From positions 1-51,903 of the forward strand of contig CACYWQ010000014.1 of assembly GCA_902778165.1 (NCBI GenBank): a DNA stretch of 51,903 nt, written 5' to 3'. This DNA comes from an uncultured Lachnospiraceae bacterium. Its GTDB lineage: Bacteria > Bacillota > Clostridia > Lachnospirales > Lachnospiraceae. The notes below the pieces were generated by a model, which had not been told where the DNA came from, did not search any database, and saw only the letters and a program-made list of their open reading frames with translations. Position numbers and translations under genes: made by a program. Shown here one piece after another: positions 1 to 51,903 of the stretch. Numbering within the stretch: the stretch's first letter is position 1; every line of letters starts with the position of its first letter.

Positions 1-78
1 CGTTCTTCTCTGAAATTTTCCTTCCTATCAGTCTCAGAATCCTGATAGTGTTTTAGGAATTTTCAGGGTTGCATTGCT

Positions 79-177
79 GTTCAGTTTTCAAGGAACTTTG
101 CTTGTCGGCTTTGCCGTCAAGCTTGCGCCTCTCAGACGCAACTTACACATAATATCACGGGTGTAAGGTGTCGTCAA
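79..177 (-). promoter_or_regulatory. Strong promoter and leader, probably of an rRNA operon
   Basis: On the minus strand a -35 TTGACG (172-177) and a -10 TATTAT (149-154) are separated by exactly 17 nt and point off the left edge. The leader holds two hairpins (arms at 123-127/137-141 and within 100-122). It then carries TTGAAAACTGAAC (79-91), a motif familiar from rRNA leaders and 16S-23S spacers of Firmicutes. No rRNA gene lies inside the window, so the rRNA assignment is an inference from the leader and the neighbouring tRNA. Confidence 0.7.
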
Positions 178-238
178 GACCTTTTTGAAAAAATTTTTGA
201 TAGCGCTTCAGCTTCCTATATTGTAGAGAATAGGAAAG

Positions 239-326
239 CGGAGAAAGAGGGATTTGAACCCTCGCGCCGCGTGAACGACCTACACCCTTAGCAGGGGCGC
301 CTCTTCAGCCTCTTGAGTATTTCTCC
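239..326 (-). tRNA. tRNA-Ser (anticodon GCT)
   Basis: An 88-nt class II tRNA with a long variable arm. The acceptor stem pairs GGAGAAA with TTTCTCC and the discriminator base is G. The anticodon loop CTGCTAA, closed by stem CGCCC/GGGTG, gives anticodon GCT and decodes AGC/AGU serine codons. The T arm contains GGTTCAAATCC. CCA is not encoded. Its own promoter lies at 407-435. Confidence 0.95.
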
Positions 327-406
327 GAATTATCAGCTGAACATTGCCACTACCAAATATTCAGTTCGCACCGCAAAAGACTACTCTTAAGGGCAGTGCA
401 AGAGTT

Positions 407-435
407 ATTATACCCACGTAAATGCTAAAAGTCAA
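407..435 (-). promoter_or_regulatory. Sigma-A promoter for tRNA-Ser
   Basis: Minus-strand TTGACT (430-435), a 17-nt spacer and a perfect TATAAT (407-412) lie about 80 nt upstream of tRNA-Ser and point at it. Confidence 0.8.
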
Positions 436-461
436 TGGATTTTTGAGGAAAAATCAACCTT

Positions 462-523
462 TTTTGAGAGCTGTTTAAAGCGCTCAAAATCTAGTATTCA
501 GGTTGATGTTCACCACTAGATTT
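462..523 (-). terminator. Two adjacent inverted repeats after the rluA-family gene
   Basis: Downstream of the pseudouridine synthase stop, the minus strand holds a 9-bp inverted repeat (487-495 with 515-523; AAATCTAGT/ACTAGATTT). A second one follows immediately (TTTTGAG/CTCAAAA, within 462-489). T-rich sequence follows but there is no clean T-tract, so termination of the gpx-to-rluA operon here is plausible and not certain. Confidence 0.4.
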
Positions 524-559
524 AGATGTGTTTCTTCTATATATATTAATACGTTTATC

Positions 560-1228
560 CTATATGGCAAATGTCAGTTCCACCCCATTGGAGGGATGGA
601 TAAACTTAAGCTTATATGCACACAACTGTATATCAGTCATGCCGTGAACCTTACTGTACTTAACAGACTTATCGCTTCCGTATTTGAGATCACCGAGTAT
701 CGGCATCCCTATATTGGACAGCTGAAGACGTATCTGATGATGTCTTCCCGTAAGCAGACGAATATCCACATCGGCAATATAATACTCATCTTCTGTCTCT
801 ATATCCGTCATCTTGTATTCAAGCTCGCCCTTCTTGCCTCCGACAACGGTCTTATCGCATATTCTGCTCATATTCTTAGTCTTGTCCACTTCTATATAAT
901 CGGACAATCTTACATAAGAATCGGTTATGACATTACTATTAGCATTATCTATATATACTCTCGCTCTGTATGACTTCTCCATCTTACGTTCCGTTAACTC
1001 TCTGTTAAGGATTGCAGCCATACTGCTGCTCTTGGCCATAAGAACAAGACCTTCCACCTGTCTGTCAAGCCTGTTGATCAGTCCTACATATCCGCCATTT
1101 AAGTAATTCTTGACATAGCTGCACAAATCGGATTCCGCAACATTCTTAGTCTGCGTGGCAACACCGGCAGGCTTATGCAGCACTATAATATACTTATCTT
1201 CATATATTATACGCAAATTCCCTTTCAC
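560..1228 (-). CDS. RluA-family RNA pseudouridine synthase
   Basis: A 222-aa enzyme predicted to isomerise specific uridines of rRNA or tRNA to pseudouridine in the cytoplasm. The catalytic motif INRLDRQVEG carries the nucleophilic aspartate at D55 (usually HRLDR in this family). The downstream family motif TGRHHQIRLQL is at 160-170, followed by GMPILGD. There is no N-terminal S4 domain, so it is a short RluA-type protein and its target uridine cannot be read from sequence. The start is GTG, preceded by a GGGAAGGGTG-type ribosome site. It is the last gene of a run that begins with the peroxidase gene at 4998, 38 nt after pepD. Confidence 0.85.
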   Translation of the reverse strand: MKGNLRIIYEDKYIIVLHKPAGVATQTKNVAESDLCSYVKNYLNGGYVGLINRLDRQVEGLVLMAKSSSMAAILNRELTERKMEKSYRARVYIDNANSNVITDSYVRLSDYIEVDKTKNMSRICDKTVVGGKKGELEYKMTDIETEDEYYIADVDIRLLTGRHHQIRLQLSNIGMPILGDLKYGSDKSVKYSKVHGMTDIQLCAYKLKFIHPSNGVELTFAI

Positions 1229-1266
1229 AGTTATGTCACCCTTCCCTCTTTTATCGCTCTGCCTTC

Positions 1267-2730
1267 TTAAGCAACCGATGCAATCTTTCTAAGCGTCGCC
1301 AACACCAATCTGTATGTCCTTGCAACTGATTCAATCTCCATACTCTCTCTGTATGTATGAATTTCATGAAGATTGGGGCCTATTGATACACAATCAAGTC
1401 CCGACAGTTTATCAGCAAAGAATCCGCACTCTACTCCGGCATGAACCGCCTCTATATCAGGTTCGGCACCGTACTGCTCCACATAAATCTCCCGCATGAT
1501 ATCCCTGAGCGGCGAATCTACACGATACTGCCATCCCGGATAATCTCCGTCAAAACCTATACTTCCTCCTATCGCTTCCATTGAAGTAATAAGTCTGCGT
1601 ATAAGCATCTCTTTCTCGGATGCCACACTGCTTCTTACGCAAAAAGTAAGAGTGACTGAATCATCTTCTGTCTTAAGAATGCCCATATTTAAGGATGTCT
1701 GTACAAGACCCGGAACATCAGGGCTCATTCTCTGTATTCCGTTAGGCAGACAAGTCAGCATATATATAATATGAGATGTCGTTTCTTTCGTCATCGGAAA
1801 TACGGAAATATCCCCGGCATCCTGACATACTATCTTAATATCAGGGTCGGTTGTTGCATACTCAACCGCTATATCAGATAAAACCGCATTGACTGAATGT
1901 CTGACCGATTCAACTTTATCTTCACTTACGGCGACCACTGCCTCTGCAGCCACTGCGATGGCATTATCCTTCGCTCCGCCGGATATATCCGTTATCCTTA
2001 TATTCGCATCATCACGCAATCTGTCCAATACTCTTCCGAGTATGACTATTGCATTTGCACGATTCTTATGTATCTCAATTCCCGAATGACCGCCTATCAG
2101 TCCTTCAACACCAATCCTTAAATACTGCGTATCCGAACTCGGTTCATCTCTCTTAACGCAGACTCTGGCATTGGCAACCACTCCTCCGGCGCAACTGACC
2201 GTGAACACACCTTCCTGCTCCGAATCGATATTTATCATGGTACGACCTAATATATCGGAAACGTCTATTGCTGCCGCACCTAACATTCCTATCTCTTCAT
2301 CCACGGTAAATATAGCCTCTATAGGGGGCAATTCCTTATCATCGCTTTCAAGCAGAGCAAGCGTCATAGCTACTGCTATACCGTCATCGCCTCCAAGGGT
2401 TGTTCCCTTAGCTCTGATACAATCTCCGTCTATATACAGATCAAGGCCTTCTGTTGCCATATCCTTATTGCAACCGGCCTCTTTCTCACAGACCATGTCC
2501 ATATGACCTTGAAGAATAACGGACTTATCCCCCTTACCTTCCTTCCATATGATGACATTACCTAACTTATCCTGTCTGTACTTTAGATTATGAGATACGG
2601 CAAATCCAACCAGGTAATCACTTATGGCCGCGGTATTACGCGAACCATGTGGTATTGCCGCTATCTCTTCAAAATACTTAAATACTCTCTTCGGTTCATT
2701 CTCTGCTATATTATTACTCATCTTATCCAT
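1267..2730 (-). CDS. pepD: Cytosolic aminoacyl-histidine (Xaa-His) dipeptidase, M20 family
   Basis: A 487-aa zinc dipeptidase of the PepD type that hydrolyses a broad range of dipeptides in the cytosol. Metal and catalytic positions are visible in order: QGHMDMV (H76, D78), LGGDDGIAVA (D115), TVDEEIGMLGA (general-base/metal Glu pair near 145-146), HAGVECG, and the C-terminal GPNLHEIHT histidine. Length matches the family. Two starts are possible. The first ATG abuts AGTAGG, while the ATG at residue 4 has AGGATGG at better spacing, so the true protein may be 484 aa. It lies 18 nt after the AGE-family gene in the same run. Confidence 0.93.
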   Translation of the reverse strand: MDKMSNNIAENEPKRVFKYFEEIAAIPHGSRNTAAISDYLVGFAVSHNLKYRQDKLGNVIIWKEGKGDKSVILQGHMDMVCEKEAGCNKDMATEGLDLYIDGDCIRAKGTTLGGDDGIAVAMTLALLESDDKELPPIEAIFTVDEEIGMLGAAAIDVSDILGRTMINIDSEQEGVFTVSCAGGVVANARVCVKRDEPSSDTQYLRIGVEGLIGGHSGIEIHKNRANAIVILGRVLDRLRDDANIRITDISGGAKDNAIAVAAEAVVAVSEDKVESVRHSVNAVLSDIAVEYATTDPDIKIVCQDAGDISVFPMTKETTSHIIYMLTCLPNGIQRMSPDVPGLVQTSLNMGILKTEDDSVTLTFCVRSSVASEKEMLIRRLITSMEAIGGSIGFDGDYPGWQYRVDSPLRDIMREIYVEQYGAEPDIEAVHAGVECGFFADKLSGLDCVSIGPNLHEIHTYRESMEIESVARTYRLVLATLRKIASVA

Positions 2731-2748
2731 CCTACTCTTGTATGTCTA

Positions 2749-3999
2749 TTATACTTCAGCCTTGGATAATTGCTCAATCGACTTCGCTATTGAGAGATGA
2801 ATAGGGCAGTACGGAATGATCATCGCCTGCAGAGCGTGATACAGATCCGATTTGCCGGGCCATACAGTTCCCTTAAGCTGATTGTGCTCATCAAGCTGAT
2901 GGAACCATGAACCCTTATCGTGATCCATTACCGATTCATCAAGATAGCTCATAAATTCACTGTAATATTCTTTATAATCCTCATCCTGTGTCACACGATA
3001 TAAAACAGCAGATGAGTTGATTGCTTCTGCTAAGGTCCAATGCATCCTGTCATGAACCACAGGATTACCGTCCCAGTCCGTGGTATAGACTATACCCGGT
3101 GCTCCGTCTGAATTCCACGCATCACCGACAGCCCTGTTAAACAGATTCTCCGCCTCTATAATATATCCTTCCGAATCCTCATTTAATCCGTATGTGGAAA
3201 CTGCCCACTGAACAATAAGCCTTGCCCACTCTATACCGTGTCCGGGAGTTGCTCCGTAGGGCTTAAACGGATCACTCGGACGTTCCTTATTCTTATCAAG
3301 GTTGGGTTTCCAGTCGGAAGTGAAATGCTCAGGAATTCTATAGTCATTGTCCATGGCAAATCCAAGCACCCTGTCTATTATCCTTCCCGCTCTTGCCCTG
3401 TATATCTCACTTCTTTCATCCTTAAGAGTGTCCGCAACCGCAAGGAAAGCCTCGACGGTATGCATATTGGCATTAATACCTCTGTAGGAATCACACTTAC
3501 TAAACTCCGTATCCCAAGTATCGCAGGACATTCCTTCTTCCTCATTCCAGAAGTACTTATCATATACATCCAGTGCTTCGTCAAGCAGCTTATCAGCACC
3601 CTCTCTTCCGGCTAACATCGCACTTGTAGCTGCAAGTATTACGAATGCATGGGCATAACACTGCTTACCGGGCATAATATTATTATTAGAATCAAGACCC
3701 GCATACCATCCGCCGTTCACATCATCATGTAATGACCCGGTGATACCTCTTAAGGCAGCATCAACCAATTCTGCACTTCCTTCATGCCCCAACATCGCAC
3801 CGACGCTGTATACATGGGCCATTCTGCAAGTGATCCACAACAGCCTCGGCCTGTCCGCCCAGGGCTGTCCATCATCACCCAGATAATATGATTCGCCTCC
3901 GGGTGAAGGGAACTTATGACCGAAACTTAATAAGTCACGCGTACCCTGTGTAAGAAATGCCATATTGGACTTAGTGTCAAGAATGTACTTATCATCCAT
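2749..3999 (-). CDS. AGE/YihS-family sugar isomerase (mannose or sulfoquinovose isomerase-like)
   Basis: A 416-aa (alpha/alpha)6-barrel protein of the N-acylglucosamine 2-epimerase superfamily. The pattern matches the YihS/mannose-isomerase branch, which interconverts aldoses and ketoses. Landmarks are an Arg region WADRPRL (near 48-53), NANMHTVEAF (H180), TPGHGIEWARL (H254, E257), and the C-terminal SWFHQLD...WPGKSDLYHALQA with the last catalytic-type histidine. The substrate could be mannose/fructose or sulfoquinovose. No sulfoglycolysis genes are nearby to support the latter. It starts 8 nt after ohrR, which makes an unusual partner for a redox operon. Confidence 0.85.
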   Translation of the reverse strand: MDDKYILDTKSNMAFLTQGTRDLLSFGHKFPSPGGESYYLGDDGQPWADRPRLLWITCRMAHVYSVGAMLGHEGSAELVDAALRGITGSLHDDVNGGWYAGLDSNNNIMPGKQCYAHAFVILAATSAMLAGREGADKLLDEALDVYDKYFWNEEEGMSCDTWDTEFSKCDSYRGINANMHTVEAFLAVADTLKDERSEIYRARAGRIIDRVLGFAMDNDYRIPEHFTSDWKPNLDKNKERPSDPFKPYGATPGHGIEWARLIVQWAVSTYGLNEDSEGYIIEAENLFNRAVGDAWNSDGAPGIVYTTDWDGNPVVHDRMHWTLAEAINSSAVLYRVTQDEDYKEYYSEFMSYLDESVMDHDKGSWFHQLDEHNQLKGTVWPGKSDLYHALQAMIIPYCPIHLSIAKSIEQLSKAEV

Positions 4000-4007
4000 A
4001 TAAGTCT

Positions 4008-4442
4008 CTACTCCTCATCAAGAAACAGATACAGAAGTCTGTATAATTCCTTGGCATCCTTCTCAGATAAGGTGATATTATCCTTAGATACCTTAGCAGG
4101 AATATCCTTACACTTCTGCTTAAGCTCCTGGCCTTTATCCGTGATGGTGATAAGCGTGACTCTTTCATCCTCTTTGGAACGACTCCTTGTCACATATCCC
4201 TCTTTCTCAAGATTCTTAAGTAACGGAGTCAGTGTTCCGGCGTCCAAATGGAGTATACTTCCAAGTTGTCCCACATTAATGCTTTCCTTCTCCCACAGAA
4301 CCATAAACACAACATACTGTGTATATGTAAGTCCAAGCGGCTTAAGATAAGGCGTATAACGGCTCACTATCTTACGGCCACACGCATACAAAGGAAAGCA
4401 TAATTGATTTTTTAACAAAAGCTGTTCATACTCCTGTGCCAT
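4008..4442 (-). CDS. ohrR: OhrR-type MarR family peroxide-sensing repressor
   Basis: A 144-aa winged-helix regulator. The N-terminal LCFPLYACGRKIVSRY puts a cysteine at position 15, the known peroxide-sensing Cys of OhrR proteins. The winged helix covers about 45-105, with LHLDAGTLTPLLKNLEKEGYVTR as recognition helix and start of the wing. No second redox Cys is seen near the C-terminus, so it looks like a 1-Cys type. It follows the peroxidase gene by 13 nt with GGAG upstream of ATG. It probably represses its own operon through the palindrome at 5043-5064, with oxidation of Cys15 by organic hydroperoxide releasing DNA. Confidence 0.9.
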   Translation of the reverse strand: MAQEYEQLLLKNQLCFPLYACGRKIVSRYTPYLKPLGLTYTQYVVFMVLWEKESINVGQLGSILHLDAGTLTPLLKNLEKEGYVTRSRSKEDERVTLITITDKGQELKQKCKDIPAKVSKDNITLSEKDAKELYRLLYLFLDEE

Positions 4443-4455
4443 GTTGTCTCCATTC

Positions 4456-4998
4456 CTACATTAATCCTGCCACGAATTTGTCTACCTCTTCCATTTTAGC
4501 AGTAGGTTCAAATCTTGCAACTACATTACCGCTTCTATCAACAATAAATTTGGTAAAATTCCACTTAATATCCGGATTATTCTTGTAATCCTTATCGATT
4601 TTAGAGAGCATTGCGCCCATTGCCAATGCCTTGGGGCCCTTACCGAATCCCTTGAATCCCTGCTGTTCCTTAAGATAAGAGAAAAGCGGAAGCGCAGTCT
4701 CACCGTTAACATCCGACTTCTTCATCTGAGGAAATTGAGTATTGTACTTAAGTGTACAGAATTCATAAATATCCTCATCGGTTCCGGGTGTCTGTCCCGC
4801 GAACTGGTTACAAGGAACATCTACCACTTCAAATCCTTTGTCATGATATTTCTCATACATGGCCTCGATGTCCTTATAATGCGGTGTGAATCCGCAGCCT
4901 GTTGCGGTATTAACTACCATTACTACCTTTCCTTCGTACTCTTTCATAGATATGTCATCGCCTGCAGGTGTCGTTACACTGTAATCATAAAAGCTCAT
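4456..4998 (-). CDS. Glutathione peroxidase-family thiol peroxidase
   Basis: A 180-aa thioredoxin-fold peroxidase that reduces hydrogen and organic peroxides, in bacteria usually with thioredoxin. The peroxidatic residue is cysteine C35 in NTATGCGFTPHY, not selenocysteine. The partner Gln lies in VPCNQFAGQ (Q65), and the Trp-Asn pair in KWNFTKF. C63 is a plausible resolving cysteine. The start is ATG with a strong AAAGGAGGG site 5 nt upstream. It is the first gene of the peroxide operon and has a consensus promoter (5043-5071). Confidence 0.93.
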   Translation of the reverse strand: MSFYDYSVTTPAGDDISMKEYEGKVVMVVNTATGCGFTPHYKDIEAMYEKYHDKGFEVVDVPCNQFAGQTPGTDEDIYEFCTLKYNTQFPQMKKSDVNGETALPLFSYLKEQQGFKGFGKGPKALAMGAMLSKIDKDYKNNPDIKWNFTKFIVDRSGNVVARFEPTAKMEEVDKFVAGLM

Positions 4999-5042
4999 AT
5001 TGTCCCTCCTTTTGGAAATACATTTACTTTGTCTTGTGTCAT

Positions 5043-5071
5043 ATTATATTGTATCAAATATAATTTGTCAA
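5043..5071 (-). promoter_or_regulatory. Consensus promoter with overlapping OhrR-type palindromic operator
   Basis: Minus-strand TTGACA (5066-5071), a 17-nt spacer and TATAAT (5043-5048) form a full consensus promoter. An inverted repeat with 8-bp arms ATTATATT/AATATAAT around a 6-nt centre occupies 5043-5064. It therefore covers the -10 and nearly the whole spacer, ideally placed for repression by the OhrR encoded one gene downstream. The arms are AT-rich like known OhrR boxes, but binding is inferred. Confidence 0.85.
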
Positions 5072-5117
5072 TACCCTAAATAAAAACGATCCCGTATAGA
5101 ATCTGACCATAAATACA

Positions 5118-5151
5118 AGACCCCGGGGGCAAGAGAGAGCTCCCGGGGTCT
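5118..5151 (-). terminator. GC-rich hairpin terminator
   Basis: A perfect 10-bp inverted repeat, AGACCCCGGG (5118-5127) and CCCGGGGTCT (5142-5151), with a 14-nt loop. It lies about 95 nt beyond the heptad-repeat protein stop. The tail on the minus strand is TTGTATTTAT, so it is a strong stem with a moderate T-tract. Confidence 0.65.
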
Positions 5152-5244
5152 GACCACATTTATGTAAGGGAATTGTATGTGGGCTGTATTATTTGATCGT
5201 TCTGATTATGATCGTTCTTAATTCTTTGTTATGTTAACTGCGGC

Positions 5245-7398
5245 TTATTTGATCGCTTCGGTACGTATGATGAACTTAACGTTGCCTTCCTTGCCGTCTG
5301 CAAGTCCTGAGAAACTGTGATAGCTCTTGGCTGCGTCCATTGTGGCATTGAGTCTGTCAACAACCTTCTCTCCTTCATCCTCGAAAGAAGATGTGAGCTT
5401 ATCTATGCCTTCCTTATCGAATCTGACCATACCGTTGCTTAAGTCATTGGCACCTGTAAGAAGAGTACCTACACCGTCTGATAACTTCTTAGATCCGTCT
5501 GCCAGCTGTCCTGCACCGTCCTTTAAAGCATCATTATTGCCGACTAATTTATCTGCGCCGCTCTTAAGTTCGCCTACTCCGCTGTCAAGCCTGCCTGCTC
5601 CGTCTGAAAGAGCACTTGCACCGTTTGCTACTTCTGAAGCTCCGTTTGCTAATGCTGCCGTGCCGTCCTTAAGCTGCTGGATCATAGGAGCGTAGCCTGA
5701 CATTGTCGAACCTACCTGACCCATGACTCCTTCTGCACCTGATACGGCTGCAGCCTTTGCAACTTCTTTCATACCGGTCTTTACCGCACCCTTGATGGCA
5801 TCCGTATCTACCGACGAAGAGCTCATATTACTTAATTCACCGTTGATAGCAGTTCCTATTCCTTTCAGTATAGATGATGTAATATCAACTGCCTGATCTT
5901 GTGTCAGCAACGAATTTCCAGCATCATCCGTATAACTTAACAAAAGGGTAACTATTTCTGACTGTTTACTGCTAAGAGCATCTGACACAGCACTGCTTAC
6001 AGATGATGAAAGATCTCCGGATGCAGATGCTATTGAACTTGCTATTCCGTCTGCCACCTGTGAAGCTCCGGCTGCGATCATGCCATCCGAATCAGCTGCA
6101 GCTGCTGCTGCAATGCCTGCCTTCTGCTCATCAGTAAGTCCTGACATTTCGGGAAGTGATATGGCCTGAACCTTATCGTTGAGTTCCTTTGCACCTGCGG
6201 ACAAAGTGTTCGCTCCGTCACTTAACTTAGCTGCGCCTTCCGATAACTCAGAGGTTCCGTTTTTTACCGTATCTATACCTGATGCCAGAGCAGAAGCTCC
6301 ATCTGTGTATTCAGTGATACCGTTTGCAAGTTTACCTGCTCCGTCACTGAACTCTCCTGTCTTCTCACTTAAGGTCTTAACACCGTCTGCCAAAGCCTTG
6401 CTGCCGTCCTCAAGCTGACCTGTTGCATCTTTAAGATCATCGACACTCTCCTCAACAGAGCTTAAGTCGATAGAGTCTGTCAGATGAATGTCCGAAAGAG
6501 CATCACTTAATGCAACCGTAAGTGTCATATCAAGCTTAAAATCATTGACCTTAGCCTCAACCTCGAAATACTCGGGAATCTCGATATCCTTATCGGCAAG
6601 TTCTTCCCTGTCAAGATCAAGACTGTCCGTAAGACCCGGGAAAGCAAGACCTAAGACTATATTGTTGTTACCTTCGCTCATGACCTTGCCGTTTGTTACG
6701 GTGACATCGGTGAACCTGTCCGTAGGAAGCATCATGGCCGTCATTGTTGTAAAGGGAACATAGACTTCTGTCTCTTCACCCTTGATCGCAGCCTCATATG
6801 TCGCATTGTTGCTGTAATCGAAACGAATCTTCACATCACCTGACTTACCAACCAGATCTTCTGCGGATATCTCTTTGCCATCTAAATAGTATGTGATGTT
6901 CATATCAACAGGGAGTGCCTTGTCTGTCGTTCCCTGATAGTAGATATCAGAACCTTCGGCATCCCATACTATGTCGTCGCCCTTGGTCGTATAAGTCTCA
7001 TCACCTTTGACATTGACGATATCCTTAAGGTCCGTATTATCCGTAATGGTCTTTGCACCGGAAGTATTCTTAAGCCAGTCACTCACGATGACTTCTTTGG
7101 CTCCGCCTGCTGCATCGGCAACTATATATACGCTCTCTTCTTTGTCAACACTGCTTCCGACTGATCCAACCTGTGTAGCGATGATATTCTGGAGAAGGTC
7201 TGCCTGCTTCTCGGGTGAAGCCGCTGCCTCTTCCATCATTACGCTTGCATCACTCTCTTCCTGTGCCGTTATGCCGGCAAGTCTTATACCGTCGATACCG
7301 GGTGTAGTGTTCACATATGCCACTCCTATGGCACCTGCTGCCAGTGCCGTTGCTGTTATACAACTTATTGTTTTGATCGCATTTTCCTTAGTCCACAT
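5245..7398 (-). CDS. Exported heptad-repeat (YhgE/Pip-like) protein, partner of MMPL transporter
   Basis: A 717-aa protein with an N-terminal membrane segment or uncleaved signal (about 8-28) and a beta-rich region to about 310. It has two blocks (about 325-425 and 575-690) of seven-residue repeats of the form LxxGxxxLxxG, for example QLEDGSKALADG and KLANGITEYTDG. Such repeats are known from YhgE/Pip proteins and from extracytoplasmic loops of some Firmicute MMPL proteins, and form long helices outside the cell. An Ala/Ser-rich linker separates the blocks. No C-terminal membrane segment is seen. AAAGGAG lies 7 nt before ATG, and the gene follows the MMPL gene by 29 nt. Inference: an extracytoplasmic adaptor or channel extension for that transporter. 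Confidence 0.7.
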   Translation of the reverse strand: MWTKENAIKTISCITATALAAGAIGVAYVNTTPGIDGIRLAGITAQEESDASVMMEEAAASPEKQADLLQNIIATQVGSVGSSVDKEESVYIVADAAGGAKEVIVSDWLKNTSGAKTITDNTDLKDIVNVKGDETYTTKGDDIVWDAEGSDIYYQGTTDKALPVDMNITYYLDGKEISAEDLVGKSGDVKIRFDYSNNATYEAAIKGEETEVYVPFTTMTAMMLPTDRFTDVTVTNGKVMSEGNNNIVLGLAFPGLTDSLDLDREELADKDIEIPEYFEVEAKVNDFKLDMTLTVALSDALSDIHLTDSIDLSSVEESVDDLKDATGQLEDGSKALADGVKTLSEKTGEFSDGAGKLANGITEYTDGASALASGIDTVKNGTSELSEGAAKLSDGANTLSAGAKELNDKVQAISLPEMSGLTDEQKAGIAAAAAADSDGMIAAGASQVADGIASSIASASGDLSSSVSSAVSDALSSKQSEIVTLLLSYTDDAGNSLLTQDQAVDITSSILKGIGTAINGELSNMSSSSVDTDAIKGAVKTGMKEVAKAAAVSGAEGVMGQVGSTMSGYAPMIQQLKDGTAALANGASEVANGASALSDGAGRLDSGVGELKSGADKLVGNNDALKDGAGQLADGSKKLSDGVGTLLTGANDLSNGMVRFDKEGIDKLTSSFEDEGEKVVDRLNATMDAAKSYHSFSGLADGKEGNVKFIIRTEAIK

Positions 7399-7427
7399 AC
7401 GATAACTCCTTTCTGTCCGTCATCTTC

Positions 7428-9545
7428 TTATGCTGTCGCTACCTTGGTGCCCGTATGAGTACCTGCATTTTTATCTGATGACTTAACTCTGAATCCCTTA
7501 CTTGTTCTTATTATCAGTCCGTCAAATATCATGAAGACACTCGGCAGGACGAAAATGACTACTGTCATGCTGATCAGCGCGCCTCTTGCCATCAGTGAGC
7601 AAAGAGAACTGATCATATCTATGTTGGAGTAGAGGCCTACTCCGAAGGTTGCTGCAAAGAAACTTAATGCTGATACGATGACTGACTGTATGCTTGCTTT
7701 ATGTGCAAGAGATATGGCTTCTTTCTTGTCTGCTCCGGCATATCTCTCGGTCTTGTATCTGTTAGTCATAAGTATCGCATAGTCTACGGTCGCACCAAGC
7801 TGTATGGTACCTATGACGATGGACGCTATGAACGGAAGCTTCGTCCCCGTGTAATATGGTATACCCAGGTTGATGAAGATACCGAACTCTATAACTGCAA
7901 CCAAGAGTACCGGAAGCGATACTGACTTGAATACAAAGAGGATTATCACAAATATCGCACCGATCGATACTGCCGATACGGTCTTGAAATCCTTATCCGT
8001 TATATTGATCAGATCCTTGGTACAGGGCGCTTCGCCTATGAGCATTGCAGTTCTGTCATATTTATCCATGATCGTATTGATCTCATCTACCTGCGCATTG
8101 ACTTCATCCGAAGCCACCTTGTATTCGGACATGATCATGATCATCTGGTAAGTTCCGTTATCAAGCTTCTCCTTAATGTCCGAGGGAATAAAGTCCTTCG
8201 GGATCATGGGACCCACGAAACTGTCAAGACCGATCACCGACTTTACGCCCGCAACATCACCGATCTCGTCGAGCATGTCTCTCATGGATCTGTCATCCAG
8301 AGTGCTGTCGGCTAAGAGCACATGTGTCGCATTCATCTCAAAAGTCTCTTCAAGTTTCTTATTGGCTACTATGCTGTCCAATGTCTCCGGAAGAGTACTG
8401 TCCAAGTTGTAATAGACCTGTGTGTTTCTGTATCCGATGATCGCCGGTATCCATATGATGACGAAGAGGATCGCGAATATCACATAGTGCTTGGTAACCC
8501 GGTTTGAGATAAAGCCAAGATCCGGAAGTAAAGGCTTATGAGATGTCTTCTCGATCGCCTTGTCAAATATAAGGATCATTGACGGAAGTACCGTTACACA
8601 ACAGATGACACCAAACACGACACCTTTGGCCATCACAACACCCATATCCAGTCCGAGTGTGAAGCTCATGAAACAGAGTGCTATGAAGCCGGCGATCGTT
8701 GTGACCGAACTACCGATCACACTTGTAAAAGTGGCTGTGATCGCATTTGCCATAGCCTCTTTCTTATCTCCGCCCGTAGCGACCTGTTCTTCTTTATAGC
8801 TGTGCCAGAGGAATATCGAGTAGTCCATTGTGACACCAAGCTGTAATACCGCTGCAAGTGCTTTTGTTATATAAGATATCTGTCCTAAGAAGACGTTGCT
8901 TCCCAGATTGTATATAACAGCCATTCCTATACTTAAGAGGAAGAATACGGGTACTAAAAATGAATCCATCGTAATACTCAATACCAGTGCGGAGAGCACA
9001 ACAGCTATAGCTACATATATAGGCGTCTCGGAATCCGATAAGTCTCTGGTATCGGTGACTACCGCTGACATACCGCTTATGAATGCCTGCTTCTGTGTGA
9101 CCTTTCGTATCTGCGTGATGGCTTCCATGGTCTCGTCCGATGACATCGTAGTGTCGAACAGAACGACCATCATAGTCGCATCTCCGTTTATGAAAGCATC
9201 CTTAAGCTCATCCGGCAGAATGTCCACCGGTATGGACAGATCCATAAATGAGTCGTACCAGATGACTTCCTTAACGTTATCAACGCCCTCGATCTTCTCC
9301 TTAAGTTTTGCTACATCCTTAAGCTCCATTCCCTGTACCACGCACATGGAAAAAGCTCCGGTCCCGAAATCCTCAGCCAGGATATCCTGACCCTTCATGG
9401 TCTCTATATCCCCCGGAAGGTATGAGAGTATGTCATAATTGACTCTCGTATTGAAGTAACCTATGGCTGAAGGGATAAGCAGTGCTATCGCTGCTATCAG
9501 TATGATGTAACGCATTTTCACGATTCCCTTACTAAACGCTTTCAT
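7428..9545 (-). CDS. MMPL/RND-family membrane transporter
   Basis: A 705-aa protein with two similar halves. Each has one N-terminal membrane helix, a periplasm-type loop (YDILSYLPGD... and YNLDSTLPETLD...) and a five-helix bundle, giving 12 segments as in RND exporters. Conserved MMPL features include GVTMDYSIFLWHSYKEE in the first half and GATVDYAILMTNRYK in the second, holding the Asp-Tyr pair used for proton coupling. The ATG chosen has AAGAAGG 6-7 nt upstream; the longer reading frame (to 9590) lacks a site. The loops are short and lack heptad repeats, which are supplied by the separate downstream protein. The cargo is unknown: lipid, lipopeptide or drug. Confidence 0.88.
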   Translation of the reverse strand: MKAFSKGIVKMRYIILIAAIALLIPSAIGYFNTRVNYDILSYLPGDIETMKGQDILAEDFGTGAFSMCVVQGMELKDVAKLKEKIEGVDNVKEVIWYDSFMDLSIPVDILPDELKDAFINGDATMMVVLFDTTMSSDETMEAITQIRKVTQKQAFISGMSAVVTDTRDLSDSETPIYVAIAVVLSALVLSITMDSFLVPVFFLLSIGMAVIYNLGSNVFLGQISYITKALAAVLQLGVTMDYSIFLWHSYKEEQVATGGDKKEAMANAITATFTSVIGSSVTTIAGFIALCFMSFTLGLDMGVVMAKGVVFGVICCVTVLPSMILIFDKAIEKTSHKPLLPDLGFISNRVTKHYVIFAILFVIIWIPAIIGYRNTQVYYNLDSTLPETLDSIVANKKLEETFEMNATHVLLADSTLDDRSMRDMLDEIGDVAGVKSVIGLDSFVGPMIPKDFIPSDIKEKLDNGTYQMIMIMSEYKVASDEVNAQVDEINTIMDKYDRTAMLIGEAPCTKDLINITDKDFKTVSAVSIGAIFVIILFVFKSVSLPVLLVAVIEFGIFINLGIPYYTGTKLPFIASIVIGTIQLGATVDYAILMTNRYKTERYAGADKKEAISLAHKASIQSVIVSALSFFAATFGVGLYSNIDMISSLCSLMARGALISMTVVIFVLPSVFMIFDGLIIRTSKGFRVKSSDKNAGTHTGTKVATA

Positions 9546-9637
9546 GTGACACCTTCTTTCACTTCTTTGGTTCTGTACTGTCTGAATCACTGTAATATTG
9601 CGGTTCTTTGTCCGCCCTTCGCCTCAGAGTATAGAAA

Positions 9638-9667
9638 AAGACTGTACATAAGTAAATGTACAGTCTT
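9638..9667 (-). terminator. 12-bp perfect inverted repeat between tetR and the MMPL gene
   Basis: AAGACTGTACAT (9638-9649) and its exact complement (9656-9667) flank a 6-nt centre. On the minus strand the second arm runs into CTTTTTC, so it can act as an intrinsic terminator after the tetR gene. Its length and symmetry also suit a TetR operator. The two roles cannot be separated by reading. Confidence 0.55.
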
Positions 9668-9710
9668 CAATATGCGTTGTTTTGTATAATATATTTGTCT
9701 GCTAATGTTG

Positions 9711-9724
9711 TGTCTGGTTAGACA
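9711..9724. promoter_or_regulatory. Candidate TetR operator upstream of the MMPL gene
   Basis: A 14-bp palindrome, TGTCTGGTTAGACA (arms TGTCT/AGACA). It lies just upstream of a -10-like TATTAT (minus strand, 9686-9691) and over the place expected for its -35, where no consensus is present. Further TGTCT copies lie nearby at about 9696 and 9738. The layout suits repression by the adjacent TetR protein, but this is inference. Confidence 0.4.
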
Positions 9725-9817
9725 TTTGCAGTTATTTGTCTATGCAGAATTGACACTTCCTAGTGTTATGTTGTCATTTGGCTTACTCATCTCCCGCTGT
9801 GTCGTCTGAATGCCGGA

Positions 9818-10423
9818 TCATTTGAGTTTATCCTGCTTCCAGACCCATTCTTCGGCATCTACACCCATATCCCTGAAGGCATCGATAAGACTCTTACCCT
9901 CAAGATATTTATATATCTCTGCCATATCCTCGGGGGATACAGCCATATCCGCCTCGATCCACAACATAAATATATATGTCATGATATGTGCATAGAAGCC
10001 GGCTATCCGTCGGGGTGTGATCCATGGATTCCTGGCATGATGTACATCCGGATCCTTCATAAAGAATTCCATCACTATATCAGCCACACATTCTTCCACT
10101 ATAGATTCAAAAGAGTTCTGGCCCTTCAGCTTGCCGGCGTTCTTGTAGAATTCCTTATGCGGAAGGATATTGCGTCCTATGACCACAATGGTCTCATACA
10201 ACATACCGTTCTCTATGAGCACATCGACCCTTCCTAAGAGCCTGTCTCTTATAACAGCCTCGATCACCTCATATTTATCATGAAAATGATTATAGAAGGT
10301 GGACCGGATAACTCCGGCCTTGTCTGCTATCTCACCGATAGTGATCTTATCCAGAGTCTTATGGGAGCCCAATTCTATAAATGCATCGATCAAAGCTTCC
10401 TTGGTGTCTGTATTACCTGCCAT
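9818..10423 (-). CDS. TetR/AcrR family transcriptional regulator
   Basis: A 201-aa regulator. The N-terminal helix-turn-helix is clear: TIGEIADKAGVIRSTFYNHFHDKYEVIEAV (about 28-57), with the family YNHF motif. The C-terminal two-thirds is a helical ligand-binding region rich in aromatic residues. It starts 4 nt after the response-regulator stop codon, so it is translated as the third gene of a kinase-regulator operon, an unusual position for TetR. Inferred targets are the downstream MMPL and repeat-protein genes, whose upstream region has two palindromes. Confidence 0.88.
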   Translation of the reverse strand: MAGNTDTKEALIDAFIELGSHKTLDKITIGEIADKAGVIRSTFYNHFHDKYEVIEAVIRDRLLGRVDVLIENGMLYETIVVIGRNILPHKEFYKNAGKLKGQNSFESIVEECVADIVMEFFMKDPDVHHARNPWITPRRIAGFYAHIMTYIFMLWIEADMAVSPEDMAEIYKYLEGKSLIDAFRDMGVDAEEWVWKQDKLK

Positions 10424-10427
10424 TACG

Positions 10428-11117
10428 TCATACCTTGAAGCGGTATCCTACTCCCCATATGGTCTCAATATATTGGGGATTGGATGTATCTATCTCAATC
10501 TTCTCTCTTATCTTCTTAATATGTACTGTGACAGTTGCGATATCACCGATTGAATCCATATCCCAAATCTCACGGAACAGTTCTTCCTTGGAATAAACAT
10601 GGTTCGGATTCTCGGCAAGAAATGTAAGCAGATCAAATTCCTTAGTCGTAAACTGCTTCTCTTCTCCATCCACATATACACGTCTTGCGGTCTTGTCTAT
10701 CTTGATTCCGCGAATCTCGATTATATCGTTTAACTTCTGATTGGTCGCCATCAGACGCTCATAGCGTGACAGGTGTGCCTTAACTCTGGCAACAAGCTCG
10801 CTGGGTGAGAAGGGCTTGGTCATATAATCATCGGCACCAAGGCCCAAGCCTCTTATCTTATCAACATCATCCTTCTTGGCAGATACCATAAGAATCGGTA
10901 TTTGCTTCTCTTCACGTATCTTGCGACATACTTCGAATCCGTCCATTCCGGGGAGCATAAGGTCTAAGACTATTATGTCATAATCCTCCTTAAGAGCTCT
11001 GGTAAGTCCGGCATCGCCGCTGTTCTCTATGTCTACACTAAAATCGCTTAACTCCAGATAGTCCTTCTCAAGCTCCGCAATGGTCTGCTCGTCTTCGATG
11101 ATAAGTACTTTGTTCAT
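10428..11117 (-). CDS. OmpR/PhoB-family response regulator
   Basis: A 229-aa protein. The receiver domain (1-120) has the acidic pair at EDE (8-10), phospho-acceptor D52 in LDLMLPGMDG, the conserved Ser/Thr in MVSAKK, and the Lys in MTKPFSP. The C-terminal winged helix (about 130-229) ends in the typical YIETIWGVGYRFKV. It follows the histidine kinase by 21 nt, so kinase first and regulator second, the reverse of the common order. It probably controls envelope-stress or transporter genes, including the downstream TetR-MMPL block. Confidence 0.93.
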   Translation of the reverse strand: MNKVLIIEDEQTIAELEKDYLELSDFSVDIENSGDAGLTRALKEDYDIIVLDLMLPGMDGFEVCRKIREEKQIPILMVSAKKDDVDKIRGLGLGADDYMTKPFSPSELVARVKAHLSRYERLMATNQKLNDIIEIRGIKIDKTARRVYVDGEEKQFTTKEFDLLTFLAENPNHVYSKEELFREIWDMDSIGDIATVTVHIKKIREKIEIDTSNPQYIETIWGVGYRFKV

Positions 11118-11138
11118 ATCATTTCCTCCTTAAGTACT

Positions 11139-12245
11139 TTAATCCAACTCTGTTTCCTCAGTATCCCTTTTTACCTTATCTTCCGTATATTTACGTATCA
11201 CGAAGTGCATACATGTGCCTTCCCCTTCCTTACTGGTTGCCCAGATATAACCTCCGTGATCCTCGATTATTTTCTTAACTATCGACAATCCTATACCACT
11301 TCCGCCCTGCGATGAATTACGCGACGCATCGGTACGATAGAATCTTTCAAATATATTACCCAGATCCTTGGCGGCAATTCCCTTGCCGTTATCCTCTATC
11401 TCAACTCTTACGCTGTCAACCGCATCAAGCAGCCTTATCTCTATCTGTCCGTCAGGTTTGTCCATGTACTTAATGCTGTTGCCTATTATATTATCGATAA
11501 CCTTACGCAACTGTATGGGATCAGCTATAATCCTTGTTCCAGGTTCAAGCAGATTCTCGAAATCAAGCTTAATATTCCGGTTGCCCAGATCCATACCCAC
11601 TTCTTCAATACAGTCAGTAAAGAATTCGCCGACATTTATTCGATGGAAAGTATACGGAATCCTGTTACTGTCGATGCTCGAGTAATACGTCAACTCATTA
11701 AGCAACCTGTCAAGGTCCTTCGTCTTATCGTATATGGTCCTTATATACCGTTGCTTCTTCTCATCGGTATCCGCCACACCGTCTAAGATTCCCTCAGCAT
11801 ATCCCTTGATAGACGTAATCGGTGTCTTAAGATCGTGAGTGATATTACTGATAAGCTCCCTGTTCATCGACTCAGCCTTAATTCTGTCCTCACCGGATTC
11901 CTTAAGCTTAAGTCTCATGTCCTCATAACTCTCGAACAGTTCAGCTATCTCACCATCCACGGATTCCGAATCAAGCGCATGATCGAAATTGCCTTCTGCG
12001 ATATCCTGCATGGCTTTATTCAGTTCTTTGATATGAAGAAAGACACCCTTGTTAACCCATGTGGTTAACATAATATCAAAGGCAACCAACACCACAATCA
12101 GTATCCATATGGACTCTACTACCAGTTGTCTTGATATCTGAGCATTATCATACACAATCAGGAAAATGCATGAAGCTATCGCCAATACCACCGGTATCGT
12201 CATTAAAGACACGAATGTAAATGTCAGTCTTTTGCTAAGGTTCAT
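11139..12245 (-). CDS. Membrane sensor histidine kinase
   Basis: A 368-aa kinase. It has two membrane segments (about 10-32 and 44-62) with almost no extracellular loop, suggesting intramembrane or envelope sensing. A HAMP-like region follows (about 63-115), then HisKA with phospho-acceptor H137 in NITHDLKTPITSIKGYAEG. The ATPase domain has N box NIIGNSIKYM, G1 DNGKGIA, F box FERFYR and G2 GGSGIGLSIVKKI. The longer frame starts with TTG at 12275 without a ribosome site, so the ATG at 12245 is preferred. It too lacks a Shine-Dalgarno but has TGG-TATACT 6 nt upstream, suggesting a leaderless mRNA. Confidence 0.9.
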   Translation of the reverse strand: MNLSKRLTFTFVSLMTIPVVLAIASCIFLIVYDNAQISRQLVVESIWILIVVLVAFDIMLTTWVNKGVFLHIKELNKAMQDIAEGNFDHALDSESVDGEIAELFESYEDMRLKLKESGEDRIKAESMNRELISNITHDLKTPITSIKGYAEGILDGVADTDEKKQRYIRTIYDKTKDLDRLLNELTYYSSIDSNRIPYTFHRINVGEFFTDCIEEVGMDLGNRNIKLDFENLLEPGTRIIADPIQLRKVIDNIIGNSIKYMDKPDGQIEIRLLDAVDSVRVEIEDNGKGIAAKDLGNIFERFYRTDASRNSSQGGSGIGLSIVKKIIEDHGGYIWATSKEGEGTCMHFVIRKYTEDKVKRDTEETELD

Positions 12246-12251
12246 AAATAC

Positions 12252-12260
12252 AGTATACCA
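12252..12260 (-). promoter_or_regulatory. Extended -10 promoter of the histidine kinase
   Basis: Minus-strand TATACT (12252-12257) is preceded by TGG, forming an extended -10 element. It ends 6 nt before the ATG at 12245. The -35 region is only a T-run. Transcription would begin at or next to the A of the start codon. Confidence 0.5.
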
Positions 12261-12315
12261 CCGTGATTTTGCCAAAAAAAGAATCGAATACTAAGATATA
12301 TATTAATTTTTCATA

Positions 12316-12336
12316 AAACGAGGTTCGGGGCGAACC
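12316..12336 (-). terminator. Intrinsic terminator after the 126-aa orphan gene
   Basis: Minus-strand GGTTCG/CGAACC hairpin (12322-12336) with a 3-nt loop, followed by TCGTTTT. It is 8 nt beyond the stop of the gene at 12344. Confidence 0.7.
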
Positions 12337-12343
12337 GTTAATT

Positions 12344-12724
12344 CTAGAATTTGCCCAGATAATCCGTACCGGTTGTTGTACGCATCTTCGCTATATATAA
12401 GTCCGGATTCTCTTCCATTTTGATCATTGTATCAAATCCAAGCATAGTCATCTTATACGGATTCCCCTTGTTCATTGCCTCTGCATTATCAAGTAATGCC
12501 TTGAAATGATCCATCTGCCAGATAATGATATCCGCTATGGACACTCCCTTAATTGTATAAGCACAGGAATACGATCCGTTCATCAAATAGAAGACATATT
12601 CTTCCTTAATCTTCGGATGATCCTGCATTTCTTTGAGGAATCGGTCCGTATAGCCTTCTTCCTTAATCTCCGCTCTTATGACCAGCTCTTCTGTATATTT
12701 ATATAGATCATTATCACTCATCAT
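12344..12724 (-). CDS. Hypothetical protein, 126 aa
   Basis: Not recognised. A soluble, mixed helical protein rich in Met, Lys and Glu, with no signal, membrane segment or metal motif. Its middle part (MNGSYSCAYTIKGVSIADIIIWQMDHFKALLDN) looks like a compact alpha/beta core and the C-terminal end is TGTDYLGKF. Two adjacent ATG codons start it. No Shine-Dalgarno is visible, but TGC-TACTAT ends 6 nt before the first ATG. Terminators on both sides show it is a single-gene unit. It lies between the XRE/membrane-protein pair and the histidine kinase. Confidence 0.65.
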   Translation of the reverse strand: MMSDNDLYKYTEELVIRAEIKEEGYTDRFLKEMQDHPKIKEEYVFYLMNGSYSCAYTIKGVSIADIIIWQMDHFKALLDNAEAMNKGNPYKMTMLGFDTMIKMEENPDLYIAKMRTTTGTDYLGKF

Positions 12725-12730
12725 AGATTA

Positions 12731-12739
12731 ATAGTAGCA
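12731..12739 (-). promoter_or_regulatory. Extended -10 element before the 126-aa gene
   Basis: Minus-strand TGC followed by TACTAT (12731-12736), then 6 nt and the first ATG at 12724. No convincing -35 was seen. The spacing predicts a transcript that starts at the start codon. Confidence 0.45.
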
Positions 12740-12767
12740 TAGTACGGCTTCTTTGCCCATAGTAAAA

Positions 12768-12790
12768 GACCGAAGCATTACGCTTCGGTC
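12768..12790 (-). terminator. Intrinsic terminator overlapping the end of the XRE gene
   Basis: 9-bp arms GACCGAAGC/GCTTCGGTC (12768-12776 and 12782-12790) with a 5-nt loop containing the TAA stop of the XRE gene, followed on the minus strand by TTTTAC. The last codons of the gene are part of the stem. Confidence 0.8.
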
Positions 12791-12984
12791 TCCCAGAACA
12801 AATCATCCAGTGTCTTATTAAGTACCTTGCATATATTAATGCAGAGGTTAATGGTGGGATTATAATCCCCTTTCTCTATTGAGCTTATTGTCTGTCTTGA
12901 TACGCCCACTGCCTTGGCCAGATCATCCTGCGACATATCAAGACCGGCTCTTGCGGCCTTGAGTCTGAGATTCTTCATAATCAT
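12778..12984 (-). CDS. Small XRE-family DNA-binding protein
   Basis: A 68-aa single helix-turn-helix protein. MSQDDLAKAVGVSRQTISSIEKGDYNP is the classic Cro/C1 HTH, and the tail LCINICKVLNKTLDDLFWETEA is typical of the small regulators paired with membrane proteins in Firmicutes. Its ATG overlaps the upstream membrane-protein stop (ATGA overlap), so the pair is translationally coupled. The initiating Met may be residue 1 or 3. It probably regulates its own operon; no operator was identified. Confidence 0.88.
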   Translation of the reverse strand: MIMKNLRLKAARAGLDMSQDDLAKAVGVSRQTISSIEKGDYNPTINLCINICKVLNKTLDDLFWETEA

Positions 12985-13523
12985 TCCTCCTCCATGTCGT
13001 CAGCGTCTGTCTTCTTATCAATAGCACCCTTTATGAGGAATTCAATGCCGAATACAGCCATCATAAAGATAATCAAGAAGTTAAGTGCCGGCATTCCTAT
13101 CTTACCGTCTTTCTCAAATAACATTCCTGCCATTACGGGTCCGACTACAGCAATAAGATTAAGTACTATGCATACTGCAAATACTACACCGTATCTCTTA
13201 TGATCATTATTAAGACCCCAGTATACTCCGTTCCAGATGCAGTATGCACCAAGCACCAGGCATCCGAAGAGTATTCCTATGAAATGAAGTATATAATCTT
13301 CTATGGGTATCTCTATCTGGCATATTGAAGCGGTACATAACAGTGCCTGCACTGCGAGTGCCGTATAAAATGCGTACTTATATGCTTTGCCTCTTACCTT
13401 CTCCTGACGCTCATCATATTCTGTTTTAAGCTTCTTATCAGTATTGGCGAATCTGAATAGAATAACCACCAATATCAGACCAATTATTAAACCGATTACA
13501 AATCCTAATCCTTTAGCATTCAT
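12981..13523 (-). CDS. Multi-pass membrane protein paired with an XRE regulator
   Basis: A 180-aa protein with about five membrane segments: one at the N-terminus (FVIGLIIGLILVVILF), a charged cytoplasmic stretch DERQEKVRGKAYK, then four more, and an acidic tail DDMEEE. The DERQ...GKA motif is common to small Firmicute membrane proteins encoded next to XRE regulators, but no biochemical role is known to me. ATG at 13523 is chosen because AGGAG lies 8 nt upstream; the longer frame begins at a TTG. It is expressed from the promoter at 13622-13650 with a leader of about 95 nt. Confidence 0.7.
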   Translation of the reverse strand: MNAKGLGFVIGLIIGLILVVILFRFANTDKKLKTEYDERQEKVRGKAYKYAFYTALAVQALLCTASICQIEIPIEDYILHFIGILFGCLVLGAYCIWNGVYWGLNNDHKRYGVVFAVCIVLNLIAVVGPVMAGMLFEKDGKIGMPALNFLIIFMMAVFGIEFLIKGAIDKKTDADDMEEE

Positions 13524-13621
13524 TTTGTTATCTCCTATTTCTCTCAATCAAAATCAATTAGTATGTTTTGCCGCTAAGTTTGTTGTTATGAAAGAGTGAC
13601 GTCTTTCCCTTTCATGAGCTT

Positions 13622-13650
13622 ATAATAAACCCGCTATGGAATAATGTCAA
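13622..13650 (-). promoter_or_regulatory. Sigma-A promoter of the membrane-protein/XRE operon
   Basis: Minus-strand TTGACA (13645-13650), 17 nt, TATTAT (13622-13627). It drives the operon starting at 13523 and is divergent from the acyltransferase gene. Confidence 0.8.
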
Positions 13651-13723
13651 GTATATTTTACAAAAATATTTATATTCTTTTCATTTTGTCGTTTGACAGG
13701 GTGTTGCCACACTATCTTAACCC

Positions 13724-13752
13724 TTGATAAACAGTGACTTTTTCGCTATAAT
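13724..13752 (+). promoter_or_regulatory. Promoter of the acyltransferase/DUF5662 operon
   Basis: TTGATA (13724-13729), 17 nt, TATAAT (13747-13752). The TTG that opens the longest reading frame is itself the -35 box. The -10 box ends 7 nt before the ATG at 13760, so the mRNA probably starts at the start codon. Confidence 0.75.
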
Positions 13753-13759
13753 GTGGTCT

Positions 13760-14860
13760 ATGAGAGCAAATGACAGAAATCTAAGAATTGAAGATAAGAA
13801 CAGATTCATTGAGTTGCTTCGATTCATGCTCTGCATGATCATATTTATGCATCATTCCGGACATGTGAATGTTAACAGACCTGCATTGCTGCCATCCGGC
13901 GGATTGGCTGCGGATGCTTTTTTTATTCTGACCGGATACTATGCCATAAGACATGTCGGTAAGTTAAATGCTTCGGGCTCTGTTCCCGATAAGCCTTTAT
14001 TATATTCAATCAAATACACCATTAAGAAGTTAATCAGAGTATTCCCTTATGCGGCATTCGGAACGATCATAGTCTATATTCTTGAATGTGTGATTGCCGT
14101 AAGAACCGGAACAGGCTTATCATTGGCTGACATTATTTCTAAGATCAAGCCGTTTATTATAGAATTATTCTTCTTACCTCTTACCGGTCTTATGAACCTT
14201 GATCTTCTGACATACCGGAATGCCCCCATGTGGTATCTCTCGGCGATGTTATTTGCACTTCCGCTACTAATGTGGCTTTCTTTCAGATTGGGTAAGATAT
14301 TCTCACATGTTCTTGTATGGCTTGTTCCTATTGCCATACAGGTTCTTTTCTTATATAAATACGGCGGTATACTTCCGTGGCAGAGTTTCCTGGGATTTAT
14401 CAATACCGGAATACTTCGCGGCTTATCAAGTATGTTGCTTGGTTGTGCGATTTACTATCTGCTGACGGTCCTTAATGACAAATTACGGTTGACTGAGTCT
14501 TCAATCATTCCTACCATAATAGAGGTAATCCTGTATATCATCTTCTTATTCTTAGTAATAAGAGGTGTCACCGGAATCGGCGAGATGGCTTCGTTATACA
14601 TAATCTTAGTTGCCATTTGTTTTTCCCTAAGCAAAATGACATATACTTCACGAATAGGCGGCAGGATAATAAGTCTTCTTGGACGCTTAAGTATGCCTAT
14701 ATTCTGTATTCACTGGGGAATATACAGATGGGTCGGTGCTTTCTTCGGATATCTTGATTATAAAGTGGCTATACTTATGGCACTGATCCTCAGTATCGTT
14801 ACCGCCTATGTTCTTATGATAATAACAGACAAATTAACGGAGGTTAGGAATAATGCCTGA
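13760..14860 (+). CDS. Membrane acyltransferase 3 family protein
   Basis: A 366-aa integral membrane protein with about ten helices. The N-terminal RFIELLRFMLCMIIFMHHSGH carries the conserved arginine and histidines of acyltransferase-3 enzymes, which move acetyl or other acyl groups across the membrane onto sugars. LAADAFFILTGYYA matches the family FF-sG-f motif, and a later FCIHWGIYRW segment is also typical. The start at 13760 follows from the promoter position; upstream codons lie within promoter DNA. The acceptor is unknown. It overlaps the next gene by 8 nt. Confidence 0.85.
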   Translation: MRANDRNLRIEDKNRFIELLRFMLCMIIFMHHSGHVNVNRPALLPSGGLAADAFFILTGYYAIRHVGKLNASGSVPDKPLLYSIKYTIKKLIRVFPYAAFGTIIVYILECVIAVRTGTGLSLADIISKIKPFIIELFFLPLTGLMNLDLLTYRNAPMWYLSAMLFALPLLMWLSFRLGKIFSHVLVWLVPIAIQVLFLYKYGGILPWQSFLGFINTGILRGLSSMLLGCAIYYLLTVLNDKLRLTESSIIPTIIEVILYIIFLFLVIRGVTGIGEMASLYIILVAICFSLSKMTYTSRIGGRIISLLGRLSMPIFCIHWGIYRWVGAFFGYLDYKVAILMALILSIVTAYVLMIITDKLTEVRNNA

Positions 14861-15482
14861 TACAACTACCGAAAGAGACTATTCGGCATATAAGGAATTA
14901 AGCTTTGCTAAGCGACTGTTCGGTCACATCGGGACGGTACTTACACATAAGAAGCATGTAAGGCACGGCTGTTTTAAAATGGGAATATACATGCAGGGAA
15001 TAATGCATGATATGAGCAAATTCTCTCCCACGGAATTTATTCCCAGCGTGCGTTACTATTCCGGAACATTCTCACCCAATGCCACCGACAGATATCTCAC
15101 CGGAATATCAAGCAGCTGGCTTCATCATAAGGGACGCAATAAGCATCACTTCGAATATTGGATCGACTATATTCCCGAGGGGGAAGGCCATATGGGCGGT
15201 TGCAGGATGCCTCTTAAGTATGTGGCTGAGATGATCGCGGATCGTTATGCGGCTTGCGTTGCATATAACGGTAATAAATATACCTGTGCCGATCCCTGGA
15301 ATTATTATAATAAGAGTGCATCGCATCTTATGATAGATCCGGATACCAGGGCTGTACTTGAGGCAGCTCTTAAGTATATGAGAGACAAAGGAGAGGATGA
15401 AGCCTTCTTATACGTAAAGAGAATGCTTAAGATTACCAAGGGAAGAGACTATGATGCTTCTATAGTTGACAGGGCAAAATAG
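14853..15482 (+). CDS. DUF5662-like protein
   Basis: A 209-aa soluble protein resembling the DUF5662 group. Conserved-looking His/Asp clusters are MHDMSKFSPTEF, SSWLHHKGRNKHHFEYWID and AEMIADRYAAC, which recall a metal-dependent HD-type helical fold, but no reaction is known. GGAGG lies upstream of the ATG inside the acyltransferase gene, and the 8-nt overlap indicates coupled translation. Inference: it may process or sense something linked to the acyltransferase. Confidence 0.75.
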   Translation: MPDTTTERDYSAYKELSFAKRLFGHIGTVLTHKKHVRHGCFKMGIYMQGIMHDMSKFSPTEFIPSVRYYSGTFSPNATDRYLTGISSSWLHHKGRNKHHFEYWIDYIPEGEGHMGGCRMPLKYVAEMIADRYAACVAYNGNKYTCADPWNYYNKSASHLMIDPDTRAVLEAALKYMRDKGEDEAFLYVKRMLKITKGRDYDASIVDRAK

Positions 15483-15622
15483 ACGGAAATTTATAAATAT
15501 TTTATAGAAAATACAGAAAATATATACAAATTACTCGCAACGTGTTATAATTATAATCTATCAGCATCAGAGTTATGACATCAGTTTGTGAGTTTTTTGG
15601 TTTATGACGGAGGAATTTACTA

Positions 15623-17383
15623 ATGAAGAAGATTTTTGCTAAAGCCAATTTATCCTTCATGATAGCATTACAGATGCTGGTATTACCGGTTGTTATCTGT
15701 CTTGCGCTATCTATTGTGATGATGGGCAAAGAGATGAACACTACTTATAATGATGCATCAGGTCTGTATTATGATACTCTGTATCAGGTTAATAACAAGC
15801 TTGTCAATGCGGACAGAGACTTCTATCAGGCAATGAATGCCGCTCAGCAGTATTTAAGTATTACTCAGTCAGACGGTAATCTGCCGCCCGATATAATGGA
15901 AGGTTTACTTGCTGTAAGAGTACAGGACTATGATGATAACCTTGCACAGGTTCTTGAGAGAGTCAATGCTTCCAATGACATTGCCAAGAGCGATAACCAT
16001 CTCTATACGGAAGTATTGGTTGACGGCAAGAATTATAAGACATACTCTGAAGAATTCATGGCTAATTATAATGCTTGGCTTAACTGCTTTGATTTCAAGA
16101 CAGGGGAAGGTGATCAGACCGCATTCAATGAGCAGTTTGAGACAACAAGAGATTCCATCTCCTGCATGACCGATATAGTAGAGGCTTGGGCAGAGGAACA
16201 GGCAGTAGCAGCTAAGAAGTCGATGAATGCCAAGGTTATGACCGTAAGTGTTCTCTTCTTAATTATAATTGTACTTCTCTACGGACTTGTCCTTGTTACT
16301 GCTAAGTCACTTTCAGACGGAGTTAAGAAAGTGGCTGAGGGTATTGACAGAATGGCTACCGGTGATTTCGTTACACACCTAGAATCCGACTCTCCAATTA
16401 AGGAATTCAGGGAAATGTCTAATTCCGCAGAGAGTATGAGACATACTCTCCATGATGTCCTTCGCAAGATCGTCGGCAATGCACAGGTTGTTGATGAGAG
16501 TGCAACAGAAGCCAAGGATAAGATATCAGACAGCCAGAGAGCTACGGCAGATATCAATCAGGCCGTATCGGATCTTGCCAACGGTGCTACTGCAATGGCA
16601 GGCGATGTACAGTCTACATCCGATATCACGATTAATATCGGTAATGCAGTTGAGAACGTATTGGAAGCTGCTAATTCCAACCTTGAGAACGGTCGTACCG
16701 TTATCAATGAATCTACAAGAGTACAGGGTCAGTTAAAGGACCTTATGACATCAGGACAGAATACGAGATCCAAGGCCAACCAGGTATCAGAATCCGTTGG
16801 CGAGACCGCAGAAGTTGTGGCTCAGATCTCTCAGGCTGCAGAACTTATTATCTCTATTGCCAACCAGACCAACCTTCTTGCACTTAATGCTTCCATCGAG
16901 GCTGCAAGAGCAGGTGAGGCCGGCAAGGGATTCGCAGTCGTTGCCGATAATATCAAGGATCTTGCTGAAGAATCTAACGGTGCAGCCAATGAGATTACCG
17001 ATATGCTTAAGCAGATCACAGATCTCTCCGATAAGAACAAATCACTCACTGAAGATATCAGAAGTGCTACAGAAGAAGAGGCAGATGCTCTTACCAGCAT
17101 GAGCGCATCATTCGAAGAAATGTTGGCTATGCTTCGTGAGACCGAGACAGGCAATAAGCAGATTCTCAGCCTTGTACAGTCTCTTGATAATAATAAGAAT
17201 TCTATTCTTGAATCAGTTGAATCGCTTTCTTCGGTATCAGAAGAGAATGCGGCTTCTACAGAAGAGACTTCTGCTTCACTGTCAATGCTTGATGATAACA
17301 TGGAAGATGTCGTTGAGAAGGCTGAGAGCCTTAAGCAGATTGCTGAAGAACTTAGAGAGAACGTGAAGATGTTCACAATCTAA
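15623..17383 (+). CDS. Methyl-accepting chemotaxis protein
   Basis: A 586-aa receptor. It has membrane segment 1 (about 11-34), an extracellular four-helix-type sensor (about 35-203), segment 2 (204-227), HAMP (about 228-285) and a cytoplasmic coiled coil. The highly conserved tip [20 protein letters not shown] binds CheA/CheW. The C-terminus lacks a CheR-tether pentapeptide. CGGAGG lies 9 nt before ATG. The gene stands alone in a 140-nt gap in which no clear promoter was recognised. It suits a flagellated cell, as the flagellin locus in the same window shows. The ligand is unknown. Confidence 0.95.
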
Positions 17384-17384
17384 T

Positions 17385-17864
17385 CTATCTTCTGTGAATC
17401 GTCTCCTTAATTGAGACATATTTATCCGCGAGGCATACAACCCATGCCTCGCGGTTTTTGGGTATACGAGAAATATTAAGCGGCCACATATGGCTGTAGA
17501 TAATAGACTGCTCTTTCTTGCCTATTCCGAAATGATTGGTGGCGTTCTTAAGTGCAGTATCGGCATGAACATATCCGTGCATACCTGTATGAGTCGATGA
17601 GTCATGCCAGTCATACAGAAAAAGATCATGGAGCATTGCACCGCGAAGTAAAGCCTTGCGGTCACACTTGGTATGTAAGAGTCTGTCAAGCTTATAACTG
17701 GCCCTGACAACAGCCATACAATGATCATATGTGGATGTTTTACCGTGCTGCTTATATTCGCGCATCTGAAGAACAGTAGGATGATCCTTAAGATCACCTA
17801 CTATACTGTTGATAACTTTCTTATCATGTTTATTCCAGTTACGCCAATCACTCCATTTGCCCAT
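17385..17864 (-). CDS. HD-domain phosphohydrolase-like protein
   Basis: A 159-aa protein with a compact HD domain: TYDHCMAVVRASYKL (H48), GAMLHDLFLYDWHD (H79-D80), a further HGYVHADTA His cluster and a C-terminal CLADKYVS with the last Asp. These are the metal ligands of HD phosphohydrolases; small Firmicute members are often nucleotide or phosphomonoester hydrolases, but the substrate is not deducible. Its stop lies 1 nt from the MCP stop, convergent with no room for a terminator. No Shine-Dalgarno precedes ATG; TGC-TATTAT ends 6 nt upstream. Confidence 0.82.
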   Translation of the reverse strand: MGKWSDWRNWNKHDKKVINSIVGDLKDHPTVLQMREYKQHGKTSTYDHCMAVVRASYKLDRLLHTKCDRKALLRGAMLHDLFLYDWHDSSTHTGMHGYVHADTALKNATNHFGIGKKEQSIIYSHMWPLNISRIPKNREAWVVCLADKYVSIKETIHRR

Positions 17865-17870
17865 GCATAC

Positions 17871-17879
17871 ATAATAGCA
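17871..17879 (-). promoter_or_regulatory. Extended -10 promoter of the HD-domain gene
   Basis: Minus-strand TGC plus TATTAT (17871-17876), ending 6 nt before the ATG at 17864, with no ribosome site between. The -35 region is weak. A leaderless transcript is predicted. Confidence 0.5.
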
Positions 17880-17928
17880 TAAATTTATTATGGTATAACA
17901 TTGTTTATGAAATAATACAAAATCTTAA

Positions 17929-17957
17929 TTGACTAAGAAATTAGCCGATTGTAAGAT
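17929..17957 (+). promoter_or_regulatory. Promoter of the rubrerythrin gene
   Basis: TTGACT (17929-17934), 17 nt, TAAGAT (17952-17957), about 50 nt upstream of the chosen start. Confidence 0.7.
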
Positions 17958-18008
17958 ACATTTAAGGGTAATATTAACTGATTCTATAAAATGAAAAGGA
18001 GATTACGT

Positions 18009-18548
18009 ATGAAGTATGTATGTTCAGTTTGCGGTTATGTACATGAGGGAGATAACCCTCCGGCAGAGTGCCCCGTATGTCATGCACCTGCAGAGAAATT
18101 TAATGCGCAGGAAGGCGAGATGACATGGGCTGCAGAGCATGTAGTAGGTGTGGCTAAGGGTGTTCCCAATGATATCATTGAAGATCTTCGTTCAAATTTC
18201 ACCGGTGAGTGTTCTGAAGTCGGCATGTACCTTGCAATGAGCCGTCAGGCTTATAGAGAAGGTTATCCCGAAGTAGGTGATTACTATGCCAAAGCTGCAT
18301 GGGAAGAAGCTGAGCACGCTGCTAAGTTCGCAGAATTACTTGGAGAAGTACTTACTGACTCTACCAAGAAGAATCTTGAGATGAGAATCGATGCTGAGAA
18401 CGGTGCTACTGCCGGTAAAGTAGATCTGGCAAAGAGAGCTAAAGCTCTTGATCTTGATGCAATCCATGATACGGTTCATGAGATGGCAAGAGATGAGGCA
18501 AGACACGGCAAGGCATTCTTAGGACTCTATAACAGATACTTCAAGTAA
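18009..18548 (+). CDS. Reverse rubrerythrin (rubredoxin-diiron peroxidase)
   Basis: A 179-aa peroxide-reducing enzyme of anaerobes. The rubredoxin-like Fe(Cys)4 site is at the N-terminus (C5, C8 in YVCSVCGY; C21, C24 in CPVCHAP), so domain order is reversed relative to classical rubrerythrin. The diiron four-helix bundle follows with Glu/His ligands in [21 protein letters not shown] and [11 protein letters not shown]. The ATG at 18009 is preferred because the earlier ATG (17991) overlaps the AAAAGGAG ribosome site itself. It is a single-gene unit with its own promoter and a strong terminator, fitting oxidative-stress defence. Confidence 0.92.
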
Positions 18549-18569
18549 GATATATCACATAAATAAGTA

Positions 18570-18602
18570 CAGGGCTTACGAGATTCTCGTAAGCCCTGTT
18601 TT
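18570..18602 (+). terminator. Strong intrinsic terminator after rubrerythrin, possibly bidirectional
   Basis: 13-bp perfect arms, CAGGGCTTACGAG (18570-18582) and CTCGTAAGCCCTG (18586-18598), with a 3-nt loop and TTTT on the plus strand. On the minus strand it lies about 45 nt after the metQ stop with TACTTATTT as tail, so it may end both transcripts. Confidence 0.9.
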
Positions 18603-18643
18603 GTGTTTCGTATTCAGTATGTCGATAATGAATACATATTATC

Positions 18644-19459
18644 TTAGTTGAAAGGTATTACACCACCATCATAATTATCTTCGATGTATTTCTTGATATC
18701 ATCTGACTTAAGTGCTGCAACCAAAGCCTTGATCTTATCTGAGTTCTCGTTACCTTCCTTAACTGCGATGACATTCACATATGTCTTAGCTGCTTCTGAA
18801 TCAGCGCTCTCGAATGCAAGTGAATCCTTAGCTACTGATAAGCCTGCCTCTATAGCGTAGTTACCGTTAACGATACCGAATGAAACATCGGGAAGTGTTC
18901 TTGTAACCTGCTCAGCTGCAACCTCTACAAACTCAATGTTGTGAGGGTTCTCTGTAATATCATTGACTGTTGCCTCAAGACCTACACCATCCTTAAGTGT
19001 GATGTAACCGTTGTCCTGAAGAAGTAAGAGTGCTCTTGCTTCGTTGGTAGTATCGTTAGGGATTGCAAATGATGCACCATCGATATTGGCAAGATCGCTC
19101 TCCTTACCGGGATAGATTCCAAAAGGCTCATAGTGGATACCGCCGGCATTAACAAGGTGTGTACCCTTCTCTTCGTTGAAGCTGTTAAGATAAGGAATGT
19201 GCTGGAAGTAATTGGCATCGAATTCACCACTCTCTACTACCAGGTTGGGCTGTACATAGTCATCAAATACCGTAACCTCGAGTGTATATCCCTGCTGCTC
19301 TAAGATAGGCTTAACCTGCTCTAAAAGCTCTGAGTGAGGTGTCTCTGATGCTGCAACCTTGATAACCTTATCATCAGAACTACCCTTGCTTCCGCAACCT
19401 GTAAGAAGTCCTGCTGTAAGTACTGTTACACTGAGTAATGCTAAAATTCTCTTCTTCAT
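18644..19459 (-). CDS. metQ: Methionine ABC transporter substrate-binding lipoprotein
   Basis: A 271-aa NlpA/MetQ family lipoprotein. The signal peptide MKKRILALLSVTVLTAGLLTGC has its lipobox cysteine at C22. The mature part has family signatures VFDDYVQPNLVVESGEFDANYFQHIPYL and FAIPNDTTNEARALLLL. It captures methionine outside the membrane for MetI/MetN. The start at 19459 has AGGAGGAG 6 nt upstream; the longer frame adds 16 residues that would spoil the signal peptide. It is the third gene of metNIQ. Confidence 0.95.
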   Translation of the reverse strand: MKKRILALLSVTVLTAGLLTGCGSKGSSDDKVIKVAASETPHSELLEQVKPILEQQGYTLEVTVFDDYVQPNLVVESGEFDANYFQHIPYLNSFNEEKGTHLVNAGGIHYEPFGIYPGKESDLANIDGASFAIPNDTTNEARALLLLQDNGYITLKDGVGLEATVNDITENPHNIEFVEVAAEQVTRTLPDVSFGIVNGNYAIEAGLSVAKDSLAFESADSEAAKTYVNVIAVKEGNENSDKIKALVAALKSDDIKKYIEDNYDGGVIPFN

Positions 19460-19551
19460 AATATTCTCCTCCTGTCCGATGAAGCTTGTATTCTGTCTAT
19501 TCTTCATCTTAAATCTTTCTATATCATAGGGTTGTCCCTGCGATACCTTAA

Positions 19552-20214
19552 TTAAATATTTCTCTTATCTATGCGGGTCGCTATCTTCGTACCGATGACC
19601 TGCATTATCTGTACGAGTAATACCAGAAGTACTACCGTAACTATCATTATATCGGTCTGATATCTGTGATATCCGTATCTGATCGCAATATCACCCAATC
19701 CGCCACCGCCTACGGCTCCTGCCATGGCCGAATAACCGAGTACCGTTCCGAGTACTATTGTGGCATTGACTATAAGGGATGTTCTAGCCTCTACTATCAT
19801 TACTTTAAATATGATTGTCCAGATGTCGGCTCCCATACTCTGTGCCGCTTCTATCACACCCGAATCAACTTCTCTTAGGGAGGACTCCACCATTCTTGCG
19901 ATGAAGGGTGCTGCTGCGAGTGTAAGAGGCGGTATTGTACCGGCCGTTCCGTAACTCTTACCTACGATGAATCTCGTAATCGGTATTATCAATATAAGTA
20001 AGATAAGAAAAGGAATACTTCTTGTTATGTTAACTATTACATCAAGAACCTTGTATACCAGCTTATTCGGTTTAAGTCCGCCGTCTGCAGTTACCACCAA
20101 CGCTATTCCAAGGGGTAATCCTATCAGATATGCGATAAGTGTAGAAACAAGTGTCATCGTAAGAGTCTGTCCCACACCTACTATAATCATATTGGTTACT
20201 TCTCTGCTCCACAT
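19552..20214 (-). CDS. metI: Methionine ABC transporter permease
   Basis: A 220-aa membrane protein with five helices. The ABC-permease EAA loop appears as EAAQSMGADIWTIIFKVMIVEARTSLI, which couples to MetN. Family features include NITRSIPFLILLI and GYSAMAGAVGGGGLGDIAIRYGY. GGGAG lies 8 nt before ATG, and it begins 20 nt after metN. Confidence 0.95.
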   Translation of the reverse strand: MWSREVTNMIIVGVGQTLTMTLVSTLIAYLIGLPLGIALVVTADGGLKPNKLVYKVLDVIVNITRSIPFLILLILIIPITRFIVGKSYGTAGTIPPLTLAAAPFIARMVESSLREVDSGVIEAAQSMGADIWTIIFKVMIVEARTSLIVNATIVLGTVLGYSAMAGAVGGGGLGDIAIRYGYHRYQTDIMIVTVVLLVLLVQIMQVIGTKIATRIDKRNI

Positions 20215-20234
20215 AATCTATTCTCCCTTAAGCC

Positions 20235-21248
20235 TTAATCACAAGGCCATTCCTCGTCTTCTACGCTTAAATTACATCTCTTAAGATACTCAATCATCTT
20301 CTCCTGTGTAGCCACTTCTTCAGGTAGCTGAAGTATCATCTGTCCGTGGGCTATACCGCCAATGTCCTGTGTATCTGCCAAGAGTATATTAACCGGTGCA
20401 TTGCATTCAAGTACCATATTGGCTATGACCGGTTCAAAAGACGAATTCTCGGTGAATGTGATTCGGATACATCTCCTGCCATCCATACGAGGTGTTGAGT
20501 GGTTAACCATGAATACCAACTTCTTGGCTGCCTTGCTCTTGGGATGTGAGAACACTTCCTCAACCGTTCCGTGCTCTGCAAGTACTCCCTCATCAATGAT
20601 GGCTACGTGTGAGCATATCTCCTGTACCACGGTCATCTCGTGTGTGATTATGACTATCGTGATACCGTACTTCTCATTGATCTCCTTAAGAAGCTTAAGT
20701 ATTGCCTTCGTAGTCGTGGGATCAAGTGCGCTTGTCGCTTCATCACAAAGAAGAATCTTCGGATTAGTTGCTAATGCTCTGGCTATTGCCACTCTCTGCT
20801 TCTGTCCGCCCGATAACTGTGACGGATAGGACGCCTCCTTAGCCTCAAGTCCTACTATCTTAAGAAGTTCTCTGGCTCTCTCTCTGGCCTTAGCCTTGGG
20901 TGTTCCGACTATCTCAAGCGGGAAACATATGTTGTCTAAGACTGTTCTCTGCGCCAGAAGATTAAAGCTCTGAAAGATCATCGCTATCTCTGTTCTGACC
21001 TTACGGATCTCCTTCTCGGATAACTTAGATAAATCCTTATCCTCTATGATGACTGTTCCTTCAGTGGGTTTCTCTAAGAAATTAAGGGTACGTACCAGAG
21101 TCGACTTACCGGCTCCGCTCATACCTATGATTCCGAATATCTCACCCTTACCTATTGATAAGTTGATATTCTTAAGCGCTTCCACTGTATTATCCGACGT
21201 AACGAATGTCTTGGATACATTCTCTATACGGATGATTGCTTCTTCCAT
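20235..21248 (-). CDS. metN: Methionine ABC transporter ATP-binding protein
   Basis: A 337-aa ATPase. It shows Walker A GMSGAGKST, signature LSGGQKQR, Walker B ILLCDEATSALDP and switch His VIITHEM. The C-terminal NIL domain (about 260-337) binds methionine and gives trans-inhibition in characterised MetN proteins. ATG at 21248 is used in place of an in-frame TTG three codons earlier that sits too close to AAAGGA. First gene of the operon, about 130 nt downstream of the promoter. Confidence 0.95.
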   Translation of the reverse strand: MEEAIIRIENVSKTFVTSDNTVEALKNINLSIGKGEIFGIIGMSGAGKSTLVRTLNFLEKPTEGTVIIEDKDLSKLSEKEIRKVRTEIAMIFQSFNLLAQRTVLDNICFPLEIVGTPKAKARERARELLKIVGLEAKEASYPSQLSGGQKQRVAIARALATNPKILLCDEATSALDPTTTKAILKLLKEINEKYGITIVIITHEMTVVQEICSHVAIIDEGVLAEHGTVEEVFSHPKSKAAKKLVFMVNHSTPRMDGRRCIRITFTENSSFEPVIANMVLECNAPVNILLADTQDIGGIAHGQMILQLPEEVATQEKMIEYLKRCNLSVEDEEWPCD

Positions 21249-21357
21249 AATAAGCAAAGTCCTTTCTGTAATACACTTATGTGCGTCTTTCTTATTTTAT
21301 CAGATTTTTCATATATGTAAATGTCAATGTACGTTGTTTGTTTCTTAATCCCTACTT

Positions 21358-21370
21358 ATTCCGTAGGAAT
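21358..21370. promoter_or_regulatory. Palindrome just downstream of the metN transcription start
   Basis: ATTCCGTAGGAAT: 5-bp arms ATTCC/GGAAT, with part of the site repeated in the flanking CCTACTTATTCCGTAGG. It lies about 5-17 nt after the predicted start of transcription, a usual repressor position. No S-box or T-box hallmark was seen in the leader. An Rrf2/CymR-like or other sulfur regulator is a guess. Confidence 0.4.
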
Positions 21371-21381
21371 GTTATGAATAG

Positions 21382-21410
21382 ATAATACACCCCTTTTATT
21401 TGTCTGTCAA
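21382..21410 (-). promoter_or_regulatory. Sigma-A promoter of metNIQ
   Basis: Minus-strand TTGACA (21405-21410), 17 nt, TATTAT (21382-21387). The leader to metN is about 125 nt. Confidence 0.8.
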
Positions 21411-21445
21411 CATCTTTTTTGAAAAAAATTTTATGGCATAGAAAA

Positions 21446-21476
21446 CGCCGGATATCGGTGTGCCCGATACCCGGCG
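21446..21476 (-). terminator. Intrinsic terminator of the rsmA-to-fecR run
   Basis: 13-bp stem (21446-21458 with 21464-21476; one G-U pair), followed on the minus strand by TTTTCT. It lies 14 nt beyond the FecR gene stop. Confidence 0.88.
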
Positions 21477-21490
21477 AAGATAAAGACAAA

Positions 21491-23233
21491 TTATGGATTA
21501 TGAACTATTGTGCCATTCGTGTATATACTATAAGATCCTGTTCCTGTACCTGACTGATCTCTGAAAGAGGCATAATCTGAATGTGCATTCATATATTGAG
21601 AATTACTGCTTAGACTATTATAACTTGGAGTGGAATTACCATTTTCATATACTTCTATTGATGTACCATTATCTACTAGTCGCATCTCTTTACCACCAAG
21701 TTTATAAGTTATTCCCGTTGAACCTATCATGTCAAGAATTCCTTGACCGGTTCTGGGATTTCCCTCAAGACCGGTAGTGCTAGAGCCTGTTACCGACATA
21801 TTGGCTCCATTAATTGTAATTACATTAGCTGAATTTCCAACACGAGCTTGCACATCACTAGAATTCATAGAACTATCATTTAAAATTGTGCCCGTCGGCA
21901 TACTAAATGTTTCTATATCACTTGCATTATATGTTGTATTTCCGATTGTAATGGGCAATGTGTATGTGCCCTGTGCTGTAATTTGCAAGTCTCCGTTTTG
22001 AGCAATCTGTCCTATTGGTGTACCATTATAACTAACCACACCGTTACTAACAGAGAATCCCATTACAACATTACTAGTAGAATTATCAGGTTCTTCTGAC
22101 TCTTTGGATTCTTCGGTTTCTTCCTCTTCCTCAGGTTGCAAAGCTGCTAATTTCTTATTCTCCTCTTCCTGATTGGCTGAGTGGCCACCGGCCTTACCGT
22201 ACTTAAGATAATATTCAAGCAATGCATACTTATCATTACCAAGCAGTGCAGCTATTTCAGGATTCATCTTTGCATAGAATTCGGGATCGAATACCGTTCC
22301 GTCAATAAGAAGGAATGTATTATCTTCATTCTCTGCTGCGATCAGTTCTTTAACTCTGCTCTCCGAGTTATCTTTCTTCACCTCAACTACAGGTTCTTCC
22401 TCAGTCTCAGTCTCTGTCTCTTCCTCTTCTGTCTCAGGAACTGCTTCTTTAATATCTTGGGGCTCTTCCTTAACAGTCTCTATTCTTAGAATTGCAGGTT
22501 CTGACCAATCTGTATCATTCACAACCTTCTCTAACAATTCAGAGTCATCTCTTAGAATATTCACGACAAAGTCAGGGATCTCATCCTCTTTTACCTCTTC
22601 CAAAGTAAACAGAACGGACTTCTCATCCCTGTCATAAAGATATACCGTACATCTCTGTCCTGCAGGTACGTCTGTCTCTATTGTCTCTCCTGTATTGGGA
22701 TTGATACCTGTAACATGAACCGTTCCATCCGTAACGACAATATTCCATCTATTCTCGTTATCGACCGTCACATATCCTGATGTGCCTCTGATACCCACGA
22801 CCATTGTCGAGGTTCTGATATCAAAAGTCTCGTCATCTTCAAGAGGCTTAGATACCTCGAAGAATAACGAACCCTTCGTCAGATTAAGATCAAGCATCTT
22901 ACGCTTCTGATTAAACTCAGCACGACTGAGTTCATCCATAGTGATGACTTTGGTCTCGTCAAGACTTATGGATGCAAGCGACTCTACTTCCGTATTAAGC
23001 GCATCGCCGCTCTTAAGTCGCAGATTATCGATTATGGTCTTGAACTTACCGTTCTCTTCAAGAGTAACAGTTCCTTCCATACGAAGCATTCGCATGGTTG
23101 TCGCTCTTATTCTTCCGCCGTTCTTAATAAGTATCGCCGAAAATACGGCAATAACAGCCACGACTATAATAGCCGCAGCAATAATCAGATACTTCTTCTT
23201 AAGTATCCCATCTTTCTTCTCACCTGTCTCCAT
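21491..23233 (-). CDS. FecR-domain membrane-anchored surface protein with a variable tail
   Basis: A 580-aa protein. It has a short cytoplasmic N-terminus, one membrane helix (about 15-38), and a FecR-like beta domain (about 45-200) including STMVVGIRGTSGYV and VPAGQRCTVYL. A Glu/Thr-rich linker (about 255-290) is followed by a short module FYAKMNPEIAALLGNDKYALLEYYLKYGKAGGH (319-351) of a type seen in Lachnospiraceae surface proteins, a second acidic linker, and a Ser/Thr/Asn/Gly-rich beta-type tail (about 385-580). FecR domains outside TonB systems often occur in cell-surface proteins. The tail-coding DNA is visibly more AT-rich than the rest. Role unknown. Confidence 0.72.
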   Translation of the reverse strand: METGEKKDGILKKKYLIIAAAIIVVAVIAVFSAILIKNGGRIRATTMRMLRMEGTVTLEENGKFKTIIDNLRLKSGDALNTEVESLASISLDETKVITMDELSRAEFNQKRKMLDLNLTKGSLFFEVSKPLEDDETFDIRTSTMVVGIRGTSGYVTVDNENRWNIVVTDGTVHVTGINPNTGETIETDVPAGQRCTVYLYDRDEKSVLFTLEEVKEDEIPDFVVNILRDDSELLEKVVNDTDWSEPAILRIETVKEEPQDIKEAVPETEEEETETETEEEPVVEVKKDNSESRVKELIAAENEDNTFLLIDGTVFDPEFYAKMNPEIAALLGNDKYALLEYYLKYGKAGGHSANQEEENKKLAALQPEEEEETEESKESEEPDNSTSNVVMGFSVSNGVVSYNGTPIGQIAQNGDLQITAQGTYTLPITIGNTTYNASDIETFSMPTGTILNDSSMNSSDVQARVGNSANVITINGANMSVTGSSTTGLEGNPRTGQGILDMIGSTGITYKLGGKEMRLVDNGTSIEVYENGNSTPSYNSLSSNSQYMNAHSDYASFRDQSGTGTGSYSIYTNGTIVHNP

Positions 23234-23268
23234 CTCCGTTTGCCCCTCTCACAAAACAGAATCCCTCT

Positions 23269-23817
23269 TTATTTATATACCACACTTGTCGCTATTCTAT
23301 CAGCAGTATTCTTATCCGCAAGCGCCTCTATAATCGCTAGCGTAAATGGTATCGCCGTACCAAGACCGCGGCTTGTGATGATGTTGCCTGCAACACTTAC
23401 AGCATCGTATGATACCTCGGCGCCCGTAAGCTCACCCTCCATACCGGGATAGCAGCAAGCTTTCTTACCATTAAGCTGACCCTTACGACCTAAGATTGTC
23501 GGTGCCGCGCATATGGCCGCTACCTTCTTACCGCCTGATATGAAAGCATCGACCTGATTCATAAGCTTATCGCAGACTTCCAGATGCTTGGTTCCGGGCA
23601 TTCCTCCCGGAAGTACTATCATGTCTGCCCCTGTGAAATCTGCCGCATCTATGGTTGTGTCCGTCTTAAGTGCTATACCGTGCGAGCCGACCACTTCAGC
23701 CTTGTCGGTAATTGATACCGTCGTTATATCAATACATGCTCTACGGCACAGATCTACTACCGTAAGACCTTCTATCTCTTCAAATCCGTCTGCCAGAAAA
23801 ATCAAAACCTTTCTCAT
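23269..23817 (-). CDS. DJ-1/PfpI family protein
   Basis: A 182-aa flavodoxin-like protein of the ThiJ/DJ-1 class. The nucleophile-elbow cysteine lies in VAAICAAPTIL, the paired Glu in FLADGFEEIEG, and LPGGMPGTKHL and GNIITSRGLGTA are family motifs. Members act as glyoxalase/deglycase-like or chaperone-like proteins; the exact activity cannot be read. The start is set at 23817, where TAATG overlaps the previous gene's stop by one base. The ATG four codons earlier touches the AAGGAG site. Confidence 0.9.
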   Translation of the reverse strand: MRKVLIFLADGFEEIEGLTVVDLCRRACIDITTVSITDKAEVVGSHGIALKTDTTIDAADFTGADMIVLPGGMPGTKHLEVCDKLMNQVDAFISGGKKVAAICAAPTILGRKGQLNGKKACCYPGMEGELTGAEVSYDAVSVAGNIITSRGLGTAIPFTLAIIEALADKNTADRIATSVVYK

Positions 23818-24569
23818 TATGGAATCCATCTCCTTGTTATGTTAACTATCTTACCATTCTGTATTGTTATCTGTGTCGCCAGATATGTGTACGAATCAGA
23901 TGCGCCTTCCAAGCCTTCAAGGTAGTCGCTTAATCCCTCATAATCAGCTTCTACGGGAGCAGATGCATCCTTATAGGCATCACTTATCGTAAGCTGTTCA
24001 CTGATCGGAAGTGTACTTCCGCCGATCTGAACATATGTGGCGTAATCATCCATTCCGTGTACCTTGTATGTACCGGTTCCGTTGGTGATAAGATCCGTAC
24101 CGCCTTCTTCTATGCCGCCGTTAATTATAAGCTCTCCATCTTTATCCTGTATGGACTCAACGACAATCGCTTCACCGCCTACATTAAGAGTATCTCCTAT
24201 CTGCATAAGCGATATCTCCGAGGCCTCGAACAGCTCCTCTGTATAAGCCTTAAATGTCAGTGTTCCTTCATCTAGATTAAAATCCTTAATCGTAAATTCC
24301 GCACTTATTGTACAATCTTCTGGCGCGGCACTGTTATAATCCGTACCTATAGCCTTGATATTAGAGTTATGCAGGTCTTCTTCCGGTATGTTCACAGTGG
24401 TATTCTGCTCACTCTCCGCAGCCTTGTTAATAATCTTAAGCGCTCCATCCGTCTCATCTTCTACGGCGTCTTCAGACATACAGCCGGTGATGGTAAGTGC
24501 CGGAACAGTCGCTGCAAGCATAAGTGCCAATAATACTGATTTTGTCTTAATCCCTGTCTTAATCTTCAT
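23817..24569 (-). CDS. Predicted lipoprotein, 250 aa, function unknown
   Basis: The signal peptide ends in TITGC, with lipid-anchor cysteine at about residue 30. The mature protein is acidic and beta-rich, with regular stretches such as LNVGGEAIVVESIQDKDGELIINGG that suggest a surface beta domain. I do not recognise a family. Two starts four codons apart are possible (24581 or 24569); the second has GGATGG 8 nt upstream. Its stop codon overlaps the DJ-1 gene start. A TATAAT box at 24609-24614 with a weak -35 might give it a promoter of its own. Confidence 0.72.
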   Translation of the reverse strand: MKIKTGIKTKSVLLALMLAATVPALTITGCMSEDAVEDETDGALKIINKAAESEQNTTVNIPEEDLHNSNIKAIGTDYNSAAPEDCTISAEFTIKDFNLDEGTLTFKAYTEELFEASEISLMQIGDTLNVGGEAIVVESIQDKDGELIINGGIEEGGTDLITNGTGTYKVHGMDDYATYVQIGGSTLPISEQLTISDAYKDASAPVEADYEGLSDYLEGLEGASDSYTYLATQITIQNGKIVNITRRWIP

Positions 24570-24648
24570 AGCAATGCCCATCCTGTCTTTTATGCAAATA
24601 CTTTCTTAATTATAATCCATAAGAACAATTAATTGAATACTTATCAAT

Positions 24649-25332
24649 TCATCGGGCAGTTCTTTTAAGTCCCCTTAATTCTTCTTTGTGTTCGTCGCTG
24701 ACTCTGAAGCTTTCTATGGCCTTCTGGATCGCTTTGTTGTGAGTCCATTTCTCAAGGGAATCATTCTTTATATACTCAACTGCAGCATCATACTGCTTGG
24801 CCAAAGCAGTTGCAAAATACCATGCCACCATCATCTTAAGGTAGTAGTCGTCACCTTCCTTGGATGCGACCAGTCCAAGATACTCTTCCTTAAAATCCGC
24901 ATCCAGATACTCATTCATAAGTACACGTATTCCGAATCTGGCCGTATATATGTGATTGGAATCTATCCATTTCCTGATATGTGTAAGAAGCTTGTCATGA
25001 TTCTTCTTAAACACCTTGGGACTTGACTGATCGCTCACAGGCCAACAGTCCACATAGGGAAGGAAACGGTCAGTCTGTGCAATACATTCATCGAAGTCTT
25101 TGATAAGGGCTATCATGAAAAAGTGAACAAGATTCTCTTCATAATAATCATGAGGAAGCTTCGCTAGAAAATCCGAACCCTCTTTAGTATTATAGAATTC
25201 CTTGGCAATCTTACGCATATCCGGCGTACGTACACCTATGATTCTGTCAGGGTCTATATTGGGAACAAGCTTACTCTGAAACTCCCTGTATTCAGGGTCT
25301 TCACATTCTTTTAATCTGTCATATACTGTCAT
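24649..25332 (-). CDS. AlkD-like DNA alkylation repair protein
   Basis: A 227-aa HEAT-like helical-repeat protein of the AlkD family, DNA glycosylases that remove alkylated bases such as 3- and 7-methylpurines. Family landmarks are IIGVRTPDMRKIAKEF, the VDCWPVSDQ loop with the catalytic-region Trp/Asp, FGIRVLMNEYLD and the late MMVAWYFATALAK and KAIQKAIES helices. ATG at 25332 is 1 nt past the previous stop, with AGAGGGGTG upstream, so translation is coupled. Confidence 0.88.
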   Translation of the reverse strand: MTVYDRLKECEDPEYREFQSKLVPNIDPDRIIGVRTPDMRKIAKEFYNTKEGSDFLAKLPHDYYEENLVHFFMIALIKDFDECIAQTDRFLPYVDCWPVSDQSSPKVFKKNHDKLLTHIRKWIDSNHIYTARFGIRVLMNEYLDADFKEEYLGLVASKEGDDYYLKMMVAWYFATALAKQYDAAVEYIKNDSLEKWTHNKAIQKAIESFRVSDEHKEELRGLKRTAR

Positions 25333-25333
25333 A

Positions 25334-27073
25334 CTATTCACCCCTCTTAATCTTAAAACTGTCAAATAATATCACTCCCTTGTCGGGATTCTCCGTATCA
25401 TAATAATAACTGTCTACTGTTCCCTTGCCGGTATCAAGGACAGAGAAAGCCGTAACGGTATTGCTGGCAAGGAACGGCTTATTATCCGGAAGGTTGGAAA
25501 CACTCGGAGATACAGGACTAAGACCGTATGGGTCCCCGCTTAATACATAATTCTCCCTATTCCAACTACCGGATATGCTTGCCCTGGGATCACCTTCATT
25601 AAAAGCCGAAGGATACTCCAATCTCTTATCATCTCCAAGGAAACAATTATATGTATTTCCGATATTGGAACTTTCAAGGATATTCATTCCGGAATCTGTT
25701 ATAAACCTGTTCCAAACATGAGAGTGTGCGTTATAAAGAAGATCCACCTTGCTCTCTTCCAAAACCGGGGCAACATATTTATCTATATAATCCTCGGATA
25801 TCGGATAATCATATGTTACCATCTTTAATTTCGAAACAGGGTCAATTACCTCTGATGGAACCGGGTCGGTATAGGGCGGGATCTGATTACAGCCTAGTGA
25901 ATGATATTGAAAATGAAACATGACTAACTTATACTTAGCATTTCTGTAATCCTGCTTCTTAAGCTCTCTTCTTAAGAATGAGAGCTGGTCACTGCCTTCA
26001 GATATATCCTCAAATATGAAGTCGCCGTACCCGTACAATTCTTTGGGTGCACCGGGAAATTCAGTGTACTTGCCGTTAATACCAAGCATCGGCTGGCGCC
26101 ATACTCTTGATGTATCAAGTACGACCATACTGATATCGCCTATTGTAAGAGCGTAATAGTTCTCTTTACCTTTATTGTTAAGGGGAAGATCAAATATCTC
26201 CTCATATGTGGCAGTATTAAATGAATTGTCCTTAATAAAGGATTCTTTGTCTACGCCTTCCTTATCTGTAAGTTGCTCATATTTTTCCTCTGCATATATA
26301 ACGGGCATTGGATTGTTAAACTGAAAAGAGAGCGGATCAGATTCATTATATAACCCCATGACATCATGATTGCCCACTGATGTATAGACAGGTGCAGATT
26401 GGATAATAGCACCGCCCTTATATATATGGCCTGCCGTCTCATGATTCCCACGACCCTGTAACACTTTAAAGAACGCATTATCGGAATAGAACCAGTCATA
26501 TGCCCTATCCGCCACATCCGTACAGTCACCGTTGATAAATACGGCATCTATTTGACCAATCTGCCTCTTAACCGTCTCAAAATTGGCAGCACACATATCT
26601 TTGATCTGAAGATCTGAAGTAAGCAGGATCTTAAGATCAGTTCCGGGCTGTGGTAAAGCGGAAAGTGTATATATATCACTTTGGGCTTTGTCACTTACTA
26701 CCTTATATGGGATACGTTCAGAGTCTTTGCCATGGTATGGGGGAAGATTGTCAATCAAAGCCTTGTGTTTGTAGATATCAGCTTTGATGGAAGCATCATC
26801 GCAATCCCTCTCTTTCTTACCCCCTCTGATATGACTTAGCTTAACCGTAGAAGCATATATTGTTCGGGAAGGTTCGTTATCAGGACCATCCTCATAGAGT
26901 AACACATAGTTGTCTTCTCCCTCATATTCCGTATACCATTCAACAAGCACCGTATTGTCGGTTGGTTGTTGAAGATAAGGATCTGTAAGCAGTTCCTGCT
27001 TAGCATAAGCATGATTACCCATAGCAAATACCACCAGTATTTCTGTAATTAGTAGAAATATTTTTCTTTTCAA
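25334..27073 (-). CDS. Secreted purple-acid-phosphatase-like metallophosphoesterase
   Basis: A 579-aa protein with an N-terminal signal (LKRKIFLLITEILVVFAMGNHAYA) and a fibronectin-like domain (to about 150). The calcineurin-type phosphoesterase core shows metal ligands in TSDLQ (replacing the usual DxH start), NGDCTD, VGNHD, MFHFQYHS and NAHSHVWNR. The start is a TTG at 27073 with AAAGGA 6 nt upstream; the longer frame begins at a GTG without a site and delays the signal peptide. It follows the MBOAT gene by 45 nt, suggesting an extracellular phosphatase acting on the same surface polymer. Substrate unknown. Confidence 0.82.
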   Translation of the reverse strand: MKRKIFLLITEILVVFAMGNHAYAKQELLTDPYLQQPTDNTVLVEWYTEYEGEDNYVLLYEDGPDNEPSRTIYASTVKLSHIRGGKKERDCDDASIKADIYKHKALIDNLPPYHGKDSERIPYKVVSDKAQSDIYTLSALPQPGTDLKILLTSDLQIKDMCAANFETVKRQIGQIDAVFINGDCTDVADRAYDWFYSDNAFFKVLQGRGNHETAGHIYKGGAIIQSAPVYTSVGNHDVMGLYNESDPLSFQFNNPMPVIYAEEKYEQLTDKEGVDKESFIKDNSFNTATYEEIFDLPLNNKGKENYYALTIGDISMVVLDTSRVWRQPMLGINGKYTEFPGAPKELYGYGDFIFEDISEGSDQLSFLRRELKKQDYRNAKYKLVMFHFQYHSLGCNQIPPYTDPVPSEVIDPVSKLKMVTYDYPISEDYIDKYVAPVLEESKVDLLYNAHSHVWNRFITDSGMNILESSNIGNTYNCFLGDDKRLEYPSAFNEGDPRASISGSWNRENYVLSGDPYGLSPVSPSVSNLPDNKPFLASNTVTAFSVLDTGKGTVDSYYYDTENPDKGVILFDSFKIKRGE

Positions 27074-27118
27074 TACTTGTCCTTTCAAATGATCAGGAAA
27101 CGGTCCGGTTAGTCGCAC

Positions 27119-28609
27119 CTAGAAGTTAAAGTATAAGAATGTAGATACGCCGGCGAAAGATATGATTGCCCATATGAATAATAAAGCGGACAGAACAGCC
27201 TTGCCGACTGTAGGCTTAAACTTCTCCTCATGGAGATTCTTGGCACATAAGCAGATAACAAAGGACAGTACAAGGTACATTATCATATACCACTGATAAT
27301 GTATCGTAAGGAACGCTCCGACAGGACCAAGCATTGCAAGGACCGTATTCACTTCCTTCATCACAAAGAGTGTGAATATGTCTTCGCTTATATGCATATT
27401 ATTTAAGTCAAATATCTTACGCCATACATACACTCCGTCTGTCACACTCGGCGCATAGAACATCACCCATAGCAGATTAACAATAAAGAATGTGATAAGC
27501 CAAGCAAGCGCCTTGGGTACCTTATCCCATATCTTTTTACACATCCTGTTTATAACCTGCAGAATGCCATGTATCACACCCCAGAGTATGAATGTCCAAT
27601 TCGCTCCGTGCCATATGCCGCTTATAAGGAAAACAAGCAGGATATTGATATAGGTGCGAACCTTACCCTTACGATTACCTCCAAGGGGAATATAGATGTA
27701 ATTAGTCAAGAACCTGGTAAGGGTCATATGCCAACGCTTCCAGAAATCATTGATGGATACGGCTTTGTAAGGTGAGTTGAAGTTAACAGGTAAGTCAAGT
27801 GAGAACAACTTCGCAATACCTATGGCCATGTCACAGTAGCCGCTGAAATCAAAATATAGCTGGAATGTATAGAAGATGCTTATAAGAAGCATATCGATGC
27901 CGGTACGTGAAGCCGTATCAAGCCATCCCCAGGTCACCACTTGGCCGAACTTATCAGCAATTATAACTTTCTTAAACATACCCATTGCAAGAACATACAG
28001 GCCATTTGCCAACCTGTCGGCAGTTAGATGCCATCTGTCCTTATCCCTGTACTGAGGGATAAGCTCCGAATGTAACACTATGGGACCGGCCACCAGCTGA
28101 GGGAAGAAAGATACGAAGGCAGCGTATTCTATAAATGAATAGTCCTTGGTCTCTCCTCTGTATGTATCCACAAGATATGATATCTGCTGGAATGTGAAGA
28201 AACTTATACCAAGAGGCAGGATGATATGTCGCAGATTAAAGTCCGCCTTAAACAGGGCATTCATATTCTCGATAAAGAAGTCATAGTATTTGAAATAGAA
28301 GATGACTCCCACGTCGATAAGGATTCCTAAGATAAGAAGAAGTCTCTGTGATCCTTCTTTTTTGCTGCTATTCATCGCATGGGCTATAAACCAGTTGATC
28401 AGAATGCTTCCCGCCAGAAGGGCGAGGTAATAGACATTATCATATGCATAGAATACAAATGAAGCCACGATAAGTACGACAAGTGAGATATTATGCCACA
28501 AGAGTTTGCTTTCAGGCTTACTCACACTTGCCTTATGCCTTGCCAGGTAGTATATGAGAAGTACTATCGGCAGGAAGTATATTAAGAAATAGTATGAATT
28601 AAATAACAT
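27119..28609 (-). CDS. MBOAT-family membrane O-acyltransferase (AlgI/DltB/PatA-like)
   Basis: A 496-aa protein with about 12 helices that transfers acyl groups, usually acetyl, across the membrane to extracellular polysaccharide. The motif FWKRWHMTLTRFLTNYIYIPLGGNRKG and the catalytic-region histidine in SGIWHGANWTF are clear. The N-terminus MLFNSYYFLIYFLP is typical of AlgI-type proteins in Firmicutes. It starts 8 nt after an SGNH-like partner gene, the standard layout for exopolysaccharide O-acetylation. Confidence 0.93.
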   Translation of the reverse strand: MLFNSYYFLIYFLPIVLLIYYLARHKASVSKPESKLLWHNISLVVLIVASFVFYAYDNVYYLALLAGSILINWFIAHAMNSSKKEGSQRLLLILGILIDVGVIFYFKYYDFFIENMNALFKADFNLRHIILPLGISFFTFQQISYLVDTYRGETKDYSFIEYAAFVSFFPQLVAGPIVLHSELIPQYRDKDRWHLTADRLANGLYVLAMGMFKKVIIADKFGQVVTWGWLDTASRTGIDMLLISIFYTFQLYFDFSGYCDMAIGIAKLFSLDLPVNFNSPYKAVSINDFWKRWHMTLTRFLTNYIYIPLGGNRKGKVRTYINILLVFLISGIWHGANWTFILWGVIHGILQVINRMCKKIWDKVPKALAWLITFFIVNLLWVMFYAPSVTDGVYVWRKIFDLNNMHISEDIFTLFVMKEVNTVLAMLGPVGAFLTIHYQWYMIMYLVLSFVICLCAKNLHEEKFKPTVGKAVLSALLFIWAIISFAGVSTFLYFNF

Positions 28610-28617
28610 ACCGGCCC

Positions 28618-29697
28618 CTATTCATATATACTGTCGTAATCGTAATTTAAGTAAAAATCGCGGACTCTGTTCATATAGTCCTTGTAGTTATCCGTCGTAA
28701 TAAGCCCGTCATCTTCGGCCATGGCCTTAAGGATCATACTGTTAACCGTCTCTCCGTAATGAGCCATATCCTTATACAGAGACAGATCAGTCACAATATC
28801 CTCTCTGTCATCATAGCCGTAAAGTCGAATATTGGGGATACCGACAAGAAGGGACAGTTCATATTCCATGGCATCCATATCCCTCTTAAGCGTGCCTTTG
28901 CGCTGCTCCACGTCGTAGTAGCATACGCTATATGGCGGAATCCAGATATAGAAAGTAACGTCCGGATAATCAGCCGCAAGGTTGATTATATTCTGAGTAA
29001 GATTATCCCTGATAAGATTCTTATCTTCATCCGTAAGCGGGGTCTCAGTCTCTGACTTCGGAGGACGCGAGTATGTCTTAAGCACCGATTCTTTGCCGAA
29101 TTCATACATACTCATCCAGTTCATATACTCATCAAAAGAAGTGGACGGAGTATGAGACAAAGTCATCTTCACATCTGTCACGGCATCTGATAACAGCGAC
29201 TTATTAAGAACATATTCAATATCGTTGAATATATTCTTATCAAGTAAGAATAAAGGATAATCAAAGGTTGTCTCCGGATCTGTTGATGGATGCTTATCTG
29301 AAGGAGTGATAAGATCGAACTGATCGGTCGCACGGATTATCAGTTTAAGATCGGGATTATGTTCCAAAGCCGTTCTTATATTCTCACTTATCTCTCTGTA
29401 AGAGCCGCCCATGAAGCAGGTCTTGATCGAATTGACACCAAACAGTTCATCGGCCTCCGATGCCTTGAAATTCTCGGTCATAGATGTACCGGTGATCATA
29501 GCATCATAGGTAAAATGCTTCACAATACCGTTATTCTGATATCTCTCATCATTAAGGGAATAAGACATGCCGGATATTGGGGCGTGGTAGTGAAAAAGCG
29601 GGTCGATTATGACCATGACGACCGCGATCACTATAAGCGCGCTTATAAGAATCGTTAAGAATATGATATTGAATTGTCTGTCTGATACTCTCTTCAT
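28618..29697 (-). CDS. Membrane-anchored SGNH/AlgJ-DltD-like protein, MBOAT partner
   Basis: A 359-aa protein with one N-terminal membrane helix (about 11-33) and an extracellular alpha/beta domain. The nucleophile block is DAMITGTSMTENFKASE (Ser in GTS), and the C-terminal Asp/His pair is probably in LYKDMAHYGETVNS. This is the arrangement of AlgJ/AlgX-like and related acetyl-transfer partners of MBOAT proteins. It probably takes the acyl group from the MBOAT and passes it to the polymer. The polymer is not encoded nearby. Confidence 0.8.
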   Translation of the reverse strand: MKRVSDRQFNIIFLTILISALIVIAVVMVIIDPLFHYHAPISGMSYSLNDERYQNNGIVKHFTYDAMITGTSMTENFKASEADELFGVNSIKTCFMGGSYREISENIRTALEHNPDLKLIIRATDQFDLITPSDKHPSTDPETTFDYPLFLLDKNIFNDIEYVLNKSLLSDAVTDVKMTLSHTPSTSFDEYMNWMSMYEFGKESVLKTYSRPPKSETETPLTDEDKNLIRDNLTQNIINLAADYPDVTFYIWIPPYSVCYYDVEQRKGTLKRDMDAMEYELSLLVGIPNIRLYGYDDREDIVTDLSLYKDMAHYGETVNSMILKAMAEDDGLITTDNYKDYMNRVRDFYLNYDYDSIYE

Positions 29698-29720
29698 ATA
29701 TAATGCTTATATGTATGCGC

Positions 29721-30224
29721 TTAGTAGCTTCTTATCTGATCGTCGGAATCGTCTTTATTATTCTCAATCTTCTTGATAGTAACAAAATAGCTTACGGAAT
29801 CATTCACCGTAACTTTTACTTTATCACCGACTTTGTGCTTAAGCAATGCTTTGCCAAGAGGAGATTCTATAGTTATAAGATTATTAAGGGAATTGCCTCT
29901 TACGGAAGTAACTATCTTATATGTCTCTTCACTTCCGTCATCCTCGAATCTGACTGTTACAAGATTATTCATGCCCACTTCATCATCGGCACTGTCATCT
30001 TCTATGATATTCGCAGTCCTTATCATTCCTTCAAGGTATCTTATACGGCTCTCATTCTTATTCTTGGCACGCTTGGCTGCATGGTATTCGAAGTTCTCGC
30101 TTAAATCTCCGTGCGCTCTTGCTTCCTTGACATCATCAAGCAACTCATGCCTAAGGGTAAGCTTACGATATTCGATCTCTTCTTCCATTTTCTGTATATC
30201 TGACTTAGTTAATCTGTCGTGCAT
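29721..30224 (-). CDS. greA: Transcript cleavage factor GreA
   Basis: A 167-aa factor that rescues backtracked RNA polymerase. The N-terminal coiled coil carries the acidic tip in ARAHGDLSENFEYHAAK, and the C-terminal FKBP-like domain has ITIESPLGKALLKHKVGDKV. The tail IENNKDDSDDQIRSY is a little longer than usual. The start at 30224 (MHDRL) has TTGGAG 6 nt upstream; the earlier frame opens at that TTG. It lies 24 nt after the spermidine-synthase fusion. Confidence 0.93.
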   Translation of the reverse strand: MHDRLTKSDIQKMEEEIEYRKLTLRHELLDDVKEARAHGDLSENFEYHAAKRAKNKNESRIRYLEGMIRTANIIEDDSADDEVGMNNLVTVRFEDDGSEETYKIVTSVRGNSLNNLITIESPLGKALLKHKVGDKVKVTVNDSVSYFVTIKKIENNKDDSDDQIRSY

Positions 30225-30248
30225 AGTATTCTCCAAATATCTACGTGA

Positions 30249-31895
30249 TCACATCATGTTCATTACATCATCGATACTGTCAATTCCGTTAAGTTCATCC
30301 CGAATTATCTCATCGATGACGCGCATGCCGAGAAGTTCTACGGGAGCCTTGTCATCCGTAAGGATGCGGTCACCGGGGGTGTACTTAACAAGACCGGAAC
30401 CAACCTTAAGCATCATATCATGAAGTGCTTCGGTGTTAGTTTCGGGGGTATCTGCCTCTTCGGCTGCAGAAATGTCAGTTGCTGTCAATTTTTCCGTATT
30501 AGATGTTAAATGATCAAGCATCTTAGGATCATCGGATGCAAAGAGTTCTCTGTTGGTGGAACCGATCACGTCGGCCGTATAGACTTCGGAGAATACAGAA
30601 GCGATCGTATCGGAGAGATAATCATTGATACTTCCTTCGGTGCTACCTCTCATGTTCATATTCACGACCATCACTCCGCCCGGATTAAGATGAGACTTAA
30701 CGAGACTGAAGAACTCAACGGATGACATCTGGAAAGGTATCGTAATGTCCTGGTAGGCATCTACCATAATGACATCGTATTGATCCGTGATGGCATTAAG
30801 ATAGGCGCGGCCGTCGTAGGTAGTCACCTGTATGTCATCAGGAAGCTCGAAGTACTCTTCGGCAAGTTCCGTGATCTTACCGTCTATCTCCACTCCTTCT
30901 ATATACATATCTCCGAAATATCGTCTGCACTGTGTGGCGTAAGTTCCGCTTCCCATGCCTAATATAAGCATCTTCTTATCCTTAATCTCGGATAAATCCG
31001 AAACCTCGCTCATAAGTGGGGCTGCCATGGCATAATCATAATACATGCCGGTTAAGCTCCCGTCCTTACGGTATAAGGACTGCACACCGAATAGCACGTT
31101 GGTTGAGAGGACCACTTCATTCGGACTCTCATATACCTGAAGATAATTGTATATTGATTCGCCTTCATAGGTCAGATTATTCTGCCAGAAAGCAAAACTT
31201 GCATCATGGCCTAAGATGCAACAGATTAAGAAAAGTGCAATACTAACAGGAACTTTCTTGATCTTGCCTATTGGGAGTTTGGTTGACATAAAATAGATGG
31301 CTGCCAGTACCAGCAGTATCCCTGCGAAAATAAGAAATGATATTGATGTTCCGACGGCCGGAATACTTATGAATGTCGGGACGAAGGTTCCTATGATACT
31401 TCCTATTGTATTGAATGCGCCGAGTCTTCCGACTGTAGAGCCGCTCTCATCAAGACTGTCCACAGAGTATTTAACTAAAGACGGAGTAACCGTACCGAGT
31501 AAGAAAAGCGGGAATACGAAGACTATCATACAGGTCACAAAGCCTGCTATCACAAGATAATTGCTGTTGACGGTAAATATCACCAGCCCCGCAACTGCAA
31601 TGACAATATATTTACCGACTACGGGGATAGCTGCAATCCATATGGCTGCAACTAAAATCCTGGCATAGAGCTTATCCGGATTAGGATCCTTATCCGCACT
31701 TCTGCCTCCGTAGAGATTGCCCAGTGCCATCGCTATCATAATGGTGCCGATTATTATGGTCCATACGATCTGTGAGGAACTGAAATACGGGGCCAGCAAT
31801 CTGCTTGCTCCCAATTCCACTGCCATAACCGACATTCCGGCAAAGAATTCGGTAAGGTATAGATAAGTCTTATTCTTAAGTATCTTTCGTTCCAT
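30249..31895 (-). CDS. Membrane protein fused to a spermidine-synthase-like methyltransferase-fold domain
   Basis: A 548-aa fusion. Residues about 10-230 hold some seven membrane helices beginning LTEFFAGMSVMAVELGASRLLAPYF, a motif of spermidine-synthase-type membrane proteins. Residues about 260-480 hold a Rossmann domain with MLILGMGSGTYATQCRRYF, the EGVEIDGKITELA acidic loop and DVIMVDAYQDITIPFQM (usually DAF/DAY in SpeE). Aminopropyl transfer is uncertain, because the gatekeeping D-x-x-D pattern is only partly kept. It starts 6 nt after rsmA and ends 24 nt before greA. Confidence 0.82.
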   Translation of the reverse strand: MERKILKNKTYLYLTEFFAGMSVMAVELGASRLLAPYFSSSQIVWTIIIGTIMIAMALGNLYGGRSADKDPNPDKLYARILVAAIWIAAIPVVGKYIVIAVAGLVIFTVNSNYLVIAGFVTCMIVFVFPLFLLGTVTPSLVKYSVDSLDESGSTVGRLGAFNTIGSIIGTFVPTFISIPAVGTSISFLIFAGILLVLAAIYFMSTKLPIGKIKKVPVSIALFLICCILGHDASFAFWQNNLTYEGESIYNYLQVYESPNEVVLSTNVLFGVQSLYRKDGSLTGMYYDYAMAAPLMSEVSDLSEIKDKKMLILGMGSGTYATQCRRYFGDMYIEGVEIDGKITELAEEYFELPDDIQVTTYDGRAYLNAITDQYDVIMVDAYQDITIPFQMSSVEFFSLVKSHLNPGGVMVVNMNMRGSTEGSINDYLSDTIASVFSEVYTADVIGSTNRELFASDDPKMLDHLTSNTEKLTATDISAAEEADTPETNTEALHDMMLKVGSGLVKYTPGDRILTDDKAPVELLGMRVIDEIIRDELNGIDSIDDVMNMM

Positions 31896-31901
31896 ATTAT
31901 A

Positions 31902-32759
31902 TTAACCTCTGAGAATGTCTGCCAGTTCTGCGAACTGCGCAAGTGTAAGGGCTTCGCCTCTTATTGTGGGACTAAGTCCCATCTTATCAAGTGCTGCTTC
32001 TATCTTCTCTTTAGTAAGTCCCAGTGAGCCGCCAAGCAGTGCATTGACCAGCGTCTTGCGGCGCATGTTAAATCCTGCTCTTATGACCTTGAACATATAC
32101 TTAGGGTCTGTGGTATCAACCGGAGGCTTATCATATATGTCAAGCTTAATCACGCTGCTGCCGACCTTGGGCTGCGGCATAAAACAACTTGGCGGAACAT
32201 TTAATATAACCTTCGCATCTGCGTAATATCCGACAGCCAAAGAGAGTGCTCCATAATCCTTGGTTCCGGGGCCGCACTGCATCCTGTCGGCGACTTCTTT
32301 CTGCACCATTACGGTAATGCTCTTAATAGGTGCATCTCCTTCCAACAGTTCCATGACTATAGGTGTTGTGATGTAATAGGGGAGATTGGCCACAACCTTA
32401 ATCGGTCGGCCTGAATTGTATTCTTCTGCGAGTTTAGTTATGTCAACCTTGAGTATGTCATCATTTATGACTGTAACATTATCATAATCAGATAAAGTGT
32501 CCGCCAGAATGGGGATCAGAGCCTTATCTATCTCCACAGCCACAACATGTCGTGATTTTTCCGCAAGATACTGTGTGAGTGTTCCGATACCCGGACCTAT
32601 CTCAAGTACACAGTCATCTTCGGTGATCCCAGACTTATCTATGATATCTTCCAAAACTCCCTCATCTATGAGGAAGTTCTGTCCATATTGCTTACGAAAG
32701 TTGAAGTTGTATTTCTGTAATACCGCGATCGTGTATGCGGGCTTGCCTAAATATGCCAT
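31902..32759 (-). CDS. rsmA: 16S rRNA dimethyladenosine transferase
   Basis: A 285-aa RsmA/KsgA that dimethylates two adjacent adenosines in helix 45 of 16S rRNA during small-subunit maturation. Motifs are FRKQYGQNFLIDEG, VLEIGPGIGTLTQYL (SAM site), VVAVEIDK and the catalytic VVANLPYYITTP, with the C-terminal helical domain complete. Only GAGG one base from ATG precedes it, too close to serve as Shine-Dalgarno, while TATAAA ends 7 nt upstream. It is the first gene of a long run down to the FecR gene. Confidence 0.96.
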   Translation of the reverse strand: MAYLGKPAYTIAVLQKYNFNFRKQYGQNFLIDEGVLEDIIDKSGITEDDCVLEIGPGIGTLTQYLAEKSRHVVAVEIDKALIPILADTLSDYDNVTVINDDILKVDITKLAEEYNSGRPIKVVANLPYYITTPIVMELLEGDAPIKSITVMVQKEVADRMQCGPGTKDYGALSLAVGYYADAKVILNVPPSCFMPQPKVGSSVIKLDIYDKPPVDTTDPKYMFKVIRAGFNMRRKTLVNALLGGSLGLTKEKIEAALDKMGLSPTIRGEALTLAQFAELADILRG

Positions 32760-32766
32760 ACCTCAC

Positions 32767-32795
32767 TTTATATACTATTTGCGGGGTTTGGTCAA
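32767..32795 (-). promoter_or_regulatory. Promoter of rsmA and the following run
   Basis: Minus-strand TTGACC (32790-32795), 17 nt, TATAAA (32767-32772), 7 nt before the rsmA ATG. The predicted start of transcription coincides with the start codon. Confidence 0.75.
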
Positions 32796-32813
32796 GTTAA
32801 GTATCTGCCACTT

Positions 32814-33731
32814 TCACTTCTTATATCTCTTGGAATACAGCGCGATCATAAGGAACAGGCATGCGATGATCACGGCTGCGATATACAGAACCATTCCGCT
32901 TATTTCCATACTATTGCCAAACATCTTAGCCTTAAATGTAAATATATCCCTGATTGAACTTACAAAGGCACCCTTATCCAGTCCGCCTATGCTCTTATCT
33001 ATATTCTCAAGTACCCCGTCTAACAATACATTTCTAAGAAGAATAGTCACATGAGACCCGGGGAAGATATTGCATACTGTCTGAACCTTGTCAGAGAAAG
33101 CTGATATCGGAATATATGCACCGATCACAAAACCCGAAACTGCCGATAAGATACCGAAGAATGCTCCGCATGCAGATGAAGACTTAAAAATCGGGACAAC
33201 TGTCATAAACAGCGCCGTGGATGAGATACATCCGAAAGCGATCACGGCATAAGAAGCAAGTACGCCTGCTGCCGTCATGTGCATATTTCCTGCCATATTA
33301 AGTACAAGCAATCCTATCGTAAGTAAGAATCCTGTCATAAGGATTGCACACACACCAGATGCACTGAAATACGAGAGAACTATCTGCCATCTTCTGATGG
33401 GGGTTGCAAGAATGTCCTGATCCACATTATTCTCTCTGTCATTGACTACCGTTGATAAGCAGTTAAAGGGCACGGTGATCATGGCCGAACCAAGAATTCC
33501 TGTTAACAGTATAATGCTTGTCATCATATCCAGATCCCCTGCATCTATTCTGTCCTTAAGCATGGGAACCGCCCCTATTACATCATCTATCGCGCTTATA
33601 AATGTGCTCTTTAAAAACAACAGATACAGAGCAAATACTATTATCGAAGTAAGCAGCGAAAACAGTATGGACTGTTTATCCTTAAAATATACCAGTATAT
33701 TTCTCTTGGTTAATCCTAAATACATTCTCAT
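32814..33731 (-). CDS. ABC-2 type transporter permease
   Basis: A 305-aa membrane protein with six helices and a large first loop, as in ABC-2 exporters. Recognisable parts are the N-terminal LTKRNILVYFKDKQSILFSLL, the coupling region VVNDRENNVDQDILATPIRRWQIVLSYF and an aliphatic C-terminal helix pair. Its ATG overlaps the ATPase stop by 4 nt. The cargo is unknown: drug, lipid or polysaccharide. Confidence 0.9.
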   Translation of the reverse strand: MRMYLGLTKRNILVYFKDKQSILFSLLTSIIVFALYLLFLKSTFISAIDDVIGAVPMLKDRIDAGDLDMMTSIILLTGILGSAMITVPFNCLSTVVNDRENNVDQDILATPIRRWQIVLSYFSASGVCAILMTGFLLTIGLLVLNMAGNMHMTAAGVLASYAVIAFGCISSTALFMTVVPIFKSSSACGAFFGILSAVSGFVIGAYIPISAFSDKVQTVCNIFPGSHVTILLRNVLLDGVLENIDKSIGGLDKGAFVSSIRDIFTFKAKMFGNSMEISGMVLYIAAVIIACLFLMIALYSKRYKK

Positions 33732-34630
33732 GCTTCCATCTCCCTTCCTGTAAGATTAAGGAATACATCATCCATCGATCCCTTAATCACTTCATAATCA
33801 ACTATCTTAGATCTGTTCTCATATAACATATCAGTCACCGAATCAGTAAATCTTATGTTGTAATGATCCGCCTCATAGCTCCAGTCATATCCTTTAAGGA
33901 TCCCTTCAGACTCTTCTGATCTACCCGTATACCATATCAGTTTCGATGAAGCATATCTGCTCTTAAGTTCTGAAGGTGAGCCCGATGCGATTATATGACC
34001 TTTCTCAAGAATCTTTACATTGTCTGCATCAGCCGTCTCTTCCATATAATGAGTGGTTAAGAATATCGTCAGATTCTTCTCCTTCTTAAGAGTTCTGATA
34101 TGATCCCAGACCATCTTGCGTGATTTAGGATCAAGACCTGTAGTAGGCTCATCCAAGAATAATATCTTAGGCTCATTGATAAGCGCCCTGACTATGTCTA
34201 CCCTTCTTCTCTGACCGCCGGATAATCTCTCATATCTTCTGTTCCAGATATCCGCTATCTCGAAGCTGTCCATGTAAGGCTCCAAACGACCTTTGATCTC
34301 AGATTTGCTTAATCCGTAGTAAGCTCCTCTTGTCATCAGATTCTCACCGACCGTAAGTTTCTTATCAAGCACCGAGTTCTGGAAGACTATACCTATCAGC
34401 TTTCTTATCTCATCATCCTCTTTGGATAACTTATGACCAAATACACTGATGTCTCCCGATGTTTTGCTTAAGATGGTGCATAAGATATTAATCGTTGTAG
34501 ATTTGCCGGCTCCGTTCTCACCTAAGAAGGCAAACAGTTCGCCCTCTTTGACATCAAATGATATCCCATCCACTGCCGTAAAACTGTCATATTTTTTAGT
34601 CAGGTTATTAACCGTTATCGCGTTCTGCAT
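33728..34630 (-). CDS. ABC-2 transporter ATP-binding protein
   Basis: A 300-aa DrrA/CcmA-like ATPase. It shows Walker A GENGAGKST, Q-loop FQNSVLDKKLTVGEN, signature LSGGQRRR, Walker B ILFLDEPTTGLDP and switch TTHYMEE. The C-terminal part (about 220-300) is the usual DUF4162-like extension. ATG at 34630 is chosen for the AGGAGG 5 nt upstream; the ORF extends further without a site. It follows the LytTR-DUF3021 pair across a terminator-like hairpin, and in other Firmicutes this gene set travels together. Confidence 0.92.
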   Translation of the reverse strand: MQNAITVNNLTKKYDSFTAVDGISFDVKEGELFAFLGENGAGKSTTINILCTILSKTSGDISVFGHKLSKEDDEIRKLIGIVFQNSVLDKKLTVGENLMTRGAYYGLSKSEIKGRLEPYMDSFEIADIWNRRYERLSGGQRRRVDIVRALINEPKILFLDEPTTGLDPKSRKMVWDHIRTLKKEKNLTIFLTTHYMEETADADNVKILEKGHIIASGSPSELKSRYASSKLIWYTGRSEESEGILKGYDWSYEADHYNIRFTDSVTDMLYENRSKIVDYEVIKGSMDDVFLNLTGREMEA

Positions 34631-34698
34631 CTTGACCTCCTGTGTCTTAATTGTCCTCTTAGGCACATATATATCACAGGCTTTGGGGCAATAAAATA

Positions 34699-34737
34699 GC
34701 AACTCAACCAACATGCATAAACATGTGACTAAGTTGC
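34699..34737 (-). terminator. Hairpin terminator between DUF3021 and the ABC genes
   Basis: Outer arms GCAACT (34699-34704) and AGTTGC (34732-34737) with an inner ACATG/CATGT repeat. On the minus strand the stem is followed by TATTTTATT. It may end the tatD/LytTR transcript or attenuate into the ABC genes. Confidence 0.6.
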
Positions 34738-34784
34738 ATAATATGATAAAAATTTATGCACTAAGCTATCGACAGTCCGTAAGA

Positions 34785-35219
34785 TTAGTCCTCATCCCTT
34801 ATCTCGTCAATAGCCTTATTGATTATCTTCTCATCATTCTTAAACATCCAAATACTGTATACCCAGACGCATACATATATGATCACATACAGTAAGGCTA
34901 TAAATAGATATTCCCTTAAATTCGTATACCATCTGAATATGTATCCGCACAAGCTTACGATTCCGCACACGAGGACAAAATGTATTCCTTTCGTCGCGTA
35001 CTCATTGACCTTCTTATTATCATCTTCCCTATACAGAATAAGTGATGCCAATGCACATAAGAATCCCGCAATTATAATCGATATGGGAATATACCACTGC
35101 CAGTTGACCATATATTCCCCCTTTAGAAAATATATGACAACCGCCCTTATTCCCATTGCAAACAGTATGCCCGTAGATATCATCAGTGTCTGGTTATATA
35201 TAAGCTTAACCTTGTTCAT
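34785..35219 (-). CDS. DUF3021-family membrane protein
   Basis: A 144-aa protein with four membrane helices and a charged C-terminus (FKNDEKIINKAIDEIRDED). This matches DUF3021, a small membrane family nearly always encoded next to a LytTR regulator in Firmicutes. It is thought to modulate that regulator, but the mechanism is unknown. It begins 15 nt after the LytTR gene. Confidence 0.85.
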   Translation of the reverse strand: MNKVKLIYNQTLMISTGILFAMGIRAVVIYFLKGEYMVNWQWYIPISIIIAGFLCALASLILYREDDNKKVNEYATKGIHFVLVCGIVSLCGYIFRWYTNLREYLFIALLYVIIYVCVWVYSIWMFKNDEKIINKAIDEIRDED

Positions 35220-35234
35220 ATCTAAAGTCCTCCG

Positions 35235-35669
35235 TCAGACTCCCAACTTATTCTTAAGCTCCTTAACATATCCCCTGGATATGATAATTCTCTCACCGTT
35301 AAGCAATTCAACGCTCATCCTGGCATTTAATTCCGCTCTTACCGATCTGATCTTTCTTATATTGACTATCATAGCCTTGGAACATCTTAGAAAATTAAAA
35401 CCAAGGATGTCTTGTAGCTCATACAACCTGTATTTGGTCTCGAAGCACTCACCCTTGGTATATACATATGTCCTTTTATCAACCGATTCAATATAATAAA
35501 TCAAATCGTTTCTGATTATTCGTGTATCATTACCTAAACTGACAGCTATTCCCGCAGCATTATCCCTGAGGATATCAACCGCACTCTTAATGCTGTCCGT
35601 CATCTTAACGGCAGTTATAATCGCACTCTCTTCTTCTGTTGTTCCTGCCTGCCTTATTTCTACTCTCAT
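35235..35669 (-). CDS. LytTR-domain transcriptional regulator
   Basis: A 144-aa protein without a receiver domain. The C-terminal LytTR DNA-binding fold (about 45-144) is marked by LIYYIESVDKRTYVYTKGE, LGFNFLRCSKAMIVNIRKIRSV and ERIIISRGYVKELKNKL. The N-terminal 45 residues form a short alpha/beta extension. It is paired with DUF3021 and lies before an ABC-2 exporter, which it probably regulates. It starts 4 nt after the 94-aa gene. Confidence 0.9.
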   Translation of the reverse strand: MRVEIRQAGTTEEESAIITAVKMTDSIKSAVDILRDNAAGIAVSLGNDTRIIRNDLIYYIESVDKRTYVYTKGECFETKYRLYELQDILGFNFLRCSKAMIVNIRKIRSVRAELNARMSVELLNGERIIISRGYVKELKNKLGV

Positions 35670-35673
35670 TTAC

Positions 35674-35958
35674 TCAACCGAAATGCGTCTTAACGCCAAT
35701 CTTCTTTAGATGCTCTTTATACTTCTTATACGCTTCCTTGGCTTTCTCCGGTGTTGAGAAATACTTACCGTCATTACGGTCGACTGACTTAACCGGCACC
35801 GGAAAAGTCTTAAGCGACTGAATTGAGTCGACCTTGATCATATAATAATTCCCCTTAGGCAGATCCCCTGTTCCGTCGGATTGCATACTCGACATAACGG
35901 TATAAGAATCGCCTGATTTCTCGTAATCAATATAATATAACTTGTCTCCAGGTCTCAT
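35674..35958 (-). CDS. Small hypothetical protein, 94 aa
   Basis: Not recognised. It begins MRPGDKLYYIDYEKSGDSY and ends in a basic helical tail (AKEAYKKYKEHLKKIGVK). It is beta-rich at the N-terminus, soluble, with no signal. The ATG has GGGGAGGG 5 nt upstream. A longer reading frame overlapping tatD (to 36063) is not supported. Gaps of 22 nt to tatD and 4 nt to LytTR place it in one transcript with both. Confidence 0.75.
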   Translation of the reverse strand: MRPGDKLYYIDYEKSGDSYTVMSSMQSDGTGDLPKGNYYMIKVDSIQSLKTFPVPVKSVDRNDGKYFSTPEKAKEAYKKYKEHLKKIGVKTHFG

Positions 35959-35980
35959 AGTAGCCCTCCCCTTTATGAGA

Positions 35981-36760
35981 TCATTTGTTAAAAAACAGTT
36001 TTCTTGCGTTCTTGTAAGTCTGATCCAAAACCTTATGATAAGGTACGTCCTTAATCGCAGCAATCTTCTCCGCTATAAGCGGGATATATAATGAACTGTT
36101 CCGCTCCCCTCTATGCGGTGTAGGTGCAAGATAAGGACAATCCGTCTCAAGCAGTATTCTGTCAAGAGGTATCTCTTCTACCGCTTCGACTACCTTCTTG
36201 GCATTTGAGAAAGTGATCACTCCGCCTATTCCGAAGTAATAACCCAATTTAAGCAACTCCCTTGCGGTCTCGACGCTGTAAGAATAACAATGCATTACAC
36301 CCGGAATATCTCTGGCAATATTGCTCTTAAGAATCTTCATTGTATCTTCCGTGGCTTCTCTTGAATGGATTATAACAGGCTTGCCCAATTCCCTGGCAAG
36401 CATAAGCTGTCTTTCAAACCAATCCTTCTGAAGCTCCTTGGCCGGCTCATCATAATGATAATCAAGTCCGATCTCACCTATAGCCAGTACCTTCTCTCTT
36501 CTGGCGACTTCCCTGACATGCTGGTAGTTATTCTCATTAAGTTCCCCGACTTCACTGGGATGGATACCTATTGCCGCATATACATGGTCATACTGCATCG
36601 CCAAATCATGCGTCGTGTCCACACTTCTTAGATCAGCCGCTATATTAAGCACATATGCATATCCGTCATCGTACAGGGTCTTAAGCAATTCGTCCCTGTC
36701 ATCATCGAAGGCCTTATCATCATAATGCGCATGTGTCTCGAAGATTCTTATGTCTCTCAT
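35981..36760 (-). CDS. TatD-family metal-dependent DNase
   Basis: A 259-aa TIM-barrel hydrolase. It shows metal ligands FETHAHYDD (H10, H12), Glu in AIGEIGLDYHYD, His in VIIHSREA and VMHCYSYS, and Asp in LLETDCPYLAPTPHRG. Characterised members are 3'-5' DNases in DNA repair or fragmentation. It often sits near rsmA, here about 3 kb away with the ABC/LytTR block between. ATG is preceded by GGTGAG. Confidence 0.93.
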   Translation of the reverse strand: MRDIRIFETHAHYDDKAFDDDRDELLKTLYDDGYAYVLNIAADLRSVDTTHDLAMQYDHVYAAIGIHPSEVGELNENNYQHVREVARREKVLAIGEIGLDYHYDEPAKELQKDWFERQLMLARELGKPVIIHSREATEDTMKILKSNIARDIPGVMHCYSYSVETARELLKLGYYFGIGGVITFSNAKKVVEAVEEIPLDRILLETDCPYLAPTPHRGERNSSLYIPLIAEKIAAIKDVPYHKVLDQTYKNARKLFFNK

Positions 36761-36826
36761 ATTCTCACCATTTCTATTTTACTGTATATTTGGGATTATG
36801 TAAACTCAAGATGTTGAATCGATAAT

Positions 36827-36855
36827 ATTATACACTACAATAACTGGGATAGAAA
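36827..36855 (-). promoter_or_regulatory. Possible promoter of the tatD operon
   Basis: Minus-strand TATAAT (36827-36832) with TTTCTA (36850-36855) at 17 nt. The -10 is perfect and the -35 weak; the leader is about 60 nt. Confidence 0.5.
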
Positions 36856-36896
36856 TGATAAATAGAATTTTTTGATGATTTTTACTCAAAAAGTGC

Positions 36897-36925
36897 TTGC
36901 TTTTCTAAAAATACTATAATATAAT
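36897..36925 (+). promoter_or_regulatory. Promoter of tRNA-Lys
   Basis: TTGCTT (36897-36902), 17 nt, TATAAT (36920-36925), ending 47 nt before the tRNA. It is divergent from the tatD promoter. Confidence 0.75.
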
Positions 36926-36972
36926 AACACTTGCGCTGTGTGAGTGTTTACATAAAGCACTGCGAATAATAA

Positions 36973-37045
36973 GCGCCTTTAGCTCAGTTGGTAGAGCACC
37001 TGACTCTTAATCAGGGTGTCCAGGGTTCGAGCCCCTGAAGGCGCA
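36973..37045 (+). tRNA. tRNA-Lys (anticodon CTT)
   Basis: A 73-nt tRNA with acceptor GCGCCTT/AAGGCGC, D arm AGCTCAGTTGGTAGAGC, anticodon stem CCTGA/TCAGG around loop CTCTTAA (anticodon CTT), T loop GGTTCGAGCCC and discriminator A. CCA is not encoded. An imperfect hairpin followed by TTTTTT (about 37070-37096) may terminate it. Confidence 0.96.
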
Positions 37046-37137
37046 CTAAAGTATCGATTTTGTGGACTTAGAGCCATGGGGTCGGTGCTTTTTTCTTTGT
37101 CCGAAACCACGAAGTAACTTCGAGGTCTCTGCCTATC

Positions 37138-37797
37138 CTACCCGTATATCGCCGCGGTTCCTGCGGGCAGTCTGAATCTGTCGTTATCCCTGCTGTAATA
37201 CTTATGACTTGCTTCAAGTACCGTAGATTTACCGTCCGTTATATCTATTATGGATACCGCACAGTTATCAAGCTTGATATTCCAGAAATCCCCGATCGGG
37301 TTATCAAGCAGTCTGTTGATAATGGTCCTGTTCATACATCCGTGACCTATTATCAGTATATTCTCACACTTACCTTCAAGCGGAATTATCTCTTTATCCC
37401 AGAAATCTGCCGTACGGGCAAATACATCGTCAAATGATTCCCCACCCTCTGGCGGATTGTAAGCCTCTGTTCTGAATTCAAAGTTATATATCGGATTGCT
37501 GTCATCGTCATCTCTTCCGGGAATCCTGTGACCTTCCCTCTCACCGAAATTGATCTCAAGCAATCTCTTATCGGTTAGAATCTCCAACTCTCTTCCACGA
37601 TTAAAAATCTCCGCCGTCATATAAGCTCTTCTAAGCGGAGAAGAATAAATCATATCAAATTTCGTATCCTTAAGCTCTTTAGCCGTTATCTCGGCCAACT
37701 CAATGCCTATCTCATTAAGGACCGTATCGGACTGACCCTGCAATCTGCACTCTCTGTTCCAATCGGTCTCACCGTGTCTTACCAAATATATCTTCAT
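37138..37797 (-). CDS. Histidine phosphatase (phosphoglycerate-mutase-like) family protein
   Basis: A 219-aa cytoplasmic phosphatase. The N-terminal LVRHGETDWN contains the phospho-accepting His (H8) and the RHG motif; YSSPLRRAYMTAEI and the second catalytic His in IIGHGCMNRTII complete the site. Family members hydrolyse varied phosphoesters; true phosphoglycerate mutase is less likely. Its ATG overlaps the aldehyde dehydrogenase stop by one base (TAATG), so the two are coupled. Confidence 0.9.
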   Translation of the reverse strand: MKIYLVRHGETDWNRECRLQGQSDTVLNEIGIELAEITAKELKDTKFDMIYSSPLRRAYMTAEIFNRGRELEILTDKRLLEINFGEREGHRIPGRDDDDSNPIYNFEFRTEAYNPPEGGESFDDVFARTADFWDKEIIPLEGKCENILIIGHGCMNRTIINRLLDNPIGDFWNIKLDNCAVSIIDITDGKSTVLEASHKYYSRDNDRFRLPAGTAAIYG

Positions 37798-39167
37798 TAC
37801 TTCATCATCCTTCGAATCACTGACATCTTATGCTCCGTATATGGCGGATATTTAACTCCCATATCCGTATTACCGCTTACCCTAAGCACACTCTTAACAT
37901 GCGAGAATGTATCGAATCCGGATTTACCGTGATAAGTACCCATTCCGCTTGTTCCTATTCCACCGAAAGGAAGAGCTTCATTGGTCATCTGAACCATACA
38001 ATCATTGACGCAACAACTGCCAAAAGATATATCGGATATTATTTCATCAGCCGATTCCTTATCTTCAGTGAATATATATAATGCCAGGGACTTAGGTCTT
38101 CTCTTAAGAAGGGCCAGCATCTCTTCTCTGTCATCATAGGATATTACAGGCAGGATGGGTCCGAATATCTCATTTCTCATTATGTCGTCATCAAATGTCA
38201 CATCGGGAAAAACAGCGGGCTCTATGCGCATCTGCGAATCGTCACATCTGCCACCTATTACGCCGGACACTCTTCCCTTATCAATAAGATTCTTAAGTCG
38301 CATATAATGATGAAGATTGATTATTCTCGGATAATCCCCGTTGGCAAACGGATCTCCCACTAATTCCTTGACACTTGCCGTTAATGCATCGATCAATTGC
38401 TGCTTAACGGATACCGGAACCAACACATAATCGGGAGCCGTGGCACTCTGTCCGGCATTTAATATCTTGGACCACATGATCTTCTTGGCAGCAAGTTCAA
38501 TATCCGCCGTTTCATCAATAATGCATGGATTCTTACCACCCAGTTCAAGGGTCACGGGTGTAAGATTATCCGCCGCTGCTCTCATAACAGTCTTTCCGAC
38601 TCTCTCACTTCCGGTAAAGAATATATAATCATATTTCTGTCTGAGAATATCGTCATACGGGATCACTTCATCTATAGCATATACATAATTACGATCAAAT
38701 GTGAAATTGATAATATCAACAACCGCACCTGATGTATACGGACTTGTCTTGGGTGTCTTGATTATCGCACAGTTACCTGCTGCTATGGCTCCGATAAGCG
38801 GTGCCATTGTCAGGTAGAAAGGATAATTCCAATGCGACATGATAAGAACTGTTCCGTAGGGTTCTCTTACAGTCATACTCTTAGCAGGCATTAAGAATCT
38901 GGGCGTCTTGATCTTCTCATTTCGTACCCATGAATCGATATTCTTAAGAGCATACTTAATAGCCATAATGACTGGACCTATCTCCGTCATATAGGCTTCC
39001 TGTTTCGCTCTTCCCATATCCTGATATAGAGCATTATATATGACAGGTTCATTCTCCATAACGGATTCAAGAAGTTTCTCTAAACTGTTCTTGCGAAACT
39101 GCAAATCTTTGGTCACTCCGGTATAGTAGAATTCTCTCTGTGTCTTGATAACAGATCCAAGATCCAT
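37797..39167 (-). CDS. Aldehyde dehydrogenase homologue lacking the catalytic cysteine
   Basis: A 456-aa class-3-like (YwdH-type) ALDH fold. NAD-binding and oxyanion features are kept: SHWNYPFYL (N114), IIKTPKTSPYTS (K137), FFTGSERVG and the general-base Glu E208 in LELGGKNPC. The nucleophile motif, normally GQ-T-C-x-APDY, reads GQSATAPDY: the cysteine position is Ala242 (codon GCC, 38442-38444). The oligomerisation and C-terminal substrate regions are intact (NEIFGPILPV, LPFGGIGTSGMG). Ordinary dehydrogenase activity is therefore doubtful. A regulatory, binding or esterase-like role, or early decay, is possible. Confidence 0.85.
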   Translation of the reverse strand: MDLGSVIKTQREFYYTGVTKDLQFRKNSLEKLLESVMENEPVIYNALYQDMGRAKQEAYMTEIGPVIMAIKYALKNIDSWVRNEKIKTPRFLMPAKSMTVREPYGTVLIMSHWNYPFYLTMAPLIGAIAAGNCAIIKTPKTSPYTSGAVVDIINFTFDRNYVYAIDEVIPYDDILRQKYDYIFFTGSERVGKTVMRAAADNLTPVTLELGGKNPCIIDETADIELAAKKIMWSKILNAGQSATAPDYVLVPVSVKQQLIDALTASVKELVGDPFANGDYPRIINLHHYMRLKNLIDKGRVSGVIGGRCDDSQMRIEPAVFPDVTFDDDIMRNEIFGPILPVISYDDREEMLALLKRRPKSLALYIFTEDKESADEIISDISFGSCCVNDCMVQMTNEALPFGGIGTSGMGTYHGKSGFDTFSHVKSVLRVSGNTDMGVKYPPYTEHKMSVIRRMMK

Positions 39168-39182
39168 TTTATCCTCTTTCCT

Positions 39183-41147
39183 CTATTCCATAGGTGTAAA
39201 TCTCATATCTCCGATATACAGAGATCCTTCACCTTCTTTGGTAATCACAATCTTATAATTTCTTCCGGGATTTAATATATAATCCGCCACTTTATTCTCA
39301 GATGAAAGACTAAATCTGTCCGTAAGTTCTTCACCGTCATATAATTCTACCACGGAATCAACACCGGGGTCAGCCGAATAGTCTATTGACCATACACAGG
39401 ATTCTTCCGTATGCATAACGGGGCTTACAAGTATCTCTCCGACTTCCGTGGTTGTAAGATGGCCCTTAGCATCAATATCACCCTTGACTTCATAACCGGG
39501 TGCTGTTACAAGGTCCGTCACGATAAGGCCTTTTAGAGGTCCTGCGATTCCGTCTATCGGGTTATTATTCGATATATACAGACCATAGTCATATGCCTCG
39601 CCATTAAGTACATAACTTTCCTTAATATAATCCGGACATTTATCATAATCCGAACCAATCGCTATAAGAACGTTACGATCAGAATACATACTTCTGTCTT
39701 TGGCTGAATGATAGAAGTCATGATTAACAATCTCTCCCGTCTCAGGCTCATATGTCTCGTAGCTTCTTGTCGTGTCGGCAATCCTTAACCATTCCGTACC
39801 ATATCCGGTCTCACATACGCAGAAAGCAGTATCCACATCATTCTCTTTCATATATGATATTATCGCTCCGTTAACGGCCTTGGAATAATCCTCTCTGTGG
39901 AAATACTGTCTCGATCCCCAGAATATCTGATACAGATTAAGAATCAATAATGCCGCAACCACAAGACCATACAACAGCGTGTTAAGTCCCATACTGTCTT
40001 TGTTATCAAGGAATCTTCCTATACCAATGGCCGCACATATCATAAGAGGAATTGCACCCATAAGATGATATCTCTGCTGTGAACCGGAAATAAACAGTAT
40101 AAAGTAATTCCACATAAATACCGAAATAAGCAACTGTTCGGCTCCGATATCCGATATCTTAAGACCTTCAGAAGATTCAATCGCAATCGTTTTTCCCACG
40201 GACTGCAGTCCGAATACCAATACGATCACAAATATAAAGAATCTTACTATGGACATAACCGTACTTAAGGACATTACCGGTGTGCTCTTTACGGGGAAGA
40301 CCCTGAACATCTCCGTTAGATCAAGGAATGTTGAGAAGAGGTTTTGCCTTATCTCGGGCATCGATTTGATCACTGCAAGTTCTGAATTGGGGGATACGTC
40401 ATTAAGCTTGCATATTATGATTCCTGCCATTGTAACTATTACAGAAGTTGCCGACAGAATAATACGACGAATCGTCTCCTTGTTCAGACCTTTGATCAAC
40501 CAATCGATTATAAGAAGTACTATTACCGGGAATATTCCACAGATAAATACATATATACCGCTTGAAACAGCCGTGATAAGAAGCAACGCATAATACAGAA
40601 CAGCAAGGCTTATTATTCCGACATTTCTTCCCTTACCCGAAGGGGTAAGGATAAGGGTTATGAAGATAAGTGGGATTAAGACCTTGTGTGTGTAGTGCTG
40701 CGCGCCGATAAACAGCATGTTGGTATAATACAACATACCGAAATCAAATAACGTCAGTATCAACGCCGCAGCCGTTAATCTGCAGACGCGACTCATTCCG
40801 GAAATCTTAAGTAATCTGTATAAGACCGCACACCAAAGTGCAATGTTGATCAAATTGGCTATCGAATATGAGATCATGATATTGCCTGTGATTATATATA
40901 TGGGTATGGCAAATATCGCGCTGTGGTCAAGCTCTGCAGTCGTAATGTAATTCCAGTGCGGAAGGAAGAACGTTCTCTTATCTCCCATCTCCACGACATG
41001 TCGCAGTACTCTTGCAAAGTCAACATCTATCACATCGGATAATCTGAATATATTGGCGTATATCAAGAACAAGAGCTCTAAGGCAATGGTTGCGATCAGA
41101 GCAAGTTCCGCTAAATATCGTATTCTGTCCTTGTTCTTACTTATCAT
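39183..41147 (-). CDS. Large multi-pass membrane protein, GT-C glycosyltransferase-like
   Basis: A 654-aa protein with about 11-12 membrane helices (to about 430) and a C-terminal extracellular beta-rich domain (about 450-654). The first extracellular loop contains VIDVDFARVLRHVVEM, with acidic residues placed like the catalytic Asp of GT-C glycosyltransferases; PHWNYITTAELDHS follows. No closer family is recognised, so transfer from a lipid-linked sugar is inference. It starts 7 nt after an SGNH lipoprotein gene and ends 15 nt before the ALDH gene. Confidence 0.65.
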   Translation of the reverse strand: MISKNKDRIRYLAELALIATIALELLFLIYANIFRLSDVIDVDFARVLRHVVEMGDKRTFFLPHWNYITTAELDHSAIFAIPIYIITGNIMISYSIANLINIALWCAVLYRLLKISGMSRVCRLTAAALILTLFDFGMLYYTNMLFIGAQHYTHKVLIPLIFITLILTPSGKGRNVGIISLAVLYYALLLITAVSSGIYVFICGIFPVIVLLIIDWLIKGLNKETIRRIILSATSVIVTMAGIIICKLNDVSPNSELAVIKSMPEIRQNLFSTFLDLTEMFRVFPVKSTPVMSLSTVMSIVRFFIFVIVLVFGLQSVGKTIAIESSEGLKISDIGAEQLLISVFMWNYFILFISGSQQRYHLMGAIPLMICAAIGIGRFLDNKDSMGLNTLLYGLVVAALLILNLYQIFWGSRQYFHREDYSKAVNGAIISYMKENDVDTAFCVCETGYGTEWLRIADTTRSYETYEPETGEIVNHDFYHSAKDRSMYSDRNVLIAIGSDYDKCPDYIKESYVLNGEAYDYGLYISNNNPIDGIAGPLKGLIVTDLVTAPGYEVKGDIDAKGHLTTTEVGEILVSPVMHTEESCVWSIDYSADPGVDSVVELYDGEELTDRFSLSSENKVADYILNPGRNYKIVITKEGEGSLYIGDMRFTPME

Positions 41148-41154
41148 ACAATTC

Positions 41155-42246
41155 CTATCTTAAACTTCCGACTATAGCCTGGAATATCTTAATACTTGTA
41201 GCATCATCAAAATGCATTCCGTCAACGAGATTATATCCGCTGCTCATCAGATAGCTGTGTGTGTCAATCCACCTGACACCGACCAACTGGCCGACAATTG
41301 AGGCATTAAAAGCCTCAACCTGTTCCTCGGTCACCCACGGATTCTCCCATACGGGGTTAACCGACACATAATATGTCTTGGCACCTCTTGCTGCCCATTC
41401 AGCTGCCTTGTAATTGACAAGCGCCGCATAATTATTGACATTACCTACGTCATTGACACCCAATGCTATAACGACCTTTGTTCCCTTGCCTATGCACTCA
41501 TCTGCCTGAGGAAGGGCTGTTGATTCAAACCAGTTGTAACCCTTGGCCTCCTTGCAAATCCAAGAACATCCGCCACCGCCGACTGCATCTCTCATCTTTA
41601 CACATCTTGAATCACCGATGAATAATACTCCTGCGGGTGCTGTCACTGTCTTGGCGGGGGTTACTGCCTCAGCTGCGGCAGGTGCGGCAGGTATAACAGG
41701 TGTAGCTGCAGCTGTTGCCGCATCCGTTATGGCTGCATCTGTTGCAAACAATGCAGGTGCGGTATCGCTTAAATAATCATCACTTGCAAATGCAACTTCA
41801 TTCTTATATTTAATCTGATACCAACCGTCAGCGTCCTGACCTATTGCATCAATTGTTTCTCCTAACTTAAGCATACCCAATGATTCGTAATCAGTACTTG
41901 GTCCCTTACGAACATTAACATTGCTCATGGCATACATGGTCTTAGGCGCATCAAAGGCCTTAACCTTGGTCATATCTACCGTCAGTTCTTCACTTGATTC
42001 TTCTTGCGTTACTTCTTCGGAAGGCGTAACCTCCGGTGTAGGCTCAACTTCTGTTGATACGGATTCCTGTTCGGTATTATTATCTGCAACAGCCTCCGTT
42101 ACTTCAACAGTCTCAGGCTCAGTCACGACTTCTGCTTCCTTAGTCTTGCCACATCCAGCGATGGTTGACATAACAACAGTCATGATAAGCATAAGGGTGA
42201 TCATCTTAGTCACTCTGATCTTGCTTAGTCTGCTAATATTTCTCAT
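41155..42246 (-). CDS. Lipoprotein with SH3 and SGNH-hydrolase domains
   Basis: A 363-aa surface protein. It has a lipoprotein signal with lipobox STIAGC (C32), then an acidic Thr/Glu-rich linker. A bacterial SH3 domain (about 100-160; SNVNVRKGPSTDYESLGML) should bind cell wall. An Ala-rich linker leads to an SGNH esterase domain (about 205-363) with GVLFIGDSRCVKM (Ser nucleophile), ALGVNDVGN and the C-terminal Asp/His in VDGMHFDDAT. It probably acetylates or deacetylates wall or capsule sugars together with the adjacent acyltransferase. ATG at 42246 has AGGGAG at 9 nt; an earlier ATG lacks one. Confidence 0.88.
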   Translation of the reverse strand: MRNISRLSKIRVTKMITLMLIMTVVMSTIAGCGKTKEAEVVTEPETVEVTEAVADNNTEQESVSTEVEPTPEVTPSEEVTQEESSEELTVDMTKVKAFDAPKTMYAMSNVNVRKGPSTDYESLGMLKLGETIDAIGQDADGWYQIKYKNEVAFASDDYLSDTAPALFATDAAITDAATAAATPVIPAAPAAAEAVTPAKTVTAPAGVLFIGDSRCVKMRDAVGGGGCSWICKEAKGYNWFESTALPQADECIGKGTKVVIALGVNDVGNVNNYAALVNYKAAEWAARGAKTYYVSVNPVWENPWVTEEQVEAFNASIVGQLVGVRWIDTHSYLMSSGYNLVDGMHFDDATSIKIFQAIVGSLR

Positions 42247-42278
42247 ATCGGTATTCTCCCTCATATGTTTTCTTTTAT

Positions 42279-43268
42279 CTATTTAAGTCTTCGGGTAATT
42301 ATTCCCGTTAAACTATTATACAATACTCCGAGTACAACCGCGAATACAAGAGTAATCAAAGCCGTGATTACAGTTGCTGTCGCATATCCGTGCTCTTCGA
42401 ATTTAAATACAAGTGCATAGAACATAGAAGTATGCAGTATGTATATGAACAGGCTGCATTCTCCGAGTGTTGTAAGAATAAGTCCCTTCCATGTCGTGAT
42501 AACATATGCGATGCACAGTACTCCCAGTGAGAAGAAGATATTAAATGCAAGCTCCCATCCGAATACTCCCTCTGTTCTGCTACCTCCGTTAGCCTGTACC
42601 TGAGTAAATGTATACCACATTCCTGCTCCTGAAATGACCGCAAGCACAATCTTAAATATCGGATTAAGCATTACACTTCTGAATCTGTCTTCTGCGGCTG
42701 CTGCAAGTATACCTATTACAAATGCCATATTGGACAGTTCCCAGAAGTCGGCGTAGCCTTTATTAAACAGGTAATATGTCTGACCTATTACGGCTGCGGT
42801 TATAAGGATAAGCTTAAGTCTGCCTCCGAATCTGTATATTATGATAAAGGCAATATACATCACGAAAAGTACGTTTAAGTACCAGTATCCGCCCGTAGTC
42901 AAATAGTGAATCACCTTATCTTTTAATCTGTCTTCTTCTATGGCAGATCTCCATGTTCCGTCATATGCATTGATAAGACCTGCACAGATAAGATACGGGA
43001 TATATGCACCTATTATTCTTTTTAATATAAATGTGAAGGTGATCCCTGATTTATTATGCTTGGTGTGTCTGCCCCTCTCGGCCGACTTATGAAGACCGTA
43101 TCCTGACATAAGAAAGAAGATATCCACACCTATCGGTCCCCATTTCATTATCCAGTCATGAGCCGTTACGTGAACAGGTTCAACGTACATCCACCCTGCA
43201 TAATGGCTGGCTATCACTATAAGTATTGCAATGCCCCTAAGCATCTTTGATGTCTTGGCTGAAATCAT
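42279..43268 (-). CDS. Membrane acyltransferase 3 family protein
   Basis: A 329-aa protein with about ten helices. KMLRGIAILIVIASHYAGW holds the conserved Arg and His, and GVDIFFLMSGYGLHKSAE is the second family motif. It probably moves acetyl groups to the outer face for use by the adjacent SGNH lipoprotein, whose start lies 32 nt downstream. ATG at 43268 is chosen for AGGGGAG 6 nt upstream; the longer frame begins at GTG. No promoter was recognised between it and tRNA-Pro. Confidence 0.88.
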   Translation of the reverse strand: MISAKTSKMLRGIAILIVIASHYAGWMYVEPVHVTAHDWIMKWGPIGVDIFFLMSGYGLHKSAERGRHTKHNKSGITFTFILKRIIGAYIPYLICAGLINAYDGTWRSAIEEDRLKDKVIHYLTTGGYWYLNVLFVMYIAFIIIYRFGGRLKLILITAAVIGQTYYLFNKGYADFWELSNMAFVIGILAAAAEDRFRSVMLNPIFKIVLAVISGAGMWYTFTQVQANGGSRTEGVFGWELAFNIFFSLGVLCIAYVITTWKGLILTTLGECSLFIYILHTSMFYALVFKFEEHGYATATVITALITLVFAVVLGVLYNSLTGIITRRLK

Positions 43269-43324
43269 TAATTTCTCCCCTGTTGTCGGTACATCTAAAG
43301 CCACCCTGTTACATCAAGTTAATT

Positions 43325-43367
43325 CGATTATAAAAGGAACTATCTATGATAGTTCCTTTTATAATCG
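43325..43367 (-). terminator. 20-bp perfect inverted repeat at the 3' end of tRNA-Pro
   Basis: Arms 43325-43344 and 43348-43367 are perfectly complementary around a 3-nt loop. The core GGAACTATC/GATAGTTCC is flanked by AAAA and TTTT, which makes a bidirectional intrinsic terminator. The outer two base pairs are the last bases of the tRNA acceptor stem. Confidence 0.85.
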
Positions 43368-43438
43368 GGGCGACCCGATTCGAACGGGCGGCCTCCACGT
43401 CCCGAACGTGGCGCTCTACCAAACTGAGCCACGCCCCG
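43365..43438 (-). tRNA. tRNA-Pro (anticodon CGG)
   Basis: A 74-nt tRNA with acceptor CGGGGCG/CGCCCCG, D arm GGCTCAGTTTGGTAGAGC, anticodon stem CCACG/CGTGG around loop TTCGGGA (anticodon CGG), T loop GTTCGAATC and discriminator A. CCA is not encoded. A terminator-like repeat overlaps its 3' end. Confidence 0.96.
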
Positions 43439-43449
43439 TTAAATATTTC

Positions 43450-43479
43450 ACGGGTGACAAACCTGGATTTGTCACCCGT
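43450..43479 (-). repeat. 12-bp inverted repeat between fliS and tRNA-Pro
   Basis: ACGGGTGACAAA (43450-43461) and its exact complement (43468-43479) around 6 nt. It lies 46 nt beyond the fliS stop and 12 nt before tRNA-Pro. No good T-tract follows on either strand. It may terminate fliS or lie in the tRNA precursor leader. Confidence 0.7.
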
Positions 43480-43481
43480 TA

Positions 43482-43510
43482 ATAATATTACATATATAAT
43501 TAAAATGCAA
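43482..43510 (-). promoter_or_regulatory. Possible promoter of tRNA-Pro
   Basis: Minus-strand TTGCAT (43505-43510), 17 nt, TATTAT (43482-43487), upstream of the 12-bp inverted repeat and the tRNA. Confidence 0.55.
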
Positions 43511-43525
43511 GTAAAATCAATCTTC

Positions 43526-44002
43526 TTACACCCTAAAGCCTCTGCTTGCCGTCTCATTGGTCAGACTGTCAAGCACTCTGTCCTTACTGTATGTCATACC
43601 GGTAAGAACCGATTGTGTATGGACCATTACCGGACCTGATTTATCGGTGTCCGCAATTTTGTCATAGGAATCCTTAAGACGCTTTAACTTACTAAGTACA
43701 TCCTTAAGTCCTTCCGTCTCACCCGAAATATATGCGGCACGAAGTGTATTCTTCATATATGTGTAGAGTCTGTTCAAAGACTTAGCCAGGTCGTATTCAA
43801 AATGCAGATTATTCTGCATCTCTTCTATACACCTCATGGCATTAGCCGTGGAGAAGCTCACACTGCCAATCTCACCTGCACTCGCAGCGGCAATGGCTTC
43901 TTCCACATAATCTATAGTAATCTCATAGAGAATCACTATCAAACCTGCCCTGTTGGCTTGAGATATACGTAATGTATATTCATTCTTCTTCTCACTTGTC
44001 AT
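43526..44002 (-). CDS. fliS: FliS-like flagellin chaperone
   Basis: A 158-aa helical protein. The N-terminal YTLRISQANRAGLIVILYEITIDYVEEAIAA matches FliS, which binds the flagellin C-terminus and keeps it unfolded for export. The helical bundle continues to about 130. The C-terminal 30 residues (MVHTQSVLTGMTYSKDRVLDSLTNE) are longer than in classical FliS. It follows flagellin by 29 nt, the expected partnership. Confidence 0.82.
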   Translation of the reverse strand: MTSEKKNEYTLRISQANRAGLIVILYEITIDYVEEAIAAASAGEIGSVSFSTANAMRCIEEMQNNLHFEYDLAKSLNRLYTYMKNTLRAAYISGETEGLKDVLSKLKRLKDSYDKIADTDKSGPVMVHTQSVLTGMTYSKDRVLDSLTNETASRGFRV

Positions 44003-44031
44003 AACTGATACCCCGTAATTAACCCGTCATC

Positions 44032-45507
44032 TTACTGCAGAAGCTGAAGCATCTGCGAAGGTCTTTCGTTAGCTTGCGCAAGTATGGCGGTTGCTGCCTG
44101 AGATACTATCTGAAGATTAGAGTAATTACTCATTTCTTCCGCCATATCCGTATCCATGATACGTGAGTATGCGGCTGTCATATTCTCATCACTTGTAGCA
44201 AGATTGCTCTCTGTATGCTCAAGTCTGTTCTGACAAGCACCGAGTCTGCTTCTCATCGCAGATATCTGACCTATGGCTGCACTAATCTGATCGATTGCCT
44301 TGGTTGCGCCCTCTCTTGTTCCTACATTAAGACACATGTCCTTGGTCTGATCACTGTCCTGATACTTAAATCCAAGTGACTCCATCGATAATTTCTCAAA
44401 TCTGATATCAAGAGTCTGGCTTTCATTGGCTCCTATCTGGAATGTCATGGCACCGTATCCTGTCAGATCAACCTCTACAGGTATTGCTGCATTGGGAGTA
44501 AAACTATATGTAGTTGTGTCATTTGTTACAGTCTTTGTGTATCTTCCCTTGGCACCTGAATAATTATACAGATTAGTTGTATCAGTACTTACTGTCTCAA
44601 ATACACCGTCAGCATTCTTCTTCTGATGCTCAACTATAGTATCTACTCTGGATACTCCGCCTATATCTGTATAGTTCTTCGTGGTTGTAACAATCTGATA
44701 ATCTGTATCTCCGGAATGTGCAGGATCTTCACCTGTAACCGAAGTAGAACCCGAAGGATCCGCCTTCTCCATCTCCTTAGAGAAGTTTTTAATATCATAT
44801 GCCGAGAAATCCAACTTAAACTCATCACCGTTGCTGCCCTTAAAGTCCAGATGATACATATCACCACTGACTGTATACATCTCCTGCTTATTATCGGGAA
44901 GTGTCATATTTACACGATTGTCTGACGAGCCGTTAAACTCCTTAAGTGTGATTATTCCGTCTTTGTTTTCTTCGAATAATATCTGACTTGCCTGTATATC
45001 AAATGAGTACTGTCCGTACATGATAGTATCCGAATAACTGTCGACCTTTATCTCAAGTGTATTGGTGTAACCCTTAAGATCAAAGTCACCGTTAAATAAT
45101 TTCTGACTGTTATACTCTGTTGTCTGTCCGATTCGATCTATCTCTTCTCCAAGCTGCGCTATCTCCTGCTGAATGGCATCTCTGTCACCATCCATTAAGG
45201 TTCCGTTAGCTGATTTAACCGACAGTTCATTCATTCTCTGCAGAATATCGTGCACTTCCGCAAGTGCTCCGTCTGCTATCTCTATTACTGATACGCCATC
45301 CTTGGCATCCTGTGACGCTGCTTTCAATCCTTTGAGCTGCGCATGCATCCTCCTGGAAATCGCAAGTCCGGCTGCATCATCCTTAGCAGAATTGATCTTG
45401 TAGCCGCTTGAGAGCTTGCCCAGTGAGGTGGTCAGCTTATTGTCGTTTAACTTAAGTGAATTGTTGGCAATCATAGCTGACACATTGTAATTGATCTTAA
45501 GACTCAT
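44032..45507 (-). CDS. Flagellin
   Basis: A 491-aa filament protein. The conserved N-terminal D0/D1 region is SLGKLSSGYKINSAKDDAAGLAISRRM... to about 150, and the C-terminal D1/D0 is from about 400 to the typical QAATAILAQANERPSQMLQLLQ end. The middle (about 170-390) is a surface-exposed variable beta domain. It is exported by the flagellar secretion system with FliS. Its ATG overlaps the stop of the 973-aa gene (ATGA), with GGAGG inside that gene, so it is translated as part of a polycistronic message, unusual for flagellin. Confidence 0.96.
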   Translation of the reverse strand: MSLKINYNVSAMIANNSLKLNDNKLTTSLGKLSSGYKINSAKDDAAGLAISRRMHAQLKGLKAASQDAKDGVSVIEIADGALAEVHDILQRMNELSVKSANGTLMDGDRDAIQQEIAQLGEEIDRIGQTTEYNSQKLFNGDFDLKGYTNTLEIKVDSYSDTIMYGQYSFDIQASQILFEENKDGIITLKEFNGSSDNRVNMTLPDNKQEMYTVSGDMYHLDFKGSNGDEFKLDFSAYDIKNFSKEMEKADPSGSTSVTGEDPAHSGDTDYQIVTTTKNYTDIGGVSRVDTIVEHQKKNADGVFETVSTDTTNLYNYSGAKGRYTKTVTNDTTTYSFTPNAAIPVEVDLTGYGAMTFQIGANESQTLDIRFEKLSMESLGFKYQDSDQTKDMCLNVGTREGATKAIDQISAAIGQISAMRSRLGACQNRLEHTESNLATSDENMTAAYSRIMDTDMAEEMSNYSNLQIVSQAATAILAQANERPSQMLQLLQ

Positions 45508-48425
45508 AGGTTTCCTCCACTGCGTATCGTGTATATAAATTGTTTTGCTATATTGTATAAGGCCTTGGTATCAACAGCCTCATTATTATTATCGGCATCC
45601 GATGCTCTATGCTTAACAGGTACTCCCGGATCTCCGGTCACAAATCTTATATTGCAATCCTCATAGCCGATATCGGCCAGTCTTCTGATGAACTCATCTC
45701 CGATGGGTTTAAGTATCTCCTGATTCTGTCTGCCTGATGTAATAAAACCGACATCAACTGACTCTCCTTTAACCCTGATCTGTGCCTGCACCGCGCCGAA
45801 CACCTCCGTATCCATTGACGCCGTTACAAGACCTGTCTCATTTCCGTGTACCAGTCTTAAATTGATGTCCGTATACTTACCGTCCATCATAACAGGTATA
45901 TGATAATTCTCGGATCTTGAATGACTGCTTATAAGTGATATCTGCTTATGCATAAGAGATATACTTCTTAAATCTATAAGACTCTGAGCGCTGTAATCCG
46001 TCATCATCTGCAATGTCTCTGTCATGGTCTGTGTAAGAGAACTGTATGCATTAATTGCAGATTCTTTATCCGTAAGAGATTCCGTGAATTTCTCCATTGC
46101 ATCTGTCAGATCCGATTCCATATGACCTGATGTCATCGATGAATCTTTTGCTTCACTAAGCTTACGATCCGTTCTTGATGCATAAGTCTTAAGGTTTCTA
46201 AACAAGTCATTAGGTGCCGTGAATTGTTGCATCTGTGCCAGAACTGTATTTGGTGTTATGTTAACCTTACTTCCCAACAGTTCGCTTATAACTGCATCAT
46301 CCGCAGTTGCAACAGATCTTAACTGCTTCACATTTTCCATAAGATATTCTTCATCAAGCTTATTATAGACTTCTTCGCTTATCTTATTCTTAAATGCTTC
46401 TTCTATCTGATCTGTTATGGATATTCCCTTAGGAATTCTCTCAGACAGCATACCGAAACTGTCATCTATTCCTGCGTCTATGACCTTGCCACTGCTTCTC
46501 ATCGCCCTAAGAAGATTACCGAATGTCATATCGGTGTTGCTCTCAAGCAATTTGCCGATTGCCGCATGATCGGTTCTCTCTATACGATTAAGCATTCTGT
46601 ATATTCCTATGTATGAAGTTCTCTCTTCATCCGTTATCTTACCGCTTTGCTCAAGTTTATATAAGAAACGACTGTACTTCTCTGCTTCTCTCTTAGGATC
46701 ATGATCGGTCTCGCTGATATGATTGACAAGCTCATCTATATCAAGATCAAGCGGATTGACACCTTCTCTTATAAGCTGAAGCGTCTTACCCGGAGTAAGT
46801 GCCTTAAGCACACCCGTAAGTTTATTATCGGCGGCCTTCACTCTCTGAATACTTTCTTCATTGATGACCATACTGTTATAACCGAGTATTCTGACTGCGC
46901 GCCTGTTCTCTTCAGTCACATCAAGACCGATATCCTTAAGTATGTCGTCAACATTACGGAATGCCTTGTTTATCGAATCTCCGAGATCTCTTCTGATTTC
47001 GGTTCCGACTGCTTCATAGGTCTGTGATGCTGCTTCATATCTCGCCTTATAATCCGATCCGACACTGTGTGCTCTGTTTAGAGTAAATGCACCTTCATTC
47101 TCGGATGATACCTTACCGATAAGTGCCGCAGGCATCTGAGGTAATTCTCTTAAGACTGCAGTTGTTGCGGTATATACCTCTACCTTACGTTCTACGGTAT
47201 TCATATAGGCGGATATATTACCGTCTTTGTTGCCTTCGTTTAATACTTCAGCATTGTTATCTTCCTTAAATAAAGAAGTTAAGATCTTATCCTGCTGCTC
47301 CTTAAGAGCATTGATCGTATCTTCTATGGAATCCGTATCAATCTTTATGCCTGATTCTATAAGCTTAATATTAGCCTCAACGGACATAATAAGTCTTGTC
47401 TGCTCTCTGTTAATTGATGCATCAAGAATCTTATTCTGTAATTCATAAGCTTGTCTGAATGTATTGTTCTTAGCAGGTGCAAGATTGGCATCCTTAGGTG
47501 TCAACCCCTGCGCTATCGCCTGCATCGATGCAGCTACGACAGTTCGTGCCGACACGGGAAATACTATGGAGTTAATCTGTCTGAGACTCTCGATTTTTTG
47601 CTCAGTGACTGGTATTCCCTTCTCAATCAACCAACCGGCATCGTTAATTAACTCATCACGGGTAGCATCCTCTATATCCATCTGATCTATCAGCTTCTCA
47701 AGCTGCGGCTTAAGTTCCGCAAGATCTACGGAATCTGCCTTACGTGCAAGATAACCCGGCATGTCTTCACCGTAATAACCTCTTGCCTGCCTGCTTCCGT
47801 CACCCGATGCACTGAAAGTTGAGGTATAGATATTTCCGACAGTGGGCTTAAGCTCATTCTCCACCATATATTTAATACTGCCGTCGGTAAGCGAATCTAT
47901 TTCTGTCATCATGCTTACGGCTTCGCTTATCTTTCTGGTATTATCCGGTGTATCGGGAAGATCGGCTTCTCTTAATGCCCTCTTAATACTCTCTACATCT
48001 ATATCTCTGCCTGTAATATTCTTAAGCTTCTCATCACTTAAGTCATCGTTAAATCCGGCAACTACCTGACCTGACTCTGCCATAACCGCTTTGATATGGT
48101 CCATTATAGTCTCTCTGCTCTCGGGATCCATATCTGCCGGGTCAAATCCGTCTTCCATTGCCTTCTTATAATCTTCCCCTGACATAGTATTAGACATAAC
48201 AGTCATGTAGTTTCTCACGGTAGATACGTCAATATTAGACGCCTCTTTCTTAAGATCCTCTGTAGTCCTTCCGTGGACTCCATAGGCATTTACATCCGTG
48301 TACATGCCGGTTATGTCTAGTCTGATTGCTCCCGCTTTCTCAGTTTGCGAGAATTTGGGACTTTCGGGGATAGATGTATACTGCTTAACTGCTTCCTTAG
48401 CGTTTACATCCAATCCTATCTTCAT
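45504..48425 (-). CDS. Large flagellar-locus protein, DUF6240-like, with FliK-like C-terminus
   Basis: A 973-aa, largely helical protein without signal peptide or membrane segment, resembling the Lachnospiraceae DUF6240 group. Several repeats of a short motif (TGRDIDVESIKRALREADLP, RDELINDAGWLIEKGIPVTEQ, LDVTEENRRAVRILGYNSMVI, SSGKVIDAGID) suggest related helical modules. The end (about 841-930) reads INLRLVHGNETGLVTASMDT... VKGESVDVGFITSGRQNQEILKP... LADIGYE, the pattern of the FliK hook-length-control domain. AAAGGA lies 7 nt before ATG. Inference: an export-substrate or hook-length/filament switching protein. No flagellar sigma promoter was recognised. Confidence 0.65.
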   Translation of the reverse strand: MKIGLDVNAKEAVKQYTSIPESPKFSQTEKAGAIRLDITGMYTDVNAYGVHGRTTEDLKKEASNIDVSTVRNYMTVMSNTMSGEDYKKAMEDGFDPADMDPESRETIMDHIKAVMAESGQVVAGFNDDLSDEKLKNITGRDIDVESIKRALREADLPDTPDNTRKISEAVSMMTEIDSLTDGSIKYMVENELKPTVGNIYTSTFSASGDGSRQARGYYGEDMPGYLARKADSVDLAELKPQLEKLIDQMDIEDATRDELINDAGWLIEKGIPVTEQKIESLRQINSIVFPVSARTVVAASMQAIAQGLTPKDANLAPAKNNTFRQAYELQNKILDASINREQTRLIMSVEANIKLIESGIKIDTDSIEDTINALKEQQDKILTSLFKEDNNAEVLNEGNKDGNISAYMNTVERKVEVYTATTAVLRELPQMPAALIGKVSSENEGAFTLNRAHSVGSDYKARYEAASQTYEAVGTEIRRDLGDSINKAFRNVDDILKDIGLDVTEENRRAVRILGYNSMVINEESIQRVKAADNKLTGVLKALTPGKTLQLIREGVNPLDLDIDELVNHISETDHDPKREAEKYSRFLYKLEQSGKITDEERTSYIGIYRMLNRIERTDHAAIGKLLESNTDMTFGNLLRAMRSSGKVIDAGIDDSFGMLSERIPKGISITDQIEEAFKNKISEEVYNKLDEEYLMENVKQLRSVATADDAVISELLGSKVNITPNTVLAQMQQFTAPNDLFRNLKTYASRTDRKLSEAKDSSMTSGHMESDLTDAMEKFTESLTDKESAINAYSSLTQTMTETLQMMTDYSAQSLIDLRSISLMHKQISLISSHSRSENYHIPVMMDGKYTDINLRLVHGNETGLVTASMDTEVFGAVQAQIRVKGESVDVGFITSGRQNQEILKPIGDEFIRRLADIGYEDCNIRFVTGDPGVPVKHRASDADNNNEAVDTKALYNIAKQFIYTIRSGGNL

Positions 48426-48483
48426 TTGATTGTCCTTTCGCCGTATTTATTGAATTAAATGTGTCAGATTATCGTATATGATA

Positions 48484-48515
48484 AGAGTGAACAGACTTAT
48501 TAATCTGTTCACTCT
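48484..48515 (-). terminator. Hairpin terminator after the branching enzyme gene
   Basis: 12-bp perfect arms AGAGTGAACAGA (48484-48495) and TCTGTTCACTCT (48504-48515) with an 8-nt loop, 34 nt after the glgB stop. The T-tract is weak. Confidence 0.65.
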
Positions 48516-48549
48516 ATATTTCGGTTGATTTGTCGTGTTACTTAATAGC

Positions 48550-50457
48550 TTATATCTCAAAAACCAGCGCCGTAAATGCAGGAAGGTCAAAAGTCAGCAT
48601 ATAATCTCTGTTATCACAGGGACTCTCCTTAGGAGTAATGTTCTTATGCACCTCATAACCTGTTCCGCCGTATTGCTTGTCATCACTGTTAAGTAATAAT
48701 TTCGCCCTCTTAGATGTAGGTACACCTACTGTATAATTCTCTCTTAATATGGGTGTCATATTTAGTACGAATAATATCCTCTTCTTGCCGTCAAGCGACT
48801 TGCGCATGAAACTGTATGTGCTTCTGTCGGCGTCATCTGCATTGACCCATTCGAATCCGCCCCAGTCATTGTCACATTCATACATGCACTTGTTATTCCT
48901 GTAGATATTAAGTAAGTCTCTTACATAGTCATGCATTCCCTTATTAAGTGGTTCGCCCAGTAAGAACCAGTCAAGCTCTCTTGCTTCACTCCACTCTCTC
49001 TCCTGGCCGAATTCCTGTCCCATAAACAGAAGTTTCTTACCGCAATGACCGAACATGAAGGTGTATCCCACTCTTAAGTTGGCATATTTATCTACCTGGT
49101 ATCCCGGCATCTTCTCAACCATGGAACACTTAAGATGAACCACTTCATCATGAGATAACGGAAGGATGTAATTCTCAGAGCTGTTATAACTCATGGCAAA
49201 TGTAAGCGCATGGTGATTATTCTTGCGGAAGTACGGATCAAGCTTCATATATTCACAGAAGTCATGCATCCATCCCATATTCCACTTAAATGAGAATCCA
49301 AGACCGTCCTTCTCAACAGGTGCTGTGATCTTGGGCCAGGCCGTTGATTCCTCAGCTATGGTCATAACTCCCGGGAATCCGCCATGTATCACACTGTTAA
49401 GATGTTTAAAGAACTCTATTGCCTCTAAATTCTCATTACCGCCGTATTTATTGGGAAGCCACTGGCCATCCTTACGTCCGTAATCAAGATATAACATAGA
49501 GGCCACGGCATCTACACGCAGACCGTCTATATGAAATTCCTTAATCCAGAATAAGGCATTGGCAATAAGGAAGTTCTTGACCTCTGTCTTACCGTAGTTA
49601 AATATCTTCGTGCCCCAATCAGGATGCTCTCCCAGTCTTGTATCAGGATGCTCGTATAAGCAGGTACCGTCAAATTCAGCCAATCCATGTGCATCCTTGG
49701 GGAAATGTGCGGGTACCCAGTCAAGAATAACACCTATTCCGTTCTTATGGAACAGATTAACCATATATGCGAAGTCTTCAGGTGTTCCGTAACGTGATGT
49801 GGGCGCATAGTATCCCGTAACCTGATATCCCCACGATCCGTCAAAGGGATATTCGGCAATACCCATAAGTTCCACATGGGTATACTTCATCTCACTTAGA
49901 TAATCCACCATTCTGTCAGCGAATTCTCTGTATGTATAGAAACCTTCCTCGCCGTTCGGATGTCTCATCCATGAACCGATATGGCACTCATAGATTGCGA
50001 GAGGTTCCTTGTTCATATCCTTGGTCTCTCGGTTCTTCATCCAAGTAGAATCTGTCCATTTAATGGATGCAATATCCACTATTCTTGAGGCTGTTCCCGG
50101 TCTTAACTCTGCACTGTTGGCATAAGGATCAGCCTTATATAACTTCCTTCCGTCCGGCGTGGTTATTAAGAATTTGTACAGTTCGCCGGTCTTGATTCCG
50201 GGAAAAAATCCTGTGAATATACCACCGGGACCCTGTCTCCTAAGTTCATGTGAATCTTCATTCCAATCATTGAATGTTCCCGTCACATGCACTCTGGATG
50301 CGTTAGGTGCCCATACCCCGAAGAATACTCCCTCTTTGCCATCCTCACATGAAGGATGAGCTCCCAGCTTCTTGTATATATCGTAGTGCGATCCCTGTGC
50401 AAATACATACTGGTCCGCCTCTGATATAAACACTGCTTCTCTCTTCTTACCAGCCAC
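48550..50457 (-). CDS. glgB: 1,4-alpha-glucan (glycogen) branching enzyme
   Basis: A 635-aa GH13 enzyme that forms alpha-1,6 branches in glycogen. An N-terminal CBM48 (about 30-130; GVWAPNASRVHVTGTFNDW) precedes the catalytic barrel with DWVPAHFP, GLRVDAVASMLYLDYG (nucleophile D316), TIAEESTAWP (acid/base E369) and LSHDEVVHLK. The C-terminal all-beta domain is complete. The start is GTG with AGGAGG 7 nt upstream. It stands 24 nt after the AAA+-like gene. Other glycogen genes are not in the window. Confidence 0.96.
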   Translation of the reverse strand: MAGKKREAVFISEADQYVFAQGSHYDIYKKLGAHPSCEDGKEGVFFGVWAPNASRVHVTGTFNDWNEDSHELRRQGPGGIFTGFFPGIKTGELYKFLITTPDGRKLYKADPYANSAELRPGTASRIVDIASIKWTDSTWMKNRETKDMNKEPLAIYECHIGSWMRHPNGEEGFYTYREFADRMVDYLSEMKYTHVELMGIAEYPFDGSWGYQVTGYYAPTSRYGTPEDFAYMVNLFHKNGIGVILDWVPAHFPKDAHGLAEFDGTCLYEHPDTRLGEHPDWGTKIFNYGKTEVKNFLIANALFWIKEFHIDGLRVDAVASMLYLDYGRKDGQWLPNKYGGNENLEAIEFFKHLNSVIHGGFPGVMTIAEESTAWPKITAPVEKDGLGFSFKWNMGWMHDFCEYMKLDPYFRKNNHHALTFAMSYNSSENYILPLSHDEVVHLKCSMVEKMPGYQVDKYANLRVGYTFMFGHCGKKLLFMGQEFGQEREWSEARELDWFLLGEPLNKGMHDYVRDLLNIYRNNKCMYECDNDWGGFEWVNADDADRSTYSFMRKSLDGKKRILFVLNMTPILRENYTVGVPTSKRAKLLLNSDDKQYGGTGYEVHKNITPKESPCDNRDYMLTFDLPAFTALVFEI

Positions 50458-50481
50458 TCTGATGCCTCCTAATACATTAAA

Positions 50482-51903
50482 TTATGCTATAAAATCCCGC
50501 TCTTTGAGAATAATCATATCATCATCGTCATATCTCTTGCCGAATAAGATCTCGGTAAAATGCTTGGGCGAGAACTTAGTAGCATGTTCTATAGCCTCAT
50601 CTACAAGATCTCTTACATCCGACACGGTTACAATATGATCTGAGGTCTGCATCTCATCTATTCTTGTATGAAGCGCAAGCACTCCCATATCATCTATGGA
50701 GAATTCGTTCTTCTCGGCATATTTCTTGCCATATGCTACAAGCGCATCATCACTTAGCTCTTCTATCTCGATATGGACACCGAACATCTGCTTCATGCCT
50801 TCATTGCGACTAAGCAGCTTATTGATTGCCTTACGTGAGTCCTGTAATACCACCAGGATTCCGAGATTCTCCTGGTTGAGAGCTTTATAGAGCTTATCCG
50901 CAGTCTCATCCGACATGTCGCCGGCCTTCTCGACTATCATTCCGCCGCCCTTAAGTTTCTCTATCAGAGCATCCATATCCTTCTCATTAAGAGCGCTACC
51001 TGATACCTTACCTATTTTACCAGAGAAATTGCTATCCGTCATCTTGGCGTACTGCACGACATTCTTGGCAAGATCAACTGATTCCTCACCTGTTTCTCCG
51101 GTTACACATACATTGCCCACATAAGATGCAAGGCTTATTGAATCCAACGCTTTGATAAGATCCTGCTTACCCTTCTTGGTCTGAACAAAAGATGAGAATA
51201 ACGCAGATTCCTCTTCTGTCATGGTCCTTACGCTTCCGTCATCTTCACTGTCTTCTGCTTCAGCCTCTGCTGCCGCTATGTGTTCGGCCTCAATTGCTGC
51301 AGCCTCGGGATCCGGTTCTTCCTCAGTTGCCTCTTGTTTGCCCGTATCGGAAGATGAATCTTCATCCGATGTACTATCAGTTGTATCTTTGTCAGACTCT
51401 GTCGATATTTTCTCTTCGGATTCTGCCGTTTCTTCCTCAACAGATCCTTCTGCTGCTTCGGTTACATTCTCATCCGCAGGTATTTCCGGAGTCTCCTCTA
51501 TATCCGTAAGTTCTTCAACCTCGGGTAATTCCTCGTTAACCTCTGCTTCTAAAGCAGCCTCTTCTTCTATCTTATTGTCGATACTGCCCTTATTCTGAAG
51601 ATCGAAATCCGTTAACAGACTGCCTGTATGATCGGATACAAGCTTATCAAGCTGCTCCGTCTGCTGTTTGTGGAATTGTTTCTTACTGTTCTCCCAGTCA
51701 TTTAAGTAATCTTCGATATCTATCTGGCCGGTAATCTGCTTCTCAACGGGATTCTGTTCAGGAACCACAAGGCTTATCTGTCCGTCATATTCCTGTGACA
51801 GCATCTTCTGCATGGATCTCGGAGGGCTGACAGGTTCAACCTTCTTCTGACCGTTCATGGCACTATCAAGTGCATATGCCACCTTCTCATCGATAAGCTT
51901 CAT
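50482..51903 (-). CDS. Protein with degenerate CbxX/CfxQ-type AAA+ domain
   Basis: A 473-aa protein whose ATG is at the very edge of the window; the frame could extend further. Residues 1-105 are helical and contain VEKQITGQIDIEDYLNDWE. About 110-225 is a very acidic, low-complexity linker. From about 230 it follows CbxX-family AAA+ proteins (helix, NVCVTGETG..., RKAINKLLSRNEGMKQMF, LSDDALVAYGKKYAEKNEFSID). Walker A, expected GxxGxGKT, reads GETGEES (269-275), and Walker B, expected hhhhDEA, reads GMIVEKA. ATP hydrolysis is therefore unlikely. A scaffold or regulatory role is inferred. Confidence 0.75.
   Translation of the reverse strand: MKLIDEKVAYALDSAMNGQKKVEPVSPPRSMQKMLSQEYDGQISLVVPEQNPVEKQITGQIDIEDYLNDWENSKKQFHKQQTEQLDKLVSDHTGSLLTDFDLQNKGSIDNKIEEEAALEAEVNEELPEVEELTDIEETPEIPADENVTEAAEGSVEEETAESEEKISTESDKDTTDSTSDEDSSSDTGKQEATEEEPDPEAAAIEAEHIAAAEAEAEDSEDDGSVRTMTEEESALFSSFVQTKKGKQDLIKALDSISLASYVGNVCVTGETGEESVDLAKNVVQYAKMTDSNFSGKIGKVSGSALNEKDMDALIEKLKGGGMIVEKAGDMSDETADKLYKALNQENLGILVVLQDSRKAINKLLSRNEGMKQMFGVHIEIEELSDDALVAYGKKYAEKNEFSIDDMGVLALHTRIDEMQTSDHIVTVSDVRDLVDEAIEHATKFSPKHFTEILFGKRYDDDDMIILKERDFIA

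Follow-up and report, generated by a model that had tools for sequence, protein, structure and literature searches.

Proteins with an aldehyde dehydrogenase (ALDH) fold and no catalytic cysteine are already known, namely human ALDH16A1 and certain aldehyde dehydrogenases (AldDHs) of GRM1 microcompartment loci, and the bacterial protein described here is, judging from its sequence, probably a further ALDH pseudoenzyme. ALDH16 itself is a long protein with an additional ALDH-like domain. In the excerpts of the literature on which we draw, ALDH turnover requires a cysteine thiolate that forms a thiohemiacetal and a thioester (PMC8160307), and human ALDH16A1 is described as a pseudoenzyme without catalytic residues, presumed to have a non-catalytic binding role (PMC10650815, PMC8160307). 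Where GRM1 loci encode two AldDHs, one of them carries Ser or Pro in place of the cysteine and has been suggested to serve as a scaffold or regulator (PMC4207490, in excerpt). Among engineered enzymes covered by these excerpts, the C302A variant of P. syringae AldA showed no detectable activity even when up to 1000-fold more protein was used, retained its tetrameric state and fold, and yielded crystals that contained NAD+ and indole-3-acetate, and the E267Q variant of the same enzyme was also inactive (PMC7745063); the active-centre mutants C302A and C303A of ALDH1A1 lost both of the activities assayed (PMC5620155). No further case of a Cys-less ALDH appeared in the excerpts of PMC5311937 or PMC10211241, and, within the open-access library and the terms searched, nothing was returned on the present gene or on class-3 ALDHs of Lachnospiraceae that lack the Cys.

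The gene lies in a 51,903-nucleotide stretch of DNA from an uncultured Lachnospiraceae bacterium, the whole of which is referred to here as the window. Its open reading frame has an ATG start, 456 codons and zero internal stops, and two other genomes of the same genus (G005 and G016) also encode alanine at the position of the catalytic nucleophile. The features of the gene, with residue counts taken from the alignment, are as follows:

37797..39167, minus strand: class-3-like ALDH of 456 aa with the catalytic Cys replaced by Ala, recognised by its open reading frame, Pfam match, AlphaFold model and PDB match
38442..38444, minus strand: codon 242, GCC (Ala), at the position of the catalytic nucleophile; apart from the three Ala sequences (window, G005, G016), all 44 aligned rows have Cys
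38544..38546, minus strand: codon 208, Glu (general base), kept in the window and G005, Gln in G016
38826..38828, minus strand: codon 114, Asn, kept in 47 of 47 rows
38832..38834, minus strand: codon 112, His in the window and G005, Pro in 42 of 44 other rows, Ser in G016
38169..38171, minus strand: codon 333, the EIFGP Glu, kept in all 46 rows that have a residue at this column
39173..39177, minus strand: AGAGG, a Shine-Dalgarno-like sequence five bases before the ALDH start codon, read directly

The predicted protein matches the ALDH profile PF00171 with E = 1.2e-80 and 271.8 bits (cut-off 23 bits), residues 22-427 aligning to profile positions 50-461, and its AlphaFold model, for which a 28-row alignment served as input, has a mean pLDDT of 92.2 and a pTM of 0.90. 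The top Foldseek match of this model is PDB 6k0z, S. aureus AldH (TM 0.94), and the first 14 rows comprise S. aureus AldH, class 3 ALDH/ALDH3A1, FALDH, TbALDH3, a benzaldehyde dehydrogenase titled class 3 and a steroid ALDH; by sequence, the nearest solved structures are S. aureus AldH (6k0z, phmmer E 2e-134) and mammalian class 3 ALDHs. Fold, closest relatives and a length of about 450 aa thus identify the protein as a class-3-like ALDH, and its score against benzaldehyde dehydrogenase MdlD (NF045701) was 408.1 bits, under the curated NCBIfam cut-off of 550. S. aureus AldH (6k0z, 6k10), the best match of the window protein in both sequence (45% identity) and fold, is presumably an active enzyme, and its deposited chain reads GQTS at the motif, probably as the result of an engineered Cys-to-Ser change.

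In the window protein the motif reads GQSATAPDY, with Ala242 standing where GQxC has its catalytic Cys. Codon 242, read on the minus strand from base 38444 to base 38442, is two changes removed from TGC and three from TGT, in agreement with a preliminary description of this DNA, which had placed it two or more base changes from Cys and had seen that Glu208 and the full length of the protein were kept. Glu208 sits in TLELGGK, and Asn114, Lys137, Thr185, Gly186, Gln240, Glu333, Phe335 and Phe401 are kept as well. The residues typical of class-3-like ALDHs, whose roles we in part assume, are therefore in place: the general base Glu208, the cofactor residue Lys137, Asn114, which we take to be the Asn of the oxyanion hole, and Glu333 and Phe335 of EIFGP, the former presumably a contact of the coenzyme ribose. 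The P112H change, two residues N-terminal of Asn114, is common to the window and G005. Nucleophile gone, fold and reading frame kept: this is a combination to be expected of an ALDH pseudoenzyme.

The window protein has much in common with the systems introduced above and departs from each of them. The C302A mutant of AldA, as described in the excerpt cited, carries the same Cys-to-Ala change and is inactive and folded while binding NAD+ and the acid; it is, however, a mutant made in the laboratory from a tetrameric ALDH about 500 aa long, whereas the change in the window is natural and has been retained over a long divergence. The inactive E267Q variant of AldA is the counterpart of a second change, E208Q, in G016. 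Human ALDH16A1 likewise has an ALDH fold without the catalytic Cys, but, according to the excerpt of PMC10650815, it lacks the whole catalytic triad, whereas the window protein keeps Glu208 and Asn114; moreover, ALDH16A1 is one of many human ALDHs, whereas the window gene is the only class-3-like ALDH found in its genome, and the window protein, with 456 aa and one PF00171 stretch, does not have the ALDH16 architecture. The GRM1 AldDH, as far as the excerpted source goes, is also a bacterial ALDH-fold protein without a nucleophile, but it adjoins another AldDH in a microcompartment locus, whereas Pfam detected no microcompartment shell domain among the 13 neighbouring proteins scanned at the window locus and the residue in question is Ala. 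The window ALDH thus differs from the known Cys-less ALDHs in its class, in the replacing residue, in being the only class-3-like ALDH found in its genome and in the independent repetition of the change in G016.

The two-AldDH arrangement of GRM1 loci, in which an AldDH without Cys is paired with another (PMC4207490, in excerpt), is also the precedent for regarding the window protein as a subunit without catalysis of its own that assembles with an active ALDH of its cell into a mixed oligomer, and a heteromeric partnership was among the roles proposed in the preliminary description. No shell domain was detected in the 13 neighbours scanned at the window locus and no second AldDH was found, the sole other PF00171 match in the window's genome (95% complete, draft assembly of 48 contigs) being ProA. 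Because no PF00171 gene besides ProA was found in this genome, we reject a heteromeric ALDH partner and consider a mixed oligomer very improbable. The genomes of G005 and G016, both 85% complete, likewise contain one other PF00171 open reading frame each (435 and 420 aa), with a similar score.

That the window comes from a single draft assembly of 48 contigs might suggest a sequencing or assembly error at codon 242, but G005, a different assembly, has Ala by a different codon, which rules out a sequencing error, leaves a negligible chance of an error of either kind and confirms that Ala242 is real and not a base-call error. All three Ala codons differ (GCC in the window, GCG in G005 and GCA in G016), and the codon contexts are ACG GCG ATG in G005 and ACT GCA CTG in G016. 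We also considered a compensated one-base deletion and insertion, by which a TGC would now lie out of frame within AGT GCC, and dropped it because the G005 context shows nothing of the kind and the common ancestor probably had Ala already.

In a genus set of 20 genomes, the window's own included, the gene was matched in 17, and position 242 is Ala in three (window, G005 and G016) and Cys in 14. Among the 44 Cys rows of the alignment are a partial row truncated by the end of a contig, the leading fragment of a disrupted copy, and a partial copy that contains stops. G005 is the nearest relative of the window ALDH, the two being identical at 351 of 456 residues (77%). Within the family, 397 genomes, including two of the window's genus (G000 and G017), were scanned for Ala-type motifs and gave four matches, of which the window's alone is an ALDH and the other three are not; the pattern required PDY after the motif, placing ALDHs that end otherwise (such as in ISVDY) outside its coverage. 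The open motif GQ-x-x-x-x-PDY had 82 matches in 398 genomes of the phylum, divided among GQ[ST]C (65, taken as Cys matches by motif and not individually confirmed as ALDHs), GQRC (2) and other residues (15, window included). Only two of the 82 have Ala at the nucleophile position, the window and a 30-aa open reading frame whose surroundings encode no ALDH; among the 14 other-residue matches outside the window, the seven that were read do not lie inside an ALDH and the remaining seven carry no Ala. Given these motif counts, Ala at the nucleophile position is not what would be expected by chance.

Several orthologues in the genus have peculiarities of their own. That of G016 (G016:C11:31587-32912, plus strand) is an open frame of 442 aa in which Cys has likewise become Ala, and appears to be the more extreme pseudoenzyme of the genus. 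The orthologue of G009 (G009:C11:2697-4003, minus strand) keeps its Cys and is split into two frames with the intervening stretch missing; this genome has another ALDH-family gene at C7:29765-30922. G007 has, in addition to an intact Cys copy, a second, partial and stop-bearing one beside a contig end (G007:C26:23-1075), and the Cys orthologues of G004 and G010 have a shorter, different C-terminus (440 aa), with Met or Ser at Tyr115.

In a maximum-likelihood tree of 45 ALDH rows, the window and G005 form a clade (support 100/99) that is sister to the Cys clade of G006, G004 and G010, and G016 is placed apart from them, adjoining G009, which has Cys (support for this pairing 95/76), so that the starred branches of the tree force two changes from Cys to Ala. 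Under an irreversible two-state model, the ancestor of the window and G005 had Ala with a posterior of 0.986, which went to 0.961 when the fitted rates were tripled and to 0.995 when they were divided by three, a ninefold span. We infer that Cys242 was probably lost once in the window/G005 ancestor and separately in G016, a distant member of the genus.

The surroundings of the gene allow it to be followed by position as well as by sequence. The neighbouring genes that serve as markers are:

37138..37797, minus strand: histidine phosphatase superfamily protein, 219 aa, with an RHG motif; its start codon and the stop codon of the ALDH have one base in common (TAATG)
35981..36760, minus strand: TatD-family nuclease, the syntenic marker on the other side of the ALDH
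39183..41147, minus strand: 654-aa hydrophobic protein just upstream of the ALDH, at the same place in G005, G006 and G010
43526..44002, minus strand: FliS, which in the window's species group forms with flagellin the pair that precedes the ALDH
44032..45507, minus strand: flagellin, the upstream partner of FliS

The ALDH is situated between flagellin-FliS and TatD-RsmA in the window, G006, G018, G017, G009 and G016. The G005 contig ends after the phosphatase. In G003 the gene follows flagellin-FliS in inverted orientation, and the remainder of the contig, as far as read, contains no TatD; in G010 and G004 the TatD-RsmA side is present, with no flagellin-FliS in the stretch read, and in G012 flagellin-FliS is present with other genes between it and the ALDH. 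The Cys copies of G007, G008, G011, G014, G015 and G019 are at a different chromosomal place. A histidine phosphatase adjoins the ALDH in the window, G005, G006, G018, G003, G017 (on the opposite strand) and G016; at the loci of G004, G010, G012 and G009 no such neighbour was seen. Because they share this chromosomal place, the Ala proteins are positional orthologues of the Cys enzymes and not side copies. A flagellar link of the ALDH was set aside, G013 and G001 having flagellin-FliS without the ALDH.

Other genes of the window vary in their own ways. The 654-aa protein stands directly before the ALDH in the window, G005, G006 and G010, is absent from the loci read in other relatives, has no Pfam or NCBIfam match at E 0.001 and is 62% identical between the window and G005, less than the four neighbours with which it was compared. 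The DUF6240 protein directly upstream of flagellin (45504-48425, minus strand) is 34-63% identical between the window and other species of the genus, and its other neighbour (48550-50457) is 75-87% identical.

Selection on the gene was estimated with the codon model GY94 with F3x4 for 10 orthologues and for a closer subset of six sequences; all omega values are rough, synonymous sites being near saturation. The overall omega for the 10 orthologues is 0.047, and that of the Ala clade is 0.049 against 0.047 in the background (2dlnL 0.03). On the two terminal Ala branches omega is 0.035, with both omega = 1 (2dlnL 380) and omega = 0.1 (2dlnL 17) rejected, and in the closer subset the Ala branches have an omega of 0.049 against 0.066, omega = 1 again being rejected (2dlnL 372). 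Rough as these values are, purifying selection after the inferred loss of Cys is no weaker than in the Cys orthologues. Fourfold sites agree between the window and G005 at 46 of 137 positions (0.34, chance 0.25), and because these sites are near saturation and 77% of residues are nevertheless identical, the conservation does not merely reflect a short time. Nor is it spread evenly: columns that are constant outside the group differ between the window and G005 in 5 of 75 cases, as against 100 of 381 among the other columns (Fisher p 8e-5). The preliminary description had held that a clade sharing Ala under purifying selection would speak for a new function and that Cys in all close homologues, together with relaxed selection, would speak against it; the window and G005 form the former, G005 having Ala and a low omega.

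Because of synonymous saturation and unstable branch omegas (8 of 17 single-branch tests gave 2dlnL > 3.84), we drew only on the rejection of neutrality and on the Ala branches pooled and compared with the Cys branches. Positive selection on the stem of the Cys loss was accordingly set aside: omega there is at the bound (2dlnL 8.4) and indistinguishable from omega = 1, and single-branch tests exceed 3.84 as often as just given. The G016 branch has an omega of 0.029, a value in which relaxation is inseparable, the long branch mixing the time before and after the loss. As a control, the histidine phosphatase of seven species had an omega of 0.043 on the two terminal Ala-lineage branches against 0.008 in the background (2dlnL 4.9), and there is no sign that the ALDH (0.035-0.049) is less constrained than the phosphatase on the terminal branches. 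Retention by selection on the terminal Ala branches depends on Ala being ancestral; two separate recent losses in the window and G005 would weaken the argument.

The condition of the gene elsewhere in the genus raises the question of decay, in which aldehyde oxidation is no longer needed, the active site degenerates first and the gene is then lost without having gained a new function. G013 (96% complete) has no ALDH match, and the gene is absent from its flagellin-FliS region and TatD neighbourhood in the stretches read. G001 and G002, which are less complete, also have no ALDH match; as no TatD match was obtained in either, these two absences are weak evidence, and G001 has flagellin-FliS without the ALDH. 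The orthologue is thus dispensable in the genus, and because it is missing, broken (as in G009) or more degraded in other species, slow gene loss stays a rival explanation. G016 deviates at eleven of 75 constant columns, including E208Q, F335Y, T185S, Y115C and F401L, and so lacks both nucleophile and general base; G005 deviates at six (K53R, E69A, C242A, L361S, F401A, H413R) and has K137R besides, outside the constant-column set; changes such as those in G005 and G016 would also result from a slowly decaying active site. In each Ala genome only one other PF00171 gene was found (ProA in the window's), so that no spare ALDH is seen taking over. Against decay, the window deviates at only five of the 75 columns (K53R, E69A, T241S, C242A and P360S), which is within the range of the Cys orthologues of its group (1, 6, 6, 4, 3, 1 and 4 deviations at 73-75 constant columns, and 1 of 49 in the G009 piece), so that by this measure the window protein is hardly more degraded than they are; the 2 x 456 codons of the window and G005 are free of stops, frameshifts and length changes, and purifying selection on the Ala branches equals that on the Cys branches in two data sets, as given above. 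We regard a relict on its way out as unlikely, although a serious contender: the selection data on the window/G005 lineage outweigh the evidence for decay, but not decisively.

The retention of Glu208, Asn114 and the cofactor residues, together with the new His112 next to the oxyanion Asn, could also mean that the protein is still active with an altered chemistry, in which another residue (Cys386 or His112) or a water activated by Glu208 takes over from the lost Cys. Cys386, however, is shared by 43 of the 44 rows that also have Cys242, and we reject it as a new nucleophile; G016 has lost Glu208 too, and the engineered Cys-to-Ala ALDHs described in the excerpts of PMC7745063 and PMC5620155 are inactive. 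We hold this explanation to be improbable. The esterase-like chemistry put forward in the preliminary description is unlikely as well, because the esterase activity of ALDHs is described, in the excerpt of PMC8160307, as using the same active-site residues. Its observation of Ala stands, and the clade under purifying selection bears out the test it had set, whereas its heteromeric proposal finds no support and its esterase proposal little; aldehyde or nucleotide sensing, which it had also named, may be the role of the protein.

Retention as a pseudoenzyme, in contrast to decay or altered chemistry, seems to us fairly probable: a single-copy, vertically inherited class-3-like ALDH would have lost its nucleophile in the ancestor of the window and G005 species and then been kept as a protein that binds NAD(P) and/or aldehyde without turnover. 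The change from Cys242 to Ala would have arisen in that common ancestor and, as no thiohemiacetal could form, would have ended both aldehyde dehydrogenase and esterase turnover. NAD(P)(H) binding would be retained and aldehyde or acid probably bound non-covalently, as in the engineered Cys-to-Ala ALDH, and the role of the protein in the cell would be one of binding, regulation or structure. The sole direct lead to a partner or signal is the single base shared with the histidine phosphatase gene, an overlap that lay behind the earlier proposal of translational coupling and was found as described. A bolder version, which we put forward with considerable doubt, is that within this genus the sole class-3-like ALDH of the cell became, on two independent occasions and each time through Cys-to-Ala, a protein that binds without catalysing, and that in the window lineage it is a natural substrate trap that has kept Glu208, the oxyanion Asn and the cofactor site, gained His112 by the oxyanion hole, and informs a partner, perhaps the histidine phosphatase, of the state of NAD(P)H or aldehyde.

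ALDHs are commonly annotated as enzymes from their fold alone, and the genes of the window and G016 would be misannotated in this way. The catalytic residue has been lost here from the one class-3-like ALDH that the genome was found to encode, not from a spare paralogue, and the close Cys orthologues at the same chromosomal place, together with the independent repeat within the genus, provide natural pairs for learning what selection keeps in a dead enzyme.
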